The translations under genes were made by a program, and so were the position numbers. A stretch of 64,000 bases of DNA. Source: Candidatus Nitrosothermus koennekei. Its GTDB lineage: Archaea > Thermoproteota > Nitrososphaeria > Nitrososphaerales > Nitrosocaldaceae. The stretch covers positions 1-64,000 of the forward strand of contig JACAFH010000006.1 in the NCBI GenBank assembly GCA_013538715.1, written 5' to 3'. The notes beneath the pieces were generated by a model that was not told the DNA's origin, did not search any database, and was given only the letters and a program-made list of their open reading frames with translations. The first letter of the stretch is position 1, and the number at the start of each line of letters is the position of its first letter. This document shows, in pieces, positions 1 to 64,000 of this stretch.

Positions 1-1
1 T

Positions 2-394
2 AAGTTAAGAGAATGGTCTACTAAATTACCAGGAAGAGAACAATTAGCAGTACAGAAATTTGCAGATGCTCTAGAGACTATACCATTAGTATTAGCAGAG
101 AATGCAGGAATGGATCCTATAGATACAATGACCGATCTTAGATCCAAGCAAAGTAAGAATGGCAAATCAATTGGAGTTGATGTAAAGAATGTTAAAGTTG
201 CTGATATGCAGAAACAAGATGTTTTAGAACCAAGAGCTGTTAAAGAGACCATAATGAAGGCTGCAACAGAAGCAGCAAGTATGATATTAAGGATAGATGA
301 TGTAATAGCAGCAAGTAAAGCTGAGACACCAAAGGGTCCAAAAGGCGAAGGTATGTCTGGAATGGGCGGCGGTATGGGAATGCCACCAATGTAA
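2..394 (+). CDS. Thermosome (group II chaperonin) subunit, C-terminal part
   Basis: This is the last 130 codons of a chaperonin subunit whose start lies before the window. The family forms a double-ring ATP-driven protein-folding chamber in the archaeal cytoplasm. The visible part contains the equatorial-domain end: a stretch reading EALETIP-like (ALETIPLVLAENAG), a region NGKSIGVDV, and the helix with ASMILRIDDVI, all typical of thermosomes. It ends in a flexible Gly/Met-rich tail (GMSGMGGGMGMPPM), the usual family C terminus. The reading frame is open from base 2. Which paralogue (alpha, beta) it is cannot be told from this fragment. Confidence 0.95.
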   Translation, partial: KLREWSTKLPGREQLAVQKFADALETIPLVLAENAGMDPIDTMTDLRSKQSKNGKSIGVDVKNVKVADMQKQDVLEPRAVKETIMKAATEAASMILRIDDVIAASKAETPKGPKGEGMSGMGGGMGMPPM

Positions 395-408
395 ATTATT
401 TTTTTATT

Positions 409-1365
409 ATGTGGACTATTAAACCTCATGGTTATGTTGTATCACTTCCCGATTTCTATATAGATAGAATAGTGAAGATAGAATCATTTGATAAACTATC
501 TGATGTTATAAAAAGTAAATTATATAGTGGAGGTAGTATAAGAGGGATAGAACAGAGAGAGATCAAGGGAGGTAATGCTACAAACATAGCATATGCACTT
601 TCTATGCTAGGTATGAGATGTGTATTGATAACAGCAGCAGATGAGTATGGTAAAGGTATACTTGAGAACACATTCGCTAATCTAGATGCTAAATTAATAA
701 TAAAGAATGGTAAGCAAGGTTACACAACATCATTTGAGACCAAGCAGACAAATATAATGATAAGCGATAGCGGTATAAACGAAAAATTCTCTACAAGCAT
801 GCTCTCTGATGAAGATTTATCAATAATAAAAGGTGCAAATGCTATAGCAATAACCAATTGGGCAAGTAATATCTGTGCTAATGAGTTGATAGAAGATATA
901 TTCTCCATAAGTAATGGTTCATTACATTTTCTCGATCCGGCAGATATAAGCGAGAGAAAGGATGAATTTGTATTAATGCTAAAACGTTACTCTGATCTCA
1001 TAGATGTGCTTAGCATAAATGAGAACGAGGGAGCGATATTAGCAAAATCATTGGGTATTGAGATAGATAAGCACTTAGCATTAAAGATTGCAAAAGAATT
1101 TAATATAAGAGTTGATCTTCATACGCAAACATATTCTGCTTCATCCAATGGGTCATATGAGGAGATAGTAGATACATTCAAGGTAGATGCTAAAATATTT
1201 ACTGGTGCAGGGGATGTATGGGATGCTGCTGATATACTTGCATATCTAGCAGATCTTGAAGCTAGTAAGAGGTTATTATTTGCTAATGCAGCTGCTGCAT
1301 ATTATGTTCAAAATGTCAAAGTACCAAAGATGGACGATGTATTAAATATCATTGAGGTTCTATAG
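409..1365 (+). CDS. PfkB-family carbohydrate/nucleoside kinase
   Basis: A 318-residue kinase of the ribokinase/PfkB superfamily, which transfers phosphate from ATP to a sugar or nucleoside hydroxyl. The N-terminal substrate loop is seen as KGGNATNIAYALSMLG (residues 53-68) and the C-terminal signature as FTGAGDVWDAA (about 264-275); Asp269 in GAGD is the expected catalytic base. The length is normal for the family. The substrate cannot be assigned: this motif variant (GAGDVWDA rather than AGDTFNG) is seen in archaeal PfkB proteins of uncertain specificity. It starts 14 bp after the thermosome stop and its last 17 bp overlap the convergent guaA gene. Confidence 0.85.
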   Translation: MWTIKPHGYVVSLPDFYIDRIVKIESFDKLSDVIKSKLYSGGSIRGIEQREIKGGNATNIAYALSMLGMRCVLITAADEYGKGILENTFANLDAKLIIKNGKQGYTTSFETKQTNIMISDSGINEKFSTSMLSDEDLSIIKGANAIAITNWASNICANELIEDIFSISNGSLHFLDPADISERKDEFVLMLKRYSDLIDVLSINENEGAILAKSLGIEIDKHLALKIAKEFNIRVDLHTQTYSASSNGSYEEIVDTFKVDAKIFTGAGDVWDAADILAYLADLEASKRLLFANAAAAYYVQNVKVPKMDDVLNIIEVL

Positions 1366-2875
1366 TTGCTGGTGGTTTACTAGATATTACATATGTTACC
1401 CATGATACACCTTCTACCTCATTAGTTATTCTATTGCTTATCTTTGTTAATACATCATATGGCAACCTACTCCAGTCTGCTGTCATAGCATCCATAGACT
1501 CTACCACTCTAACAGATACTATTCTCCCATAATATCGCTCATCTCCTAACACTCCAACCGCTTTATCATCACCAACAATAGCAAATGCTTGCCAAACGTT
1601 ATCATATAGATTAGCCTTTATCAATTCCTCTTCAACTATCTTACTTGCATGCTTGCATATCCTTACTTTCTCCTCATTAACCTCACCAATTATCCTTACA
1701 GCAAGTCCCGGTCCAGGAAATGGATGTCTTTTTATCATCTCTTCTTTCATACCTAACATTTTTGCAACCTTTCTAACCTCATCTTTGTATAACATCTTTA
1801 ATGGCTCTACTACTTGCATACTTAATGTTGATGGTAAACCTGCTACATTATGATGAGACTTGATTCTGGACGCTGGACCTTTTGAGACTCCACTCTCTAT
1901 AACATCTGGATATAATGTACCTTGTGCTAACCACTTAAAAGGTCCATACTTCTTAACAGTCTCTTCAAATATATTAGCAAACTCTCTCCCTATGATTAAC
2001 CTCTTCTCTTCAGGATCTGTTATACCTTTGAGGTCTTTCATAAATTGATCTTTTGCATCTATATAGATTAGGTCTATCCCAATCCCTTTAAAGATAGATA
2101 TTACTTCATTCTCTTCTCCCTCTCTTAATAAACCATGATTCACAAATAAGCATTTAAGTCTCTTACCTATAGCATTATTAAGTAATAAAGCAGTAACTGT
2201 AGAATCTATGCCACCACTAACTGCGCATAACACATTACCGTCTATACCTCTTAACTCATTTATAGTATATTCTACAAAATTCTCCATATTCCATTCTTGT
2301 TTAGCTTTGCATATATCTAGCACAAAGTTCTTTAGAATATCTGTACCTCTCTCTGTATGTATAACTTCTGGATGGAATTGTATGCCATAGATCTTATCCT
2401 TTCTTATAGCTGCTGCAAACGAATTGCTAGTATGAGCAATTATCTCAAATCCATCTGGAAGAATCTCAGCAGCATCTGCATGACTCATCCAACATATAGT
2501 CCTTCCATTAAAATTCTTGAATAGATTTGTATTATCATCTATGAAGAGTTCTGCCCTCCCATACTCTCTTCTTGATCTTTTTACTTTTCCTCCTAAAGTA
2601 TGTACTATAAACTGATGACCATAGCATATTCCAAGCAATGGAATATTAAGATCAAAAATTGCTGGATCTGCTAAAGGTGCATTCTCTTCATAAACACTTG
2701 CTGGACTTCCTGAAAGTATTATACCTTTTACAGTATCATCTATACTCTTTACATCCATGTTATACGGATGTAATTCAGCATAGACCCCAAATTCTCTTAT
2801 CCTTCTACATATGAGATGAGCATACTGTGACCCAAAATCTAGAACTATAATCTTATCTATCTCCTTTAAATCCAT
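1349..2875 (-). CDS. guaA: GMP synthase (glutamine-hydrolysing), single-chain
   Basis: Converts XMP to GMP using ATP and glutamine, the last step of guanine nucleotide synthesis. At 508 residues it has both modules in one chain: class I glutamine amidotransferase with Cys84 in GICYGHQ and His168/Glu170 in FHPEV, then the ATP pyrophosphatase with the PP-loop SGGIDS (220-225) and the dimerization domain. Many archaea split these two modules into separate genes, so the fused form is worth noting. The C terminus reads KPPATIEPQ where the family usually ends KPPGTIEWE; that tail lies exactly in the 17 bp overlap with the opposing kinase gene. The next upstream gene ends 1 bp before it on the same strand, so the two are probably co-transcribed. 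Confidence 0.97.
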   Translation of the reverse strand: MDLKEIDKIIVLDFGSQYAHLICRRIREFGVYAELHPYNMDVKSIDDTVKGIILSGSPASVYEENAPLADPAIFDLNIPLLGICYGHQFIVHTLGGKVKRSRREYGRAELFIDDNTNLFKNFNGRTICWMSHADAAEILPDGFEIIAHTSNSFAAAIRKDKIYGIQFHPEVIHTERGTDILKNFVLDICKAKQEWNMENFVEYTINELRGIDGNVLCAVSGGIDSTVTALLLNNAIGKRLKCLFVNHGLLREGEENEVISIFKGIGIDLIYIDAKDQFMKDLKGITDPEEKRLIIGREFANIFEETVKKYGPFKWLAQGTLYPDVIESGVSKGPASRIKSHHNVAGLPSTLSMQVVEPLKMLYKDEVRKVAKMLGMKEEMIKRHPFPGPGLAVRIIGEVNEEKVRICKHASKIVEEELIKANLYDNVWQAFAIVGDDKAVGVLGDERYYGRIVSVRVVESMDAMTADWSRLPYDVLTKISNRITNEVEGVSWVTYVISSKPPATIEPQ

Positions 2876-2876
2876 C

Positions 2877-3401
2877 CTATCTTACCTTTTCTATCATCTT
2901 TGTAAAGACCCATTCACAAGCATTTAGAATCTCATTTAATCTATTCTTTTCTCTATAATTCTTGATAACTATGCTCTTTATAATACCATTCTCCTCTTCC
3001 ACTTTGTAATCTATTAAAGAACCTTTCTCAAGTTTTCCTTCATTAATCTTCTCTAAATCCTTGTTCTTCATGCTATCGAGAATCCTATTTATAAAGAACG
3101 ATTGGAAGGGCGGTATATTTTGGCTTAGTCTTATATCACTTACAGGCACTATACTAACCTTATCCTTATCTATATATGCATTTGCTAATAAAGTATCATC
3201 TTTGCTCCTTAGCTGTCTTATTTCTGGTTCTTCACTCAATACCACTGCAGGTTTAAAACTAGTAGATTTAAGAATATTATCTACTAATGTTAATATGAAT
3301 CTTAAATTCTCTATCTCACTCTCCTTCTCTTTTATTGTACTATCTAACCATTCTCTTAACTCTGCAATCCTTTTTATCTCATAATCCGAGTAACTCATCA
3401 T
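2877..3401 (-). CDS. Conserved hypothetical protein with N-terminal coiled coil
   Basis: A 174-residue protein I do not recognise by name. Residues about 8-48 are a charged heptad-like helix (ELREWLDSTIKEKESEIENLRFIL), followed by an alpha/beta domain with alternating hydrophobic strands (VSIVPV, IDYKVEEENGIIKSIVIKNY) and a C-terminal amphipathic helix ending EWVFTKMIEKVR. No catalytic motif, signal peptide or membrane segment is visible. It sits one base upstream of guaA on the same strand, so it is likely in the same transcript. Two Met codons open the frame; either could be the start. A coiled coil plus a small globular domain suggests a protein-protein or nucleic-acid role, but that is a guess. 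Confidence 0.7.
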   Translation of the reverse strand: MMSYSDYEIKRIAELREWLDSTIKEKESEIENLRFILTLVDNILKSTSFKPAVVLSEEPEIRQLRSKDDTLLANAYIDKDKVSIVPVSDIRLSQNIPPFQSFFINRILDSMKNKDLEKINEGKLEKGSLIDYKVEEENGIIKSIVIKNYREKNRLNEILNACEWVFTKMIEKVR

Positions 3402-3431
3402 AAACTAATTGTTGTATATGTGTAATAAACT

Positions 3432-4163
3432 TTATTTTATAGTTGTTATGTCATCTATGCTTATATTCTCGAATCCTCTTATATTACTATTTGAGAGGTT
3501 GTATAACTTACTATTACTCCTCTCTGCAAGATATTCTAAAAGCCTCTTTGCTATCTTCATCTTCTTTATCTTTACCTCTTTCTTTACACTGCTCCTAGAA
3601 TAGATACCAATCTCATCGCCTAGATCCATTGCTACCAATATTATCTTACTTGCTCCTAAAGCATCAGCTAAGAATACTGCTCTATCACCATCAGTAAAAC
3701 CTCCAAAGTTATATACACTATCAAAAGGTTTAACCTGTGTAGTTGCTATACATTTATCAAATTTTGGAACTAGATTAAGCATTATCTTGACATTATCACT
3801 ATGTGCATGAACTACCATTATAGCACCTAATCTTGACGCCTTTATAAGGCTCTCATAATCACCATCAAGATCTGTAACAACTACATCTGGTTTTATGTTA
3901 TTTGCAAGTAACGCTTCACATGCTCCGTCACACGCTATAAATATGGAATCTTTAAACTTATGATAATCTTTAAAACTCTCTAATGACGGCCCAGAACCAA
4001 ATATTACAACATCTTTATTCTTGATCATTCTTCTTAATGTTTCGATCTCAGATCTCTTGAGCATGCTACTAAGGACTTGGGCAGCATTATGATCATCAAC
4101 TATACTATATCCAAATTCACTTCTAATCATATCATACCATCTTAGCCATTCTGATAATTCCAT
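3432..4163 (-). CDS. mptE: 6-hydroxymethyl-7,8-dihydropterin pyrophosphokinase-like (MptE/DUF115)
   Basis: Belongs to the archaeal DUF115 family, in which MptE pyrophosphorylates 6-hydroxymethyl-dihydropterin with ATP during folate/methanopterin synthesis. Visible family signs are the nucleotide-binding loop VVIFGSGPSLE, then ACDGACEALL, VVVTDLDGD and VHAHSDN, and the later GGFTDGDRAVFLA. The open frame extends upstream to 4331, but that would run through the divergent folP gene; Met at 4163 gives a 243-residue protein starting MELSEWLRW, normal for the family, with only a 43 bp divergent promoter region. The divergent neighbour is dihydropteroate synthase, the next enzyme in pterin metabolism, which supports the assignment. 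Confidence 0.85.
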   Translation of the reverse strand: MELSEWLRWYDMIRSEFGYSIVDDHNAAQVLSSMLKRSEIETLRRMIKNKDVVIFGSGPSLESFKDYHKFKDSIFIACDGACEALLANNIKPDVVVTDLDGDYESLIKASRLGAIMVVHAHSDNVKIMLNLVPKFDKCIATTQVKPFDSVYNFGGFTDGDRAVFLADALGASKIILVAMDLGDEIGIYSRSSVKKEVKIKKMKIAKRLLEYLAERSNSKLYNLSNSNIRGFENISIDDITTIK

Positions 4164-4206
4164 TACTACAAATAATCTCATATATAGAGAAATATAATTA
4201 TTAAGT

Positions 4207-5025
4207 ATGGGAGTAAAGATAATGGGTATAATAAATCTAAGTCCAGAATCATTCTTTAAAGGTTCTATAAAACAAGGAGAAGATATAGAAAAGACTGCAT
4301 TAAAGATGAAAGAAGATGGAGCTGATATCATAGATCTAGGGGCAATGTCAACTGCGCCTTATCTTAATACAATGATAAGTACAGAAGAAGAGATTAGAAG
4401 GGTAATAGAAGGTATAAAAAGAGTAAAAAATGTATCAAACATTATCATATCAATAGATACACCAAGATCAAAAGTAGCAGAAAAAGCATTAGAAGTAGGA
4501 GCTTCTATAATAAATGATGTTACTGGTTTGAAGTATGACGAGAACATGGTAAGTGTAATTAAAGAGTATAACGCTTCAGTAATAGTATCTGCTTATAGTA
4601 AGGCTAGAGTTAATGGAGATATTAATGATACAATAAGATTATTAAGAGAGAGTATAAAATTTGCATTATCAAAAGGTATAGATGAGGAGAAGATTATAAT
4701 AGATCCTGCTATAGGGTTCTTTAGGAGCAAGGGCAATAATCCATTCTTTACACCATCTAGTATGGAGTGGTTTATAAGAGATTTATTAATAATAAAGAAT
4801 TTAGAAGAATTAAAGATGCTTTCAAAGCCTATATGTGTATCACCATCTCGAAAATCGTTTATAGGTAAGATATTATCAATAGATGACCCAAATAATAGAT
4901 TGATTGGTTCTATATCATGTGAAGCAATTGCTGTAATGAATGGCGCAGATATAATAAGGACGCATAATGTATATGAGAGTATGCAAGCTATAAGGATTGC
5001 AGAAGCGATAAAGAATGCTAGATGA
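4207..5025 (+). CDS. folP: Dihydropteroate synthase family protein
   Basis: A 272-residue TIM-barrel enzyme of the pterin-binding family, which joins dihydropterin pyrophosphate to an aminobenzoate-type acceptor. The ordered family motifs are present: GIINLSPESF (residues 7-16), IIDLGAMSTAP, SIDT, IINDVTG, DPAIGF, SRKSFIG and a C-terminal RTHNV. The loop IIDLGAMSTAP differs from the classic GGESTRPG, so the acceptor may not be plain para-aminobenzoate; archaea with tetrahydromethanopterin are known to have such divergent enzymes. It is divergent from mptE with 43 bp between starts, and its end overlaps the next gene by 11 bp. Confidence 0.88.
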   Translation: MGVKIMGIINLSPESFFKGSIKQGEDIEKTALKMKEDGADIIDLGAMSTAPYLNTMISTEEEIRRVIEGIKRVKNVSNIIISIDTPRSKVAEKALEVGASIINDVTGLKYDENMVSVIKEYNASVIVSAYSKARVNGDINDTIRLLRESIKFALSKGIDEEKIIIDPAIGFFRSKGNNPFFTPSSMEWFIRDLLIIKNLEELKMLSKPICVSPSRKSFIGKILSIDDPNNRLIGSISCEAIAVMNGADIIRTHNVYESMQAIRIAEAIKNAR

Positions 5026-5374
5026 TATCCCTAACGAACAATGGGTTGTATGTTTTATTAAGAACGGTAAGAAAAGGCTTAGAAGATTTTATGCAGCTGG
5101 TTATTATAATGCATATGATAAAGTATTAACATATGCAGAGAAGATGCAATTAGATATATTATGGTTTAAGGAGAAGAGGTTTTGTAATATAAATGCAAGA
5201 GAGTTAGAAGCATTCTGTATCTACTGTAATAGAATGTTTGAGGAAAGTATCTCTATACAATGTCATTGTAATGCAATTCTATGCTCAAGAGAGTGTTATT
5301 ATGCACATATAAAATTTAAGCATAGAGATTATTTCAATAATAATGGTTTCTCAAATGTAATGGCAGAATCGTAG
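5015..5374 (+). CDS. Small zinc-finger protein, function unknown
   Basis: A 119-residue protein translated in overlap with the end of folP (11 bp). The N-terminal half is a small mixed alpha/beta domain. The C-terminal part carries clustered Cys and His residues: FCIYCNRMF, then CHCNAILCSRECYYAHIKFKH. The pattern CxxC-x(n)-CxC-x4-CxxxC-x3-H-x3-H resembles HIT/MYND-type treble-clef zinc fingers that bind two zinc ions and mediate protein contacts. I do not recognise a named family. Its final 46 bp overlap the end of the convergent BNR-repeat gene. Confidence 0.75.
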   Translation: MLDDIPNEQWVVCFIKNGKKRLRRFYAAGYYNAYDKVLTYAEKMQLDILWFKEKRFCNINARELEAFCIYCNRMFEESISIQCHCNAILCSRECYYAHIKFKHRDYFNNNGFSNVMAES

Positions 5375-6609
5375 CTCGGGCTTAAATAGATTTTAGTATT
5401 AATGTTAGAACAAGTATTTATGCATAGTAACTCACTCCATATTGCATATACATTACTTCCATTTGCTATTATCCCTGCTTTATTTATCTCTCCATTTCCT
5501 ATACTAACTTCTTTATCTAAAGTAATACCAGCGTCGTGACTTGCTCTAATCTTGAACTCTTTTGGTTTATTATCACTTACCCATGCCATATATACATTAG
5601 AACCTTCAACGTCCATTCTATACACAAGTATAGTATCATTGCTCACCTCGTGTTTTACAAAATCTTTACCATTAACACTACATGCTATATTTAAACTATT
5701 TACGTCTAACCATGACAAGCATACTAATGGTCCATCAACATCCAATATTGGTAAGGTTGGCTTATCTATGTCTACTATAAATAATTCGTCCCAATTAACT
5801 CCAGCATCTTTACTCTGCATTGTTACTATTCTATTGCCATTATTATTATCAATCCATGCCATATATACATTAGAACCTTCACTCTTTATGCTAGGAAAAC
5901 CGGCATTGTTATCTTTGCTTATTACTATAGCATCACTAAAACTCTTTGCATTGTCATGACTATACCTAAACAATACTTTATGCTTACCATCAACATTCTC
6001 GTGCCATGCTATATATACATTAGAACCTTCAACGTCAATAGATAGAGCACTTGCATCATGACCTGGAGTGCTTATTACTATAGCATCACTAAAACTCTTT
6101 GCATTGTCATGACTATACTTAAATAATATTTGGTAATTAGAGTTGATATATTCTATCCATGCTATATATACTGCAGGTCCTACACTTTTAACTATAGGAT
6201 AATCAAGAAAGAAATTACTTTCTCTGATTATAATATTATGAATATTCTCAATACTCTTTTTACTAAGAATTATCTTAGATGGATGAAAATAATTATCTAT
6301 TGATGCTAAATATACATTAGATCCAGATGCATCTATACTTCTACTTAAGGGAATAGTTGAATATCCATCTATGGTATCTAACGTAAATCTGTTAGGAGTG
6401 CTTGAAGCAAGAATTATATCATTCTTTTCTATCTCTGTCCATGCTATGTATATATTTGCACCACTATCAGTAGCTATTAAACCCGAATTACCTCTATCAA
6501 AACCTTTTATGTTTTTATTAAATAGACTAGATGATCCTAAATATTGGGAGATTATAAATACAGCAATAAGTGCTATTGTTAATAATAGATACCTATTCTG
6601 CATACTCAT
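5329..6609 (-). CDS. Secreted or membrane-anchored BNR/sialidase-type beta-propeller protein
   Basis: A 426-residue protein with an N-terminal hydrophobic segment (residues 6-22, YLLLTIALIAVFIISQYLG) that acts as signal or anchor, so it lies outside the cell. The rest is about seven blocks of roughly 50 residues, each with the phrase GSNVYxAW and a BNR-like Asp-box such as YSHDNAKSFSDAIVIS. These are hallmarks of sialidase-like propellers. I see no catalytic sialidase residues that I could assign, so it may bind rather than cleave glycans or peptides. Parts of the blocks are identical at DNA level. It follows the small leader-like peptide gene by only 16 bp on the same strand. Confidence 0.85.
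   Translation of the reverse strand: MSMQNRYLLLTIALIAVFIISQYLGSSSLFNKNIKGFDRGNSGLIATDSGANIYIAWTEIEKNDIILASSTPNRFTLDTIDGYSTIPLSRSIDASGSNVYLASIDNYFHPSKIILSKKSIENIHNIIIRESNFFLDYPIVKSVGPAVYIAWIEYINSNYQILFKYSHDNAKSFSDAIVISTPGHDASALSIDVEGSNVYIAWHENVDGKHKVLFRYSHDNAKSFSDAIVISKDNNAGFPSIKSEGSNVYMAWIDNNNGNRIVTMQSKDAGVNWDELFIVDIDKPTLPILDVDGPLVCLSWLDVNSLNIACSVNGKDFVKHEVSNDTILVYRMDVEGSNVYMAWVSDNKPKEFKIRASHDAGITLDKEVSIGNGEINKAGIIANGSNVYAIWSELLCINTCSNINTKIYLSPSYDSAITFEKPLLLK
5917..6118. repeat. 49-bp exact direct repeat inside the propeller gene
   Basis: Bases 5917-5965 and 6070-6118 are identical over 49 positions and encode the same propeller segment (YSHDNAKSFSDAIVIS on the minus strand) in two neighbouring blocks. 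Shorter near-copies encoding GSNVYxAW recur at about 5587, 5858 and 6008. Identity at synonymous positions points to recent duplication or gene conversion between blocks. Confidence 0.9.
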
Positions 6610-6625
6610 TCTTATGTTACAAAAC

Positions 6626-6793
6626 TTAAAAATCTTTTCTAGTACATATAGTAATTATGTATTTCTTTAGATTTTCGCTCAAGTTATATGACTCTAATAC
6701 AGTATTAGGATCGTTAAATAACCTCTTTCTAAACGTAGCATCCTTTATAGCCTTCTCAAACATCTCGTTTAGTATAGCATCTTCATTACTCAT
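6626..6793 (-). CDS. Small leader-like peptide (NHLP/Nif11-like), candidate YcaO-TfuA substrate
   Basis: A 55-residue frame, short enough to be missed by usual length cut-offs. Residues 11-38 read as an amphipathic helix with A15-x2-D18-x2-F21-R22-x-R24-L25-x2-D28-P29-x3-L33, the pattern that marks nitrile-hydratase-alpha-like and Nif11-like leader peptides of ribosomally made, modified peptides. The remaining tail (residues 39-55) contains Thr48, Cys50 and Thr51, which could be modified. There is no Gly-Gly cleavage site. It starts 64 bp from the divergent ycaO-tfuA pair and ends 16 bp before the secreted propeller gene. That it is the substrate of YcaO-TfuA is inference; it could instead be a stand-alone helical protein of this fold. 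Confidence 0.65.
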   Translation of the reverse strand: MSNEDAILNEMFEKAIKDATFRKRLFNDPNTVLESYNLSENLKKYIITICTRKDF

Positions 6794-6857
6794 ATGCTTA
6801 ATTTAGTATAACTTATTATATTTCTTTACAAAATGAATTAGATAGAGAGATGATATT

Positions 6858-8153
6858 ATGAGGTTAGAGAGTAGATATAAGGTAGATGGTTCGAGGAGCG
6901 TTGAAGTTAAGGATACTCTAAGAAGAATAGAATCTCTAGCAAAGAATATCGGTGTATCTAGGGTAGCAGATATAACACATTTGGATATCCTAAGAATACC
7001 TAACTATTCTGCAGTATTGCCTGGTACTGAAGATTATATATGGGTCTATAGTGGTAAAGGTCCTACAAAAGCTCATGCAAAGGCTAGTGCGTTGATGGAG
7101 TGTATAGAGAGATATTCATCATTCCCTTCGCGCGGTTTTGATAATAGATTAATAAGAGCAAGTTATGAGCATATGATTAAAGAGTATGGTAAGGATGCAG
7201 TCTTGAGTGTTGATGAGTTAGTAGAACCTCTAAAACTACCTTATAGAGATGATATGGTAATTGATTTTATAGATGGTATAGATCTATTTAATAATGAAAG
7301 AGTCTTTCTTCCTGCTGGCATAGTTTTAAGTAGATATGAACCAAATAATAATACTATAAATCCATTTAAATTATCTCATACTAACGGTTTAGCCTCTGGT
7401 AATGTTATTGAAGAGGCTATAGAACATGCATTATGTGAAGTTATTGAGAGAGATGCCGTCAGTTTAGCAGAGCTTAGATCTAGTGTCTTACAATTTCATA
7501 AATTAAAGATTATTGTAGATAGACTAAACTCGCTTGGTTATAAGATAAGATTTGACGATAATGAGTTTGTAGATGATACGAGTATATTTGATGAGGTAGA
7601 TGTTAGTAATATAAGCATACCATTTGCGAAGTATCTCATTAATAGATTTAAAGAAGAGAACATACCATTACTCATCAAAGATGTAACAAGTGATATAGGC
7701 ATACCTACATTTATAGCAACAAGTGTGCAATGGATTACAGACGATTATGGATATTTGGCTGAGGGACATGGCACACATCCAAATGCTGGAATAGCACTAA
7801 TAAGAGCAATAACTGAAGTATCACAAACTAGAGCAGCAAACATACATGGAGCAAGAGACGATTTAAGGAAAATAGATTATAGAAGAGGCAGCGTAGAGAA
7901 TAAAGCATGGCAGTTTATGCATTCTAATACTAAATCTTTTGAGAGTATTAAGAGTTATGATCATAAGGATATATTAGAAGATATTGAATTCACTCTTTCA
8001 TCGTTACGGAGAGCAGGGCTAAATAAAGCAATAATTGTAGATCTTACAGATAAAGAGCTAAAGATACCAGTGGTAAGGGCTGTAGTTCCTGGCCTTGAGA
8101 CATTTAAGGTAAGTAGAAGTATAATAGGATGGAGAGGTATGAGGTATCTATGA
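6858..8153 (+). CDS. ycaO: YcaO-domain ATP-dependent peptide-backbone modifying enzyme
   Basis: YcaO proteins activate peptide amide oxygens with ATP, giving azolines, thioamides or amidines. This 431-residue protein has the ATP/Mg-binding glutamates in ALMECIERYSS (Glu81, Glu84) and CEVIERDA (Glu194, Glu197), plus AITEVSQTR further on. The C terminus ends WRGMRYL without the Pro-rich PxPxP tail of azoline-forming cyclodehydratases; together with the adjacent TfuA partner this favours a thioamide-type reaction. Methanogens use a YcaO-TfuA pair on methyl-CoM reductase, which this kind of organism lacks, so the target here must be something else. The stop codon overlaps the tfuA start (ATGA). 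Confidence 0.93.
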   Translation: MRLESRYKVDGSRSVEVKDTLRRIESLAKNIGVSRVADITHLDILRIPNYSAVLPGTEDYIWVYSGKGPTKAHAKASALMECIERYSSFPSRGFDNRLIRASYEHMIKEYGKDAVLSVDELVEPLKLPYRDDMVIDFIDGIDLFNNERVFLPAGIVLSRYEPNNNTINPFKLSHTNGLASGNVIEEAIEHALCEVIERDAVSLAELRSSVLQFHKLKIIVDRLNSLGYKIRFDDNEFVDDTSIFDEVDVSNISIPFAKYLINRFKEENIPLLIKDVTSDIGIPTFIATSVQWITDDYGYLAEGHGTHPNAGIALIRAITEVSQTRAANIHGARDDLRKIDYRRGSVENKAWQFMHSNTKSFESIKSYDHKDILEDIEFTLSSLRRAGLNKAIIVDLTDKELKIPVVRAVVPGLETFKVSRSIIGWRGMRYL

Positions 8154-8773
8154 AACCAATAATATTCATTGGTCCAAGTATAAGTAGAGAAAAGGCAGAG
8201 AGTATATTCCCACATGCTGAGTATAGAGCACCCGCTAAGAAAGGTGATATATTAAGGATAGCAACAAGAATGGAGAGCAATATAATAGGTTTGATAGATG
8301 GTGTATTCTTGCAAGACTACCCACCAACCCCAATAGAGATTTATACAGCATTGATGAAAGGAATAAAGATTATAGGTGCTGCTAGTATAGGAGCTGTAAG
8401 AGCTGTAGAGTTGGAGAAGTTTGGTATGATCGGTATAGGAAGTATATATAGACTATATAAAATGGGAAAACTTGATGATGATGATGAGATAGCAGTTACG
8501 TTTACAAGCGATTATAAATTGCAATCTGAAGCTATGATAGATATTAGATATACTTTATATCATGCATATAAGAATAAGATCTTGACTTATGATAAGATGA
8601 AATATCTTCTAAAGATTGCTAAGAATATCTATTTTCCATATAGAACATATGAAGAGATATTTAATAAGGCAAATATAGATGAGAGAGTAATAGAATATGT
8701 TAAGAAGAATAGAAGAAGTCTCAAAGAGAAAGATAGTATAGCATTACTTAATTATCTAAAGCATTATATATGA
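8150..8773 (+). CDS. tfuA: TfuA-like partner protein of YcaO
   Basis: A 207-residue TfuA-family protein, named from trifolitoxin biosynthesis. In thioamide formation TfuA is thought to bring the sulfur donor or allosterically help YcaO. The family signature is clear: PIIFIGPSISREKAESIFP at the start, AGAASIGAVRAVELE-like GAASIGAVRAVELEKFGMIG in the middle, and DDEIAVTF later. I chose the ATG at 8150 because it overlaps the ycaO stop as ATGA and begins the conserved domain; an upstream in-frame ATG at 8129 would add seven residues. The overlap implies translational coupling with ycaO. Confidence 0.92.
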   Translation: MKPIIFIGPSISREKAESIFPHAEYRAPAKKGDILRIATRMESNIIGLIDGVFLQDYPPTPIEIYTALMKGIKIIGAASIGAVRAVELEKFGMIGIGSIYRLYKMGKLDDDDEIAVTFTSDYKLQSEAMIDIRYTLYHAYKNKILTYDKMKYLLKIAKNIYFPYRTYEEIFNKANIDERVIEYVKKNRRSLKEKDSIALLNYLKHYI

Positions 8774-8878
8774 AATTAGTCATATATATTGTAAGATATA
8801 ACTAATATCTTCACATATTAGCATCAAAATCTATTGTTCTCACAATAGCTATATTCTACTGATGTAATATATACCACA

Positions 8879-9697
8879 TTAATACGGTAGTATTTCTACC
8901 CTATTATTCTCTTTTACATTATACTTCTTACTAAAACCTGCGTTAACCTCTAATACGTACTTTACAGGCTCATCTGGTTTATATGTACATGCATTAAGAT
9001 CATCTTTACATGGTTTTGCATATTCTGTTATATGCACTATCTTTCCATTACTATCTATCCATATCATATCGAGTTCTATTAGCATATTCATCATCCAGAA
9101 CGATACTTCTTCCTCTCTATCCAATATGAATAGCATACCAGTCATTTCTGGCAAATAATCTCTATGCATTAATCCTAATCTTCTTTTTTCTGAAGTATCT
9201 GCTATCTCTGTAATCACCTCTACTCCATTAATCCTAATCCTTCCTAATTCATAATAATGGAAATTATTATTTATATACTCTTTTATGATAGGTTTAAGAA
9301 ATAGCGATACCTCTTTATCATCTCTTATGATAATCTTTTTAGGTAGAGTTCCAGAATAGTTCGCTGTTAGTATCCCATTCTCTTCATACATTTTTATCAG
9401 CTCATTATCTACTTGTAAATAATTTTCAATGCTATTACTTTGCATATAAACAGTAAAATTATTATAACCTTTAATTAATGCATCTAAAGGTGTTCTAGTA
9501 TCATCTAATATTTTAATATGAAGGTCAGATAATTTTACATCATCTATCTCATATAAGAGATTCAATTCCTCGTATTCCATACTTATTATAGCATTGATAC
9601 TATTCATATAATCTGGTTTATCAAAGACTTGAATGGTTAATAACACAGTTAATATTGCTATAACCCCACCTACGATGCCTAAATATATCTTCTTCAT
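8879..9697 (-). CDS. Membrane-anchored protein with C-terminal DUF192 domain
   Basis: A 272-residue protein from Met at 9697 (MKKIYLGIVGGVI), which directly precedes an N-terminal hydrophobic segment; the frame continues to 9763, but that would intrude on the divergent prefoldin gene. A middle region of about 130 residues is unassigned. The last 110 residues form a DUF192 domain: ITEIADTSEKRRLGLMHRDYLPEMTGMLFI, then VSFWMMNMLIELDMIWID and a final EVNAGFSKKY. DUF192 proteins are small secreted or anchored beta proteins of unknown function, common in archaea. It is likely exposed outside the membrane. Confidence 0.85.
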   Translation of the reverse strand: MKKIYLGIVGGVIAILTVLLTIQVFDKPDYMNSINAIISMEYEELNLLYEIDDVKLSDLHIKILDDTRTPLDALIKGYNNFTVYMQSNSIENYLQVDNELIKMYEENGILTANYSGTLPKKIIIRDDKEVSLFLKPIIKEYINNNFHYYELGRIRINGVEVITEIADTSEKRRLGLMHRDYLPEMTGMLFILDREEEVSFWMMNMLIELDMIWIDSNGKIVHITEYAKPCKDDLNACTYKPDEPVKYVLEVNAGFSKKYNVKENNRVEILPY

Positions 9698-9751
9698 TCC
9701 GTTAATAGTTGATAGAATAGATATATAACTATCATTATCATTCCTTATGTT

Positions 9752-10129
9752 ATGAGTGAACAAGAATTACCCCCATGGTTGAAGGAACAGATAGCAAGAT
9801 TTAATCAACTACAACAGAACTTACAAGCTATATTGATACAAAAACAACAGATAGAGATAGAGGTAGCAGAGACAGATAAAGCATTGGAAGAGTTAAGAAA
9901 GGTTGGAGAGAGTGAAGGAATATATAAAACAGCTGGTGCCATACTCATAAAAAGTAAGAAGGATGATGTTATAAAGGAGTTAGAAGAGAAGAAGGAGTTG
10001 AATAATACAAGGATCGCTGTATTAAGTAAGCAAGAGATTAGGATTAGAGAGAGTCTTAAAGAAGCACAAGCAAAGCTAGATGAGATGCTTAAAGGACTAA
10101 GTGGAAAGATGCAACCAAGAGCAGAGTAA
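9752..10129 (+). CDS. pfdB: Prefoldin subunit beta
   Basis: A 125-residue prefoldin beta subunit. Prefoldin is a jellyfish-shaped hexamer that captures unfolded proteins and passes them to the thermosome. The sequence shows the two long coiled-coil helices (residues 8-50 and 75-118) separated by the beta-hairpin piece GIYKTAGAILIKSKKDDVIKELEEK. The length matches archaeal beta subunits. The end of the gene lies 4 bp before the DHH phosphoesterase start, so both are probably in one transcript. Confidence 0.93.
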   Translation: MSEQELPPWLKEQIARFNQLQQNLQAILIQKQQIEIEVAETDKALEELRKVGESEGIYKTAGAILIKSKKDDVIKELEEKKELNNTRIAVLSKQEIRIRESLKEAQAKLDEMLKGLSGKMQPRAE

Positions 10130-10133
10130 CATA

Positions 10134-11063
10134 ATGAGTCTCTTTAGATATCTTAAAGAAGTTAAAGAAGTATGGCTCACAACACATAGACATGCTGATA
10201 TAGATGCATACTGTTCAGTATATGCACTACATAAAATACTTGCATCGAAAGGCATAAAAACAAAGATCTACTTTCCAGAAGATATAAACGACGATGCTAA
10301 GAGATTAACATCTTCTCTTCCACTAGAAAGTAATGAGAAGTTTGAGGATAGTAGTATCACTATAATACTAGATACTAATAATCCATCATTATTGAGCAAT
10401 ATATCAATAACCAAGGCTATAATAATAGATCATCATCCTTTAATAGAGAACAGTATAAGAGGTATAGAGTTTATAGATACTAATGCATCTTCTACATGTG
10501 AAGTTATATGTAGACTAGTTAGAAAGAGTAAGATAAAGATAGAGCATGATATAGCATTGGCGCTACTACTTGGTATATATGCTGATTCTCAGCATCTAGC
10601 ATTAGCAAATGATAAGTGTATAGAATGTGTCTACTATCTTACAAGATTTGCATCATTAGATGTTGTAAAGAATTTACTAACTAATGAGAGAAATTACATG
10701 GAGCGTATAGCTAGACTCAAGGCTATAAAGAGAGCAGAGTTATATAAAGTAGAGGATAAGAATCTAATAATAGCAATATCAATGGTAGGCTCTTATAATG
10801 CCTCTGCAGCAAAAGCGTTAATAGACGCTGGAGCAGATCTTAGTATAGTTGGGAGCAATAGAGATTGTTATATATTTAGTATGAGAGCAAGTAATAGATT
10901 TCATTCATTAACAAATATTCATCTTGGGATAGACATAGCAAGTAAGATAAGTAAGAATGGAGGAGGACACGCTTCAGCAGCAGCATTCACTGCGGAGAAG
11001 GATGTAAGCAAAGATATTTTATCTATGCTAAATAATTTTAAGATTGAAAAGATCAAGGACTGA
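10134..11063 (+). CDS. DHH-family phosphoesterase (RecJ/NrnA-like)
   Basis: A 309-residue DHH-DHHA1 enzyme from the Met at 10134 (MSLFRYLKEV). The metal-binding motifs are THRHADIDAYCS near the start, ILDTNN, IDHHP (the DHH motif), and NGGGHASAAAF in the C-terminal DHHA1 domain. Members are oligoribonuclease/nanoRNase, RecJ-like exonuclease or cyclic-dinucleotide phosphodiesterases; the compact two-domain form fits an NrnA-like or GAN-like nuclease. An in-frame start at 10101 would overlap prefoldin by 29 bp and is not preferred. Its end overlaps deoC by 11 bp in convergent orientation. Confidence 0.88.
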   Translation: MSLFRYLKEVKEVWLTTHRHADIDAYCSVYALHKILASKGIKTKIYFPEDINDDAKRLTSSLPLESNEKFEDSSITIILDTNNPSLLSNISITKAIIIDHHPLIENSIRGIEFIDTNASSTCEVICRLVRKSKIKIEHDIALALLLGIYADSQHLALANDKCIECVYYLTRFASLDVVKNLLTNERNYMERIARLKAIKRAELYKVEDKNLIIAISMVGSYNASAAKALIDAGADLSIVGSNRDCYIFSMRASNRFHSLTNIHLGIDIASKISKNGGGHASAAAFTAEKDVSKDILSMLNNFKIEKIKD

Positions 11064-11700
11064 TTATCTTAAGAGAGTTACTACTCCCAATTATGTCGGC
11101 GCCAGCATTAATAATATCAATAGCTTTGGAATAATCATGTATGCCTCCTGCTGCCTCGATCTTTAATGAGCCTCCTATACTTTTTAGAAATTTTATATCA
11201 TCTATACTTATCTTGGTCAAACCACTTGATGTCTTTATATAGTCTGCTCCGCCTTCTCTAACTATCTCTACAGCCTTTATTATCTCATCCCTGTTCAGAT
11301 AACCTAATTCTACTATTATCTTTACAATTATATCTCCAAAACTCTTTGCCATCTCTACTATTGATATAACCTCTTTTCTAGTGTATTCTATATCTCCAGA
11401 TTTCAGATAACCTATATTAATAACAGCATCTATCTCTTTTGCACCTAACCTTATAGCTTCTTTCAGCTCAGATACCTTACTCTTTATAGACGCAGTGCCA
11501 TAAGGAAATCCAATAGTACTAGTTATTCTGTTTCTCTCTATAAGAATACTATTTGCAAGCTCTACATATGATGAATTTATCACTATGCTTCTAAATCCAT
11601 ATGTTAGTACTTCATTACAAGCCTTCTTTATATCATGTATTGTAGCATCTAATCTTATACATGTATGATCTATCTTTTTGGCTAGTTCTAATCTATCCAA
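11053..11700 (-). CDS. deoC: Deoxyribose-phosphate aldolase
   Basis: Cleaves 2-deoxyribose 5-phosphate to glyceraldehyde 3-phosphate and acetaldehyde. The 215-residue protein is a class I aldolase TIM barrel: it opens with LAKKIDHTCIRLDAT, has IGFPYG, EIDAVINIGYLKSGD, the Schiff-base lysine in YIKTSSG, and EAAGGIHDY near the end. Length and motif order are normal. It sits alone on the minus strand with a 270 bp AT-rich gap before the tRNA-Ser gene. Confidence 0.93.
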   Translation of the reverse strand: MDRLELAKKIDHTCIRLDATIHDIKKACNEVLTYGFRSIVINSSYVELANSILIERNRITSTIGFPYGTASIKSKVSELKEAIRLGAKEIDAVINIGYLKSGDIEYTRKEVISIVEMAKSFGDIIVKIIVELGYLNRDEIIKAVEIVREGGADYIKTSSGLTKISIDDIKFLKSIGGSLKIEAAGGIHDYSKAIDIINAGADIIGSSNSLKIISP

Positions 11701-11969
11701 TCTTCAATTACTAAAACAATCGAATATTAATATTAACTATTACAATAGATGATTACTGATATCGGTTTGATAGGTTCAATTATATTTATTAACAAGTTTA
11801 ATGTAAATTAAATTTCATATTCTAATGTTTATTGGTTAGTATATCAACTATTAATTTCTCGAACATTATTAATATACTTGTTTTTTACCTATAATAAGTT
11901 GTAACTTAAGGATCTTAATATATAATTTCATGATATATATTTTGTAATGTTTATACCAATATATAATAT

Positions 11970-12072
11970 CGCCGGGAGTGGGATTTGAACCCACGTGCCC
12001 AAAGGGCATCAGCTAACTAGCCCTCATAATAAATCTCGAGGCTGACGGATTACCTGACTATCCTATCCCGGC
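11970..12072 (-). tRNA. tRNA-Ser (anticodon CGA) with a 20-nt intron
   Basis: On the minus strand the ends GCCGGGA and TCCCGGC pair as the acceptor stem, followed by discriminator G at 11970, which fits serine. The D stem is GGAT/ATCC, the T arm is GTGGG-TTCAAAT-CCCAC, and there is a long variable arm (TGCCC-TTT-GGGCA), as in class II tRNAs. The anticodon stem TCAGC/GCTGA closes a loop CTCGAGA once bases 12015-12034 are removed; the anticodon CGA is at 12036-12038. The intron sits at the canonical 37/38 site. Confidence 0.9.
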
Positions 12073-12097
12073 TTCACATAAATTTCTTAAACTTAGC

Positions 12098-12107
12098 ATA
12101 TAAGTAT
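12098..12107 (-). promoter_or_regulatory. Likely TATA box for tRNA-Ser
   Basis: On the minus strand this reads ACTTATATGC, about 30 bp before the tRNA-Ser 5' end, the expected distance for an archaeal TATA element. Assigned by position and composition only; the surrounding DNA is AT-rich. Confidence 0.35.
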
Positions 12108-12147
12108 ATAGAAACGTGTAAATCTGATTTATTGTAAATTATAATGC

Positions 12148-13176
12148 ATGGGCTTAGATCTAAAGCCATTAATAAATGCTAAGAGTATAAAATTGGAAGA
12201 GTTATCTAACAAGATAATTGCTGTAGATGCTTATAATGCAATATATCAATTCTTAGCAATAATTAGAGGGCAGCAAGGAGAATATCTTACTGATCATAGC
12301 GGTAATGTAACAAGTCATTTAAGTGGTTTATTTTATAGAAGTATAAACTTGCTATCTCTTAATATAAAACTAGTTTATATATTTGATGGTGTAGCTCCAT
12401 CTTTAAAGACTTTAGAGATAGAGAGGAGAAAGAAGATTAAACATGAGGCTGTAATAAAGTATCAAGAAGCGTTAAGAGAAGGAAGAATTGAAGATGCAAA
12501 GAGATATGCTCAGATGACATCAATGATCAAGGATTATATGATAAATGATGCAAAAAGATTGCTAGATTATTTAGCAATTCCATGGATAAACGCACCATCT
12601 GAAGGAGAGGCTACAGCAGCTCATTTAACGAGATCTATAGTATATGCATCTGCAAGTCAAGACTATGATTCACTACTTTTTGGTGCAGCTAAATTGGTTA
12701 GAAATATAACCATAAGTGGAAGAAGAAAACTACCAATGAAGAATATCTATATAGATGTAGAGCCTGAGCTAATAGTACTAGATGATCTGTTAAGGTCATT
12801 AGATATAACAAGGGAGATGTTAGTAGATATAGGCATATTAATTGGAACAGATTTCAATCCAGATGGTTTCAAAGGTATAGGAGCAAAAAAGGCGTTAAAA
12901 TTGATTAAAGAGTATGGAAGGCTAGAAGATATACCATTAGAAGACGTGAAAGAAACATTAAAAGAGACAGATTATCAAACAATAAGAGAGATATTTCTTA
13001 AACCTAATGTGGAAGATGTTAAAGAGTTAAAGTTTGGAGAGCCAGATTATGATGCAATAATCAATTTCTTATGTAAAGAACATGATTTCTCGTATGAGAG
13101 AGTAAACACTGCATTAAATAAGTTAAGAGAGAGCAGAAGCAAGAGTAGTGAAAGTTTAGAGAAATGGTTCGCATAA
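12148..13176 (+). CDS. fen: Flap endonuclease FEN-1
   Basis: Structure-specific 5' nuclease that removes flaps and RNA primers in replication and repair. The 342-residue protein has the N-terminal block with VDAYNAIYQFL, the acidic active-site residues in IFDGVAP, the internal block APSEGEATAAHL and SASQDYDSLLFGA, and the helix-hairpin-helix region IGTDFNPDGFKGIGAKKALKLI. The C terminus ends SLEKWFA, a plausible PCNA-interacting (PIP-like) tail. Length and order are normal. Confidence 0.96.
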   Translation: MGLDLKPLINAKSIKLEELSNKIIAVDAYNAIYQFLAIIRGQQGEYLTDHSGNVTSHLSGLFYRSINLLSLNIKLVYIFDGVAPSLKTLEIERRKKIKHEAVIKYQEALREGRIEDAKRYAQMTSMIKDYMINDAKRLLDYLAIPWINAPSEGEATAAHLTRSIVYASASQDYDSLLFGAAKLVRNITISGRRKLPMKNIYIDVEPELIVLDDLLRSLDITREMLVDIGILIGTDFNPDGFKGIGAKKALKLIKEYGRLEDIPLEDVKETLKETDYQTIREIFLKPNVEDVKELKFGEPDYDAIINFLCKEHDFSYERVNTALNKLRESRSKSSESLEKWFA

Positions 13177-13499
13177 TTAGATAATTTATTGTTGATATAA
13201 ATATAACACAGATATTTGTGATGAAAACAATTGTTATTACTATAAATGTAATATTAATTATAGGTCAATTATAATACATAACGATGTTGCTAATTTATAT
13301 GAATAGTAACTGTATTCATATAACAATTAGAATTAATTTGATTGTATAAGACAAATAAATCATATAATATTTGATCTATAAAGAATATAAGAATGTAATA
13401 GAGTATATTAATATGTTATTTGTATAGCATTGAAATTATAAATTAACACGTTTATAATCAAACATTAAATATAAGTTAGTTGTAAATCTCTTTACCTAT
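13177..13499. other. AT-rich intergenic region upstream of pckA
   Basis: About 320 bp with no credible coding frame on either strand. It contains a perfect inverted repeat (listed separately) and several TATA-like stretches in the last 60 bp before pckA. Otherwise I see nothing in it. Confidence 0.6.
13295..13323. repeat. Perfect 11-bp inverted repeat with 7-nt loop
   Basis: TTATATGAATA (13295-13305) is followed by GTAACTG and then TATTCATATAA (13313-13323), the exact reverse complement. It lies about 180 bp before the pckA start and 120 bp after the FEN-1 stop. It could be a regulator site or an RNA hairpin; in DNA this AT-rich it may also be chance. Confidence 0.5.
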
Positions 13500-15077
13500 A
13501 TGAAAGAGATAGTAGATCTAAAGTCAGAACTAATAAGTCTAAAGATAAAAGTCAAGAATGTGTATAGAAACCTTTCACCAAAAGAGTTAACAATGATGGC
13601 AGTAGAACGTGGAGAAGGTGTTATATCATCGATGGGTGCATTAACTGTATATACTGGTAAGTATACTGGAAGATCTCCTGATGATAGATATATAGTAGAC
13701 GATACTCTAACTCATGATACTGTAGATTGGAACAATGTAAATCATCCATTTACTGAAGATAGATTCTTTAATATATTAAACAAAATGAAGAACCATATTA
13801 ATACTCTTAATGACATATTTGTATTTGATGGATATGTTGGGGCGGATCCAAAAGCTGCTATGAGTATAAGAGTCATAACTGATACAGCATGGCAAAGTCT
13901 ATTTGCAAGACAATTGTTTATAAGAGATTCTAAGAGCTACAGTGAACCAGAATTCATAGTAATCTCACTTACTAGTTTTAAAGCGAATCCTACGATCGAT
14001 GGAACTAAAAGTGATGCATTTATATTAATAAACCTAAAACACAAGATGACTCTCATAGGTGAGACTAGATATGCTGGCGAGATCAAGAAATCAGTCTTTA
14101 CTGCTATGAATTACTATATGCCAGAGAAGAATATCTTTCCTATGCATTGTGCAGCAAACGTTGGTAAGTATAATGATACTGCACTCTTCTTTGGTTTATC
14201 AGGAACTGGTAAAACAAGCCTATCGGCAGATAGCGAGAGGATGTTAGTTGGTGACGATGAACATGGATGGTCAGAGAATGGTGTATTTAATTTTGAAGGT
14301 GGTTGTTATGCAAAATGTATCAACATAAAAAGAGAGAATGAACCACAGATATGGAATGCTATAAGAGAAGGTTCTATAATGGAGAACGTAGTTTTGATAG
14401 GTAATGAACCAGATTTTGCTGATAGTAGTATAACAGAGAATACTAGAGTAGCATATCCATTAGATTACATACCACGATCTGTTATTCCCAGTATAGCACC
14501 TCATCCTAAAGTTATACTTTTCCTTACTGCAGATGCGTTTGGCGTAATGCCACCAATAGCAAGACTTACAAAAGATGGAGCAATGTATCATTTCTTATCT
14601 GGCTATACAAGTAAACTTGCAGGAACTGAGAGAGGTGTTACAAAACCTAAAGAGACATTTTCTACATGCTTTGCGGGACCATTCTTACCACGTCCAGCAA
14701 AAGTATATGCTGAGATGCTTGGTAAGAAAATAGAACAGCATAAGACTAGAGTATATCTTATAAATACTGGTTGGACAGGGGGACCATATGGTATAGGTAG
14801 CAGAATAAAAATACAATATACCAGAGCGATGGTGAAAGCAGCAATAAGTGGTGAAATTGAGAAATATGAGTTTGTTCATGACGAGATATTTAACTTAGAT
14901 GTACCAACTCAGTGTCCAGGTGTACCAGAAGAGATACTTAGCCCAAGAAACACATGGAGTGAAAAAGATGCATATGATATAGCAGCAAAGAGGTTAGCAT
15001 CACTCTTTATAGAGAATTTTAAGAAGTTCAAAGATATGCCTGATAATATAAGGTTAGCTGGTCCACTCGTTTATTAA
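13500..15077 (+). CDS. pckA: Phosphoenolpyruvate carboxykinase (ATP)
   Basis: Interconverts oxaloacetate and phosphoenolpyruvate with ATP, the entry to gluconeogenesis. The 525-residue protein is clearly the ATP-dependent type: YTGRSPDDRY (55-64), MHCAANVG, the P-loop GLSGTGKT (232-239) with TSLSAD, HGWSENGVFNFEGGCYAK, TCFAGPFLPRPAKVYAEM and NTGWTGG. Most archaea that have the enzyme use the unrelated-length GTP type, so this is a bacterial-type version, known also from some ammonia-oxidizing archaea. It ends in a 4 bp overlap with the convergent subtilase. Confidence 0.97.
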   Translation: MKEIVDLKSELISLKIKVKNVYRNLSPKELTMMAVERGEGVISSMGALTVYTGKYTGRSPDDRYIVDDTLTHDTVDWNNVNHPFTEDRFFNILNKMKNHINTLNDIFVFDGYVGADPKAAMSIRVITDTAWQSLFARQLFIRDSKSYSEPEFIVISLTSFKANPTIDGTKSDAFILINLKHKMTLIGETRYAGEIKKSVFTAMNYYMPEKNIFPMHCAANVGKYNDTALFFGLSGTGKTSLSADSERMLVGDDEHGWSENGVFNFEGGCYAKCINIKRENEPQIWNAIREGSIMENVVLIGNEPDFADSSITENTRVAYPLDYIPRSVIPSIAPHPKVILFLTADAFGVMPPIARLTKDGAMYHFLSGYTSKLAGTERGVTKPKETFSTCFAGPFLPRPAKVYAEMLGKKIEQHKTRVYLINTGWTGGPYGIGSRIKIQYTRAMVKAAISGEIEKYEFVHDEIFNLDVPTQCPGVPEEILSPRNTWSEKDAYDIAAKRLASLFIENFKKFKDMPDNIRLAGPLVY

Positions 15078-17368
15078 TAAAAATCATCTATGATACTTTT
15101 TTTCTTACTTTTCTTCCTTAATATAACTGTAATCATAATTATTGATGATAAGAAACCAAATATTATAAGTAAAACATCTATTGGTATAAAATCATCTATA
15201 TAAAACCATGTATTATTCTTCACGTCACTTACATATAATTTACTAAAACTCTCTATAACCTCATCATTTGAGAGTATAGATACTTCTATCCAATGCTCTC
15301 CTATATTAAGCGGTTTTATATCTAGTGTATTCTTAGTTGGTGTTAATGTTAATATCCTCTCAAAATTGTTCTCTGGATTTATTACTTTTACTCTTGCTGA
15401 TTCCCATTCTTTATCTAGATCTACACTTAATTTTATCAATCCGTCTTCATTAAAGGCATTTATACTAACTTCACTCACATATATCATTAAAGGTATAGAT
15501 ATCCTCTCTTCTCCATATCTTATATTTATTCTCCCTTCGTACTTTGTATTTGTCACTTCATTAGTTGACGCATTAATTATTAACTTAATATTTTTTTCAT
15601 CTATTATTTCACTATTTAGCTCAAGATTTAGATTATTGTCTGTAAATAATTCTATATGAGCATCTATATCGCCTATCTTACCTTCAATACTTCTTAAATT
15701 TATTATACTACTCCCATTCATTGATGGCGAGATGTATAATATAGCATAGTATGGAAGTGCTATCAAATTAGATTTTATAGCCCTCTTTACATTTAATTTA
15801 CCCGCTCCAGTAACATCAAACGAGTAATAATTGTTGTATTGATCTACCAATGGATCAGCTGTGGTGATAAGTATAGATGCTACCTCTTCTGGCTTTAGTT
15901 CTGGATGTAATTGAAGTAATAAAGCCGCTGCTCCACTAACATGAGGTGCAGCAAAACTGGTTCCAGTAGATAGATTATATGTATTACCTAGATATGTAGA
16001 ATTTACTGATACACCAGGAGCTACTAGATCTGGTTTCATATAGAATGGTGACACAGGACCTTTAGAACTAAATTCAGCAACTGCATTAGGATTGTTATAA
16101 ACCCCCAATTCTGCTACTACTTCACCTCTATTCTTCAATAGCTCTTTTATTGACAAACCTTCATCTTGAGATAATGATATAGCAGGTATACGAGGTTTAT
16201 AACCTTGAATAGCGTTTTCATGAACTAACTTGCCTCTAAATATTCCTTCTTCATTATTGTATACTATTATAGCACTAGCACCTTTATTTGCAGCATTATA
16301 TTCTTTATCTGAGAAGTATAAGAGTTCTTTCTCTTCTATTCCATTAACAAACTTTATAGGACCACCTCTCTCTGCTAGCGCTATAGCACCATTTAATTCT
16401 ATATCTTTAAGATCATCTTTACTGGCATAATTAACAAATACTATCTTAGCTCTTATTGGCTTATCAGTAGTAATAGAATCTGCCATGGGTATTGGATGAA
16501 ATACATATTCATCTATTTTCAACGTTGCAAACAATGCCTCAGATGGGTCATTATATGTAGCACCAACTGTAATAGCCTTTAATGCACTCCCAGGACTCTT
16601 TATACTATTAAAACCAGATTCACCATTATTACCTGCTGCAGCAACTACTATTATGCCATTTTCTACTAGATTATTTATACTTCTATCTATCTCTTTATCT
16701 ATATGATCTAATCCTATACTAATGTTAATTATATCAGCATTATCTTCTGCAGCCTTCTCCATAGCTTGTATCATCTCACTAGTAGATACATATCTGTTAT
16801 TTGATGCTATTTTATACGCTAGAATCTTTGCATCTGGAGCTACACCTTTTATTGCACCATTACCAGCTATTATACCAGCAACCATAGTTCCGTGACCATC
16901 GTTATCTAAAGGATCATTGTCGTCATCTAAAAAGTCATATCCACCAATAACCTTCTTATCATTACCAAACCCTTTTAGTACATCATGTGTATAATCTACT
17001 CCAGTATCGATCAATGCTAAAGTAACACCTTTTCCAGTTATATTCATTCCATTATATTGTATGAGATTATCAATACCAATTAATGCGAGATTTCTCTGCT
17101 CACTCTTTATTATCTCAACCTTTTTATCATAATATATGTTTTTGATAAGAGGCTCCATTCTTAAATCATCTATATGATCAGTCCTAATCTTTACTATATA
17201 ACCATTAAATGTATAATTCAATTCATCAATTATTGTAACATCATATTTATCAAATATACTAGTATCTTTCTCTTCCACCTCTATTATTATTATAGAATAG
17301 CCAAAAGCACTAATAGGAAGTAGTTGCACTAGTATTAATCCTATCATTATTATAGCAAGATACTTCAT
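15074..17368 (-). CDS. Membrane-anchored subtilisin-like serine protease (S8)
   Basis: A 764-residue extracellular protease. Residues 1-22 are a signal peptide; residues 30-95 look like an inhibitor-type propeptide. The catalytic triad is Asp121 (ALIDTGVDYTHD), His159 (DGHGTMVAG) and Ser471 (STGTSFAAPHVSGA), with the oxyanion Asn near 247 (AAAGNNGE). A protease-associated insert lies at about 300-420 (GASAIIVYNNEEGIFRG). The C-terminal 220 residues are beta-rich, ending in one membrane helix (VLLIIFGFLSSIIMITVIL) and a Lys-rich cytoplasmic tail, so the protease domain faces outward. It carries no sortase-type PEFG sorting signal. Confidence 0.95.
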   Translation of the reverse strand: MKYLAIIMIGLILVQLLPISAFGYSIIIIEVEEKDTSIFDKYDVTIIDELNYTFNGYIVKIRTDHIDDLRMEPLIKNIYYDKKVEIIKSEQRNLALIGIDNLIQYNGMNITGKGVTLALIDTGVDYTHDVLKGFGNDKKVIGGYDFLDDDNDPLDNDGHGTMVAGIIAGNGAIKGVAPDAKILAYKIASNNRYVSTSEMIQAMEKAAEDNADIINISIGLDHIDKEIDRSINNLVENGIIVVAAAGNNGESGFNSIKSPGSALKAITVGATYNDPSEALFATLKIDEYVFHPIPMADSITTDKPIRAKIVFVNYASKDDLKDIELNGAIALAERGGPIKFVNGIEEKELLYFSDKEYNAANKGASAIIVYNNEEGIFRGKLVHENAIQGYKPRIPAISLSQDEGLSIKELLKNRGEVVAELGVYNNPNAVAEFSSKGPVSPFYMKPDLVAPGVSVNSTYLGNTYNLSTGTSFAAPHVSGAAALLLQLHPELKPEEVASILITTADPLVDQYNNYYSFDVTGAGKLNVKRAIKSNLIALPYYAILYISPSMNGSSIINLRSIEGKIGDIDAHIELFTDNNLNLELNSEIIDEKNIKLIINASTNEVTNTKYEGRINIRYGEERISIPLMIYVSEVSINAFNEDGLIKLSVDLDKEWESARVKVINPENNFERILTLTPTKNTLDIKPLNIGEHWIEVSILSNDEVIESFSKLYVSDVKNNTWFYIDDFIPIDVLLIIFGFLSSIIMITVILRKKSKKKSIIDDFY

Positions 17369-17444
17369 AACATTAATTGTACATAATTTCGATATAAAAG
17401 TTAAGTGTGGATATACTAAAATAATAGTTTAAATTAATTATGAT

Positions 17445-17954
17445 ATGAATGTTATAGATATAATAAAGAGAGAGATTGATGAAATAGCAAATAATATTGA
17501 AAAATACATTGATGATTATTGTATACCGTGTCATTTTATAACTAGAATTGCGAGAGAGTTAAATATAGGAGAAGCTGATGCAGCAGATCTATTAAGTAAT
17601 ACTCTTCATGATGATGCTATACTTAGCGAGAAGTTCATTGAAGTAGTAGAACTTGTTCATATGAAAGCAAGGATGAAGGCTATAAATTTTTATAATAGAA
17701 AGAGAGAAGATAAAGATAGATATTTATCTCTTTATATAAAGAATGCACTCGACGAGTTAAAGTATGATATATCAAATTATGGTAAGGAGATAGCACTAAG
17801 AAAGTTACTTTTAAACCACTTTTCAACATATTTAGCACAAACTCTTGGTATAGATCTACACTTAGCCACTGAAGAATTATATTACTTATTACGAAAAGAG
17901 AAGGAATTAGAAGATTTAATAAGTGAATTTATTAATAGATTAAATAATGATTGA
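17445..17954 (+). CDS. Hypothetical helical protein in operon with cupin
   Basis: A 169-residue, mostly alpha-helical protein with high Asp/Glu/Lys content. It shows no signal peptide, membrane helix or catalytic motif. The opening segment IDDYCIPCHFITRIARELNIGEADAADLL looks like a small helical DNA- or protein-binding unit with a CxxC pair. I do not recognise the family. Its last 8 bp overlap the start of the cupin gene, which implies co-translation and perhaps a shared role. Confidence 0.7.
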   Translation: MNVIDIIKREIDEIANNIEKYIDDYCIPCHFITRIARELNIGEADAADLLSNTLHDDAILSEKFIEVVELVHMKARMKAINFYNRKREDKDRYLSLYIKNALDELKYDISNYGKEIALRKLLLNHFSTYLAQTLGIDLHLATEELYYLLRKEKELEDLISEFINRLNND

Positions 17955-18273
17955 GCATTATGATATTGATGATATAATTAGTAAGATGAATAATTGGTAT
18001 GAAACATTCATCTCTAAACCTAACATGGCTGTAGGTGTTTTAAGACTAAGGGCTGATGAACTGGATCCTCAAGATCCTCATCTATATGATGAGATATACT
18101 ATATAATTAAAGGAGATGGATATATTACTATAGAGGATGAAGTAGTAGATATAAAGGAAGGTAGCATAATCTTTGTGCCAGCATATGCTAAACATAAGTT
18201 TCATAGCAAAAAAGAGTTGATAGCAATTTATGTATTTGCTGGCGAGGATAAGGATGTCAGTGAAGTTAAATAG
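17947..18273 (+). CDS. Small cupin-domain protein
   Basis: A 108-residue single-domain cupin. The first cupin motif is seen in DPHLYDEIYYIIKGDGYITIEDE (His64-like, Glu and Tyr in the expected metal-site order), the second in GSIIFVPAYAKHKFHS. A bound metal is likely. Small cupins of this kind act as sugar or metabolite isomerases, dioxygenases or sensors; the substrate cannot be told. The start overlaps the preceding helical protein gene by 8 bp. Confidence 0.85.
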   Translation: MIEHYDIDDIISKMNNWYETFISKPNMAVGVLRLRADELDPQDPHLYDEIYYIIKGDGYITIEDEVVDIKEGSIIFVPAYAKHKFHSKKELIAIYVFAGEDKDVSEVK

Positions 18274-18321
18274 ATTTATTTATATAAACAAATTATAAGA
18301 TTTTAGCATATATTTAGTTAA

Positions 18322-19065
18322 TTAGGCTTGTAAGTATTTTATCTTAGGAAACTCTTTTACTGTTTCTCCAACTTCTATTAGATATGGAGTAAATTCATCA
18401 ACGCCATACTTCCTTAAAAATGGACTAAGTAATTCACTCTTATCTATCTCATTTACCGGATTACCATATGCTAATGGAGATACTGCTGGAAGTATAATTA
18501 TAATTCTACCTCTTATTTCTCCAACTAAGAATGACTTAAATCTATGCTTAATGTTAAGATCATCCTTAATTGATACTGCTGGATGTTCATGACCCATAAA
18601 TATGTATTTAGCATTACCAAACTTATCTTCTAGGTCTATATGTCCATGAACAAAGAAGAGTTCATCAATAGATAGATAAGGATCATGTAATTTAACACTC
18701 ATACTCTTCAATATACTTATAATATAATTATCATGATTGCCCCTAACAACCTCAGGTTCTGCACCAATCTCTCTTAGACTATTAATAAGTTTCTTAACAG
18801 AGAACCATTCTTCTTCATTAGGTCTTCCAAACTCATGTTTGACATCTCCTAATAATATAACTCTCTTACACTTTAGTAGATTTGCTGGCTCTATAATTTG
18901 CTTGATTATAGTATCTGTTAATGAGACTGGTATTGATATTCCTAACCTTTCTCTCTGTTCTTCTAAACCTAGATGTGTATCACTTACAATTAGTATATCA
19001 TCTATGCATATGCATGGATATGGCACAACTATTTTTATACCCTTATATATCTCAATTATCTTCAT
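18322..19065 (-). CDS. Calcineurin-like metallophosphoesterase, Lhr-associated
   Basis: A 247-residue phosphoesterase with the standard dimetal motifs: DTHLG (residues 29-33), LGDVKHEFG, RGNHDN, and FVHGH with GHEHP. Archaeal and bacterial proteins of this type are commonly found next to large Lhr-family helicases and are thought to act in nucleic-acid repair. Here the start lies inside the last 14 bp of the lhr gene, which supports a functional pair. The substrate, presumably a nucleic-acid end or nucleotide, is inferred only from context. Confidence 0.9.
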   Translation of the reverse strand: MKIIEIYKGIKIVVPYPCICIDDILIVSDTHLGLEEQRERLGISIPVSLTDTIIKQIIEPANLLKCKRVILLGDVKHEFGRPNEEEWFSVKKLINSLREIGAEPEVVRGNHDNYIISILKSMSVKLHDPYLSIDELFFVHGHIDLEDKFGNAKYIFMGHEHPAVSIKDDLNIKHRFKSFLVGEIRGRIIIILPAVSPLAYGNPVNEIDKSELLSPFLRKYGVDEFTPYLIEVGETVKEFPKIKYLQA

Positions 19066-21649
19066 CCCTATTTTTTATCCTAGAAATTACCATCTCGTGT
19101 AACACCTCAAGCAACTCTTTCTTATCATGCATCAATACTATATCGCTATATCCTGCTACTATAAGATCATGACTAAAGGGGGATGGCAAATCAAATTTTT
19201 GTAATATTACAAATCTCCTCCTTTTCTCCTCAATATCTTTTAATATACTTATTGCAGTATTTATATCCATTAGATCTTCCATAACCTCTCTGTAAGTCTC
19301 TTCTAATACTGGAAACCTATCAAGCTGTTCACATAATTTTATAAGTATCTCTGCATTAGTTTGTTGCCTAGCAACAGTAACCTCATGACCTTTGTAATTT
19401 CTTAATATCATTAATGACCTCGATGCACAATGCCTAAATCTTCTTTTAACCATCTCAGTATATCTAATTGCAGAGAGGAGTAATTCCCTAATATTATATT
19501 GATTAACACCATTGATAATCTCTAGAGGTTCCAATTTGCCATCTGTTATAGTTATCATGAATGCATGATCGCTAACATTAATAATTACATTTCTCTTGCT
19601 AATTCTTTTTGCAACTTCAGCATAAGCTCTTGCAAGCGCATCATTTACTCTTCTCCCAAATACAGCATGAAATATTATATTTTGTTTCTTCTCCTCATCT
19701 ATATAATTCTCTACAACTATATTATAATTATCAGGAAAAGCATCTACATTTAACATCTTCAAGAAATCAGCCTCTGTCTTTATATATGATATTAATGCTT
19801 TTGCAGCATTAGTATCAAGATAAGCCTCTGTTACTAAGAGTGAGATTATATCATTCTCTTTATACCCATCGTTTAACATCTTAAATATATCTCCTCTAAT
19901 CTTACCTATAGCCTCTCCTAAATCAAAGCTTAATGGAAGCATCTCACTAAACCAATTTGGTATAGTAGGTTTCTTACCCTCTGCATCTTTAACTACAGCT
20001 TTAAAACCTTTTGCTGAGACGAATTGATATGTCTTACCTCCAAGCACGAATATATCACCCTTACTTAACCTCTCAAGAAACTCTTCTTCTATGTTCCCAA
20101 CCCATTTATTATTTGCAGTATAGACTTTAATAGACACCTCATCTGGTATAGTTCCTATATTTGTAGCATAGATAACCCTTGCCATATATCCTCGCTTTCC
20201 AAATTCATCATTTGCTTCATCGTACCATATCTTGCCATATACTTTATGTTCGTTCAGACCATAGCCACCAGAGAGATATTTGATAACTCTCCTTAATTCA
20301 TCTATACTAAGATCCTTATAGCAATAGCTTCTTTTTATTAAAGAATAAGCTTCACTTACTTTCCATCTTTGTTCTACTGCCATACCAACTATATGTTGTG
20401 CAAGCACATCTAGAGCATTTTTTGGTATGTAAATCTTATCTATTCTTCCCTTCATCGCATTCATACATATAACTACATCTTCAACAAGGTCATCCCTCTC
20501 CAATGCAATAAGATAACCTCTAGATTCTCTATCTATAGAATGACCAGATCTACCTACTCTTTGTAAGCACCTTGCAATAGATTTCGGTGAGCCTATTTGT
20601 GCTACCACATCTATAGAGCCTATATCTATCCCAAGTTCTAAACTTGTACTAGTGACAACTGCTCTCATCTTACCCTCTTTTAGTCTATTCTCTACATCTA
20701 ATCTATTATCCCTAGATAATGAACTATGATGAGCAGCTAATTGATCCGCATCAACTATATTCATTTTTGAAAGGTGATATACTACTCTCTCTGTCCCAGA
20801 TCTAGTATTTGTAAAGATTAGTGTAGTTGTATTATTCTCTATTATATTCTTAAGTAATTTGTATAAACGTTTGTTTACTCTTTCTGAAGACGTATGAATA
20901 AGATCAGATACTGGTGAGATAGTCTTTAACATCATAGGTTTCACAAATCTAGTATCTACTATATAGCAACTTCTCTCCTTGTTATTATCATAACCCACAA
21001 GATATTTTGCTACCTCATCCAATGGATGGATGGTAGCACTTAGTCCAATCCTTACTATCTTATTATTTGCTAGATTCTCCAACCTCTCCAGACTTAACGA
21101 TAAATGTACACCACGTTTTGAAGAACAGAGTTCGTGTATCTCATCAACTATAATCCATCTTACATCTCTAAGTAATTCTCTAAATTTTGGCGCACAAAGA
21201 ATTATAGCTATACTTTCTGGAGTTGTTATAAGTATATGAGGAGGTTTTCTAAGCATCTTTGCTCTCTCTTGCTGAGTTGTATCACCGGTTCTGATTCCAA
21301 TCCTTATCTTTTTGATTGCATCATGCATTCTTCCTAATTCTTCTAATGGTACTTTGAGATTTTTCGCTATATCATTATTTAATGATCTTAATGGACTAAT
21401 ATATATACAATAAACCTTATCTTCAAGAGTATTATCTCTAGCAAATCTAACAAGGTTATTTATTATAGCAAGAAAAGCACTTAACGTCTTACCAGAACCA
21501 GTAGGACTTGCTACTAGTACACTATTACAATTAAGTATATTTATTATCGAGGATTTTTGTGGTGGAGTAAAACCATTAAATCTCGATACGAACCATTCTT
21601 TGACTACTGGATCTAACCTCTCAAGGATCGCTTCTTCGTACTCAAGCAT
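19052..21649 (-). CDS. lhr: Lhr-type ATP-dependent helicase
   Basis: An 865-residue superfamily 2 helicase. It has Walker A in ASPTGSGKT (48-55), DEIH box at 169-172, SATIHP (motif III), TNTRSGTERVVYHL, GIDIGSIDVVAQIGSP and QRVGRSGH in the second RecA domain, followed by the winged-helix and beta-barrel Lhr core (for example HDLIVAGYSD near the end). The family unwinds DNA or RNA:DNA hybrids with 3'-5' polarity and acts in repair. The length is that of the short archaeal Lhr-core form. It is upstream of, and overlaps, the phosphoesterase gene. Confidence 0.95.
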   Translation of the reverse strand: MLEYEEAILERLDPVVKEWFVSRFNGFTPPQKSSIINILNCNSVLVASPTGSGKTLSAFLAIINNLVRFARDNTLEDKVYCIYISPLRSLNNDIAKNLKVPLEELGRMHDAIKKIRIGIRTGDTTQQERAKMLRKPPHILITTPESIAIILCAPKFRELLRDVRWIIVDEIHELCSSKRGVHLSLSLERLENLANNKIVRIGLSATIHPLDEVAKYLVGYDNNKERSCYIVDTRFVKPMMLKTISPVSDLIHTSSERVNKRLYKLLKNIIENNTTTLIFTNTRSGTERVVYHLSKMNIVDADQLAAHHSSLSRDNRLDVENRLKEGKMRAVVTSTSLELGIDIGSIDVVAQIGSPKSIARCLQRVGRSGHSIDRESRGYLIALERDDLVEDVVICMNAMKGRIDKIYIPKNALDVLAQHIVGMAVEQRWKVSEAYSLIKRSYCYKDLSIDELRRVIKYLSGGYGLNEHKVYGKIWYDEANDEFGKRGYMARVIYATNIGTIPDEVSIKVYTANNKWVGNIEEEFLERLSKGDIFVLGGKTYQFVSAKGFKAVVKDAEGKKPTIPNWFSEMLPLSFDLGEAIGKIRGDIFKMLNDGYKENDIISLLVTEAYLDTNAAKALISYIKTEADFLKMLNVDAFPDNYNIVVENYIDEEKKQNIIFHAVFGRRVNDALARAYAEVAKRISKRNVIINVSDHAFMITITDGKLEPLEIINGVNQYNIRELLLSAIRYTEMVKRRFRHCASRSLMILRNYKGHEVTVARQQTNAEILIKLCEQLDRFPVLEETYREVMEDLMDINTAISILKDIEEKRRRFVILQKFDLPSPFSHDLIVAGYSDIVLMHDKKELLEVLHEMVISRIKNRDEDN

Positions 21650-21953
21650 ATGATATATTGACGATTGGGTAGAAATAATAACTTTGCTGATATAATCATA
21701 TATGATACTAAATTATTATCTGCGATAATTTAATTATATATTCATTAAAGAGTTATATTGTTTTAATATATAATTGATATAGAAACAGTATCATGCAATA
21801 CAAGATTCATAAGATTAATATCTCTGTTTTATTATATTTAACATTATGAATATAATCTTAACAGTAGAGCGATTATATAATATTTACTATCAAAGATTAG
21901 AGGAAGTGTTATATATATCTCTTCCTCATATATAGTTTGCTTAGAGTGATATA
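21650..21953. other. AT-rich intergenic promoter region
   Basis: About 300 bp between the divergent lhr and archaeosortase operons, with no coding frame I can support. It must hold both promoters. A 7-bp stem (GAGGAAG at 21900-21906, CTTCCTC at 21921-21927) with a TATA-like loop lies 27 bp before the operon start; its role is unknown. Confidence 0.55.
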
Positions 21954-22811
21954 ATGGCTCAGCTAAAGAGAGATGAAGAATATAAAGATATAGAGAAGGT
22001 TATAGATAAGATTAGTAGATTAGAAGAAGATAATATAAAACTAAGAAAAGAATTAACAGAGATAAGAAGAAGAGGACAGCTACCTATAAGTATAATACTT
22101 CTCTCTCTTGGCGCGTTATCTTTGATAGTCTCTTACATATACGAAGTATTAATTTTAACATTCATAGGTTTGGGATTGATACTATTTGGTGCCGTAATAT
22201 TCTATTCATTACCATCAAGATTTATATCAGATAAGGCGCTCTCTCTATCAATAGACGCTACAAAATCATTAGTGTATATAATACAAAATCTAGGATATAA
22301 AGGTAGAGCGGTATTTCTATATCCAAACACATTAGATGGATTATCCAAAGGAATTATTTTCATTCCTGTAAACGATGGTATAGATCTTCCAAACGAGGAT
22401 GAATTAGCAAAGATGCAGTTTATGTATAAAGAAGGAATAGCAATACCATCACATGCTAATAGTATCATAAAATCATTAGAGGAGACACTAAACATAAACC
22501 TAATAATGGTTGATATCGCTGAGTTAAATACAAAATTAAAACAGTTCTTTGTAGATGAGTTAAGAGTTATAGATGATATAAATATTAAGGTTGAGAATGA
22601 TGAGATTATGATGAATATTAATGGGAAAAGTGCTTCAGAGATTTGTAGGAGTATTAGCATGGTAGATAAAAATAATCTAGGATGTCCTTTTTGTGCGTCG
22701 GTAGCATTCATGATAAGTAAGATTACTGGCTCTCCAGTGATTATAGAGGAAAATAGAGCTGGTAGTGAGAGGATAAAGACTAGATATCTATTGTTGAGAG
22801 ATGGCGTTTAA
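21954..22811 (+). CDS. Membrane protein with coiled coil, archaeosortase operon
   Basis: A 285-residue protein of unknown family. Residues 8-42 form a charged coiled coil, followed by two membrane helices (about 46-62 and 66-85) and a cytoplasmic alpha/beta domain. Near the C terminus a conserved-looking phrase NNLGCPFCASVAFMISKITGSPVIIEE contains a CxxC pair. It opens a run of six genes that overlap or abut and end with the archaeosortase, so it probably works at the membrane with them. Confidence 0.75.
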   Translation: MAQLKRDEEYKDIEKVIDKISRLEEDNIKLRKELTEIRRRGQLPISIILLSLGALSLIVSYIYEVLILTFIGLGLILFGAVIFYSLPSRFISDKALSLSIDATKSLVYIIQNLGYKGRAVFLYPNTLDGLSKGIIFIPVNDGIDLPNEDELAKMQFMYKEGIAIPSHANSIIKSLEETLNINLIMVDIAELNTKLKQFFVDELRVIDDINIKVENDEIMMNINGKSASEICRSISMVDKNNLGCPFCASVAFMISKITGSPVIIEENRAGSERIKTRYLLLRDGV

Positions 22812-23004
22812 CATAGAACTTTGGGATATTGGACTATGGAGTGCTATATCTTCAATAATGTTGCTTATAGTATCTGAGACTATATCTCCATATTATGGGA
22901 AGAATAATATAATACTAAGAGGAAAGAGGATAAGATATATAGGCATAGGATTAGGTATATTATTTCTAGCAATAGCAATAATAAGGATAAGGGCGATGAT
23001 ATGA
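22801..23004 (+). CDS. Small two-helix membrane protein
   Basis: A 67-residue protein with two membrane helices (about 11-28 and 46-65) joined by a basic loop (GKNNIILRGKRIR), which should face the cytoplasm. It overlaps the gene before it by 11 bp and the gene after it by 4 bp, so it is translated as part of the operon. No family recognised. Confidence 0.7.
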   Translation: MAFNIELWDIGLWSAISSIMLLIVSETISPYYGKNNIILRGKRIRYIGIGLGILFLAIAIIRIRAMI

Positions 23005-23393
23005 TTGAACTATTGATTATGCTATTTATAATAGATTCATCGATAGATGAACATATAGAGCAAGCAATTATTAGCATAAAAAGCGCTGAAGAGTTTGGTG
23101 CGGATACATCATCATTAGTAGATAGATTGAAGCAAACTATAAATGTTATAGAAGAATGTAAGGAGTGCATAGAAAATTCTAAAATAGAGCTAAACTCAAT
23201 AATAGATGATGCTAAAGCGTTAAGAGAGGATGCTATAAACTCTAGAAATCTTTCAACCGCTTATTCATACATCTTATCAGTAATAATAGCAGTAATCATA
23301 TCAGTAATAGTAGTATACACATATAATAAATGGAAATTAATAGAACATAAGAGGTTTATGAGTATGAGAATTAAGGAGAGGGAAGAGGAATGA
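23001..23393 (+). CDS. Predicted exported helical protein with C-terminal membrane anchor
   Basis: A 130-residue protein with a short hydrophobic start (residues 1-12), a long helical region (17-88, KSAEEFGADTSSLVDRLKQ onward) with coiled-coil character, a CKEC pair, and one membrane helix at about 92-110 followed by a basic tail. The helical part probably lies outside the cell. Its ends overlap both neighbours by 4 bp (ATGA type). No family recognised. Confidence 0.7.
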   Translation: MIELLIMLFIIDSSIDEHIEQAIISIKSAEEFGADTSSLVDRLKQTINVIEECKECIENSKIELNSIIDDAKALREDAINSRNLSTAYSYILSVIIAVIISVIVVYTYNKWKLIEHKRFMSMRIKEREEE

Positions 23394-23974
23394 AACAGTT
23401 TATAATGATAACAGTGCCATTAGTAGCAGTGGCATTAAGTATAGCCTATGCATCTACTACTCCAAGAGAGTTCGAGAGGTTTATGAGTATGAGTATATTA
23501 GGCAGTAACATGATGCTTGATAACTATTATCTTACACCTAATGATATGGTTAGAGTAGGAGATGAATTACAATGGTATATTCAAATCTATAATAGAATGG
23601 GTTATAGTGAATATCTTGCTGTTAGAGTTAAAGTGCTTAATTCTACAGAAGAAATACCAGATGATAATAACCATATACCTAGTCCAAAAGAACATATCTT
23701 TGAGATTAGAGAATTTATTATGCATAATCAGACAATAACAATTCCATTAAAATGGAGTATTGATACTATAGAAAGGAATGAAGACTCAATATCGATAAAG
23801 AAGATGAAGATAAATGATAAGATGATAGAGTTAGATTCAAATAGTATAAACGGTAAATTTAGGATTGTATTAGAGCTATGGAGATATAATATAGATAAGC
23901 ATGAATTTGAGTTTGCGTGGATGAGTAATATAGATAAAAGGAGCGTGTGGAATCAGATATGGTTCAACGTATAA
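23390..23974 (+). CDS. Exported beta-domain protein, DUF1616-associated
   Basis: A 194-residue protein with a signal peptide (residues 1-21, ending SIAYA) and a beta-rich extracellular domain: phrases such as VGDELQWYIQIYNRMGYSEYLAVRVKVL look like an immunoglobulin-like domain. In many archaeal DUF1616 proteins a domain of this appearance is fused after the membrane part; here it is a separate gene directly upstream of the DUF1616 membrane gene. That relation is inferred from context and general resemblance. Confidence 0.7.
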   Translation: MKQFIMITVPLVAVALSIAYASTTPREFERFMSMSILGSNMMLDNYYLTPNDMVRVGDELQWYIQIYNRMGYSEYLAVRVKVLNSTEEIPDDNNHIPSPKEHIFEIREFIMHNQTITIPLKWSIDTIERNEDSISIKKMKINDKMIELDSNSINGKFRIVLELWRYNIDKHEFEFAWMSNIDKRSVWNQIWFNV

Positions 23975-24534
23975 TAAACGTTAAAGAATTGGTTATAGAT
24001 GCTATAAGAGAAAAGTGTAATGATGTAAAGAGTGTAGTAGAGTATGTAAATAAGGTTGATAGTAGCATAAAAGTAGATGAGATAGTAGATGCTATAAAAG
24101 AGCTAGAGAAGGATAAGAAGATAGAATTACTAGAGCCATATTTTGTTGGCAATTTTACGAGTTATCTTAAGAGTGTGAATGCTATAGGTTTATGGTTTGT
24201 TCTAGCAGTAACGGGCATAACTATAGCAAGTATATATGCTATTCCATCCATAGAACAATTTTCATTGGTTAGAATAATAATTGGAGGTATATTTGTACTA
24301 TTCGTACCAGGATATGCATTAATTAGTATGTTATTTAGTAAGCATGATACTGTAGAGAGGATAGCATTAAGTATAGGGGTTAGTCTTGCGATAGTGCCTT
24401 TAATAGGATTAATACTAAACTATACACCATTAGGAATAAGATTAGATCCAGTAGTTACAATACTTAGTATCTTTAGTACTAGTGTAATATTTATTGCTAT
24501 ATATAATCAATATAAAAGGTGTAAAAATACATGA
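23959..24534 (+). CDS. DUF1616 membrane protein
   Basis: A 191-residue protein. The N-terminal 70 residues look like a winged-helix or helical cytoplasmic domain; four membrane helices follow. The family phrases are FVPGYALISMLF, ERIALSIGVSLAIVPLIGLILNYTPLGIRLDP, which match DUF1616. DUF1616 proteins often travel with surface-protein and exosortase-type genes in archaea. I prefer the ATG at 23959 over an in-frame GTG at 23947. It overlaps the end of the previous gene by 16 bp and the archaeosortase start by 4 bp. Confidence 0.85.
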   Translation: MVQRIINVKELVIDAIREKCNDVKSVVEYVNKVDSSIKVDEIVDAIKELEKDKKIELLEPYFVGNFTSYLKSVNAIGLWFVLAVTGITIASIYAIPSIEQFSLVRIIIGGIFVLFVPGYALISMLFSKHDTVERIALSIGVSLAIVPLIGLILNYTPLGIRLDPVVTILSIFSTSVIFIAIYNQYKRCKNT

Positions 24535-26540
24535 AGAGCATAATTATAAAGAGTATAATAATAATAGCATCCATAATAGGATTATATCATTACGATCTAT
24601 CATTAGTATTTAGTAAGGCGTTAACATTTACAGCTGGTAATATAACAAATTATATTCTTATTATACCATTCCTAGTTGGATTTGTTATATATAGAGAGCG
24701 TAATATACTTATAGCATTAGCATCAAGAGATAAACATCTAAGATTAGATCTCATAACAGGCATATCATTAATTGCAATTGCAATCTTCGTTTACGTAGTA
24801 AGCTCATCTACACTTTATAGCATGGAGTATCATATCTATACTATACCATTATTTGTAGGAGGATCAATAAGTATATTATTTAGTTTAAAGATGATTAGAC
24901 ATCTAATCTTTGTTCTAATATTGCTTATATATCTTCAACCACCCCCTGGAGAACTAGTAGCTGAAGTAGCAGCTGATCTCTCATGGTTATCTGCATCGCT
25001 CACACAATACTTACTAAGTTCTTATATGCCTATAAAACTCGAGACAAGTTATGGTGCACCAGCACTAGTAATTAGTCAGAATGGAAATGATATACCCTTT
25101 TATGTAGGCGAACCTAGTTCTGGAATACATTCGATGCTAAGCCTAACGCTCTTTGGATTATTAGTAGCATACCTATCAAGGAGTGTTTTATGGAAGAGAG
25201 TGTCTATCTTTATGATAGGTTTACCATTATTTTTTATCTTAAATGTATTTAGAATATCAATAATATTGGTTATATGGTATAACTTTGGATACGCTGCGTC
25301 AGAAGCATTTCATTCAGTATCTGGTATGATCATGGTTGCAATCGGTACTATAGCTCTGTTACTAGTTGGAGATAAATTATTAAGAACTAAGATAGTGATA
25401 TCTCCTAGTAATAGTAATAAATGCATATTATGTGACGAACATAAAGAATTAGGGGAGAGATTCTGTCTATTTTGTGGTAGATTACTAAGTATAGCACAAT
25501 TCTCTAGTAATGATGGCATAAGGATAGGTTTGATGATAATGATAGTTATATCAACTATAATAACGCAATTATATGCAATACCTATTGCCTCTGCAAAAGA
25601 AGCATCTATAACAGAACTTGATATAAGTACTATAGAAGGTCCAGAGACTGTTAACTACCTATTACCACAGATAGAAGGTTGGGATCTAAATTATGCATAT
25701 AGAGATAAAAGAGTAGAGTCAGTTCTTAATCAAGATGCTGCGCTAGCATACAGATATAACAAAGATAACCAAACAAGAGCAATTGTATATACAGCAATTC
25801 AGATCTCAACAGGAAGACATACATGGGAAGCATCTATGGTTATACAACCATCAAGGGTAGGAAGACCTACTGCTGAAATAATAGAATTAAAAGATATAGA
25901 TATTCTAGATATCAAAGCAAGATTCTTTGTATATAAACGACCAAACTCTAATCTAACAGAAGCTGTATTGTATTGGTTTGAGAGACTTCCGTTACGATTT
26001 GGTACAAATTATGAAGAAAGGAATGTACAGATTATTATATGGAGTTATGTAGACACGCTTTATAAAAATGGCTTAATAGATAGTAACGATGTTAGTAAAG
26101 TAGAAGAGTTATATCGCTCTCTCGCTTTGCCTATAAAAGAGCATTGGAATAAGAATATAAATGTAGTATTTGAGAGAAAGATCAGTAAGGAGTTGATAGA
26201 ACAAGCACCACTACTTACGGGTTTAATTACTATACCATCTATAATAGTCTCTCTTTATCAATATAACAATGATAATAAAGAGAAGAGAGCCGTTACTAAA
26301 TTATACAAGCGATTAAGTGCTAGTGATAAAGAACTAATAGATATTATAAATAGTTTAAAGGTAGCAACTACAGAGAATATATTAGCTGAATATAAAAGAT
26401 TAAGCAAGGATATGAGCGAAAAAGAGCTAATAAATAAATTATCACTTGCTAAGGATGGAGGATTTGTAGATGATGATATTATAAATATAAATGGAGAAGC
26501 AAAGATGATATGGAAGAGTAATATAATGCGTAATATGTAA
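24531..26540 (+). CDS. Archaeosortase/exosortase-family protein, Ser variant, fused to EpsI-like domain
   Basis: A 669-residue protein. Residues 1-285 hold about eight membrane helices with the exosortase/archaeosortase core. Where the family has a Cys (ACSGIRS) this protein reads GEPSSGIHS, so the nucleophile position is Ser196 and the following Arg is His200; the downstream Arg241 (NVFRI) and His261 (AFHSVSG) are kept. A zinc ribbon follows (CILC-x10-CLFC, about 298-315), then another membrane helix and an extracellular domain like EpsI (about 360-560, with SGRHTWEASMV-type text), and a final cytoplasmic winged-helix-like part. Such enzymes cut and attach surface proteins bearing PEFG-type C-terminal tags; no such substrate is visible in the window. 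Confidence 0.85.
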   Translation: MKSIIIKSIIIIASIIGLYHYDLSLVFSKALTFTAGNITNYILIIPFLVGFVIYRERNILIALASRDKHLRLDLITGISLIAIAIFVYVVSSSTLYSMEYHIYTIPLFVGGSISILFSLKMIRHLIFVLILLIYLQPPPGELVAEVAADLSWLSASLTQYLLSSYMPIKLETSYGAPALVISQNGNDIPFYVGEPSSGIHSMLSLTLFGLLVAYLSRSVLWKRVSIFMIGLPLFFILNVFRISIILVIWYNFGYAASEAFHSVSGMIMVAIGTIALLLVGDKLLRTKIVISPSNSNKCILCDEHKELGERFCLFCGRLLSIAQFSSNDGIRIGLMIMIVISTIITQLYAIPIASAKEASITELDISTIEGPETVNYLLPQIEGWDLNYAYRDKRVESVLNQDAALAYRYNKDNQTRAIVYTAIQISTGRHTWEASMVIQPSRVGRPTAEIIELKDIDILDIKARFFVYKRPNSNLTEAVLYWFERLPLRFGTNYEERNVQIIIWSYVDTLYKNGLIDSNDVSKVEELYRSLALPIKEHWNKNINVVFERKISKELIEQAPLLTGLITIPSIIVSLYQYNNDNKEKRAVTKLYKRLSASDKELIDIINSLKVATTENILAEYKRLSKDMSEKELINKLSLAKDGGFVDDDIININGEAKMIWKSNIMRNM

Positions 26541-26578
26541 AGTTAATCTTTTATAGAAGATATATTTAATTAAAGTAG

Positions 26579-26707
26579 ATGAAGATATGTGTAAAATGTG
26601 TAGATCATAAACTCATATATGATAAAATAACAAGTAGGGAAGAGTGTGAATGTTATTGTCATTTGGAAGAAGAAAGTAGTTGTGTAAGCGATCCATGTTG
26701 CAGATAA
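26579..26707 (+). CDS. 42-residue cysteine-rich microprotein
   Basis: A short frame starting ATG at 26579, 38 bp after the archaeosortase stop. It holds eight Cys (positions 4, 7, 23, 25, 27, 35, 40, 41) and two His (10, 28) among 42 residues, with CVKC at the start and CECYCH in the middle. That density is expected for a zinc- or iron-binding ribbon or a metallothionein-like protein, and is very unlikely in random AT-rich DNA. No family recognised. Confidence 0.7.
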   Translation: MKICVKCVDHKLIYDKITSREECECYCHLEEESSCVSDPCCR

Positions 26708-26737
26708 CATTTTATTTATCTTTGCTATAGATATCTC

Positions 26738-27088
26738 ATGGAATATCTTAGCATTATTCTAGGGTCAGAATTACTATCACTAAGTGGCTTATTGGCTACG
26801 CAATTAACTATAGGCGCTATAATAGGATTCTTTATGGGATTTGCTATAAAAAAGATAACTAAGATTGCAATATTTATTATAGGTATATTCTTTTTATTAC
26901 TCCTTTATCTTGAGTATAGTGGATTTATAACAATAAATTACTCAAAGATAACTGAAATTATAAAAGGTATAGAAAACGATGGTAACAATCTGCCAGATAT
27001 AATGCCATTCTTGAAGCCATTCTTCTTAAATATACCAAGCATGGTTGGATTTGGTGCAGGATTTATAATAGGACTTAAGAAGGGTTAA
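26738..27088 (+). CDS. FUN14-family membrane protein
   Basis: A 116-residue protein with three membrane helices and the FUN14 pattern: QLTIGAIIGFFMGFAIKKITKIAIFIIGIFFLLLLYLEYSGFITINY at the front and SMVGFGAGFIIGLKKG at the end. Bacterial and archaeal FUN14 proteins are of unknown function; eukaryotic relatives act in mitochondria. The length is normal. It stands 30 bp after the Cys-rich microprotein. Confidence 0.85.
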   Translation: MEYLSIILGSELLSLSGLLATQLTIGAIIGFFMGFAIKKITKIAIFIIGIFFLLLLYLEYSGFITINYSKITEIIKGIENDGNNLPDIMPFLKPFFLNIPSMVGFGAGFIIGLKKG

Positions 27089-27118
27089 TTTATAAACACT
27101 TTGTACTAACTTTGATGC

Positions 27119-28660
27119 ATGAAGAGAAGTAGGAAAGAGAGTAAGGTGAACAAAAAATTTATTTTCCTTGCAATAGGTTTGGCTATTGTATTGATAGGCT
27201 CAATCTTAGCAACTATCATACCACCGCCAACACCTAAAGATGATAAGAAAGATAAGGAAGATATTAGAGAACCATATGTGATAGAGAGTAATTACATAAA
27301 AGAGTATAAACTACCTACAGATGCTGAACCAGTGGCAATAAATGTCAAAGATGGTTTTGTGTGGTTTGCTGGTTCAAGAGATAGGAGTATATTTAGATTC
27401 GATCCAACTACTCAAGAGTTCAAATCATATAGGATTCCTGGCAATCTATCAAGCACTACTATATCAACATGGTCATTGGAATTTGATGAGGATAACAATA
27501 TATGGTTTACTGATTTTGTTGCTAATTCTATATGGAGATTTTATACTAATGAAGAGAGATTTGAGAGATATATTATACCATCCACCAGTGATTTTGGAAC
27601 TGCTGGTGTTATAAATCTTGTATTTGCTAACAATAGAATATGGTTTAGTGAGATATATGCTAAGAAGATAGGCATATTAGATCCAAATAGTGTTAAGAAT
27701 AATAGTAGCGAAGGAATAAGCGAGTTAGAGATCTCTAGTGAATTAGAAACATTAGGACCATTGGCTACAGATGGTAAGTATATATGGTTTACAGCATTAA
27801 CATATCAATTGAAAGGAGAGTTATATAGATTAGATATTAATACTTTAGAGATACAAAAGTATGAACTTCCAGATGGATTAAGCTCTCCAGTAGGCATAGC
27901 AATTGATAATAATAGATTATGGATTAATGATCATGGAACTAGTAGTATATCTATATTTGATACAGTATCAAATAAATTCTCTAGTATAGTGACGTCATTA
28001 CCAATAAGAGAGACAAGTCCATGGCTTTACAATCAGTGTGTAAACAGCACTAATGTAGAGATGTGTGGAGGATTGCCATCATCACTTCCATATTGGAGTA
28101 AGATTGTAGATGATAAACTATGGTTTAATGAGCATTATGGAAATACTATTGGCGTATTGGATATAGATGAGCATATATTATTAGAGTATATAATTCCTAC
28201 AATGAACCCTAACTATGCTGAATGTTCTAATTATGAACCATGCGGTATATCTAATGCACTTCATCTAGATGTTGAGAATGATAAAGCATGGTTTAGTGAA
28301 TGGAGTGAAAATAAGATTGGAGTGTTAGAGTATAAATCATTGCCAATATCTTTAAAGATTGATAATGAGATAACATTGATTAGGGGTAGTAATACTCAAA
28401 TAAGTATAATAGTAGAAGCAGAAAAAGCTCTGGAGGTTGAGATGCGTATATCTGGCAATACATCTCCATTGGGCAGATTGATTAATATGAGTGCAAAGTT
28501 TGATGAAAGAATTATAAAATTTGATGAGAAAGATAGCAAAGAGGTTATACTTAACATACTAACAGAACCTACATTAAAACCTGGTGATTATATGCTTACC
28601 ATAACAGCAAAGATAAACGATGCAATGTATAGTAAGATTGTAAAGGCTAAAGTGATTTGA
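27119..28660 (+). CDS. Membrane-anchored streptogramin-lyase-like beta-propeller
   Basis: A 513-residue protein with an N-terminal membrane anchor (residues 13-33) after a basic start, then a linker rich in Pro and charged residues, then a propeller of repeated blades: IWFTDFVANSIWRF, IWFSEIYAKKIGILD, IWFTALTYQLKGELYRLD, LWINDHGTSSISIFD, AWFSEWSENKIGVLE. This is the Vgb (virginiamycin B lyase)-like pattern, also seen in archaeal surface proteins without lyase function. The last 100 residues look like an extracellular beta domain. It probably binds ligands outside the cell; lyase activity is not supported. Confidence 0.85.
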   Translation: MKRSRKESKVNKKFIFLAIGLAIVLIGSILATIIPPPTPKDDKKDKEDIREPYVIESNYIKEYKLPTDAEPVAINVKDGFVWFAGSRDRSIFRFDPTTQEFKSYRIPGNLSSTTISTWSLEFDEDNNIWFTDFVANSIWRFYTNEERFERYIIPSTSDFGTAGVINLVFANNRIWFSEIYAKKIGILDPNSVKNNSSEGISELEISSELETLGPLATDGKYIWFTALTYQLKGELYRLDINTLEIQKYELPDGLSSPVGIAIDNNRLWINDHGTSSISIFDTVSNKFSSIVTSLPIRETSPWLYNQCVNSTNVEMCGGLPSSLPYWSKIVDDKLWFNEHYGNTIGVLDIDEHILLEYIIPTMNPNYAECSNYEPCGISNALHLDVENDKAWFSEWSENKIGVLEYKSLPISLKIDNEITLIRGSNTQISIIVEAEKALEVEMRISGNTSPLGRLINMSAKFDERIIKFDEKDSKEVILNILTEPTLKPGDYMLTITAKINDAMYSKIVKAKVI

Positions 28661-29748
28661 AGGTTCCTTCACTTGATAAATATATAGGTATAGAAGTTTA
28701 TTGTACAGATTTTGATGGTATAGGTGGTAAGATAAAGTTTGACGATGAGAGTTTTATTGTAGAAGAGATTATAAGAGATATCAAGAGTAATGCTAATGGT
28801 TATGCTTTATATAGGCTTGAAAAGCATGGAATAGATACTCAACATGTAATAGAAGATATAAAGAAGAAACACGGAATAAATGTTAAGCCGTTTGGATTAA
28901 AGGATGCTCATGCAATAACTACTCAATATGTAATAGCTATGAGAAAGGGATACTATAAAGAGGTTAAAGAAGAAAACTACTCATTAAGATTTGTATGTTA
29001 CACAGAACCTTTAAGCAAAGATGTCTTACTTGCAAACAAGTTTTCTGTAATGATTAAGGAGCATAGAGGTAATCTAGATGTGCTAGAGAATATAGATAAG
29101 TGTACAATAGCGAATTTTTATGGTTATCAGAGATTTGGTTCAAGTAAGGCTATTACACATCTTATAGGGCGAGAGATAGTAAAGAAGAACTTTCATGCTG
29201 CAATAGATCTATTATTAATGAATAACATGGATTTTGAAGTTGCTGTTAGAAGGGAATACGAGAAGAGTAAAGATCCTATAAAAGCATTAAGAAAAATTCC
29301 TATTAGGATAAGAAGATTGTATGTAGAGGCTTATAAATCATATATATTTAATAAAGTTATGAGTTATATAGTTGAAGAAGGATATGAACTTAAATGCAAG
29401 AACGGTGACGTTTGTTTTGTTAACAATAGATTAAAGATTTTTGACGGCGGTGATGCAATATTAGCAATTCCTACGTCAGGATATGGATTCAGAAATAAAT
29501 CCCGTTTCTCTTTGGTTATAGAGAAGGTAATGAAAGAAGAAGGAGTAACACATAAAGATTTTTATATTAAGGATATGCAGGAGGTTAGTAGTGAGAGTAA
29601 TTTTAGACAAGCATTACTTATTTTTAAAGATTTCTCATATAAGAAGGAACCTCTTATATTAAATTTCATATTACAGAAAGGAGGTTATGCTACTATATTA
29701 CTTAGAGAGATAATGAAACCATCAGATCCAGCAATGGCAGGATTTTAA
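28657..29748 (+). CDS. truD: tRNA pseudouridine(13) synthase TruD
   Basis: Makes pseudouridine in tRNA. The 363-residue protein has the family motif FGLKDAHAITTQY with catalytic Asp83, and NFYGYQRFGS further on, then the TRUD insert domain and the closing ALLIFKDFSYKKEPLIL. The start codon is TTG at 28657, overlapping the stop of the propeller gene (TTGA), which implies coupling; no ATG is available near the domain start. Its end overlaps a small convergent gene by 4 bp. Confidence 0.93.
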   Translation: MKVPSLDKYIGIEVYCTDFDGIGGKIKFDDESFIVEEIIRDIKSNANGYALYRLEKHGIDTQHVIEDIKKKHGINVKPFGLKDAHAITTQYVIAMRKGYYKEVKEENYSLRFVCYTEPLSKDVLLANKFSVMIKEHRGNLDVLENIDKCTIANFYGYQRFGSSKAITHLIGREIVKKNFHAAIDLLLMNNMDFEVAVRREYEKSKDPIKALRKIPIRIRRLYVEAYKSYIFNKVMSYIVEEGYELKCKNGDVCFVNNRLKIFDGGDAILAIPTSGYGFRNKSRFSLVIEKVMKEEGVTHKDFYIKDMQEVSSESNFRQALLIFKDFSYKKEPLILNFILQKGGYATILLREIMKPSDPAMAGF

Positions 29749-29924
29749 TTTAATCTCTTTTCTATCTCCTTTCTTAGAATAGCATATAAATTCTGCGTAA
29801 CATTATCACAGCCATGTCTATAGATATATTTTTGCATCAAGTTCTCTTCTGTAAGTAATTCTTCTAACCCCATTCTTGAGTAGACTATCTTTGCTCTTTG
29901 GAGATATTCTTTATCTACTCTCAT
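29745..29924 (-). CDS. Small hypothetical protein (59 residues)
   Basis: An open frame from ATG at 29924. The product is helical and charged (KEYLQRAKIVYSRMGLEELL, then NLYAILRKEIEKRLN), without signal or membrane segment. It fills the gap between truD and the zinc transporter gene and overlaps truD by 4 bp. Its codon use resembles the neighbours. It could be real; there is no motif to prove it. Confidence 0.5.
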   Translation of the reverse strand: MRVDKEYLQRAKIVYSRMGLEELLTEENLMQKYIYRHGCDNVTQNLYAILRKEIEKRLN

Positions 29925-29986
29925 ATTATTGTTAATTCCTATTTTTAGATAAATTATTTTGTTTGTAATGTATCTTACAGAAGCAA

Positions 29987-30862
29987 TTATTTATCAGATT
30001 TATTAATATCTATATTCCTCTCACTCTCTAACTGGATCGTTGTATGTCTTATTCCAAATCCATTCATTCTTCTCTTTATCTCATCTATTATCTTTATACT
30101 TTCACTAACCATCTGATCTTCTATTACAATGTGAGCGCTCAATGCTAAAAGATCCGTAGTTATGCACCATACATGTAGATCGTGTATATCTATTACTCCT
30201 TTTATATCCTTAATTGTTCTCGTTATTATCTCTATCGATATACCCTCTGGTACACCTTCTAGAAGAATATGAATTGTATCTTTTATGAGTATTATAGCAT
30301 GTCTGAGTATTAATAATGATATACCTATAGATATTAACGGATCTATTATAAGTATGTTGGTATAGTAAATCATAAATCCACCAATAGTAATTGACAATGA
30401 TGACAATGTATCTGAGAATATATGCATGAGAGCACTTCTAACACTTATTATATTCTTTATGTCTTTTAAAATTACAAAGGTAATAAAATTTGCAATCAAC
30501 CCTATAATTGCTATCCAGATAAGTATGACACTATCTATCTTCTCTTGTTCAATAAATCTATCATATGCTTCAAAAGATACAGTAAACACTAATATTATCA
30601 ACAATATTCCATTAGCTAAAGCAGCAAGAACCTCAGCTCTGTGATATCCATAAGTTAATTTAGGTGTATGACTCTTTAATGCAACTTTAGAAGCCATAAG
30701 AGTTAAAAGTAATGCTGTTACATCTGTTAACACATGAATTGTATCACTCAATAATGCTACACTATTACTTAGTAACCAACCTATGAATTCTAGTAACGCA
30801 ACACTTGAGCTTATTACTAATGCAATAGTTAGTAGTTTATTTATTGAGTCACGAGAATGCAT
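29987..30862 (-). CDS. Cation diffusion facilitator (zinc/heavy-metal exporter)
   Basis: A 291-residue secondary transporter of the CDF family, exchanging Zn2+ or similar ions for protons. Six membrane helices are visible. The metal-site residues appear as LLSDTIHVLTD in helix 2 (HxxxD) and HIFSDTLSS in helix 5 (HxxxD). The C-terminal cytoplasmic domain follows with VIDIHDLHVWCITTDLLALSAHIVI. Length and layout are those of CzcD-like exporters. It is followed (upstream on its strand) by a 480 bp gap that should hold its promoter. Confidence 0.93.
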   Translation of the reverse strand: MHSRDSINKLLTIALVISSSVALLEFIGWLLSNSVALLSDTIHVLTDVTALLLTLMASKVALKSHTPKLTYGYHRAEVLAALANGILLIILVFTVSFEAYDRFIEQEKIDSVILIWIAIIGLIANFITFVILKDIKNIISVRSALMHIFSDTLSSLSITIGGFMIYYTNILIIDPLISIGISLLILRHAIILIKDTIHILLEGVPEGISIEIITRTIKDIKGVIDIHDLHVWCITTDLLALSAHIVIEDQMVSESIKIIDEIKRRMNGFGIRHTTIQLESERNIDINKSDK

Positions 30863-31345
30863 ATGTAATAATGTATTTTAATTCTAATAAAAATTATTAT
30901 ATTAAGATGACAAGATATACATGATATTGAGAAGATATATTATAGATTAAGGTATAAATAACTATATAACATTAGCTTTACATAAACTATTATTCACATT
31001 ATGTGGAGGTATATCTTAAATATGTATTAGGATATTTATATAATATTAATCATGACTAACCTAATAAGGTTATAATGATAACTCAATTATTATGCATATA
31101 AAGTATTTAAAACGATAAATAATTAGGGTTAATGCTATAATGATATATTAGTAAATGTGCTACATTAAAACTCATGATATAGTGAATAAACGTTTGAAGA
31201 CTCTTTATGCATCTTATATTTACCATAAATAAAGCGTGAATATATTAGGCTGCATAGTATCAAGGTAGAATATGTTTATGAATGCTTCTCTATACAGTTA
31301 TAGAACATATAATTTAACACTCAAAAAATATTATATTTGTAGAAT
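30863..31345. other. AT-rich intergenic region without recognised feature
   Basis: About 480 bp between the zinc transporter start and a small membrane gene. I find no coding frame with family resemblance, no tRNA-like arms and no strong hairpin. It may carry the transporter promoter. Confidence 0.55.
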
Positions 31346-31579
31346 CTATACCTTATTATTGATATAAAAATTCTCTCTTATAATATTCCTAATTCTATAT
31401 AGTAGCTTATGTTTCATATTCATGGAAGATGGAGGAATATAAAGTCCCATAAGTATAATTATGAATAATGATATTAATGTCTTTACAAATCTTTCATTCT
31501 TCATTCTCTTATTTAATGTTAGATATACGGTAATTAGAGCAGTTATTATGTATATGCCTCCTAATATAATCTCATTCAT
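31346..31579 (-). CDS. Small membrane protein, uncertain
   Basis: A 77-residue frame with two hydrophobic segments (about 4-20 and 33-48) separated by a basic stretch (LNKRMKNERF). There is no ribosome-binding motif before its ATG and no family resemblance. The membrane pattern makes it more likely real than a random frame, but it could be spurious in AT-rich DNA. Confidence 0.4.
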   Translation of the reverse strand: MNEIILGGIYIITALITVYLTLNKRMKNERFVKTLISLFIIILMGLYIPPSSMNMKHKLLYRIRNIIRENFYINNKV

Positions 31580-31727
31580 ATGTTATATATTATGCATAGA
31601 AATTATATATCTTGCTTATATTTTTTATAGAGAATTATGATTATATTGAGATAGCTTTACTTTTTAATATAAAACTCAGATACGATGATATATCTATAAT
31701 ACAATGATGAAAATTAATCAAAGTTCA

Positions 31728-32648
31728 TTAGATATACTCATTTATGATTAGTGCTAATAAAGCAGCCTTTATATCTTTACCATACTTTACTTGTCTAAAG
31801 TAGGCAGCTCTCTTATCATTGTCTACTTCATATTTTATCTCATCTATCCGTGGTAACGGATGCATTATTATAGCATCACTCTTTATATTATCTAAAATCT
31901 TTTTATCTATAACATAACTACCTTTGACCCTCATGTATTCTTGTTCATCTGGAAACCTCTCTTTCTGTATCCTTGTAACATAGATTATATCTAATTCATT
32001 TATTACATCGTCTAACCTCTCATGCTCATAAACTTGATGTTTGAGATTAGTAATATACTCTTTTCTTATACTTAGCTCATTTGGAGATATTAGATCAAGT
32101 CTTACATCATATTTATCTAAGGCATAGATAAGAGAGTACACAGTCCTAGCATACTTTAGATCGCCAACTATTCCTATTCTTAATCCATCTATACTTCCTT
32201 TTTCTTTCTGAATGGTGTATAGATCTAACATAGCTTGTGTAGGATGTTCTTCCATGCCACTTCCAGCATTTATTAATGGATGAGAAGCGATTTCTGCAGC
32301 AAATCTAGCAGAACCATCTAGATAATGCCTCATAACTATAATATCAGCATATAGGTCTATTACTCTTATTGTATCCTTTATACTTTCTCCTTTTTCCATT
32401 GATGTAGATTTCGATCCTAGCATACCTAAAGTGCTACCACCTATAGATAGCATAGCAGCCTCAAATCCTAATCTTGTTCTAGTACTAGGCTCAAAGAATG
32501 CATATGCTAGTATACTACCTCTTGCTAACTCTAGTCTTTCCACTTTACTCATATCTCCGATCTTATCTGCATATCTAAATAATAGCTCTAGTTCATCCTT
32601 ACTAAAATCGTTAACAGATATTACATCCCTATTATAGAATGGATTCAT
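31728..32648 (-). CDS. pyrB: Aspartate carbamoyltransferase catalytic subunit
   Basis: First committed step of pyrimidine synthesis: carbamoyl phosphate plus aspartate gives carbamoylaspartate. From Met at 32648 (MNPFYNRDVISVND) the protein is 306 residues, the usual size. Motifs: FFEPSTRTRLGFEAAM for carbamoyl phosphate, LGSKSTSMEKGESI, HPLINAGSGMEEHPTQAMLDLYTI, and HPLPRIDEI for aspartate. A longer frame to 32687 adds a poorly conserved 13-residue prefix. The regulatory subunit gene pyrI is divergent, 71 bp away, rather than downstream. Confidence 0.96.
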   Translation of the reverse strand: MNPFYNRDVISVNDFSKDELELLFRYADKIGDMSKVERLELARGSILAYAFFEPSTRTRLGFEAAMLSIGGSTLGMLGSKSTSMEKGESIKDTIRVIDLYADIIVMRHYLDGSARFAAEIASHPLINAGSGMEEHPTQAMLDLYTIQKEKGSIDGLRIGIVGDLKYARTVYSLIYALDKYDVRLDLISPNELSIRKEYITNLKHQVYEHERLDDVINELDIIYVTRIQKERFPDEQEYMRVKGSYVIDKKILDNIKSDAIIMHPLPRIDEIKYEVDNDKRAAYFRQVKYGKDIKAALLALIINEYI

Positions 32649-32719
32649 ACAATCAGCTACAAAGAAGCTATATTTTATACTATTCATAGTTTATTAGTAA
32701 GGTCTATCTTAGAATAGTT

Positions 32720-33181
32720 ATGTCTAGTGAACAATTATTAGTTAGAAGGATAAAAGATGGAACAGTTATAGATCATATAGATGCTGGTAAGGCTCTTATA
32801 GTGCTAAGGGCACTAGGCATAAAAGACGAGGGTAATGTTATAACAATAGCCATGAATGTACCTAGTGATAAGCTAGGCAAGAAGGATATAATTAAGATAG
32901 AGAATAGGTTCTTATTGGCTGAAGAGACTAATAAGTTAGCATTATTAGCCCCACATGCAACAATAAATATAGTAGAGAATTATAATGTTAGAGAGAAACG
33001 GAATGTAGAGCTACCAGATAGATTTATTGATATGATAAGATGTATAAATCCGAATTGTATAACAAATAGTAGTGAGAATATCTCTTCTATCATAGATGTT
33101 GTAGATAAGAGTAACAGAAGGCTTAGATGTAGGTATTGCAGAAGAATAATAGATATATCAGAGATTCTATATCAGATATGA
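32720..33181 (+). CDS. pyrI: Aspartate carbamoyltransferase regulatory subunit
   Basis: A 153-residue regulatory chain that binds nucleotides and holds PyrB trimers together. The allosteric domain opens with LLVRRIKDGTVIDHIDAGKALIVLRALG; the zinc domain has CINPNC and CRYC as the four ligands. Its size is normal. It is transcribed divergently from pyrB with a shared short upstream region, an arrangement different from the usual pyrBI operon. Confidence 0.96.
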   Translation: MSSEQLLVRRIKDGTVIDHIDAGKALIVLRALGIKDEGNVITIAMNVPSDKLGKKDIIKIENRFLLAEETNKLALLAPHATINIVENYNVREKRNVELPDRFIDMIRCINPNCITNSSENISSIIDVVDKSNRRLRCRYCRRIIDISEILYQI

Positions 33182-33182
33182 G

Positions 33183-33395
33183 ATGAAGATCGACCCAGAG
33201 ATTTTATGGAGAATGATATATATAAGTCTATTATTAGCATTGATTCTATCTCTTCCTGGTGTACTTGTGTTGCTTATTATATACTATAATACAGATAATC
33301 TTGTATTGGCTTCTATTATCGGTTTCTTAATCCATTTTGTAACTTTAGCCTTCTCTACAAAAATAAGTAAAGCATTAATAAAATTTTTTAGTTAA
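33183..33395 (+). CDS. Small two-helix membrane protein downstream of pyrI
   Basis: A 70-residue protein starting one base after the pyrI stop. It has two hydrophobic helices (about 11-32 and 38-57) and a basic tail. No family recognised. The tight spacing suggests co-transcription with pyrI, though a shared role is not evident. Confidence 0.6.
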   Translation: MKIDPEILWRMIYISLLLALILSLPGVLVLLIIYYNTDNLVLASIIGFLIHFVTLAFSTKISKALIKFFS

Positions 33396-33492
33396 TACTA
33401 TAGAGTGTATATTAGCTTATAGAGATTATATTAGATAATCAAATCGAAAACACTCCATAATCCTATTATAGTAATAAATTGTAAAAATAAAT

Positions 33493-34306
33493 GTGAATGG
33501 AGAAAAGAATAGAATCTATATAATGGATTGTATAGAAGGTATGAAGTGTATTTTTGAAGATAAAGAGGTATATATGTAATTGTTACTTCACAGCCATATA
33601 AAAGAGTAAAATATAACATATATGATGATACTATCTCAAGAGAGATATCTCGATTGGATAGAAGCAGTAGGTAATGAAAGAGGGTGTTAAGTGATCAAGG
33701 TTCTTTCTCAATATGGGTGGCAGACCTAGAGATCCATGGGTCACGTGGGAAGTAGCGTTTAGGCTAAGAAAATATTTTGTTTTACAAAATGTAATTCATT
33801 GGATAAAATCTATAGCTATACCTAGAGGGGATGCAGGTAATTATCCATATATCAAAGGTGATATAGTGGTTGGACACTATAAACCTGTGAATAGCAAACA
33901 CTTTTTAAATAAATGTCACTAATATATCTTCCACTTAGTATGGAGATATTAAGTTGGATAAATTGGCTGTTGGAGTACCATATCAAGATAAGAGTAATAT
34001 AGGAAGATGGAAACATATAAAAGAAGATCGTAGAGGAGATGTATGGTTTATCTCTTATGAGACTATCAAGAGAAGAAAAGACCGCATCCATCAACATTTC
34101 CATCAAAACTCCCAATGATGTGTATAAAACTACATGGAGTAGGTAATACCAGGTTAGTGCTAGATCCATTTATGGGCATAGGTAATACAGCAATAGCATC
34201 TTTAAGACTAGGCATTGATTATGTGGGTTTTGAGATAGATGAAACATATGTAAATATTGCTAAACAAAGGATAAAATATCAGATTGATTATATTTTTAAC
34301 CTATAA
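33493..34306 (+). pseudogene. Broken DNA methyltransferase (type II, N4/N6 amino group)
   Basis: Fragments of one methyltransferase run in order through several frames: NGEKNRIYIMDCIEGMK at the start, VTSQPYKRVKYN (motif IV; the usual TSPPY is TSQPY at 33585-33599), [99 protein letters not shown] and finally [18 protein letters not shown] (motif I) with [10 protein letters not shown]. At least four frameshifts and stops at about 33577, 33675 and 33920 separate them. No restriction enzyme gene is visible nearby. The motif order (IV before I) is the beta-class order. Confidence 0.9.
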
Positions 34307-34412
34307 ATATTATATACATATATTATAATTACAACTCTAATTTCTATAATCATCATTAAACTAAATCAATAGCATAAGATTTATCTAAGTGTAGATATAT
34401 AGATTAATTAAA

Positions 34413-34949
34413 TTGTTAGAAGAGAAGAAAAAGACTATAAAAGAGGTTATAATAATTGCTGGAGTAATAATGACGGTATTTCTAGGTATAAGATTTATGT
34501 TAGGGTTAAATGTAAATGAAAGTCCCTTTTATGTAGTCTCTAGTGGTAGCATGATTCCTACTTTAAACATAAACGATGTATTAATCATACAAGGTGGAAA
34601 TTTTAATGATGTGAAGATAGGTGATATAATAGTCTTTAAGAGGCCAAATATACATGATAAGATAATAGTTCATAGAGTAGTAAAGATAAGCGATGTTAAT
34701 GGTGTTACTGTATTAACTACTAAAGGTGATAACAATCCATCTATAATACCTGGTACTGATTATCCTATAACTAAAGATGATTATATAGGTAGAGTTATAT
34801 TTGTAATACCTAAATTAGGTTATATTACTAATCTCTTTCCTCCACCTATAAATTATATAATAGTAGCAATAATAATAATGATTATATTTATAAATTCATT
34901 TAGTAAGACTAAGCATAAAAAAAGCGATAATTCAAAAACTATAGAATAA
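34413..34949 (+). CDS. sec11: Signal peptidase I (archaeal S26B type)
   Basis: Removes signal peptides from exported proteins at the outer face of the membrane. The 178-residue protein has an N-terminal helix (12-30), the catalytic Ser46 in VSSGSMIPT, and His87 in VHRVV where bacterial enzymes have Lys, the archaeal/eukaryotic dyad. Then comes TKGDNNPS and a second helix near the C terminus (about 148-163) with a Lys-rich tail. The start codon is TTG at 34413; no better start lies upstream. Confidence 0.93.
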   Translation: MLEEKKKTIKEVIIIAGVIMTVFLGIRFMLGLNVNESPFYVVSSGSMIPTLNINDVLIIQGGNFNDVKIGDIIVFKRPNIHDKIIVHRVVKISDVNGVTVLTTKGDNNPSIIPGTDYPITKDDYIGRVIFVIPKLGYITNLFPPPINYIIVAIIIMIIFINSFSKTKHKKSDNSKTIE

Positions 34950-34957
34950 AGATGAGC

Positions 34958-34967
34958 TTTATAAATA
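34958..34967 (+). promoter_or_regulatory. TATA box of the TBP gene
   Basis: TTTATAAATA fits the archaeal TATA consensus and lies 35-44 bp before the tbp ATG, predicting a short leader of about 10-20 nt. It sits just after the signal peptidase stop, so tbp has its own promoter. Confidence 0.5.
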
Positions 34968-35001
34968 GAGTATATATATAACCCAATTTTATAAATATAC
35001 C

Positions 35002-35562
35002 ATGCCACAAACGAAACCAGTAGTAAGTATAGAGAATGTTGTAGCATCCGCTAGTGTTAATCAGACCGTTAATCTTAATCTTATAACGCAAACATTTCCA
35101 GATGTAGAGTATCATCCTGACCAATTTCCTGGTTTAGTATTTAGATTAAAAGCTCCAAAAACAGCGACATTGATCTTTAGCTCTGGTAAGATGGTTTGTA
35201 CTGGTGCAAAATCTGAAGATCAAGCTATAAAAGCAGTAAAGACAGTTGTTATGAGATTAAAGAAAGGCGGTATACCAATAGATAACGAACCAATTATTGA
35301 AATACAAAATATTGTAGCATCAGCTAGTTTAGGTGGTAAGATACATCTAGAGTTAGCGGCAAGGATATTACCAAGAAGTATGTATGAACCAGAACAGTTT
35401 CCAGGTTTGATACATAGAATGCTTGATCCAAAAACAGTAATATTGTTATTTGCAAGTGGTAAGCTAGTATGTACGGGAGCAAAGAAAGAAGATGATGTTT
35501 ATAAGACAGTAAATAACCTACATGTATTACTAGAAGAGAAAGGATTAATGATGTATGATTAA
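35002..35562 (+). CDS. tbp: TATA-box-binding protein
   Basis: The basal transcription factor that bends promoter DNA and recruits TFB and RNA polymerase. The 186-residue protein consists of the two direct repeats of the TBP saddle: IENVVASASV ... PDQFPGLVFRLKAPKTATLIFSSGKMVCTGAKS and IQNIVASASL ... PEQFPGLIHRMLDPKTVILLFASGKLVCTGAKK. Size and residues are typical. It ends in a 4 bp overlap with the convergent pyrE gene. Confidence 0.98.
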   Translation: MPQTKPVVSIENVVASASVNQTVNLNLITQTFPDVEYHPDQFPGLVFRLKAPKTATLIFSSGKMVCTGAKSEDQAIKAVKTVVMRLKKGGIPIDNEPIIEIQNIVASASLGGKIHLELAARILPRSMYEPEQFPGLIHRMLDPKTVILLFASGKLVCTGAKKEDDVYKTVNNLHVLLEEKGLMMYD

Positions 35563-36152
35563 GAACTAATCTGTTCATTTATTGTTGTAAATATATCTTC
35601 GTCTATCATATTATTGTCATATAATATATCAGCTATCTCTTTTATTGTCACTAGTGAAAATAGATTTATACTAATCTTAGATAGTGCACCTCTACCTCCT
35701 TCTAATCTATCTATTATGGTAATAACATTATTTACTACTGCCCCATTTCTTCTTATTATCTCTGCAGTGTTTATTATAGATCTTCCACTTGTTATTACAT
35801 CATCTATTATAATAATCTCAGATCCAGGTTTAAGATATCCTTCTATCAATTTAGAGGTTCCGTACTCTTTACTCTCCTTCCTTACATAAACAAGAGGTTT
35901 AGATGAGGCATATGACAAGGCTGATGCGTATACTAATCCAGATGTTGGTATTGCACATAAATAATCTCCTTTAATTTTATCTAACTTCTCTTTTAATGCA
36001 TCTACTATGAACTTAAAGTATGATGGAAATGATGGTATTATCCTCAAATCTAAATAATATGGACTTGATTTACCACTTGATAATTTAAATAATCCAAACC
36101 TTATGGCATTGCTCTTGATCAGAAATTCTGCTAATTCATATTTTATATCCAT
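35559..36152 (-). CDS. pyrE: Orotate phosphoribosyltransferase
   Basis: Adds ribose phosphate from PRPP to orotate, the fifth step of pyrimidine synthesis. The 197-residue protein shows FKLSSGKSSPYYLDLR, AIPTSGLVYA, YVRKESKEYGTSKLIEG and the PRPP loop IIIDDVITSGRSI. Normal size. It lies 3 kb from pyrB/pyrI but is not in an operon with them. Confidence 0.95.
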   Translation of the reverse strand: MDIKYELAEFLIKSNAIRFGLFKLSSGKSSPYYLDLRIIPSFPSYFKFIVDALKEKLDKIKGDYLCAIPTSGLVYASALSYASSKPLVYVRKESKEYGTSKLIEGYLKPGSEIIIIDDVITSGRSIINTAEIIRRNGAVVNNVITIIDRLEGGRGALSKISINLFSLVTIKEIADILYDNNMIDEDIFTTINEQISS

Positions 36153-36190
36153 ATCTTATTAATAGAGTTAGTATTTATTTAGTCTTATGT

Positions 36191-37186
36191 TTGATAATAA
36201 TCGTGGAAATCTGGTTTAATTATGGAGATAGTGAGATAGCATTAGATATTAAGGCTGAGAATATATTAGAGAGAATAGAGCATAAAAAGGTCGATAGCCA
36301 AATATCTATTGAAGTGTTTGATTCTATCAATGTAAATCATCTTAATATGTATATTCTAGACGATAGAAAGATAATAGAAGATCTAGCAACAAAGATCAAA
36401 GAAAGATTAGAAAGAAAAGGCATAACAACCAATATATTTACAAGTAGTAGCTCTTTCGACGATAATATTTACAATAGAAAAGATACATTGCTTATATCAG
36501 GCGCATCATTCGATCCATTATTTGGTTATAGTGGAGTTGTAAGTAACATAGCAAGAAAGAATAAAGATTTTATGAAATATATAATACAAGATAACGTAGA
36601 ACCATCGCCTGGTAGTATAACAAATCTATCAATGGCTTATGAGAATGTAAGATCATTTGAGTGCAAGTCTCTTGAGGTTATAATAGATAACGATTCGATA
36701 ATAGATTTTGTAATAGACGAGCCAATAAAAGCTAGTCAGTATATGATAAACAAACTTAACGCATTTAGGATAAAGTGTGAGAGATGTAAATCCATAATTA
36801 TAGGTTCTGGTAGGACATCTACATTACATCATTCTCTTACTTCTTTATGGAACTGTATTAATGTATTAAGAGAAGGAGGTGATGCTATATTGTTAACAGA
36901 AAGCAGTAATGGATTAGGTTCTACTGCTCTACAGATATATCTTAATAGAGGTAAGATAGATGGATATATAAGAGGTATAGAAGATATTCTATTTATAAAA
37001 TGGGCTAGAGATAGATATAACATATCTCTTGTAACATCATTGCCAGATTATTATTTAAAGATCCTCGGTTTTACACCGTTTAGGAGTATAAACTATGCTT
37101 TAAAGAGTATATTAGAAAAGAATCCGAGACAAAAAATTACACTAGTACAAGATGCAAGTAATATAATGCTTGAGAGATTAGAATGA
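36191..37186 (+). CDS. LarA-like (DUF2088) domain protein
   Basis: A 331-residue protein resembling nickel-dependent lactate racemase LarA and its relatives. It begins VEIWFNYGDSEIALDI, the opening strand pattern of the family, and later has LREGGDAILLTESSNGLGSTALQIYL, which matches the family C-terminal domain. The typical His-rich catalytic residues and the DLTRP motif are not evident, so it may be a divergent member without racemase activity. The start is TTG at 36191 or GTG at 36203. It overlaps the convergent protease gene by 9 bp. Confidence 0.6.
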   Translation: MIIIVEIWFNYGDSEIALDIKAENILERIEHKKVDSQISIEVFDSINVNHLNMYILDDRKIIEDLATKIKERLERKGITTNIFTSSSSFDDNIYNRKDTLLISGASFDPLFGYSGVVSNIARKNKDFMKYIIQDNVEPSPGSITNLSMAYENVRSFECKSLEVIIDNDSIIDFVIDEPIKASQYMINKLNAFRIKCERCKSIIIGSGRTSTLHHSLTSLWNCINVLREGGDAILLTESSNGLGSTALQIYLNRGKIDGYIRGIEDILFIKWARDRYNISLVTSLPDYYLKILGFTPFRSINYALKSILEKNPRQKITLVQDASNIMLERLE

Positions 37187-38266
37187 AAAATACTCTGGCA
37201 ACGGCGCACATAATACAGCAATGAATAATGTAATAATGTATATTATCTTTCTCTTCTTTGATAACGGTGATATATCATCTAAAGGTTTAACATCAGCCAT
37301 TCTACTACTCATCAATAATATGAATAAAGCCCAAAATATGTAATTAAGCGCTGCTAAAATTATTATACTTGCAAATGTTAAATATACATGCCATCTTCTA
37401 CCCATTGCAGCTCTTGTTATATGCCCTCCATCCAACTGCCATGCTGGTATTAGATTAAGGAATGTGACTATAAATCCTACCCATGCAGCAAATGCCACTG
37501 GTGATAATATTACAGTGTAACCTTCAATAGCTTTATTAGTAATAGTAAATGTTATCATCATCAACAAGCTCGAAGGTATTGTTATTAATCCTGGTTCTTC
37601 TAAATTCTCTGGTATTAATGGAGAAATCGAGGCGCCGTAGATAGATACAATAATTGTTACTATTAAACCAGCTATAGGACCAGAGATTCCTACATCAAAT
37701 AATACATCACGATTTATCATATGTGCTCTAGATACTATTAATGCACCAAATGTAGGTGGAACTACAAATAGTCCAGGTATACCAGGTATGAATAAAGGCC
37801 AGCTACTCTTTACTCCATGCTTCTTTGCAGCGAGTATATGTCCCATCTCATGCACACCTAAAATTCCCATAAAAGATAATACATATAATACAGCCATCAA
37901 GATGTGATCATCTATATATAGTTGTGAAAATGTAGTTTGAGATCTTACTATCCCATCATAAAATATTACAACTGTAGTAACTAAAAATAATAATAATGGC
38001 ATCCACGATTTTATTCTACTCTTATATTCAATCTCTTTAAATACTATTACACTAAGATAAGAATTACGTTTCTCTAATCTTGCAAGTAAACCATAATTAC
38101 TTAAATCGTATACCAGATTTTTAAATCTGTTCTTTACATCATTCTCATATGTTATAAATTCAATAGAACCGTCAACAAGGCTATAGTAATGTGTAAAAGT
38201 AATGTATTTTGCAACTATAGAGACTATAGATTCATCATCTGTTCTTCTTCCTTCAATTGACACCAA
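37178..38266 (-). CDS. Site-2-type intramembrane metalloprotease (M50)
   Basis: A 362-residue membrane protease that cuts within lipid bilayers, typically in signalling. Residues 1-85 are a soluble domain. About seven membrane helices follow. The zinc site is HEMGH (His139, Glu140, His143) with the second motif NLIPAWQLDGGH (Asp279). There is no PDZ domain. The start codon appears to be TTG at 38266 or the next codon GTG. Substrates are unknown. Confidence 0.93.
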   Translation of the reverse strand: MVSIEGRRTDDESIVSIVAKYITFTHYYSLVDGSIEFITYENDVKNRFKNLVYDLSNYGLLARLEKRNSYLSVIVFKEIEYKSRIKSWMPLLLFLVTTVVIFYDGIVRSQTTFSQLYIDDHILMAVLYVLSFMGILGVHEMGHILAAKKHGVKSSWPLFIPGIPGLFVVPPTFGALIVSRAHMINRDVLFDVGISGPIAGLIVTIIVSIYGASISPLIPENLEEPGLITIPSSLLMMITFTITNKAIEGYTVILSPVAFAAWVGFIVTFLNLIPAWQLDGGHITRAAMGRRWHVYLTFASIIILAALNYIFWALFILLMSSRMADVKPLDDISPLSKKRKIIYIITLFIAVLCAPLPEYFSF

Positions 38267-38351
38267 ATTAATTATATTATTGTTATATTCACATTAATAC
38301 TTTTGTATTTATAAGTTAAAGTTAAATACATAATTTACTAATACTATTATA

Positions 38352-38864
38352 TTGCAAGCTGAACTTCGAAAGATAGGTGAATATAAGATAAGACGATGCG
38401 AGTATAAAGATATACCATCAGTTATTGCATCAAATATGAGAAATTTGCCTGAGAATTATTCTAGTTATTTCTTTGAATCTATACTTAGTGAATTTCCTGA
38501 AGCATTCTTAATAGCAGAACTGAGCAATGAAGTGGTAGGATATATAATGTGTAAGATAGAATTTGGTTTCTCTAATTTTAAGAAATTAGGATTTGTTAAG
38601 AAGGGTCATGTTGTATCAATAGCAGTTAATCACGAACATAGAGGTAAGAAGATAGGTAAGGCATTGATGGAAGAATCTATATCCGCTATGGTTGCAAAGA
38701 AATGTGATGAGGTTTATCTTGAAGTTAGAATTAGTAATAATATAGCAATTAATTTGTATAATGGATTAGGGTTTGAGATAAAGAGTAGATTAAGGGGATA
38801 TTATAGAGACGGAGAGGACGCTTATCTTATGGCTCTAGATCTCAAACCAATAAAGTCTATATGA
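38352..38864 (+). CDS. GNAT N-acetyltransferase (RimI/Ard1-like)
   Basis: A 170-residue acetyltransferase likely to act on protein N termini. The acetyl-CoA loop is EHRGKKIGKALMEES with the preceding strand VVSIAVN, then the Asn/Tyr pair in NNIAINLYNGLGFEIKSRLRGYY, matching archaeal Ard1-type enzymes. The start is TTG at 38352. Its stop codon overlaps an ATG (ATGA, 38861-38864) that was the start of the ligase gene now broken downstream, showing that the two once formed a coupled pair. Confidence 0.93.
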   Translation: MQAELRKIGEYKIRRCEYKDIPSVIASNMRNLPENYSSYFFESILSEFPEAFLIAELSNEVVGYIMCKIEFGFSNFKKLGFVKKGHVVSIAVNHEHRGKKIGKALMEESISAMVAKKCDEVYLEVRISNNIAINLYNGLGFEIKSRLRGYYRDGEDAYLMALDLKPIKSI

Positions 38865-40276
38865 AAAATTTTAGTAATATATGTGAAAAAATTAAGTAGT
38901 AAAAATTAGAAAATATGTATATTATCATAATATTAGACGATAAAGAGTTAATAATAGCATGTACATATTTATTAAATAGGTTAGTAGATAAAACAAACCT
39001 AAACATCGGTTATAATAATCTTTGACACATTATAAAAGAGATAACAAACTAGAATAATCTGAGTATTATATATGGAGAATTAGGTAAAGTAGCAGAGATA
39101 GCAATAGAGTATCTTAACACTAAACCGGTAATAAATAATATACTTTTATATAAATGATATATTCAATAAGATATCAAGAATAAAGGATATTAATGCAGTA
39201 AAAGAGACAAATATTAAAAGGATTACTAATGAATTGTTCGTCATTAGAAGCAAAATATTTAGTAGAGATAATACTGAGAGGAGTATAGAAGTAGAAGAAG
39301 GAATACTAGAGGATGCCATATCTGCTCGTTTAATAAAAGTGGAGACCATAAGAAAAGGAAATTGCTTAATCATGATATAGCAAATGTAGTAATAGCAGTA
39401 AAGTTAAACTAGATAAAGGTGGAACCATTCATAACCATTGAAACCAGTTAGTTATATGTTGGCAGATTCAATAGACATTTCAGAAGAGAGTATATAGTTG
39501 AGTTCAAATATGATGTATGAGTCCAATTACATAAGGATGATCATATAAGATATTTTTCTAGAAGTTTAGAAGACATATCTAATTTCCAGAGTTGCAACAT
39601 GTAAAGATGGATCAAGTAATACTTGATGGTGAAATAATAGCATGACTTCATTATTTAATGATTTACAAAGAAGAATAATGAAGAAAAACATAAACGATGA
39701 TATAAGATATATTGTATACTATATATTGATGGCTCCTTTCTGATTGATCTTATAGAAAGAGAATATTAAACCATTTGAAATTTGAAGAACCTATCGAGTA
39801 GACCGTATAAACTCTGCAAAAGAACAGGAGTTATTAGAAGAGGGTAAATTGAAAGGATATGAAGGTGTTATGAAAAATTCATCATTATAATATAGTGTTG
39901 GTAAGAGAGGATGATTATGGTTAAAGTTTAAACATGCTACAGATGCATTAGATGTAGTTGCTGCAGAAGATGGTCATTGTAAGAGAGCAACGCTCTTATC
40001 AGATTATACATTTGATGTTAGAGATGTAAATACTAAAGTATATTCTATTAATGGACGAGGGGATAGAAGAGATAGATATTAGATTAAAAGAGATCATGAT
40101 AAAGTACGAGGGTAATAGAATAATAGTTAAACCAGTGATAGTTCTAGAGGTAACAATTTGATAGTATATTAAAGAGCAAGAGGCATGATATTACTTTTGC
40201 TTTGAGATTCCCTAGAATACAAAGAATAAGATATGATAAGAGTGTTAACGAGAAAGTAGAAAGTATAATAAGATGA
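38861..40276 (+). pseudogene. lig: Broken ATP-dependent DNA ligase
   Basis: A full-length ligase can be followed through many frame changes and stops. It opens MKNFSNICEKIK at 38861, then DDKELIIACTYLLNRLV, YGELGKVAEIAIEYL (39066 on), the adenylation core VEFKYDV-stop-VQLHKDDH with the lysine codon at 39506-39508 and a stop at 39518, RYFSRSLEDISNF, ILDGEIIA, then WLKFKHATDALDVV, CKRATLLSDYTFDVRD, and the C-terminal RHDITFALRFPRIQRIRYDK. At least ten in-frame stops or frameshifts occur, so it cannot make ligase. Another ligase must exist elsewhere in the genome. Confidence 0.92.
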
Positions 40277-40302
40277 ATAGATATAGTGAGAAAGGAGTTA
40301 TT

Positions 40303-40491
40303 ATGAATAGAGTATTAGGTCTGGCAATATTTATACTCTCTATAGTAGGTTTTGTATTCTATGCATATCTACTATTTGCTAGTGACTTCAGTATGCTTGT
40401 ATTAAAGATTACAGTGTTAGTGTTAGTAGCATTAGTAATAGCTATGTTAAGTTTTATTGGATTAAATATAGCTATAGCAAAAAAGGAGTAA
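40303..40491 (+). CDS. Small two-helix membrane protein
   Basis: A 62-residue protein from the ATG at 40303, which has a strong ribosome-binding site AAAGGAG 7 bp ahead. It contains two hydrophobic helices (about 3-23 and 30-55) and a charged end. An upstream in-frame ATG at 40273 overlaps the stop of the dead ligase gene, but the Shine-Dalgarno site favours the shorter form. No named family, though its shape recalls small thaumarchaeal membrane proteins. Confidence 0.7.
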   Translation: MNRVLGLAIFILSIVGFVFYAYLLFASDFSMLVLKITVLVLVALVIAMLSFIGLNIAIAKKE

Positions 40492-41322
40492 TTATACGTT
40501 TATATCTGCTACCAGTTGATATAATCGAGGTCCTACATCCCTTACTACTCTAATACCACTAATCTTATAATCTCGTGTCATAATATTATCTATCTCTCTA
40601 TAACATGTATTTATTGCATCTTCTCTATTATTAGCATGTATGTGAGTAAAGTAATGTATAGTGCCATGTTCTTTTAAAAGTAGAATAGCATCGTCAATAA
40701 ATTCTTTAGAATATTCTGGTAATGGCATAATTACTCTATCTGCTATACTACCTAGAACTCTGACAGCATCATGTGCATCAGCAAGTATAGGTATTACTCT
40801 ATCTTCAACTTTGTTTAGGCGTACATTTTCTATAGCATATCTATGAGCGTCGGGATTAATATCTATGCTATAGATTTTACAAGTCTTCTTTTTAGCTATT
40901 ATTATAGAGAATGTTCCTATTCCAGCAAACATATTAACTATAACATCACCTTCATTTGCTAGAGATGCTAGTCTTGCCCTTTCAGTAGACAAACGTGGTG
41001 AGAAGTATACTCTTTTAACATCAAGTAAGAATCTACATCCATGTTCTTTATATATAGTTATAGGATTATCTATTCCAGCTATACATTCTAATTCTCTAAT
41101 TCTATAAACACCCTTTACTGCTGACGTTTGAAGATATACACTTCTAATATGTTTTACATTATTTAGTATAGCATTACCTATTATTTGTTTCTTATCTAAC
41201 AATTCATTTGATATCTTTATAATAGCTATTTCACCAACTATATCTATAGCAGAGTATAATCTCTTCAATTCATCTTCATTTAAGATGTGTTTTAATGCTT
41301 TTCTTAACATCCTTACCATCAT
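40492..41322 (-). CDS. trm5: tRNA (guanine37-N1)-methyltransferase Trm5-like
   Basis: A 276-residue class I methyltransferase that methylates G37 of tRNA. The AdoMet motif is NMFAGIGTFSIIIAKK, with SIDINPDAHRYAIENVRLNKVEDRV next and the motif VIMPLPEYSKEF in the place of the family's NLP motif. The N-terminal domain shows the Trm5-type sequence VGEIAIIKIS. Length fits the short archaeal Trm5 form. It starts directly beside the small membrane gene end (1 bp apart, convergent). Confidence 0.88.
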   Translation of the reverse strand: MMVRMLRKALKHILNEDELKRLYSAIDIVGEIAIIKISNELLDKKQIIGNAILNNVKHIRSVYLQTSAVKGVYRIRELECIAGIDNPITIYKEHGCRFLLDVKRVYFSPRLSTERARLASLANEGDVIVNMFAGIGTFSIIIAKKKTCKIYSIDINPDAHRYAIENVRLNKVEDRVIPILADAHDAVRVLGSIADRVIMPLPEYSKEFIDDAILLLKEHGTIHYFTHIHANNREDAINTCYREIDNIMTRDYKISGIRVVRDVGPRLYQLVADINV

Positions 41323-41361
41323 TATAACACTTTTTATATCGTATACAAATTAAGTAATATA

Positions 41362-41661
41362 TTGGTTAAGAAGCTCTCTGTAGAGTATACAATGCTTGCA
41401 ATACTTGAATATATGTGCCTTTATACTAAAGATACTCCAGTTACTAAATATCATCTAATAAATCATGTAAAAGGTTTAAGCGCACAACGATCTGATAGAA
41501 TTACTAATATAATAAATATATTAGAGAGTAATGGTTACGTACGTTCTATCAAGACATCTACTACTACATTTTATCAAGTTACTGAAGAAGGCATAAAGGT
41601 TTATTATAAATGGGTTAGAGATTTCTTAGAGTTCTTTCGTAATGTACATAATCTAGAATGA
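41362..41661 (+). CDS. Winged-helix DNA-binding protein
   Basis: A 99-residue protein with one winged-helix domain: LAILEYMCLYTKDTPVTKYHLINHVKGLSAQRSDRITNIINILESNGYVRSIKTSTTTFYQVTEEGIKVYYKWV. This is the archaeal PadR/MarR-like regulator shape. The start codon is TTG at 41362. Its end overlaps the convergent membrane gene by 9 bp. Target unknown. Confidence 0.75.
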   Translation: MVKKLSVEYTMLAILEYMCLYTKDTPVTKYHLINHVKGLSAQRSDRITNIINILESNGYVRSIKTSTTTFYQVTEEGIKVYYKWVRDFLEFFRNVHNLE

Positions 41662-42387
41662 TATAGTAGGTTTCTCTACTAATACTATTCTATCTATGCC
41701 CTTTACTTTATTGGTCTCTATATGTTCAATCTTTTCTGCTATTATTATGCCTATTCCTACTTTATTATTAGTAATCTTATGATATCTTACCAATTGCTCT
41801 ATAAATTTATTTATCGTTTCTTTGTCTGCCTCTTTTGTTATTCTGGCTATAATAGAACCATAATCTTGTAATATTTTTTTTGCATCAGCATCAACATTAT
41901 CCTTATCAATCACTATATCGAATACAGCATCGCCAACTTTAACATCAAAGAACCTATTTATAGTATTGGTTCGAGTATATCGCTGGATCAAATTATTAAT
42001 TTCGCTTACACTCTCTGCAATAGCATATAATATTTCTTCCTTCTTTTTATCTTTCGTTAACAAACTAATGTTAGCTTTTAATGAAGCTGATTCAAACATA
42101 TCATGCCATCTATTAAGCGTTTTCTTAATCTTTAGTATATACATGAATGAGATTGCTAATATAGAGAGTAATGTTATCAATATTATCATTATTATTACGT
42201 CATGTAGATATTCATTACTTAAACCTATTACATGTAATAGTCCAATTATATCCATTATACTAAATATAGTTAATAAGACGGTTACATAGATAATTATTGT
42301 AAAAAAACTTGAGAATGAATTTATAAGACTAGCAGCATTTTTACTATATTTAGTTACTATAAAAGGTGATTCATCGTCATTATTCAT
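41653..42387 (-). CDS. Hypothetical two-helix membrane protein with cytoplasmic domain
   Basis: A 244-residue protein with two membrane helices (about 28-50 and 64-88) near the N terminus and a 150-residue cytoplasmic domain (FFDVKVGDAVFDIVIDKDNVDADAKKI, later VGIGIIIAEKIEHI). The latter looks alpha/beta, with alternating strands and helices, and could be nuclease-like, but I see no convincing active-site set. No family recognised. Confidence 0.7.
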   Translation of the reverse strand: MNNDDESPFIVTKYSKNAASLINSFSSFFTIIIYVTVLLTIFSIMDIIGLLHVIGLSNEYLHDVIIMIILITLLSILAISFMYILKIKKTLNRWHDMFESASLKANISLLTKDKKKEEILYAIAESVSEINNLIQRYTRTNTINRFFDVKVGDAVFDIVIDKDNVDADAKKILQDYGSIIARITKEADKETINKFIEQLVRYHKITNNKVGIGIIIAEKIEHIETNKVKGIDRIVLVEKPTISF

Positions 42388-42495
42388 ATAACATTATTGT
42401 CTAGTAACATATATATACCTTCTATTAATAAAATTATCATATATTATAATTATGTTACAACACTATTTATTAGATACAATAGATAACATAAAAGT

Positions 42496-42951
42496 ATGTA
42501 TAAAGAGATAAAGACTCTATCAACGATTACATTGGCGCTGTTATTGATAGCAGGATTTTTAGCCTACACACCTTCCATACCTTCACTAAATATACAAGTA
42601 TTTGCAGATGACTCCAATGATGATAGCTCCAGAGATGACTCCAATGATGATAGCTCCAGAGATGACTCCAATGATGATAGCTCCAGAGATGACTCCAATG
42701 ATGATAGCTCCAGAGATGACTCCAATGATGATAGCTCCAGAGATGACTCCAATGATGATAGCTCCAGAGATGACTCCAATGATGATAGCTCCAGAGATGA
42801 CTCCAATGATGATAGCTCCAGAGATGACTCCAATGATGATAGCTCCAGAGATGACTCCAATGATGATAGCTCCAGAGATGATAGATTACGTAATGTAATA
42901 GAACAAATAAAAAAGATTATAATGGCTATTATAAAATCAATTAAAATCTAG
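42496..42951 (+). CDS. Secreted acidic tandem-repeat protein
   Basis: A 151-residue protein with a signal peptide (residues 1-37, ending IQVFA). Residues 38-127 are ten perfect copies of the nonapeptide DDSNDDSSR, giving an extremely acidic, Ser-rich, probably disordered segment. The last 24 residues (RLRNVIEQIKKIIMAIIKSIKI) form a basic amphipathic helix that could lie on the membrane. Such repeats could bind Ca2+ or other cations. It opens a three-gene unit with two further acidic exported/membrane proteins. Confidence 0.85.
   Translation: MYKEIKTLSTITLALLLIAGFLAYTPSIPSLNIQVFADDSNDDSSRDDSNDDSSRDDSNDDSSRDDSNDDSSRDDSNDDSSRDDSNDDSSRDDSNDDSSRDDSNDDSSRDDSNDDSSRDDSNDDSSRDDRLRNVIEQIKKIIMAIIKSIKI
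42607..42876 (+). repeat. Ten perfect 27-bp tandem repeats
   Basis: The unit GATGACTCCAATGATGATAG plus CTCCAGA occurs ten times head to tail without a single mismatch, in frame, encoding DDSNDDSSR. Perfect identity at silent positions indicates recent expansion by slippage or recombination, so copy number may vary between strains. Confidence 0.97.
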
Positions 42952-42961
42952 ATGATGAGAT

Positions 42962-43267
42962 ATGAGAGTAATATATATAATTATAATATTTTTTAGTTTG
43001 ATATTTGTGCCATATAACATTTATAATGCTAATGGAGATTCAATATTACAGTTTAGCTATAATGAAAGAGAAGACGATAATGAAAGAGAAGACGATAATG
43101 AAAGAGAAGACGATAATGAAAGAGAAGACGATAATGAAAGAGGAGTCGTTTTAGGTAATGGAATAGCTGATATAATATTTTACAGTACTATAGCATCTAT
43201 AGCAGGAGTTTGCGGTTATGTAATTTATAAGATAATAAGAATGAAAAAGAACATGATCAAGAAATGA
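42962..43267 (+). CDS. Membrane protein with extracellular NEREDD repeats
   Basis: A 101-residue protein with a signal or first membrane helix (residues 3-20), an extracellular acidic segment of four perfect hexapeptides NEREDD plus a partial fifth (about 34-60), then a membrane helix (about 66-90, GIADIIFYSTIASIAGVCGYVIYKII) and a basic tail. It begins 10 bp after the first repeat gene and overlaps the next gene by 4 bp. Different repeat, same acidic character as its neighbour. Confidence 0.8.
   Translation: MRVIYIIIIFFSLIFVPYNIYNANGDSILQFSYNEREDDNEREDDNEREDDNEREDDNERGVVLGNGIADIIFYSTIASIAGVCGYVIYKIIRMKKNMIKK
43061..43132 (+). repeat. Four perfect 18-bp tandem repeats
   Basis: AATGAAAGAGAAGACGAT repeats four times exactly, followed by a partial copy (to 43142). 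It encodes NEREDD. The unit is unrelated to the 27-bp repeat 200 bp upstream, so two independent arrays arose in adjacent genes. Confidence 0.97.
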
Positions 43268-43734
43268 AAATTATATTCATTATATTTTTATTATTAATTC
43301 CATATCCAGTATTTGCTGATGATGATGAAGATAGTGCTAAAATGTTAGGATGGGCTGCTATAGGTGCAGGTGCTCTATCAAACATAACATTTGTGATTTA
43401 TAATAGAGTCAGGAAGATATCATCAATATATAGTAAAGATCTCACAAGAAATTTGGCATTAATCTATAAACCAATGCTAAGTTGGCACATAATGCTTAAC
43501 ATAACAGGATATATAGCAGGTATGATGCATGGTTTATTACTAATACGATATCTAGATCCTATATCATTATCACTTGCAATAATAATGACAATATTAGTAG
43601 TTAGTGGATTACTATTAAGATACACCTCATCTAGAGATCTTAAGTTATTTAATAAATTGTTGCATGGACAATCTGTTTTAACTATTTTGTTAATAATATT
43701 GATAGTATTGCATGTGTTATCTGCAGACGATTAG
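43264..43734 (+). CDS. Four-helix membrane protein with heme-type histidines (cytochrome b561-like)
   Basis: A 156-residue protein with a signal peptide ending VFA, an acidic start of the mature chain (DDDEDS), and four membrane helices. Four His sit in two pairs: His75 and His89 (14 apart; WHIMLNITGYIAGMMHG) and His134 and His150 (16 apart; HGQSVLTILLIILIVLH). These spacings match b-type heme ligands in cytochrome b561 and ferric-reductase cores. Transmembrane electron transfer is therefore plausible, not proven. It is the third gene of the acidic-repeat unit and ends one base before the convergent ABCE1 gene. Confidence 0.7.
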   Translation: MKIIFIIFLLLIPYPVFADDDEDSAKMLGWAAIGAGALSNITFVIYNRVRKISSIYSKDLTRNLALIYKPMLSWHIMLNITGYIAGMMHGLLLIRYLDPISLSLAIIMTILVVSGLLLRYTSSRDLKLFNKLLHGQSVLTILLIILIVLHVLSADD

Positions 43735-45516
43735 TTATTTTATAAGATAATAATTGCCACTCATCTTTTGTTCTCTATCAAGTCTACTATCTAATTTATT
43801 GACTCTAGGTCTATTGCTAGCCGGATCCCTCCTAAATGTTATCGAGAGATCTTTTAAAAAGAGATTCATAGCATCTTGTTTCTTTAGCGTCTCACTAGCA
43901 TAACCTTCTTTACCTGTTATACCATGAAACACAATGATAGTATCTGCAATTAAATCTATGAGCTGAAGATCATGGTCTATTACTATAGCGCTCTTTCCTT
44001 GCGCTCTTACAAACCTATGTATGAATTTTGCTAACGATATCCTATCTTCAATATCTAGAAATGCTGAAGGTTCATCAAATGCATATATGTCAGCATCCCT
44101 TAGTAAACATGTAACAATAGCTACTTTTTGAAGTTCTCCCCCACTTAACGAATTAACATATTTATCATACAGTCTATCTACATGCATCGGCATTATTATC
44201 TGTTCTTCTACGTTAGTCATCTCTATAGGCTTGCCATACGCGAACGTAAGTAAGGATCTAACATCACTATCATACTCTTGAGTAAGATATTGAGGTTTGT
44301 ATGATATCTTAGCCTTTAATTCTATACTACCTTGATCCGGTTTGATCAATCCGGCAATCATTTTCATGAATGTAGTTTTGCCTAAAGCATTTGCGCCTAC
44401 AACACCTACTATCTCTCCCTCTCTGAGCTTTCCTTTGTCTATTTTAACTTTAAATGATGGATACTCTTTTACTAGTTGATTATACTCTACTATACTAACA
44501 TCCTTGATCAACTCTTCCCTATTCATACTCTCAAATCTGAATGGTCTATCTCTAAACCTTATATTTATGCCTGATAGGTATCCTTCTAGAAATGAGTTTA
44601 TACCTACCTTTGTACTTAGAAGATCAGAAACTATGCCATATACTCCTGGTTCTCCATATAGTATGTATACATAATCACTCAAGTAATCTAACAATGCTAT
44701 ATCATGCTCTATAACCATTACGCTCTTCTCTTTTGATAATTCATGTATGACTCTTGCAACTTCTAAACGTTGATAAACATCGTTATATGAGGACGGTTCA
44801 TCAAAGAAATAAAAATCTGCATCTTTACTAACGCTTACTGTAACTGCTAATCTTTGCAGTTCTCCCCCACTTAATTCATCTAACCTCTTATCTAATGAAT
44901 TTATCAAGTCGAGTCTCTTAACTAGCATATTACTAATTCCTCTTTCATCATATTTTGAAAGTAATTCTTTAGCACTACCTTTAAACACTTTTGGAATAAG
45001 GTTAACCATTTGAGGTTTGATTGATATCTTTATATTGCCATTAGCAAGTTTCTCAAAATAAGATTTTGCATCACTTTGAAGACGCTCTATAATTTCACTA
45101 AATGTAATATCTCTATTATAATTTCCAAAATTTGGTTTTATATTGCCAGCGAGTATATTAAGAAGAGTACTTTTACCCATTCCATTCCTTCCTAGCAATC
45201 CTATAATTGTTTTTTCTTTAGGTATAGGTAGATTATAAAGTCTAAATGAATTAGGACCGTATTGATGAATCTTTCTCTCGCTCCATTCTTGTGCAAGATT
45301 GACTATTGTAATAGCTTTATAAGGACATTTCTTAACGCATATACCACATCCATTGCATATATTCTCATCTATAACCGCTATGCTCTTTGTATCATTATTT
45401 AATGTTATACATTTTGCACCGCTTTTATTTAACGGACAATATGCTATGCATTCTAGACTACACTTCTTAGGTTTGCATAGATCCCTATCTATTACAGCAA
45501 CTCTATGTGTAATCAT
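43735..45516 (-). CDS. Ribosome-recycling ATPase ABCE1/Rli1
   Basis: Splits ribosomes after termination in archaea and eukaryotes. The 593-residue protein has two 4Fe-4S sites at the N terminus (CKPKKCSLECIAYCP and CNGCGICVKKCP), then two ABC ATPase domains with GRNGMGKST / LSGGELQRLAV and GANALGKTT / LSGGELQKVAI, each with a Walker B (FFDEPS, AFDEPS). Order and length are the family norm. Its start overlaps the end of the small gene upstream by 4 bp (ATGA). Confidence 0.97.
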   Translation of the reverse strand: MITHRVAVIDRDLCKPKKCSLECIAYCPLNKSGAKCITLNNDTKSIAVIDENICNGCGICVKKCPYKAITIVNLAQEWSERKIHQYGPNSFRLYNLPIPKEKTIIGLLGRNGMGKSTLLNILAGNIKPNFGNYNRDITFSEIIERLQSDAKSYFEKLANGNIKISIKPQMVNLIPKVFKGSAKELLSKYDERGISNMLVKRLDLINSLDKRLDELSGGELQRLAVTVSVSKDADFYFFDEPSSYNDVYQRLEVARVIHELSKEKSVMVIEHDIALLDYLSDYVYILYGEPGVYGIVSDLLSTKVGINSFLEGYLSGINIRFRDRPFRFESMNREELIKDVSIVEYNQLVKEYPSFKVKIDKGKLREGEIVGVVGANALGKTTFMKMIAGLIKPDQGSIELKAKISYKPQYLTQEYDSDVRSLLTFAYGKPIEMTNVEEQIIMPMHVDRLYDKYVNSLSGGELQKVAIVTCLLRDADIYAFDEPSAFLDIEDRISLAKFIHRFVRAQGKSAIVIDHDLQLIDLIADTIIVFHGITGKEGYASETLKKQDAMNLFLKDLSITFRRDPASNRPRVNKLDSRLDREQKMSGNYYLIK

Positions 45517-45710
45517 ACCTCTTCGCCAAATAAAGAATTATTAAAATGGTTAAAATAAGTATATCGTGAGTCAAAAGAAAATTCTTGGGCTCTTAATACG
45601 CTTATACCAACATCATATATGAATAACAGTTCATTTCCATCATAAACCGTATTAGAACTTTTTATTGTTCTTAATATATATATATCTAATATATCATCTT
45701 TAGCGATCAT
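45513..45710 (-). CDS. Small hypothetical protein co-translated with ABCE1
   Basis: A 65-residue protein with a strong Shine-Dalgarno site (GGAGGT, 6 bp before its ATG) and an ATGA overlap with the ABCE1 start, both good evidence that it is real. The content is mixed, with several aromatic residues and no motif. No family recognised; a link to translation is suggested only by position. Confidence 0.65.
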   Translation of the reverse strand: MIAKDDILDIYILRTIKSSNTVYDGNELLFIYDVGISVLRAQEFSFDSRYTYFNHFNNSLFGEEV

Positions 45711-46084
45711 ACTTTAACCTCCACATTTATATCATCTTCTCTATAAGCGCATATATTTCTATGTTCGTCTATGTTTGACTAATCACGTATATTCCACTCT
45801 TTTCAGGTTTGATATTAAATAACTTTTCATTTTAGTCATTTTATAGAACTTATCTTCTCATTATTAATGATTATATCAAGTAGAACTATATATGCATCTT
45901 GATAACAAATCCTTCTATCAATGATACTGCATATATATAACATGCACTATATAGTTAAGACAGGTTGAGATATGTGTGTAGCATAAACATAATAGGTAAT
46001 ATTAGAAATACATTTAGAATTGCTTTTTGACATAAAAATGATAAGACGTATTAGACTCAAATCTTATAATAAAATAATAAGGGT
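45711..46084. other. Intergenic region without recognised gene
   Basis: About 370 bp of AT-rich DNA. Apart from the ribosome-binding site and presumed promoter of the ABCE1 transcript at its left end, I find no coding frame or RNA gene. Confidence 0.55.
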
Positions 46085-46333
46085 TTATCTTGCCTTTCTA
46101 GCTGAGATTACTCCCCATGCTACTATGCCTATGCCCAAACCAGTTATCAATGGTATTGCTGGTATAATCATTGTAGATGGTTCTTGTGTAGTATGGCATA
46201 CTATGCCAAGCGCTTGACCTCTTGCAGTTGGACCGTTATGATCACATAAAGAATCTACTTGTGCAAATGCATTAGGTAGCATGCTAACTACTGCCAACGC
46301 CACTATCATTGCCATTATTAATGGTAGCTTCAT
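46085..46333 (-). CDS. Small exported protein with C-terminal membrane helix
   Basis: An 82-residue protein with a clear signal peptide (MKLPLIMAMIVALAVVSMLPNAFA), a short extracellular part with two Cys (CDHNGPTARGQALGIVC) that may form a disulfide, and a C-terminal membrane helix followed by ARKAR. A strong ribosome-binding site (GGAGAGGAT) precedes the ATG. No family recognised. It sits two genes from amoA. Confidence 0.8.
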   Translation of the reverse strand: MKLPLIMAMIVALAVVSMLPNAFAQVDSLCDHNGPTARGQALGIVCHTTQEPSTMIIPAIPLITGLGIGIVAWGVISARKAR

Positions 46334-46422
46334 ATCCTCTCCTACTAGGATATAGTATAACTTATATATAATTATGTCTCTTCTTCAATAAGACTTAAAT
46401 CTTAATTATTCATAGTAGTAAT

Positions 46423-46782
46423 ATGCTATATGTATATATACTTATTCCTATAGCTATAGTTGCAATCATTGTCTTAGTACTAGTTAATAATACTAATGGC
46501 ACGCTTGAAGTCGATGCATTCAAAGATCAGGCAGATGTAGTAGGTTTTTATCGCGTTATGTTAAAGAATAATGCTAATCATGATATCTCTAATATAATAG
46601 TTGATTTTGGAAATCATAATGTAACTATACCAAAATTACATCCAAATGAATCCATCATAATATCTCCCAAAGATACTATAATATCCAATTATGTAACTAT
46701 AAAAGCAGATCCAGATATATTTATTCAAAAAGAATTTAGAACCGCACCAAGAATGCCGGGAATGATAGGAGGTATGGGCTAG
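46423..46782 (+). CDS. Membrane-anchored extracellular hypothetical protein
   Basis: A 119-residue protein with an N-terminal anchor helix (residues 3-22) and a beta-rich outer domain (LEVDAFKDQADVVGFYRVMLKNNANHDISNIIVDFG), which looks immunoglobulin- or cupredoxin-like without copper ligands. It ends in PRMPGMIGGMG, a Met/Gly tail that could bind metal such as copper. Convergent with amoA, 140 bp away. No named family. Confidence 0.7.
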   Translation: MLYVYILIPIAIVAIIVLVLVNNTNGTLEVDAFKDQADVVGFYRVMLKNNANHDISNIIVDFGNHNVTIPKLHPNESIIISPKDTIISNYVTIKADPDIFIQKEFRTAPRMPGMIGGMG

Positions 46783-46903
46783 TTATTATTTTATATTGAA
46801 TAGAATTATTTAACCAATAAATCTATTAGAGGATTATCATATCTCTTGTTATTATTGTTATCTAAATTCATTATAATAGAAAGTGTAACATGTTTATATA
46901 TAA

Positions 46904-46920
46904 TAAAAAGGGGAAAAGGT
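46904..46920 (-). terminator. T-rich terminator of amoA
   Basis: Directly after the amoA stop the minus strand reads pyrimidine runs CCTTTTCCCCTTTTTATTA. Archaeal transcription commonly ends at such T tracts without a hairpin. Assigned from composition and position. Confidence 0.5.
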
Positions 46921-46922
46921 TT

Positions 46923-47576
46923 TTAATCCCACTTACTCCATGCTGCTGCCCATCTATATGTCCATGTATTTAACTTTGCTCCAAATGCTGCTATTGGAGG
47001 ACACATAACTGCACTAATACCAGCACCTAGTGCTACTGGACTGTTGTAGAATTTACCTACTTGTGGCTCTATTGGAGTCATATATTGCGGTAATGTCGGT
47101 CTTGGGTACTTGAAGGCTATCTCTAATGGATCTACTATTGTCATATAGTTTATCATGTTGAACAATGGGAATGACATTCCTGCTAATGATCCTCCTATTA
47201 ATATTAATGCATGCTTATTCCTATTTGTAGCCCAGTATGCTAGATCTAATAGCATACAGCTTGGTATGAACACTGGCCATCTCATAAAGTCATATGGGTA
47301 ACCTAGTCCACCAATCCATGCCCACATTGCAACCCAACCATAAACCGTCATTATTAAACCATAGTATGTTGCTGTGCCAGGAACACCAGTAAAGAGTAGG
47401 TAATAAACAGCACCTACTACAGTCATGGTAGATAAACCTAGGTTGAATAATACATACGATGTCCATCCCCAATCAGAATAGAATAGATAGTCTCCTGTAT
47501 TGATAACTAATAGCGTTGAATTTACTGCTACTACCACTATGAAGAGATAGTGTACTGTTCGTCTTATCCAGACCAT
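46923..47576 (-). CDS. amoA: Ammonia monooxygenase subunit A
   Basis: Membrane subunit of the copper enzyme that oxidizes ammonia to hydroxylamine, the energy source of this organism. The 217-residue protein is a typical archaeal AmoA: it opens VWIRRTVHYLFIVVVAVNSTLLVINTGDYLF, has YYGLIMTVYGWVAMWAWIGGLGYPYDFMRWPVFIPS and ends NTWTYRWAAAWSKWD, with about six membrane helices. The gene is preceded by amoX on the same strand; amoB and amoC are not in this window. A good TATA box lies just upstream, so it can be transcribed alone. Confidence 0.98.
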   Translation of the reverse strand: MVWIRRTVHYLFIVVVAVNSTLLVINTGDYLFYSDWGWTSYVLFNLGLSTMTVVGAVYYLLFTGVPGTATYYGLIMTVYGWVAMWAWIGGLGYPYDFMRWPVFIPSCMLLDLAYWATNRNKHALILIGGSLAGMSFPLFNMINYMTIVDPLEIAFKYPRPTLPQYMTPIEPQVGKFYNSPVALGAGISAVMCPPIAAFGAKLNTWTYRWAAAWSKWD

Positions 47577-47601
47577 GCTATCATAGAGTAAGAATATCGG
47601 G

Positions 47602-47609
47602 TATATAAA
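47602..47609 (-). promoter_or_regulatory. TATA box of amoA
   Basis: On the minus strand TTTATATA, a perfect archaeal TATA consensus, is centred about 29 bp before the amoA ATG. Transcription would start within a few bases of the ATG, giving a nearly leaderless mRNA. Confidence 0.6.
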
Positions 47610-47685
47610 ATTTATTTTTATTTAAAAAGGCCATAAGTCATAAATAAATATAAAATTTATTAATCATAATAAAATATAAAAGATT

Positions 47686-47946
47686 TTATTGTCTCTCTGC
47701 AACTGGTTTTTCATGAGCTACCTTCCAGATGAAGATGAATCCTACCCAGATTATTACTGACAGTACTGTTAATGCATACATACCAGATGAGAAGGCATAC
47801 GCCCATGGATAGTATGTGAATCCTACCCAGACGCCAAATGCAGTAGCAATCCATGCTAGGATAGCCCCTACAATATATAAGCCCTTCATATTCTCTGTCC
47901 TTTTACCAATCATCTTTTCTATTTCATCTCTAGATGGTGTAGACAT
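47686..47946 (-). CDS. amoX: AmoX, archaeal ammonia monooxygenase accessory subunit
   Basis: An 86-residue protein matching the small orf38/AmoX found beside archaeal amo genes and believed to be a subunit of the complex. It has a charged cytoplasmic start (SRDEIEKMIGKRTENMKG), two membrane helices (about 25-45 and 53-75, with WVGFTYYPWAYAFSSGMYAL between) and a charged tail. It is 109 bp upstream of amoA on the same strand. Confidence 0.92.
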   Translation of the reverse strand: MSTPSRDEIEKMIGKRTENMKGLYIVGAILAWIATAFGVWVGFTYYPWAYAFSSGMYALTVLSVIIWVGFIFIWKVAHEKPVAERQ

Positions 47947-47968
47947 TGCATTAATTAAGGAATAATGT

Positions 47969-47977
47969 ATTTTTAAG
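47969..47977 (-). promoter_or_regulatory. Possible TATA box of amoX
   Basis: The minus strand reads TTAAAAATA about 27 bp before the amoX ATG with a purine-rich flank. This would again give a near-leaderless transcript. Weaker match than at amoA. Confidence 0.35.
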
Positions 47978-48128
47978 TTTTACGCTTTGTAAACACTATT
48001 GATTTAGTTATGTAAATGATAATTTACTATTTTACGTCTTAATGTATCTACACAATCTTTATTGATATATTGTTCACAAAAGAATAAACCTAATATTCAT
48101 ATAATGTATCATGTAGAAATATTCCATA

Positions 48129-49691
48129 TTGACTCAGGTAGAGAGTAAAGAGAAACATAAATGGAGCACATTAATTCATAATGGCGTAGCATTTCCGCCT
48201 GCATATAACTATAAAGGTTTAAGCATAAAAATCAAAGATAAGGAGATAAAATTAACACCAGAGCAAGAGGAGATGGCATATGCATGGGCTAAGAAAAAAG
48301 ATACGCCATATATTAAGGATAATGTATTTGTAACTAATTTCCTAAGCGATTTCTTGAGATTATTTCCTGAAGAATTTAGAGATGCTAATATAAAAGATAT
48401 AGATTTTAATTCTCTATATGAATATGTAGATAATGAAAAAAGAGCAAAAGAGCTTCTAAGTAAAGAAGAAAAAAAGATTTTAGCAGCAGAGCGAAAAAAG
48501 ATAAGAGAAGAGATGAGAAACAAATATGCATGGGCTATTGTAGATGGAGTAAAATTTGACGTAGCAAACTGGATGGTAGAACCTCCTGGATTATTTATGG
48601 GAAGAGGAGAGCATCCACTTAGAGGACGATGGAAGCCACGTATTAATGATAATGACATAATACTTAATCTAGGAGAGGATGCACCAATTCCTAAAGGTAA
48701 CTGGAAAGATATAGTTCATGATCATGAATCTATGTGGCTTGCAAAGTGGATAGATAAATTGACAAATAAAGAGAAGTATGTATGGTTGTCAGATACTGCA
48801 AAATTAAGACAAGAAAGGGACAAAGCTAAATATGACAAAGCTAAAGAACTCTCAAAACATATAGATAAAGTTGTAAAGAGGATCTATAAATCCATGAATG
48901 CTAAAAATAAGAGAGAGAGAATGGTAGCAACTGTAGCATATCTAATATATAAATTAGCTATGAGGGTAGGTGATGAAAAGGATTCAGATGAAGCTGATAC
49001 AGTAGGTGCATCTACATTACGACTGGAGCACGTCAAATTGAACAGAGATAGTATAGAGTTTGATTTCCTTGGTAAGGATAGTGTTAGATGGCAGAAGAGT
49101 ATAAAGATAGATGAAGAGAATAAGATAGTATACGATAATTTGAAAGAGTTTATGGATGGCAAAAAGAGAGGCGATGTTATATTCTCTGATATAACATCTA
49201 GAAGTGTTAACGATTTCTTAGGAAAGATAGTTAAAGGATTAACGGCAAAAGTATTTAGAACATATCTTGCTACAGAAGTAGTTGCAAAATATTTATCTAA
49301 AATAGATAAAGAGTTAACTACTAGTGAATACGCAAAGATATATCATGCTAAGATGGCAAATTTACAAGCAGCAATAACATGTAATCATAAACGTGCGCCT
49401 CCTAAAAATTTTGAGAAGAGTTTAGAGAAAAAGGAGGAGAGATTAAAAAAGATACTTTCTACTACTCCAAAGACAGAGAAGCAAGCAAGAAGACTTAAGG
49501 AGCAGGAAGAGAAGATAAGATTTCAGTTGGAATTATCTATAAATACTAAGGACTACAATCTTAACACATCATTAAGGAATTATATAGATCCTAGAGTATT
49601 CAAATCATGGTGTGATCAAGTTGGTCTTAAATGGCAGAGTTTATATCCAACATCTTTACAAAGGAAATTTCAATGGGTTAATGATACGTAG
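48129..49691 (+). CDS. top1B: DNA topoisomerase IB (eukaryotic type)
   Basis: Relaxes supercoils by cutting one strand through a tyrosine. The 520-residue protein has the eukaryotic Top1 core (GVAFPPAYNYKG at the start, KYVWLSDTAKLRQERDKAKYDKAKEL, YLIYKLAMRVGDEKDSDEADTVGASTLRLEHV with catalytic Arg, DFLGKDSVRW) and the C-terminal Tyr485 in SLRNYIDPR. The presence of this enzyme is characteristic of Thaumarchaeota among archaea. The start codon is TTG at 48129. Confidence 0.96.
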   Translation: MTQVESKEKHKWSTLIHNGVAFPPAYNYKGLSIKIKDKEIKLTPEQEEMAYAWAKKKDTPYIKDNVFVTNFLSDFLRLFPEEFRDANIKDIDFNSLYEYVDNEKRAKELLSKEEKKILAAERKKIREEMRNKYAWAIVDGVKFDVANWMVEPPGLFMGRGEHPLRGRWKPRINDNDIILNLGEDAPIPKGNWKDIVHDHESMWLAKWIDKLTNKEKYVWLSDTAKLRQERDKAKYDKAKELSKHIDKVVKRIYKSMNAKNKRERMVATVAYLIYKLAMRVGDEKDSDEADTVGASTLRLEHVKLNRDSIEFDFLGKDSVRWQKSIKIDEENKIVYDNLKEFMDGKKRGDVIFSDITSRSVNDFLGKIVKGLTAKVFRTYLATEVVAKYLSKIDKELTTSEYAKIYHAKMANLQAAITCNHKRAPPKNFEKSLEKKEERLKKILSTTPKTEKQARRLKEQEEKIRFQLELSINTKDYNLNTSLRNYIDPRVFKSWCDQVGLKWQSLYPTSLQRKFQWVNDT

Positions 49692-49886
49692 GTAGCGAGC
49701 GCTTCTATATCTGAATTTATATATAATCAAATTATATTATTTCACTTATAATCAATTTAAATAATTATAGGTTAATATCTATAATAATATATCTCTTATT
49801 CATAATATTTAGTTAGTTCTTTATTCGAGTAGTATAACACGATAAGATTTAAATTATAATTGAATTTTCTTTATTATGATCTATAA

Positions 49887-50384
49887 ATGATAAATTGGCT
49901 ACAGCGGGTTGGTAGTGCAATACCACGTGGCTTCTCTAGATATTATGTATTAACATTACTTAAAGAACAAGCATTAACTGGTAAACAGATAATGGAGGTT
50001 GCTGCAAAGGATAGTGGAGGTATGTGGAAACCATCAGCAGGATTAGTATATCCTTTACTTGGTAGATTGTTACAAGAAGGTCTAATAGAAGAGGATGAAA
50101 TGGGTAGGTATAGAATAACAGAGAAAGGATTGAATGTTCTTAAAGATATACAATATATGGAAGATATAGTGAAGAAGCAGCTGGATGTGGTTTTAAAGAT
50201 TGGTAATGTGGGAAAGTTTGTTGTAGCAGATCTACTTGAGCGTTTAACCTCTATCTCAAGCATATTAGGAGAGAATTTGGATAAGATGACTAAAGAAGAG
50301 AGAGAAAAGTATAAAGAGTTTTTATTGAAGGAACTTAAAAAGATAGAAGAGAGAGATAGAAGAGAGAAGATAAATATAGAATAA
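49887..50384 (+). CDS. PadR-family transcriptional regulator
   Basis: A 165-residue protein. Residues 12-90 are a PadR winged helix: IPRGFSRYYVLTLLKEQALTGKQIMEVAAKDSGGMWKPSAGLVYPLLGRLLQEGLIEEDEMGRYRITEKG, followed by a long C-terminal helix that should form the dimer. Members respond to small phenolic or other compounds. The stop overlaps the next start by one base (TAATG), so it may control or be co-made with the PP-loop protein. Confidence 0.92.
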   Translation: MINWLQRVGSAIPRGFSRYYVLTLLKEQALTGKQIMEVAAKDSGGMWKPSAGLVYPLLGRLLQEGLIEEDEMGRYRITEKGLNVLKDIQYMEDIVKKQLDVVLKIGNVGKFVVADLLERLTSISSILGENLDKMTKEEREKYKEFLLKELKKIEERDRREKINIE

Positions 50385-51328
50385 TGATAACTTTATGCTC
50401 TAAATTATCTTATATTTTAAGAAAGGAACTAGATTGTAATACAATAATGTTATCTGGGGGACTAGATTCTAGTATATTATCAATAATTGGGAAAGGTATG
50501 TTAAAGAATGCTATTACAATAGCATATAAAGATGCTCCAGATCTAGAGTATGCAAAATTTATAGCAAAAGAATGTAATATGAAGCATATAATAAGTAATA
50601 TTGATGATAATAAAGTGTTAACATATGCTAGAGAAATAATAAGGATTATGCATACATTCTCTCCTATTGAGATTAGGAACAGTATAGTTATATACGCATC
50701 ATTACTAGAAGCAAAAAAGAACTCTATTGATTGTATAATAACGGGTGATGGAGCAGATGAATTATTTGCTGGTTATAATTATCTATTACACTTTGATTAT
50801 GAACAATTAAGTAAAGAATTAGAGAGACTACTAAAAATAATGAGTTTTTCATCGATACCTATATCAAATGATCTCCATGTTAGGATATCTCAACCGTATC
50901 TCTCCAACGAGATTATAGAACTTGCTAAGAGTATTCCTATAGAGCTTAAGGTTAGAGAGTATAATGGTGTTAGATTCGGTAAATGGATTTTAAGAGAGTG
51001 TTTCAAAGAGTTTAGAGAGATAGCATTTAGGAAGAAGATGGCTATGGAAGAGGGTTCCGGTTTAAGTAATATATCTTATCTATTTGATGCTATTATAGAC
51101 GATCTTACTTATAACATGGAGAGTAAGAGTATATATGAAAATGAAAGGGTGAAGATAAGGAGTAAAGAACATCTCTATTATTATAAAATATTTAGAGAAT
51201 TATTTGGTGCTCCAAAATATAATAATAAAGGCTTTCTATGTCCAGATTGCCTCTCTTCTATTGAAAGAGATTTTAGATTTTGTAAAGTATGTGGAGCGTT
51301 CCCTATAAAGCCTATTTATATTTGTTAG
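50384..51328 (+). CDS. Asparagine-synthetase-like PP-loop ATPase with zinc ribbon
   Basis: A 314-residue protein with the synthetase half of asparagine synthetase but no glutamine amidotransferase domain. The ATP loop is LSGGLDSSILSI (about 24-35) and the second motif GDGADELFAGYNYLL (about 124-138). The C-terminal 35 residues form a zinc ribbon (CPDC-x10-CKVC). Such short forms may use ammonia directly or act on a tRNA, protein or metabolite carboxylate; the reaction is not known. Its end overlaps the small YHS gene by 17 bp. Confidence 0.85.
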   Translation: MITLCSKLSYILRKELDCNTIMLSGGLDSSILSIIGKGMLKNAITIAYKDAPDLEYAKFIAKECNMKHIISNIDDNKVLTYAREIIRIMHTFSPIEIRNSIVIYASLLEAKKNSIDCIITGDGADELFAGYNYLLHFDYEQLSKELERLLKIMSFSSIPISNDLHVRISQPYLSNEIIELAKSIPIELKVREYNGVRFGKWILRECFKEFREIAFRKKMAMEEGSGLSNISYLFDAIIDDLTYNMESKSIYENERVKIRSKEHLYYYKIFRELFGAPKYNNKGFLCPDCLSSIERDFRFCKVCGAFPIKPIYIC

Positions 51329-51449
51329 GTTTCTTTGCAAAGATCTTCTTGCAACCATCACAACAAAAGTAATACTTCCTACCTTCATATTCATATTCTA
51401 CAGCATCTTTCTCTTCTAACTCTATCCCACAGACCGGATCTTTCGGCAT
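51312..51449 (-). CDS. YHS-domain microprotein
   Basis: A 45-residue protein made of one YHS/TRASH-like domain: DPVCGIELEEKDAVEYEYEGRKYYFCCDGCKKIFAKKP. Cys in PVCG and in CCDGC are the expected metal ligands. Such domains bind copper or other soft metals in chaperones, ATPases and regulators, which fits a copper-dependent ammonia oxidizer. ATG at 51449; no longer start exists. Confidence 0.85.
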   Translation of the reverse strand: MPKDPVCGIELEEKDAVEYEYEGRKYYFCCDGCKKIFAKKPNKYK

Positions 51450-51481
51450 ACATTTATTGTATAAATCTAATCATAAATATC

Positions 51482-51986
51482 TTATGCCTTCACAATTACC
51501 ATTACACTATCTTTATATTCCCTCTCTATACCCTTCTTCCATTCTTCCCAATAGTCATAAGTAACATCCAACTCAAAAAGCACTATAAAGATATACTTAT
51601 AGTAATTTAGATATCTTACGATCTTATCTGCTATAGTCTTGAGCTCCCTACTTGTAGTAGGTCCTTTTATCTCTATAGCTATATTTTTAATTACTATATC
51701 TGGTCTTGATGAACCGGTTTGTTGTTCAAGTTCTGCTTCAGGAAACTCTTTTCTAAGATAACCCCAAAGACTATACTGGTAATCACGTTCACTATTACAT
51801 CGAGGTGGTTTAAATTCCTCTATCTCCGTTTTGATTACGCTAACCGTATCAGGTAACGACTTCTCATCCCTCTTCTGTAATATTTTTGCAATTTTTTATC
51901 ACCCTAATGGTAAGGTCTGCTATACTACCTTCTTTATATAGCTTTTTATTATGCTTTCTAGTTCTAATTCTGCTTTTTATACTCAT
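51482..51986 (-). pseudogene. PDDEXK nuclease-like gene with one frameshift
   Basis: The frame starts ATG at 51986 (MSIKSRIRTRKHNKKLYKEG) and runs to a six-A tract (plus-strand T at 51892-51897). Beyond it the sense continues in the +1 frame: KIAKILQKRDEKSLPDTVSVIK, then RDYQYSLWGYLRKEFPEAEL and the nuclease core SRPDIVIKNIAIEIKGPT (PD-x6-E-x-K) to a stop at 51482. Only this one change separates the two parts, so it could be a recent mutation, a sequencing error or a programmed shift. Joined, it would give about 167 residues, similar to small restriction-like nucleases. Confidence 0.75.
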
Positions 51987-52063
51987 TTATATATTAAATA
52001 TTAATATATAAATATTTTAATATAACGATAACATCAAATATCCTATTATGAAAGTATAATGAT

Positions 52064-52294
52064 ATGGTAGAAGAGAGTGAACAAGATTTAGTAAAGTTGT
52101 TCGAAGATCTAGTTAAAGAATATGGAAAGACACAGAGTCTTAATATGTTTAAGCATTATCATAGAACAGGATTTGGACCAAAACACCCACCTACTATTCC
52201 AGATAATATAGAGTATGTAATAGATGGGAGGAAGGTAAAAGTTAGGTGTATTTGTGGTGCATCATTAGATCTTACAGACTATAATAAGATCTGA
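52064..52294 (+). CDS. Small hypothetical protein with CxC motif
   Basis: A 76-residue protein: acidic helix at the start (EESEQDLVKLFEDLVKEYGK), a middle with HYHRTGFGPKHPP, and a final strand pair with RCICGASLDLTDY. The two Cys and several His could bind metal. No signal or membrane part. No family recognised; the frame has good codon use and no competing gene. Confidence 0.65.
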   Translation: MVEESEQDLVKLFEDLVKEYGKTQSLNMFKHYHRTGFGPKHPPTIPDNIEYVIDGRKVKVRCICGASLDLTDYNKI

Positions 52295-52309
52295 GCAATA
52301 TAAATATCC

Positions 52310-52846
52310 TTATGTACGTATATTAAATTTCTCATTATAATGCTTCATAGATTTGATCAAAACATCTTTTGCATATGGAGCGTCATACCAGCCTACAATC
52401 TCGACTTTTTTACCCTCTAGATCCTTATATACTTGAAAGAAATGTGACATCTCTTTAAGTACATGTGTTTCTATATCATTAATACTATTCAATCCATCAT
52501 ATCTAGGATCATTAACAGGTACACATAAGATCTTATCATCTATAGTTCCTGAATCATTCATACGTAGCAATCCTATAGGTCTCGCTTCTATCAATACCCC
52601 TGGATATGTAGGATTTGTAACAAGCACTAGAGCATCTAATGGGTCTCCATCTTCTCCTAATGTTTGAGGTATCATACCATAATCTCCAGGATAGTGTAAA
52701 GGTGAGAATAGTACTCTATCTAGTTTTATTATATTGCTATCCTTATCATATTCATACTTATTCATTGAACCTTTTGGAATTTCTACTATTACATTGATTA
52801 TATCTGGCACATTCTTACCAATATGTAATCCATGCCATAAATTCAT
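52310..52846 (-). CDS. ppa: Inorganic pyrophosphatase (soluble, family I)
   Basis: Hydrolyses pyrophosphate, pulling biosynthetic reactions forward. The 178-residue protein shows IVEIPKGSMNKYEYDK, FSPLHYPGDYGMIPQTL and the signature DGDPLDALVL (about 67-76) with the metal-binding Asp residues. Normal size. It starts 26 bp after the ribosomal S9 stop on the same strand and so may be read through from the ribosomal operon. Confidence 0.96.
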   Translation of the reverse strand: MNLWHGLHIGKNVPDIINVIVEIPKGSMNKYEYDKDSNIIKLDRVLFSPLHYPGDYGMIPQTLGEDGDPLDALVLVTNPTYPGVLIEARPIGLLRMNDSGTIDDKILCVPVNDPRYDGLNSINDIETHVLKEMSHFFQVYKDLEGKKVEIVGWYDAPYAKDVLIKSMKHYNEKFNIRT

Positions 52847-52872
52847 GTTAATATATAGTAGCGAGTTATATT

Positions 52873-53304
52873 TTATCTATACGATTTCTGTCTCCTTCTT
52901 CTTGCACCAGGACCACCAAATTTTTTAGGTTCAACTTGTCTAGGATCTCCTGATAATAGATGTTTATCATACTCTATGAATTTGGCTGTTAGTTCTTCTC
53001 TTACAGATTTTGATAATGGATGTGTAGTATCAGATTTATAACCTGTAAGAGCTCTTGCTATAGCCGTAGCAACTGCTACTGCTTGACCCATGATACCACC
53101 ACCTTCTACTCTAATATTTATGTCAACTGTATTTATTATATCCCCAGCGATCCTTAAAGGAACAATCATAACATCTCTGGCAACTGTTGGTGTTATAATC
53201 TCGATTGGTATATTATTTATCCTAACCCTACCTTTACCTTTTACTATACTTGCTACTGCTCTTGCACATTTTCTTGATGCTGGATATAGTTCTAACCTAT
53301 TCAT
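52873..53304 (-). CDS. rps9: Ribosomal protein uS9
   Basis: A 143-residue small-subunit protein whose C-terminal tail reaches the P-site tRNA. Motifs: RKCARAVASIVKGKGRVRINN, GGGIMGQAVAVATAIARAL and the basic tail GARRRRQKSYR with the conserved terminal KSYR. It overlaps the L13 end by 4 bp and closes the visible part of the rpoD cluster. Confidence 0.97.
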   Translation of the reverse strand: MNRLELYPASRKCARAVASIVKGKGRVRINNIPIEIITPTVARDVMIVPLRIAGDIINTVDINIRVEGGGIMGQAVAVATAIARALTGYKSDTTHPLSKSVREELTAKFIEYDKHLLSGDPRQVEPKKFGGPGARRRRQKSYR

Positions 53305-53777
53305 TCATTCCACCCTATAAGCTTTGCAATTTCAGATATAGGTGTATAGTATAATATAGGTTTTCTTATCTTTGCATCTTGTATCTGTATAGCATCAGTT
53401 TTTGAATATTCATTAGGTACTCCAATGTAAACTCTTAGTCTGTCCATTGCTCTCATACCTTTAGGCCTTCTTATAGGTACCATACCTCTAACCATCTTTG
53501 TGATTATATTATTTGGGGCTCTAGGATGAATAGGTGTATGTTTAGGATTTATGACACTCTTTATCTGTAGATAATCTCTATACTCTTTTAATATACTATA
53601 CTTATTACCACTAAATACAGATTTCTCTGAGTTAAGTATCACTACCCTTTTACCGTTTAAGAGTAATTTTGCTACATTAGAACATAGTCTTCCTGCAATA
53701 TGATCAGTTGCATCTATTATAAGTGTGTCTTTCTTATTTGCTAAATCTTTTAACTCTTCTCGTGAGAGCTCAACCAA
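53301..53777 (-). CDS. rpl13: Ribosomal protein uL13
   Basis: A 158-residue large-subunit protein. It shows IIDATDHIAGRLCSNVAKLLLNGKRVVILNSEK, then the basic region APNNIITKMVRGMVPIRRPKGMRAMDRLRVYIGVP, typical of archaeal L13. It overlaps L18e by 8 bp and S9 by 4 bp within the operon. Confidence 0.97.
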   Translation of the reverse strand: MVELSREELKDLANKKDTLIIDATDHIAGRLCSNVAKLLLNGKRVVILNSEKSVFSGNKYSILKEYRDYLQIKSVINPKHTPIHPRAPNNIITKMVRGMVPIRRPKGMRAMDRLRVYIGVPNEYSKTDAIQIQDAKIRKPILYYTPISEIAKLIGWNE

Positions 53778-54114
53778 TTATGATCACCTCCTTTCCATCA
53801 GGATATCTATTTAACATCTCTTCTATGGTCAGTATACTACCTCCTGCATCTTTTATCTTCTTTGCTGCTGTTTGAGAGATAGAGAACGTTCCAATTATTA
53901 TTTTATGATTTATGTTACCTTTAGCAAGTACTTTGCCTGGTACTATAATCTTACTTCCATCACGTGTATATCTATTGATCCTTTCTAGATTTACTTCAAC
54001 TCTTCTGCTTCTTGATCTCTGCAACATCTTAGCACATGCTACCCATACAGAAGCATTATTGCTCTTTCCAGCAGCATTCAACTTTTCTATTATTTCACAT
54101 AGTGGATTTTGCAT
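53770..54114 (-). CDS. rpl18e: Ribosomal protein eL18
   Basis: A 114-residue archaeal/eukaryotic large-subunit protein: ASVWVACAKMLQRSRSRRVEVNLERINRYTRDGSKIIVPGKVLAKGNINHKIIIGTFSISQTAAKKIKDAGG. It overlaps rpoD by 20 bp and L13 by 8 bp, in the order conserved across archaea. Confidence 0.96.
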   Translation of the reverse strand: MQNPLCEIIEKLNAAGKSNNASVWVACAKMLQRSRSRRVEVNLERINRYTRDGSKIIVPGKVLAKGNINHKIIIGTFSISQTAAKKIKDAGGSILTIEEMLNRYPDGKEVIIIG

Positions 54115-54763
54115 ACTCTTTCTCCTCTCGTAGTTTATTTATACTATTCTCAAATGACTTCAACTTTTCAACTAAAATTCTTACACTCTCAAGTAATATT
54201 TCTCTACTAGTTAAAGAACCTACACTCTCAATATTTAATATATACTCATCTTTACTAGTATCTACCTCTTTTAATACAGATACTGTTGCAGCTTGCCATT
54301 TTGCATGCATCTTTCCACTCCCCAATCTTGCATATCCTTCTAGTTTTATCTTTTGTCCTTTTGCTAAAATCACTATAGGTATATTAGGAGAGATAGGCTT
54401 TACTATATCATCTTCAGATACAATATCTGACGATAATACTTGTCTAGTCTTATCTTTAGCCTCTACATCTAAGTAAATCATAACTCTACATTTAGAACAT
54501 CCTAAATTACTTTTGCAACTACATTCATCAGCAGATACAAATCTACCTATCTCAGTCTTTAATGGAATAAGACCTATTCTATGCACTAAGATCTCATCAT
54601 GCATAGGAGACGAATTATAATGTAATACTACATCATCAACAGCCATTATAGGGACTTCATTTAGCGCAAATCTTCTTAAAGTATTTATATATTGCCTAGG
54701 GAAACCTAGAAACCTTAATGATATACTCTCATCGCTTTCTTTGATTATATCTACTGATCTCAA
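54095..54763 (-). CDS. rpoD: DNA-directed RNA polymerase subunit D (Rpo3)
   Basis: A 222-residue archaeal homologue of Rpb3 that nucleates RNA polymerase assembly with subunit L. It shows LRFLGFPRQYINTLRRFALNEVPIMAVDDVVLHYNSSPMHDEILVHRIGLIPL and a zinc loop CSC-x5-CSKC (81-92). The separate iron-sulfur domain found in some archaeal subunits is missing: no further Cys occurs. It is the first gene of the visible operon; the S13-S4-S11 genes usually before it are not here. Confidence 0.96.
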   Translation of the reverse strand: MRSVDIIKESDESISLRFLGFPRQYINTLRRFALNEVPIMAVDDVVLHYNSSPMHDEILVHRIGLIPLKTEIGRFVSADECSCKSNLGCSKCRVMIYLDVEAKDKTRQVLSSDIVSEDDIVKPISPNIPIVILAKGQKIKLEGYARLGSGKMHAKWQAATVSVLKEVDTSKDEYILNIESVGSLTSREILLESVRILVEKLKSFENSINKLREEKEYAKSTM

Positions 54764-54853
54764 TTCCTAATGAGATAGGAATCTGTCATTTAAAAACGTA
54801 ACTAATACTCAATCAGTAAGATTATTAAAATACATCTACTAACATATTGCTAT

Positions 54854-54951
54854 GCCGCCGTAGCTCAGTCTGGGAGAAGATCCCAAAAGCACTCGACTGA
54901 TGGGTGATGCTGAAGACCGAGCTGTCGTGAGCTCAAATCTCACCGGCGGCA
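54854..54951 (+). tRNA. tRNA-Phe (anticodon GAA) with two introns
   Basis: Acceptor GCCGCCG pairs with CGGCGGC; discriminator A at 54951. The D stem GCTC/GAGC forms only if 11 bases (about 54878-54888) are removed after position 23. The anticodon stem CTCGG/CCGAG forms if 13 bases (54896-54908) are removed between positions 30 and 31, giving the loop CTGAAGA with GAA at 54912-54914. The T arm is GTGAG-CTCAAAT-CTCAC, so position 54 is C rather than T. Both introns are at non-canonical sites. Exact splice points are uncertain by a base or two. Confidence 0.88.
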
Positions 54952-55092
54952 TTATTATATATATGTTTACCTCTTACATGAGGTATTTGATTGATCTCTT
55001 ATTTAAGGTGTTTATCTTAGATAGAATAAATATAACAATTTGAGTAAACAATTATATTAAAGTAGAATATATTATTTCAATACATAATTTAA

Positions 55093-55950
55093 TTAAAATA
55101 TCTTGATTTTATTAATTATATCCTCATTTGGTTCATCTATCTTTATATACGATGCATATCTATTTCCGTATGGTTCTTTACATGAGAAGATAGTTAGTAT
55201 CAACCCATCATGATTCGTTTTATAACCATTACATGCTTCATGAGATCTTATTACTCTAGAACAATTTAAAAGATTTATAGCGTTAAGTGTTATATCTTTA
55301 CCAAAGAAGTATCCATATCCTCTAAATGAAGGGATAAAGCCTTTCAATCCATCTTTCGGATCATTCCATAGTATCTGTTCAAGTATATCATTGTCAGCTA
55401 ATGCTAGATCTAGTTTAGAGGTTAGAGTTATAGGTAAGCCTCCATGTAACATCAAAATCTTCTTATTTATTAATGCGTTATATAGCAAATCAAATAATCC
55501 TTTTAGTTCATTATAAGCTCTCTCATCATTAAACTTATTGTATAACATTGACGGCATATCATATGGCATAAATGGTAAGTTAGGATACTCATGATTGCCT
55601 CTAAGTAATATAATCCTATTACCTAACTTAACTTTCAGACTTAGGATCAAATGATAGACTTCTACAGACTTGAGACCTCTATCACCATAATCGCCTAGAA
55701 AGACAAATATAGTATCTGATGTAAATGGGTCACTATCTATCAATATCCTTACTAGTGCATCAAAATCTCCATGAATATCGCCTATAACTATCATGTCATT
55801 GCTATCAATCTCAACAAGAGCATTATTTATTCTAGCATTCTTCATACCATAATCTCTCTCATTTCTAATTATCTCTTTACTGTCTCTCACTAATCTCAAG
55901 AATGTATAAAGATTAGTATTATTAGCCTCTTCAATTAATTCCTTAAGCAC
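55093..55950 (-). CDS. PPP-family serine/threonine protein phosphatase
   Basis: A 285-residue metallophosphatase with all PPP signature motifs: GDIHGDFDAL, GDYGDRG, RGNHEYP, MLHGGLP and RSHEACNGY. This arrangement resembles archaeal PP1-like enzymes that remove phosphate from Ser/Thr in proteins. It has no extra domain. It stands alone on the minus strand next to the divergent Hsp20 gene (43 bp). Confidence 0.94.
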   Translation of the reverse strand: MLKELIEEANNTNLYTFLRLVRDSKEIIRNERDYGMKNARINNALVEIDSNDMIVIGDIHGDFDALVRILIDSDPFTSDTIFVFLGDYGDRGLKSVEVYHLILSLKVKLGNRIILLRGNHEYPNLPFMPYDMPSMLYNKFNDERAYNELKGLFDLLYNALINKKILMLHGGLPITLTSKLDLALADNDILEQILWNDPKDGLKGFIPSFRGYGYFFGKDITLNAINLLNCSRVIRSHEACNGYKTNHDGLILTIFSCKEPYGNRYASYIKIDEPNEDIINKIKIF

Positions 55951-55993
55951 ATGGATATTATAATTACTAAAGATAAAAACTTAATACTAGTAA

Positions 55994-56380
55994 ATGAAAA
56001 GTATAATTATGATATTAAGATATATCATTAAAGAGTTGATGAGAGAGATTAGCAATAGATCTAGAGAATTCTTTGAGTTTGTAATGCCACCAATAGATAT
56101 AGCAGAAGATGGTAACGACCTAGTTATATTAATGGATCTTGCCGGTTTTAAAAAGGAAGATATAACAGTCAGAATAAGTGATAATATACTAAATATAAGA
56201 GCCAAGAGAGAATTAGATTATCTTAACAAGTATATACAACAGAGACCATTAAGGATAGAGAAGAGTATACCACTTCCTATCACTATAAAGAGGGATGAAG
56301 AATTAAAGGCAACATATAAGGATGGAGTACTTGAGATAAGGATTCCCATAAGTGGAGTATCATCTATAAAGATAGAATAA
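55994..56380 (+). CDS. hsp20: Small heat-shock protein (Hsp20/alpha-crystallin)
   Basis: A 128-residue chaperone that binds unfolding proteins. The alpha-crystallin domain runs from PIDIAEDGNDLVILMDLAGFKKEDITVRISDNILNIRAKR to YKDGVLEIRIP, with the C-terminal anchoring pattern IKIE at the end. The short N-terminal arm is normal for archaea. It ends one base before the convergent UbiB gene. Confidence 0.93.
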   Translation: MKSIIMILRYIIKELMREISNRSREFFEFVMPPIDIAEDGNDLVILMDLAGFKKEDITVRISDNILNIRAKRELDYLNKYIQQRPLRIEKSIPLPITIKRDEELKATYKDGVLEIRIPISGVSSIKIE

Positions 56381-57949
56381 TCATCTAAACTTATTTATGA
56401 TAATAGAAGAGACTATTATAGCACTTGCTATACCAAATCCTATCTGTCCAAAGATTGGATATGACTGAAGTAAGAGAGAAGAACTAATGAAGAGAGACGA
56501 AGATACTATACTAGCAGCTATAAGTCCATCTCTATTTTTATTATTTCCATTCATCATATTATTCTCTAAATATGACTTAAGGATAGGAGCTATTGTTATT
56601 GCATCTCTAATATTCTTCCCGATATTCTCTATTGAATAGAGAATCTCTTCTATATATGCCTCTCTAATAAGCCCCTCTTCTTCTAATAGTTCCCTAAGAA
56701 CTTTAACAAATCTGAACTCTACTTTCAATGTATAATATAATCCTTCAAGCATGCTAGCCATTCTCATATATAATGCTAACTGTTTTGGAAGTCTAAATGG
56801 AAATCTGCTCATGGTTTTATTAGCTAATTCCATTAATGCATTAACCTCCATCTCATCAACCTTTGTGCCATGAAGCGTCTTTATTGCTAATTCTATACCC
56901 TTCTCTATAACATACCTATTAGCATCTACTTGTAAAGTTCCTAAACTTATTAGTAGATCAACAGTCCTTCTGGGATCTTTCTCTACAAGTGCTAAATATA
57001 GTCTTATAAGTTTTAATCTAGTCTCATTATCTAACCTTCCAACCATACCAAAATCATAAAGTATTAACTTCCCATCTTTACTTACTGCAAGGTTACCTGG
57101 ATGTGGGTCAGCATGAAAAATATCATGTTTTAAGAGCATTTTAAAGAAGATTTTATGTACAAACATTATCAATTTTGCTCTATCAATCTTTACCTCGTCT
57201 AATCTCTTAAGATCTGTAACTTTTATACCCTGTATATATTCTAGCGTCAATACATTCTTTGTGCTTCTCTCTTCAATTACATCTGGTATAATTACATTCT
57301 CTCCTCTTAGATTATACTTTATCCTTCGTAGATTATCTGCTTCTATCTCATAATTTATCTCTTCGTATATACTCTCTATAAATTGATTAAACATAGATTC
57401 TGCTGAGAATGCGATATTCTTGTCAATAAATTTTATAGCCAATGGCAATAGTCTCTTCAATATTTCAATATCCTCCTCTATTATCCTCTCTATATTTGGT
57501 CTATTAACCTTCACTATTACTTCTCTCTCTTTATACCTTGCTCTATATACTTGTCCTAGCGATGCGCCAGAGATACAATTAGTATCAAATGAACTGAATG
57601 CATCTTCTATACTCATCCCTAGAGATTTTTCAATTATAGGTTTAACTTCTGTAAATGGAGCTGGAGGTACATCATCTTGTAGTTTAGATAGTTCTTCCAT
57701 CCATGGCTGTGGCAATAGATCAGCTCTAGTTGATAACCATTGACCTAATTTTATAAAAGATGGGCCTAAAGAAATGAAAGTCTCAGTTGCTCTCTTTGCA
57801 TTTTTTCTCATACTCTTCTCATTTATACTCTTACCTTCCTTTCTTATCCATTTCTTTCTATCTTTCTTAAATCTTATTATTATTGGTAAAAGTCTAAATA
57901 TTATATTTACTATTCTCCATATACTTGCATTAGCACTTCTCTTTTGCAT
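56381..57949 (-). CDS. UbiB/ABC1 (AarF) family atypical kinase
   Basis: A 522-residue membrane-linked atypical kinase/ATPase of the family that supports quinone synthesis in bacteria and mitochondria. It has the KxGQ-motif FISLGPSFIKLGQWLSTRADLLP, the A-rich loop ISGASLGQVYRARY, VKVNRPN with the nucleotide lysine, FHADPHPGNLAV and LYDFGMVG, then two C-terminal membrane helices. Thaumarchaeota use menaquinone-like quinones, so a role in quinone metabolism is plausible. It overlaps the next upstream gene by 20 bp. Confidence 0.93.
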   Translation of the reverse strand: MQKRSANASIWRIVNIIFRLLPIIIRFKKDRKKWIRKEGKSINEKSMRKNAKRATETFISLGPSFIKLGQWLSTRADLLPQPWMEELSKLQDDVPPAPFTEVKPIIEKSLGMSIEDAFSSFDTNCISGASLGQVYRARYKEREVIVKVNRPNIERIIEEDIEILKRLLPLAIKFIDKNIAFSAESMFNQFIESIYEEINYEIEADNLRRIKYNLRGENVIIPDVIEERSTKNVLTLEYIQGIKVTDLKRLDEVKIDRAKLIMFVHKIFFKMLLKHDIFHADPHPGNLAVSKDGKLILYDFGMVGRLDNETRLKLIRLYLALVEKDPRRTVDLLISLGTLQVDANRYVIEKGIELAIKTLHGTKVDEMEVNALMELANKTMSRFPFRLPKQLALYMRMASMLEGLYYTLKVEFRFVKVLRELLEEEGLIREAYIEEILYSIENIGKNIRDAITIAPILKSYLENNMMNGNNKNRDGLIAASIVSSSLFISSSLLLQSYPIFGQIGFGIASAIIVSSIIINKFR

Positions 57950-58289
57950 ATCTAGTAAATCTGTATGATATATATCCAGAGATTATTGACGCAAGAATGC
58001 CATAAATTATACTATTCTGCTTCTTTATAGAAGCGATCTTATACCCAGTTAATAAACCACTAGCCAAACCAACTAATACTTCTGGCGCATCATGTATTAG
58101 ATGTCCTAAAGGATCCTTCCTAGGATCTACTTTATCCATATGAACTGTATATCTATCATCATATTCTCTTATATGCAAATTACCATATCTATACTGCTTC
58201 TTTGCTCCACGCTTATCTCCTAGATTAGTCTCTTTAGCATCTTTAGGGAGAATAGGAACTACATCTTTAGGAACTTCTATCTCATCCAT
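57930..58289 (-). CDS. Hypothetical protein upstream of UbiB
   Basis: A 119-residue protein with a charged, Pro-containing first half (VHMDKVDPRKDPLGHLIHDAPEVLVGLASGLLTGYK) and a likely pair of membrane segments in the second half (about 68-86 and 93-110). It overlaps the UbiB start by 20 bp, suggesting co-translation. No family recognised. Confidence 0.75.
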   Translation of the reverse strand: MDEIEVPKDVVPILPKDAKETNLGDKRGAKKQYRYGNLHIREYDDRYTVHMDKVDPRKDPLGHLIHDAPEVLVGLASGLLTGYKIASIKKQNSIIYGILASIISGYISYRFTRYAKEKC

Positions 58290-58321
58290 AACATAAAATT
58301 ATCTTCTATTATTATTAATTT

Positions 58322-58738
58322 TTACTCTCCCATTATTTGTATTATTATATTTCTATCTCTTGGTTTTGTATCCAATTCTATTAATATTACTTGCTGCCAT
58401 CTTCCAAGCATTACCTCCTTATTAATGAAAGGTATAGTCAATGATGATCCAATTAATGATGCCCTAATATGAGAATGACCATTATCGTCATGCCACCTTT
58501 CTTCATGTTTATAATAAGCATCTCTTGGTGCTATTCTCTCCAGCACCTTACTAAAATCATCTAATAAACCCTCTTCATACTCTATCGTGCTTATCGCAGC
58601 AGTAGAACCTGTCACAAATACAGTAATTATACCATTATTGAGTTTACTCTCACTTACTGCATCTTCTATATACTTACTTATATCTAATATCGAACATTCT
58701 CCTTTAGTTTTTATTTTAATGCTTTTTGTGAATATCAT
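58322..58738 (-). CDS. yjbQ: YjbQ/UPF0047 family protein
   Basis: A 138-residue protein of the UPF0047 family, some members of which show weak thiamine-phosphate synthase activity. Motifs: GIITVFVTGSTAAISTIEYEEGLLDDF, HDDNGHSHIRASLIGSSLTIPFINKEVMLGRWQQVILIELD with conserved His and Glu. Typical length. The true cellular role is unsettled. Confidence 0.93.
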   Translation of the reverse strand: MIFTKSIKIKTKGECSILDISKYIEDAVSESKLNNGIITVFVTGSTAAISTIEYEEGLLDDFSKVLERIAPRDAYYKHEERWHDDNGHSHIRASLIGSSLTIPFINKEVMLGRWQQVILIELDTKPRDRNIIIQIMGE

Positions 58739-58788
58739 ATAATAACTTAAGAGATAGATTAAGATAATTCTTATGGTAAAGTAATTAT

Positions 58789-59292
58789 ATGAAGAAGAGA
58801 GTATATGAAGGTAAGATACTTAATCTAAGAGTTGACAATGTTGAGATAAACGGAAGAGAGAGTATAAGAGAAGTAGTTGAACATAATGGCTCAGTTGCTA
58901 TACTTCCTATAATAGATGATTCGTTCTTAATGGAGAGACAGTATAGATATGCTATAGATAAGACTCTATTAGAGATACCAGCGGGAACTTTAGAAGAAGG
59001 GGAGGAACCTTATGACTGTGCAAAGAGAGAATTACGTGAAGAGACTGGATATGTTGCTGATACGTTAATTTATCTAGGGAGCATGTATCTAACACCTGGA
59101 TATTGCACAGAATTAATGCACTTCTTTATAGCAAAGGATCTTAGGTTTGAGAGTGAAAAACTAGATTTTGATGAGGTTATAAGTGTAGAGTGTATAAAGA
59201 TAGATAATGCTATAGATATGGCTATGAAAGGAGAGATTAACGATCTAAAAACTGTATATGCTATACTTAGATATACTATGCAATACCATTAA
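58789..59292 (+). CDS. Nudix hydrolase, ADP-ribose pyrophosphatase-like
   Basis: A 167-residue Nudix enzyme, likely hydrolysing ADP-ribose or a related nucleotide sugar. The Nudix box is GTLEEGEEPYDCAKRELREETGY, with LEIPAGTLE ahead of it and YLTPGYCTELMHFFIAKDL after it, the Pro/Gly pattern of ADP-ribose hydrolases. Its end overlaps the convergent hydrolase gene by 17 bp. Confidence 0.92.
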   Translation: MKKRVYEGKILNLRVDNVEINGRESIREVVEHNGSVAILPIIDDSFLMERQYRYAIDKTLLEIPAGTLEEGEEPYDCAKRELREETGYVADTLIYLGSMYLTPGYCTELMHFFIAKDLRFESEKLDFDEVISVECIKIDNAIDMAMKGEINDLKTVYAILRYTMQYH

Positions 59293-60058
59293 TTTTTTTT
59301 AAGATCCATTCCTCAATAGTATCTACAATTATAGAATTTTGCATTCTTCTATAAGAGATAGTATCATATAGCCAATGATCAGTATTAAATATCCTTAATG
59401 TTTTATCCTTACTTGCTATCAATCTCATAGTCTCATCTATCTGCTCTCTTGCTGTAAATACATCCTTCTCTCCATATAATATCAATACTGGTACATTTAT
59501 CTTCTCTAATATACTACTATCTAAAGCCTTCTCTAATAATTCCATGAGGTATGAGAGAGAATACATCTTATTTACATTCTTATATTCTTCTAATCTTGTA
59601 TTATCAATTGGTATATATTTAGTAATATCTATCCATCTTTGAGGTTCTTTTTTATATTCTTCAAATAATCTCTTTGCATACTCAGGGATAATAGTTATAG
59701 GATGCATTAATGAAGAAGCCAATATTAAGCCTTTTATATTATTGTATTTAGCAGTATAATGTATACCATAAATAGTTGAGAGACTGAAGCAAAGCAAAAA
59801 AAATTCTCTATTTCCTATAAATTCATGTAATGAAACTAATACATCATCAAACCTTACATTACCTTTCTCTCCTTGAGATAAACCATGACCAGGTAGATCA
59901 ATTGAATATACATCAATATATTGTGTTAGATGTACAAAATTATGAAATATATTAGAATCTGACAATATACCATGAATACATAAAAGAGTAGCTTTTTTAT
60001 CTTTTGCATGGTGATAATTAGCATTTATATAATATTTTTTAATATCTTTGTCATTCAT
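59276..60058 (-). CDS. Alpha/beta hydrolase
   Basis: A 260-residue alpha/beta hydrolase with LLCIHGILSDSNIFHNF (oxyanion region), IDLPGHGLSQGEKG, the nucleophile elbow CFSLST (about residue 92, where many members have GxSxG), VLILYGEKDVFT with the acid, and TDHWLYD with the catalytic His. It resembles monoacylglycerol lipase- or esterase-like enzymes. The substrate is unknown; the changed elbow is unusual. Confidence 0.88.
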   Translation of the reverse strand: MNDKDIKKYYINANYHHAKDKKATLLCIHGILSDSNIFHNFVHLTQYIDVYSIDLPGHGLSQGEKGNVRFDDVLVSLHEFIGNREFFLLCFSLSTIYGIHYTAKYNNIKGLILASSLMHPITIIPEYAKRLFEEYKKEPQRWIDITKYIPIDNTRLEEYKNVNKMYSLSYLMELLEKALDSSILEKINVPVLILYGEKDVFTAREQIDETMRLIASKDKTLRIFNTDHWLYDTISYRRMQNSIIVDTIEEWILKKINGIA

Positions 60059-60169
60059 AATATTATAATTACAATTTCATTATATAAATTATCGTTTTAG
60101 AATTTAAAACAGTATGTCACGAAATTGATATTTTTATTGATTATTACCAAATTATAGATATATAAATAT

Positions 60170-60799
60170 TTAGATACGATGATACTCTCCCATTATTATG
60201 TACCTTACCATATCACTAATATAAACAGCATGATCAGCAATCCTTTCTAGGTAGCGCATTATTAGCGTGCTAGCTATTGCACATCTTATATCTATCCCCC
60301 CGCCTAATATGTTTCTTATATTCTGCCTGTATAATGAATCTACAAGATCATCACTCTCTCTTACCTTTCTTGCTAATGTTATATCTCTTTTATTGAATGA
60401 TTTGATACTATTATGTAACATCCCTTTAACCTCGTTGCTAGTCTTTATTATAATAGAATGGTCACAAGTTGATAATTCTCCTATTTGTGACCTTACTATT
60501 GCTATATCATATGCATACCTACCTGATCTAGCCAAACCAGATGAGATCTCATTACATGCTCTAATATATCTTAGATCAGAGGCTACTGGTTGATATCTTA
60601 TCAACAATTCTGTAGCAAGATCTCCAACCTCATCATGTAGCATCAATAATTTACTAGATTGTTCGTATAACTCTTTTGTAGAATCTCTATCTTGTATGTA
60701 TGATTCTATAGCCATATTCAAGCATTCTTCAGATAACAAAGCCATATCTTGAATTACATTACCTAATCTCTCCAATCCTATATCCATTAATCTTGTCAT
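60170..60799 (-). CDS. phoU: PhoU-family protein
   Basis: A 209-residue protein made of two three-helix bundles with the PhoU pattern: ELYEQSSKLLMLHDEVGDLATELLIRYQPVASDLRYI and ARKVRESDDLVDSLYRQNI ending in ERIADHAVYISDMV. PhoU binds metal clusters and tunes phosphate uptake and signalling. No pst transporter genes are near, so it may control another transporter. Confidence 0.92.
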   Translation of the reverse strand: MTRLMDIGLERLGNVIQDMALLSEECLNMAIESYIQDRDSTKELYEQSSKLLMLHDEVGDLATELLIRYQPVASDLRYIRACNEISSGLARSGRYAYDIAIVRSQIGELSTCDHSIIIKTSNEVKGMLHNSIKSFNKRDITLARKVRESDDLVDSLYRQNIRNILGGGIDIRCAIASTLIMRYLERIADHAVYISDMVRYIIMGEYHRI

Positions 60800-60831
60800 A
60801 TGTATTCTTGATATAACAAATTATTATAAAT

Positions 60832-61086
60832 CTAACTTCTTTCTATATCAAATAGTTTTAGTTCTATCTTTGTAGCAGCAGCAAACTCGTTTAATTTATT
60901 CTTTAGTATTTCTATACTAGGTTTATGTTCTGTTAATAATACTGCTAATACTATGCTTATACCATTACTATTTATCTCCCATGCACTCATCCATTCATCT
61001 GTATGATCCGCATCTATCTCTTTACTCTTCTTAATTAGAAACATACCTAATTGACTCAATATACTTCTAATCTCATCCTCTTCCAT
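60832..61086 (-). CDS. Small hypothetical protein
   Basis: An 84-residue protein with an acidic helical start (EDEIRSILSQLGMFLIKKSKEIDADHTDEWM) and an alpha/beta remainder (GISIVLAVLLTEHKPSIEILKNKLNEF). It lacks signal and membrane parts. It ends 32 bp before phoU and starts 6 bp after the thioredoxin-like gene, so it is probably in one transcript with both. No family recognised. Confidence 0.7.
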   Translation of the reverse strand: MEEDEIRSILSQLGMFLIKKSKEIDADHTDEWMSAWEINSNGISIVLAVLLTEHKPSIEILKNKLNEFAAATKIELKLFDIERS

Positions 61087-61092
61087 TCTTTA

Positions 61093-61638
61093 TCATTGCT
61101 TCCATTTTATTGAGCATCCTATTGACGGATCAAAATCCTTCTCTATCTCTTCATTATTTAATAACTTCCTTATATTATTCTCCATTACTGGAATCCTTGG
61201 TGTATCTTTAGGATCCATTGCATCATTTATTCTCCCATGGAAGACTAGTCTCCTTCGAGAGTCAAATAGAAATGGATCAGGCGTACATGTAGCACCATAT
61301 TCTTTAGCAACATCTTGCTTCTCATCAAATAGATATACAAAATTTAGTTTATTATCTCTAGCAAATATCTTCATATTCTCGTATCCTTCACCTTCATAAT
61401 TTGCATCATTACTGTTTATACCAACTATCTCTAATCTACCTTTAAATTTATCTTGTAGAGCTTTTATATCATTTAATCTTGCATGCACAAATGGACAATG
61501 GTTACATATGAATATTATTAGTAATGCCTCAGCATTAAAATCCTTCAATGAATAATACTTTCCATCTACTCCTAATAAGTTAAAGTCTGGAGCAATATCA
61601 CCTTTCTTTAGCTTTTGAATAGATAACGTTCTTGCCAT
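61093..61638 (-). CDS. Thioredoxin-fold protein of the AhpC/TSA type
   Basis: A 181-residue redox protein. It begins KKGDIAPDFNLLGVDGKYYSLKDF and has FICNHCPFVHARLNDIKALQDKF, where CNHC is the redox pair, then EYGATCTPDPFLFD with the cis-Pro and a third Cys. This is the widespread family of cytosolic thioredoxin-like reductants or peroxidases with CxxC-P. Normal size; partner proteins unknown. Confidence 0.92.
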   Translation of the reverse strand: MARTLSIQKLKKGDIAPDFNLLGVDGKYYSLKDFNAEALLIIFICNHCPFVHARLNDIKALQDKFKGRLEIVGINSNDANYEGEGYENMKIFARDNKLNFVYLFDEKQDVAKEYGATCTPDPFLFDSRRRLVFHGRINDAMDPKDTPRIPVMENNIRKLLNNEEIEKDFDPSIGCSIKWKQ

Positions 61639-61709
61639 AAACTAATACACATATAGTCTTATTAAAACCTTAGCAAAAGATTTTTTTGCGAGGAAGAGAT
61701 ATAAAGATC

Positions 61710-61838
61710 ATGCGAGTATGTTCATTCTGCAATGTTAGGATAGAGGAGAGTAAAAGTATATGTAATGATTGTATGAAGAGATATAACATAAATGCTATTG
61801 TCTCATTAGAAGATGGATGTTCTTGTGATACTAAATAA
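61710..61838 (+). CDS. 42-residue zinc-ribbon-like microprotein
   Basis: A short frame from ATG at 61710, 13 bp before the dehydrogenase gene and on the same strand. It has six Cys: CSFC at residues 4-7, CNDC at 18-21, and CSC at 37-39. The first two pairs have the spacing of a zinc ribbon. Its size equals the other Cys-rich microprotein in the window, but the sequences are not alike beyond the opening. No family recognised. Confidence 0.7.
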   Translation: MRVCSFCNVRIEESKSICNDCMKRYNINAIVSLEDGCSCDTK

Positions 61839-61851
61839 AAGTTTAATTTAG

Positions 61852-62892
61852 ATGGATGTAAGAGTTAATTGTATGAGAGCAGCAAGGTTACATAGAATAG
61901 GAGAAGTGCTTAGTTTAGAAGATATCAAGAAACCTGAAATAGAGTCTGAAGATGATGTTATAATAAAGATGAGAGCAGCAGGTATATGTTATAGTGATAT
62001 CCATGTTATAGACGGAGTCATCTCAGTTAATACGCCTTTAACGTTAGGTCATGAGATATCTGGAGAGGTTTATGAAGCAGGTTCAAATACAAAACTAAAG
62101 AAAGGAGAAAAGATTCTAGTTCATTTTATGAATCCTTGTAATAAGTGTAAATATTGTTTAGATGGTAAGAGTATGCAATGTATAAACCAGTTTAATAGAC
62201 CAGAATATGGTTTTAGTGCAGATGGAGGTTATGCTGAATACTGTAAGGTTAATTATGATAGAATTGTAAGATTGCCAGATACATTGCCAATAGATTTTGC
62301 AGCAACTCTAGGATGTGCAGGTATAACTGCATATCATGCAGTAAAGAGCATTGCAGATATTAATGTAGCCGATAGTATAGCAATATATGGCACTGGTGGA
62401 GTAGGATTATATGCATTACAGATCGCAAAAGCATGTGGAGCAAAGTGTATAGCTATAAGCAGAAGCAAGGAGAAATTGAAATTTGCTGAAGAGTTAGGAG
62501 CTGATTATAGTATAGATGCTAATAATATAAAGGAGGTTAAGAAAGTAACTGAGGGAGGTGTAGATGTCATTCTAGATTTTGTTGTTAACGAAGAATCTAT
62601 AAAGAATAGTCAAAAGATCTTAGCAAATGGAGGAAAGATAGTATTAGTTGGTGTATCAAATAAACCTATATCAATAAACCCTCAAACATTTGTATTAAAA
62701 GAGTTATCCATACTCGGTTCTTTGGTAGGAAGTAAGAATGAGTTGGAAGAGTTAGTATGGTTGGCTAGTAGTAATAGAATCAAAAGTATAGTTAAGAAAC
62801 ATTATAGTCTTGAAGAGATCAACATTGCATTAAATGAGTTAAGAGAAGGGAAGATTATAGGTAGAGGATGTATAATATTTAATCATCAATAG
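61852..62892 (+). CDS. Zinc-dependent alcohol dehydrogenase (MDR)
   Basis: A 346-residue medium-chain dehydrogenase. The catalytic zinc ligands are in GICYSDIHV (Cys44 region) and LGHEISGEVYEAG; the structural zinc is held by CNKCKYC and a later Cys in MQC. The NAD(P) fold shows YGTGGVGLYALQIAKACG. The substrate, an alcohol or sugar alcohol, cannot be told. It shares a transcript with the zinc-ribbon microprotein and overlaps the next gene by 14 bp in convergent orientation. Confidence 0.93.
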   Translation: MDVRVNCMRAARLHRIGEVLSLEDIKKPEIESEDDVIIKMRAAGICYSDIHVIDGVISVNTPLTLGHEISGEVYEAGSNTKLKKGEKILVHFMNPCNKCKYCLDGKSMQCINQFNRPEYGFSADGGYAEYCKVNYDRIVRLPDTLPIDFAATLGCAGITAYHAVKSIADINVADSIAIYGTGGVGLYALQIAKACGAKCIAISRSKEKLKFAEELGADYSIDANNIKEVKKVTEGGVDVILDFVVNEESIKNSQKILANGGKIVLVGVSNKPISINPQTFVLKELSILGSLVGSKNELEELVWLASSNRIKSIVKKHYSLEEINIALNELREGKIIGRGCIIFNHQ

Positions 62893-63319
62893 CTGTAACT
62901 CTAACTATCCAAAACTCTCCTAGAGTTGCATTAGTAACAGCATCATAATATCTATATTTTCCTCTCTCTCCACCACTAAGAAGTAATGTATCAATCTCTG
63001 CAGGTTGAAGTAATTTAGTTGATGCTATATTCTCTATAACTAGTAGATGAGGGTTATCATCTCCATTAACTATCCTAATCTGCATCTGATGATATTTTGA
63101 ACTACGCATTACTATAGTTGGATTCTCTCCCCCTATTCCTAATACTCCTTCTACTTTATCATCTTTGAATACAAGTGTAACATATGTTGTCTCTTTTGGT
63201 GGAGGTCCTTCTAAGATATGTATCAGATTTGTTAATATACCAAATACAACAAAACCACTTATTATTATAATAAATATACCTTTCTTACTCTCTAGAAAAT
63301 CTAACACATAAAAATTCAC
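62879..63319 (-). CDS. Membrane-anchored cupredoxin-like protein, copper site incomplete
   Basis: A 146-residue protein with one N-terminal membrane helix (about 14-36) and an outer beta domain. The order MRSSKYHQMQIRIVNGDDNPHLLVIENI ... LLSGGERGKYRYYDAVTNATLGEFWIVRV resembles a cupredoxin fold. One His is in the expected first-ligand place (NPH), but the Cys and second His/Met of a type 1 copper site are missing, so it may not bind copper in the usual way. Many such plastocyanin-like proteins occur in ammonia-oxidizing archaea. Confidence 0.7.
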   Translation of the reverse strand: MNFYVLDFLESKKGIFIIIISGFVVFGILTNLIHILEGPPPKETTYVTLVFKDDKVEGVLGIGGENPTIVMRSSKYHQMQIRIVNGDDNPHLLVIENIASTKLLQPAEIDTLLLSGGERGKYRYYDAVTNATLGEFWIVRVTAIDD

Positions 63320-63693
63320 ATTAATTCATATATAATCTTTTAATCTTAGACATCTGCATTTATCTATCATTAAATCTGTTAGAAGAATTGGATTCTTATT
63401 ATTAGAAGATTTAACAATCTCAATTTATGCTTTGTATAATGATGCTCATCATAGAGTGTTACAGTCAATCTGCTATTGATATTCTAGCATATAATCTGAT
63501 TATTTCATAATTATGTAATAAAGTACAAATTTATAATAAATAAAGAATATTTTCCAGATTATAAAAACTGATATAATATCCTTATTAATGAATTATATAA
63601 AGCATATCATGCTCTTTAGATTAATAGATGAAACAAGAATATGAATATTAGAAATAAAGATAACTAATATAAGGCTAGTTAAGATATGATGAT
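63320..63693. other. AT-rich intergenic region
   Basis: About 370 bp with no frame or RNA gene I can support. It lies between two divergent genes and should contain both promoters. Confidence 0.55.
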
Positions 63694-64000
63694 ATGGAGT
63701 ATATATCATATGAGGAGTTTAGTAAATTAGACATTAGAGTGGCAAAGATAATTCATGCTGAAAGAATTGTAGGTTATAAGAAGATAGTAAAAGCAAGAGT
63801 AGATCTAGGATATGAAGAGAGAGAATTAGTAGTTGGCGGTGCAGAGTATTACAAACCAGAAGATCTAATAGATAAGATAGTAATAATGCTCGTAAATCTA
63901 AAACCAAGAAAGATTGCTGGAATAGAATCACAAGGCATGCTTTTGGCAGCAGATGTTAATGATAAACCAATTTGGCTAACTGTAGACGGAGATGTCCCAT
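63694..64000 (+). CDS. tRNA-binding (EMAP/CsaA-like) domain protein, N-terminal part
   Basis: The first 102 codons of a gene running off the window. The sequence (YEEFSKLDIRVAKIIHAERI, later GAEYYKPEDLIDKIVIMLVNLKPRKIAGIESQGMLLAA) is the OB-fold tRNA-binding domain seen at the C terminus of methionyl-tRNA synthetase and in stand-alone forms. As it starts at Met here, it is a separate protein, probably the methionyl-tRNA synthetase beta subunit of archaea. The end is not visible. Confidence 0.9.
   Translation, partial: MEYISYEEFSKLDIRVAKIIHAERIVGYKKIVKARVDLGYEERELVVGGAEYYKPEDLIDKIVIMLVNLKPRKIAGIESQGMLLAADVNDKPIWLTVDGDVP

Follow-up and report, generated by a model that had tools for sequence, protein, structure and literature searches.

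In the 64,000-nucleotide stretch of Candidatus Nitrosothermus koennekei DNA analysed here (the window), a small gene with a 55-residue product (MSNEDAILNEMFEKAIKDATFRKRLFNDPNTVLESYNLSENLKKYIITICTRKDF), called the mini-protein below, lies divergent from a pair of overlapping genes encoding YcaO and TfuA (Table 1). The A/T-rich region between them presumably holds the start sites of both transcripts, and the alternative start of tfuA gives the ATGA overlap with ycaO that is classic for coupling.

Table 1. Features of the ycaO-tfuA locus and of the surrounding window
Feature	Position	Strand	Description
BNR-repeat propeller gene	5329..6609	-	16 bp downstream of the mini-protein gene; secreted-looking product
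Mini-protein gene	6626..6793	-	55 aa; NHLP-clan by similarity; candidate substrate or partner of YcaO-TfuA
Divergent intergenic region	6794..6857		64 bp between the mini-protein gene and ycaO; A/T-rich block; putative start sites
ycaO	6858..8153	+	431 aa; McrA-thioamidation type by similarity; ATP/Mg motif residues intact
YcaO insertion	7494..7598	+	codons 213-247; 35 residues; AOA-specific; absent from 26 methanogen/ANME YcaOs
tfuA	8129..8773	+	overlaps ycaO; possible start 8150
amoA	46980..47531	-	archaeal type

The archaeal amoA identifies the genome as that of an ammonia-oxidizing archaeon (AOA), a member of a group of major nitrifiers; its AmoA is divergent, scoring 310 bits against 355-400 bits in the other AOA tested. 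The first-pass annotation had noted that such archaea lack methyl-CoM reductase (MCR), which was borne out, as McrA (PF02249) had no match in the genome of the window or in the other AOA tested. To our knowledge, MCR is the only proven target of YcaO-TfuA in archaea, and the pair is kept by AOA of the Nitrosocaldaceae, the Nitrososphaeraceae and a third family, all devoid of MCR. In the searched literature, outside which most subscription papers lie, there was no paper proposing a substrate for the AOA pair or describing this small gene, nor one naming both Nitrososphaera and YcaO. Two relatives of the AOA at the order level (G040 and G054) do encode McrA; their YcaO-TfuA genes (L063, L064) adjoin DUF2117 and radical SAM genes, and they would represent a methane- or alkane-type metabolism close to the AOA.

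By sequence similarity, both enzymes appear closest to the families that thioamidate the McrA glycine, at scores below the equivalog cut-offs. YcaO obtained 236 bits with PF02624 and 286 bits with TIGR03266 (cut-off 365), and TfuA 129 bits with PF07812 and 209 bits with NF033432 (cut-off 235). The ATP/Mg motifs of YcaO are intact (SxxxExxER at residues 77-85, ExxER at 194-198 and ExxQxR at 320-325), and adjoining ycaO and tfuA genes with such motifs are the gene content by which a YcaO-TfuA backbone thioamidation system is recognized. The YcaO, the only one in this 1.46-Mb genome, shares an identity of about 60% with the enzymes of Ca. Nitrosocaldus, a member of the same family. It ends in ...GWRGMRYL, without the proline-rich C-terminal PxPxP of cyclodehydratase-type YcaOs from canonical RiPP pathways, and its predicted structure (pLDDT 87) resembles the stand-alone M. 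jannaschii enzyme, with the peptide-bound form 6peu as best match. A segment as long as the AOA insertion is also missing at this position from LynD and MusD, and 28 group-specific positions separate the AOA YcaOs from the 26 methanogen/ANME relatives. Judged from these alignments, the insertion and the group-specific positions fit a changed partner; a distance test revealed no co-variation with the mini-protein specific to the insertion (partial r 0.18, with other segments reaching 0.37).

Across 39 AOA loci, only the mini-protein gene, ycaO and tfuA are conserved, the flanking genes differing freely between clades. Genes for PheRS subunits, aconitase, L15e, an aminotransferase and an Lhr helicase were discarded as lineage-specific housekeeping neighbours. 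The BNR propeller is probably not part of the system either, since its linkage is limited to the Nitrosocaldaceae. Its Nitrosocaldus homologue occupies the same position, after an extra 213-aa secreted-looking protein, and one genome (G056) carries an isolated 160-aa BNR fragment near the peptide that is absent from the other members of its genus examined.

A conserved small gene that accompanies ycaO-tfuA

An open reading frame of 55 codons carries no weight on its own, because such a length is expected by chance in AT-rich DNA (49 frames of at least 40 aa were counted in 14 kb). The mini-protein frame is nevertheless a genuine gene, as indicated by its order-wide homologues, the purifying selection acting on it and its fixed divergent placement. 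Strong matches were found in 73 of the 400 genomes of the order, in all three AOA families that retain YcaO-TfuA. Beyond the AOA, the phylum yielded weak partial matches only, with E between 1e-6 and 0.01 and most of them embedded in longer frames. Comparison of codons between close pairs gave dN/dS values of about 0.05-0.3 (0.41 in the closest pair, with 6 changes), a coding substitution pattern. In an alignment of 40 sequences mean column identity was 58%, with Ala15, Phe21, Arg22, Leu33 and Lys43 invariant.

The first-pass annotation had linked the peptide to YcaO-TfuA, and the link stood up to a survey of the 400 genomes, 79 of which contain tfuA: both genes occur in 72, the mini-protein alone in one, tfuA alone in seven and neither in 320. 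The exceptions are explained by the presence of McrA, by the end of a contig or by an incomplete assembly. The single genome with the mini-protein only is 67% complete; among those with tfuA only, two are the McrA-encoding G040 and G054, four (G112, G139, G157 and G235) have contigs that end at most 325 bp upstream of ycaO or within it, and the last (G214) is 66% complete and comes from a genus where the mini-protein gene is unlinked. Fisher's exact test gave p = 5e-70, a value that overstates independence, given that the distribution may reflect one or two gains or losses: families f1, f2 and f7 have both genes and the AOA of family f9 have neither. The co-presence of the two genes may thus reflect very few evolutionary events.

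Conservation beside the pair was equally clear. In each of the 54 genomes where the mini-protein gene and tfuA lie less than 4 kb apart, the divergent layout is that of the window; among named GTDB genomes the small gene is found upstream of ycaO at 39 of 54 AOA loci and at 0 of 26 methanogen/ANME loci. Eighteen genomes, of which 17 belong to genus g34 and one to g21, keep the mini-protein gene at a separate place, 0.92-1.0 Mb from tfuA in three closed genomes, where it stands alone between genes that by eye look like an antiporter and a glycosylase. A few MAGs of genus g44 (G187, G196 and G231) hold extra unlinked copies (L220, L221, L222, L223 and L225), one of them divided over two frames (L221:1690-1868); contamination of 2-6% in these assemblies may be their source.

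The genomic case for an association between the mini-protein and YcaO-TfuA is therefore strong. Two of the findings that the first-pass annotation had named as fatal to its claim, a peptide not conserved next to the pair in relatives and a non-coding substitution pattern, were looked for and did not appear. It could still be argued that the mini-protein is functionally unrelated, for instance a small regulator inherited beside a pair that acts on some other AOA protein, a view favoured by the small number of independent evolutionary events, by the f9 AOA that live without either gene and by the missing co-variation signal with the YcaO insertion. Against it, all AOA genomes with the pair retain the mini-protein, assembly gaps aside, even when it has moved by about 1 Mb, the trio stays together while flanking genes change between clades, and NHLP-type domains are known YcaO partners (PMC12455567). 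Such an explanation appears distinctly unlikely.

The mini-protein as a possible partner and substrate of YcaO-TfuA

The resemblance to nitrile-hydratase-leader (NHLP) peptides that had been read from the 55-residue frame was supported by profile searches. All 15 family members compared match the NHLP leader models TIGR03793 and NF038399, in every case below the curated cut-offs; NF038399 (Os1348 family) was the best NCBIfam match of the mini-protein (5.6e-6), and a profile of the family matched structurally solved alpha chains of nitrile hydratase with E 1.2e-6. By similarity, the mini-protein would thus belong to the NHLP clan, with all model matches below curated cut-offs. Its predicted structure (pLDDT 90.9) is one compact helical domain, with helices at residues 3-17, 19-27, 29-34 and 40-51 and a C-terminal tail of about four residues. 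Foldseek retrieved DesB, a LigA-type gallate dioxygenase, as top match and, lower down, the proteusin (NHLP) precursor 8tb1, matches that are merely suggestive because all had E > 1. Taken together, the profiles and the model describe the mini-protein as a leader-like domain that is free-standing, without an attached core.

This architecture bears directly on the initial reading of the locus as a RiPP-like, modified-peptide system. In its canonical form, a helical leader would direct modification of a C-terminal core, and a small thioamidated peptide would be released and exported. Membership of the NHLP clan, as indicated by similarity, would suit such a scheme, as would the orphan extra copies in g44 and the Nif11-like precursors described in bacterial TfuA clusters (PMC8120280). 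However, the last helix extends to residue 51 of 55, leaving almost no tail, and neither the alignment nor the model reveals a leader/core division, a hypervariable core or a cleavage motif, conservation running along the whole length. Moreover, no gene for an exporter, a protease or a further tailoring or RiPP enzyme is conserved near ycaO-tfuA across the 39 AOA loci. For these reasons the evidence does not support a canonical RiPP natural product, which we regard as very improbable. The more specific proposal that Thr48, Cys50 and Thr51 form a modified tail had to be abandoned as well. The three residues fall within helix 40-51 or at its end and vary in relatives, with Lys/Asn, Ser/Phe/Ile and variable residues in the alignment.

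Two features weigh against thioamidation of the mini-protein itself: none of its invariant residues is of a kind typical for a modification site, such as a conserved Gly, Cys, Ser or Thr in an exposed tail, and a compact domain nearly devoid of tail is an unusual substrate. The main rival explanation holds that the mini-protein is unmodified and serves in trans, as a targeting or activating subunit through which YcaO-TfuA would thioamidate a different AOA protein. The mini-protein does resemble a leader domain without core, it is kept with the pair even when unlinked, the extra insertion of the AOA YcaO could dock it, and large folded proteins are modified by YcaO enzymes (PMC13063428). On the other hand, no second associated protein emerges, the trio alone being conserved in the neighbourhoods, and almost all genomes contain a single NHLP-like match, so that no other protein tagged with such a domain is visible. 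A role in trans is consequently considered unlikely, though to a lesser degree than the other alternatives.

The reading we prefer, by a slight inclination, is that the mini-protein is a dedicated protein partner of the AOA YcaO-TfuA, and most likely its substrate. A narrower version, tentative and not quite an even prospect, is that the folded NHLP domain itself is the thioamidated product, the substrate having changed from McrA to the mini-protein along with the 35-residue YcaO insertion. Folded NHLP leaders bind a YcaO through tertiary protein/protein contacts (PMC12455567), and the folded protein uL16 is thioamidated by the E. coli YcaO (PMC13063428). By analogy with the leaders, YcaO would dock the folded mini-protein by protein/protein contact, perhaps through the AOA-specific insertion, and would then phosphorylate one backbone amide using ATP. 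TfuA would free sulfide from a thiocarboxylated ThiS-like carrier, and the backbone oxygen would be replaced by sulfur. The genome of the window codes for a member of the ThiS family, and outside high-sulfide niches organisms tend towards thiocarboxylated carriers and TfuA (PMC13063428). In one Nitrososphaeraceae group (L146-L150, L160, L161, L176 and L178; ~3.7-8.8 kb), rhodanese and nitrite/sulfite reductase-domain genes adjoin tfuA, a possible sulfur supply for thioamidation in this single lineage.

In this scheme we infer that the two proteins interact directly, that the mini-protein is modified and at which site, and what the modified product does. The thioamidated mini-protein would be a conserved cellular protein and not a diversified, exported antibiotic. 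It would add to the archaea a thioamide protein other than McrA, and would combine a rare protein thioamide with a leader-like domain that serves as the whole substrate. As such, the mini-protein is put forward as the best candidate yet for the target of the AOA pair, one that is concrete, short, purifiable and found in cultured relatives.

Comparison with known systems

The closest known system is McrA thioamidation (methanogenesis marker 1; TIGR03266/NF033432), which relies on the same enzyme pair. The AOA YcaO is 37-40% identical to the methanogen enzymes and matches the M. jannaschii fold (6peu), and AOA homologues were already placed in the methanogen clade in 2017 (eLife; PMC5589413). 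The AOA differ in having no McrA, in a YcaO that lies below the equivalog cut-off and carries the 35-residue insertion and the 28 group-specific positions, and in the accompanying mini-protein, absent at the 26 methanogen/ANME loci.

With NHLP/proteusin leaders (TIGR03793, PF14407, NF038399) the mini-protein would share the helical domain and the pattern A-x-x-D/E-P-x-FR-x-x-L-x-x-x-P-x-x-x-L, as suggested by the profile similarity and the weak fold match to 8tb1. In contrast to them, it is archaeal, about 55 aa long, below the curated cut-offs and without a core region, and it is paired with TfuA and a YcaO that has no fused RRE. Os1348 of Pseudomonas sp. Os17 is likewise a short, folded member of the NHLP clan, and the whole protein is believed to act as the precursor; it has 85 aa and occurs with acetyltransferase, peptidase and SagB-type genes, the paper naming no YcaO or TfuA (PMC7726476).

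Clusters for thioamidated RiPPs (thioviridamide-like compounds and thiovarsolins) resemble the AOA locus in having YcaO-TfuA beside a small open reading frame, but they possess variable cores and tailoring and export genes. Eight Thaumarchaeota TfuA clusters were recorded in a 2021 survey, with no precursor named in the portion of that source consulted (PMC8120280). Finally, the E. coli system differs in having a YcaO of another group, no TfuA and no small open reading frame as partner (PMC13063428), and what it would have in common with the AOA, should the mini-protein indeed be modified, is the action of a YcaO on a folded protein, uL16 in that case.

Follow-up and report, generated by a model that had tools for sequence, protein, structure and literature searches.

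In cytochrome b of the bc complexes and in cytochrome b6, the second helix carries histidines spaced as H-X13-H, and a second His pair follows two helices later. Makarova and colleagues (PMC5898192) placed DUF4405 (arCOG04002, PF14358) in the cytochrome b family, seeing in it one half of a b561 that carries two heme His, and in Thermococci they found genes for secreted proteins, for an ArsR regulator and for ferritin-like proteins next to it; eukaryotic cytochrome b561 has six transmembrane (TM) helices (PMC10005133). Here we report an archaeal gene pair (genes 2 and 3 below) that we read, with a probability of about two in three, as a compact membrane cytochrome b unit with an acidic-armed subunit, which would pass electrons to an extracytoplasmic acceptor. 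No account of the pair was found in the literature searched, and in the main text of the N. viennensis copper-limitation transcriptome study no passage naming the locus was found for an assumed range of locus tags.

The locus lies in a window of 64,000 nucleotides (the whole stretch of DNA analysed) from a source genome of 1.46 Mb. The G+C content of the window is 31.1%, only slightly lower than the range of 31.9-33.1% given for Candidatus Nitrosothermus in PMC7819960, and thus fits that genus. Taken together, the G+C content, the genome size and the AmoA gene noted below point to an ammonia oxidiser of the Nitrosocaldaceae. Its features are the following:

41653-42387, minus strand: divergent neighbour, 244 aa, two N-terminal TM helices and a soluble domain, no Pfam match
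42496-42951, plus strand: gene 1, 151 aa (ORF and translation), 10 bp 5' of gene 2
42606-42881, plus strand: array 1 within gene 1, period 27, 10.2 copies in a draft assembly (exact number uncertain), 100% matches
42962-43267, plus strand: gene 2, 101 aa (ORF and translation), of the family found directly upstream of gene 3
43059-43142, plus strand: array 2 within the acidic arm of gene 2, period 18, 4.7 copies (likewise uncertain), 100% matches
43264-43734, plus strand: gene 3, 156 aa, predicted bis-His cytochrome b
43486-43488, plus strand: His75 codon, TM2, predicted cytoplasmic side, invariant in 55/55 homologues
43528-43530, plus strand: His89 codon, TM2, predicted outer side, H-X13-H with His75, invariant in 55/55
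43663-43665, plus strand: His134 codon, TM4, predicted cytoplasmic side, invariant in 55/55 homologues
43711-43713, plus strand: His150 codon, TM4, predicted outer side, H-X15-H with His134, invariant in 55/55

The three ORFs are co-directional and, given the 10-bp gap between genes 1 and 2 and the 4-bp overlap between genes 2 and 3, look like a single transcript. No Rfam RNA was found in the region. From its translation we take the gene at 46923-47576 (minus strand) to encode AmoA; a link of the unit to these nearby amo genes was considered and rejected, as the relatives' loci examined sit among other genes. A viral or plasmid origin was likewise rejected, as viral contigs yielded no relatives and the plasmid comparison no match.

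As originally noted, two adjacent exported proteins carry different acidic arrays that are perfect at the DNA level. The longest exact runs in the window are 249 bases for period 27 and 66 bases for period 18, whereas 20 mononucleotide shuffles of it gave 10 and 11, and hence the arrays are not due to chance. Their perfection means recent duplication or expansion and is in itself no sign of function. At the protein level array 2 amounts to four NEREDD units. Array 1, found at one locus only within the source genome, encodes ten DDSNDDSSR units, which in the gene 1 product stand between a signal peptide and a short cationic amphipathic C-terminus (DRLRNVIEQIKKIIMAIIKSIKI).

The gene 3 product has a signal peptide followed by an acidic N-terminus and four TM helices, and without the signal peptide its AlphaFold2 model consists of four helices (pLDDT 85.7), in agreement with the four-helix protein with an acidic outer start that had been proposed. 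It contains exactly four His (H75, H89, H134 and H150), and all four are kept in 55/55 non-redundant homologues, which come from ammonia oxidisers and further Thermoproteota. When 25 sequences are aligned, some with as little as ~25% identity to the protein of the window, the invariant columns number just seven (G29, L72, H75, H89, G115, H134 and H150). This is the pattern one expects of a bis-His heme protein, and it provides the strongest evidence in the case, so that the heme-ligand role foreseen for these residues is well supported as a sequence-based prediction and heme binding by gene 3 is likely. We also looked for the opposite outcome, homologues devoid of the histidines and never near repeat proteins, and did not encounter it.

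Charge distribution sets the probable orientation of these residues. Across the 55 sequences the N-terminus has on average 4.8 D/E versus 0.6 K/R, the TM1-TM2 and TM3-TM4 loops have 5.2 and 4.1 K/R versus 0.5 and 0.2 D/E, respectively, and many homologues end in DD, ED or EE. Both termini are thus predicted to lie outside, which would place His75 and His134 near the cytoplasm and His89 and His150 near the outer face. It is very improbable that the unit binds no heme at all, with the acidic repeats and His serving in calcium or metal sequestration or as surface charge and the gene order being incidental: acidic low-complexity exported proteins do occur near some loci, but the invariant His lie inside TM helices, one near each face, and the gene 2/3 linkage spans families.

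How many hemes gene 3 would hold is less certain than that it binds heme. The original prediction had both His pairs spaced like b-heme ligands, and this holds for the first, which is the classic H-X13-H in 55/55 homologues, but not for the second, which is H-X15-H (spacing 16) in 54/55. On an ideal helix His134 and His150 are ~160 degrees apart, so two equivalent heme sites would need a helix irregularity; the X15 pair, together with the non-significant fold matches described below, makes a count of two hemes less secure. The remaining homologue, L087 (5982-6557, minus strand), has spacing 14 in the second pair, and thus H-X13-H in both; it is the most distant outlier and has the best cytochrome b561 score, and is a possible bridge between the gene 3 family and known b cytochromes. 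We regard as quite unlikely a protein with one heme only, bound by His89/His150 on the outer side, in which His75/His134 would have a metal, quinone or other role: it would fit the helix-phase problem of the second pair and the fact that the best-matched Pfam model, DUF4405, spans TM3-4 only, but all four His are equally invariant and L087 has both pairs at the shorter spacing. A predicted diheme protein remains our preferred reading of gene 3.

Homologues of gene 3 occur in 41/400 genomes of the order (29/209 good genomes), and a profile search extended the family to five further families (f19, f35, f37, f39 and f56) of the class and phylum. Named loci include those of Nitrosotalea devanaterra, Nitrosotalea bavarica and Nitrosocaldus schleperae, together with loci from MAGs of Nitrosopumilus, Nitrosotenuis and a member of the Nitrososphaeraceae. 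The branching of the gene 3 tree is in broad agreement with taxonomy, which suggests that the unit has been maintained by selection.

Gene 2 encodes a protein with a signal peptide, an acidic arm on the outside, a single TM helix towards the C-terminus and, on the inside, a basic tail. In ammonia oxidisers and family f37 it lies directly upstream of gene 3 in 28/28 testable loci (28/30 overall, the exceptions being L106, at a contig edge, and L118, a decayed copy), at a distance ranging from -67 to +21 bp; in L098 and L099 (f9) it was recovered as an ORF for the TM block only. Across loci the TM block is conserved and the arm is kept in composition only: it is D/E-rich in most lineages, with D+E reaching ~0.7 of the arm, and nearly gone in Nitrosotalea. 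One homologue (L101, 6527-7195, minus strand) has a long Gln/Asn/His-rich arm that is not acidic. Perfect repeats were found in none of the gene 2 homologues, which share the acidic composition only. In f19, f35, f39 and f56 no gene 2 was found directly upstream of gene 3, and the gene 3 product often has a longer acidic N-terminus; in the gene 3 tree the clade with gene 2 is apart from that without it, with incomplete support.

The conserved unit therefore comprises two genes, not the three originally put forward, since the non-repeat parts of gene 1 have no relative within the family outside the source genome; the perfect repeats, and gene 1 with them, are a local, lineage-specific elaboration. 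As to whether acidic-repeat genes accompany gene 3 elsewhere, acidic gene 2 arms do so in most lineages and three extra exported acidic proteins occur near a few loci, but the repeats themselves are not conserved. These three (in L097, L113 and L114) were found among ~334 genes near gene 2/3 loci of ammonia oxidisers, compared to 0/1103 genes in control regions, 312 of them from the source genome. With a Fisher p of 0.012 under a scan criterion set after the finding had been seen, a concentration of such proteins near these loci is suggestive only. Two belong to Nitrosopumilus MAGs and adjoin the gene pair: one in L114 (1037-1936) with DDDDR-type runs and pentapeptide repeats, and a 69-aa DDR-rich protein in L113 (1737-2012).

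Genes 2 and 3 are a real, widely conserved archaeal membrane unit, and an accessory and dispensable one rather than core machinery, as the pair is missing from most ammonia oxidisers, including G092 (which we take to be N. maritimus SCM1), and gene 3 is broken by frameshifts, at different places, in two Nitrosocaldaceae genomes, G001 (L118) and G003 (L117). G001 also has a truncated gene 2, which borders on a tRNA-like 3' end, and G003 a split version of the divergent 244-aa gene. Flanking genes differ between lineages, and the pair is thus self-contained. In Nitrosocaldaceae and in family f7 the 244-aa gene stands divergently beside genes 2-3, and its closest subtype (E below 1e-100) adjoins them in 5/5 genomes having it (G000, G004, G073, G082 and G088); more distant paralogues occur without genes 2-3 in f7. 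Its product is an accessory in part of the family, a recurrent but not universal neighbour. An ArsR-type regulator and a 136-141-aa membrane protein are similarly recurrent, not universal, near the pair in f9.

In the mechanism that we propose, the mature gene 3 product would be a four-helix protein with both termini outside, and the gene 2 product its dedicated small subunit, with the TM helix packing on gene 3 and the negative arm projecting outside. A donor in the cytoplasm, or else the quinone pool, would supply electrons, which would pass through the two predicted hemes to an acceptor outside, most plausibly a metal ion or a copper protein; the acidic surface would attract or hold this acceptor, whether Fe(III), Cu(II) or a redox protein that carries positive charge or copper. 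Gene 1 with its perfect repeats may represent a lineage-specific enlargement of that surface. The device first suggested, one that transfers electrons at the membrane and has an acidic outer face, is hence still the most likely reading, with gene 2 as obligate upstream partner in ammonia oxidisers and f37, but its repeats are not a conserved part of it.

Some loci of the family contain metal or redox genes (for a P-type ATPase, multicopper oxidase, CDF transporter, cupredoxin or ferritin-like DUF2202 protein, the last 3' of gene 3 in L082). In addition, L110 encodes a protein with metallothionein-like Cys repeats (GEGCTC units; 6922-7656, minus strand) beside a gene 2/3 pair. A specific version of the main reading is an extracytoplasmic Fe(III)/Cu(II) metalloreductase like Dcytb/CYB561, whose acidic arm would gather ions before divalent-metal uptake. 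It would accord with an acidic outer surface beside a predicted transmembrane b cytochrome, with the metal-handling genes at some loci, and with the reduction of Fe(III) chelates by ammonia oxidisers, where the surface reductase responsible in N. maritimus SCM1 is reported not to have been identified (PMC6776035). Neighbours vary, however, and metal genes abound in these genomes. Moreover, if G092 is SCM1, as we presume, its lack of a match means that the unit cannot be the reductase sought in that strain, and we consider this version rather doubtful.

A different acceptor is possible, though we would not favour it: the unit may be a quinol-linked conduit or redox sensor for an extracytoplasmic cupredoxin, multicopper oxidase, thiol or peroxide protein, with the acidic arms serving for docking only. 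Ammonia oxidisers use cupredoxins, a peroxiredoxin gene lies directly 3' of gene 3 in four f19 loci (L088, L089, L090 and L091), and a multicopper oxidase or YVTN propeller is near others, but no one redox partner is conserved beside the unit across lineages. Finally, a bolder proposal, which we hold to be unlikely, would treat the unit as a separate class, so far undescribed, in which a minimal archaeal diheme cytochrome b and its dedicated, intrinsically disordered acidic subunit capture and reduce extracellular metal; the acidic surface would evolve fast by repeat expansion and by recruiting further exported acidic proteins.

Should the preferred reading of a cytochrome b unit with an acidic-armed subunit be right, ammonia-oxidising archaea and further Thermoproteota would have one more module for transmembrane electron transfer, and there would be a concrete candidate for surface metal reduction, at least in lineages carrying the pair. 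It is directly testable, as the pair is carried by the cultured Nitrosotalea devanaterra (L039) and by G082, presumably Nitrososphaera viennensis.

Compared with known families, gene 3 resembles several groups of b cytochromes without a significant match to any. No model passed cut-off in Pfam and NCBIfam searches, and a PDB sequence search gave no over-threshold family. Below threshold (E up to 1), DUF4405 matched 14/17 close gene 3 members, at best with 0.0014, and DUF2427 and Ni_hydr_CYTB were also among their weak Pfam matches; in the wider set Ni_hydr_CYTB went down to 5e-5 and DUF4405 to 1.2e-4, both below cut-off, and no listed member reached the DUF4405 gathering score. Weak as they are, these matches converge on heme-b families. 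Fold searches with two AlphaFold2 models gave non-significant matches only (best E 0.05-0.08), in which NOX5, cytochrome b561, STEAP1 and bc1 appear among many unrelated four-helix bundles, and no internal duplication of TM1-2 and TM3-4 was detectable by hhalign.

With DUF4405, gene 3 shares the character of a short archaeal membrane protein whose TM helices bear a heme-type His pair, and the alignment covers TM3-4 only, where the invariant H134/H150 provide the conserved pair typical of that family. It differs in that a signal peptide is followed by four TM helices with two His pairs, in X15 in the second pair, in its obligate single-TM acidic partner and in lacking a match over the curated cut-off. 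Like prokaryotic and eukaryotic cytochrome b561 (PF01292; Dcytb/CYB561), gene 3 is expected to hold two b hemes, one per membrane face, and to move electrons across the membrane. There is no significant sequence or fold match to that family (best PF01292 score 23.6 bits, for L087, against a cut-off of 30.1; PF03188 absent from all match tables), the ligand arrangement differs, and the eukaryotic proteins have six TM helices rather than four. The two His pairs on two TM helices also recall the ferric reductase-like TM domain of NOX, FRE and YedZ/MsrQ, but PF01794 matched no gene 3 member, the proteins end after TM4 and have no FAD/NAD(P) domain, and, unlike for YedZ/MsrQ, there is no MsrP neighbour. 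Cytochrome b of the bc and b6f complexes shares with gene 3 H-X13-H in TM2 and a further His pair two helices on. Its second pair is X13/14, in contrast to the X15 of gene 3 in 54/55 homologues, gene 3 has neither a C-terminal domain nor a Rieske gene alongside, and hhalign against cytochrome b, with small, shallow alignments, gave an E of 0.18, no better than control families. Although gene 3 has no established place in a named family, it most likely works, judging from its sequence, like a small cytochrome b.
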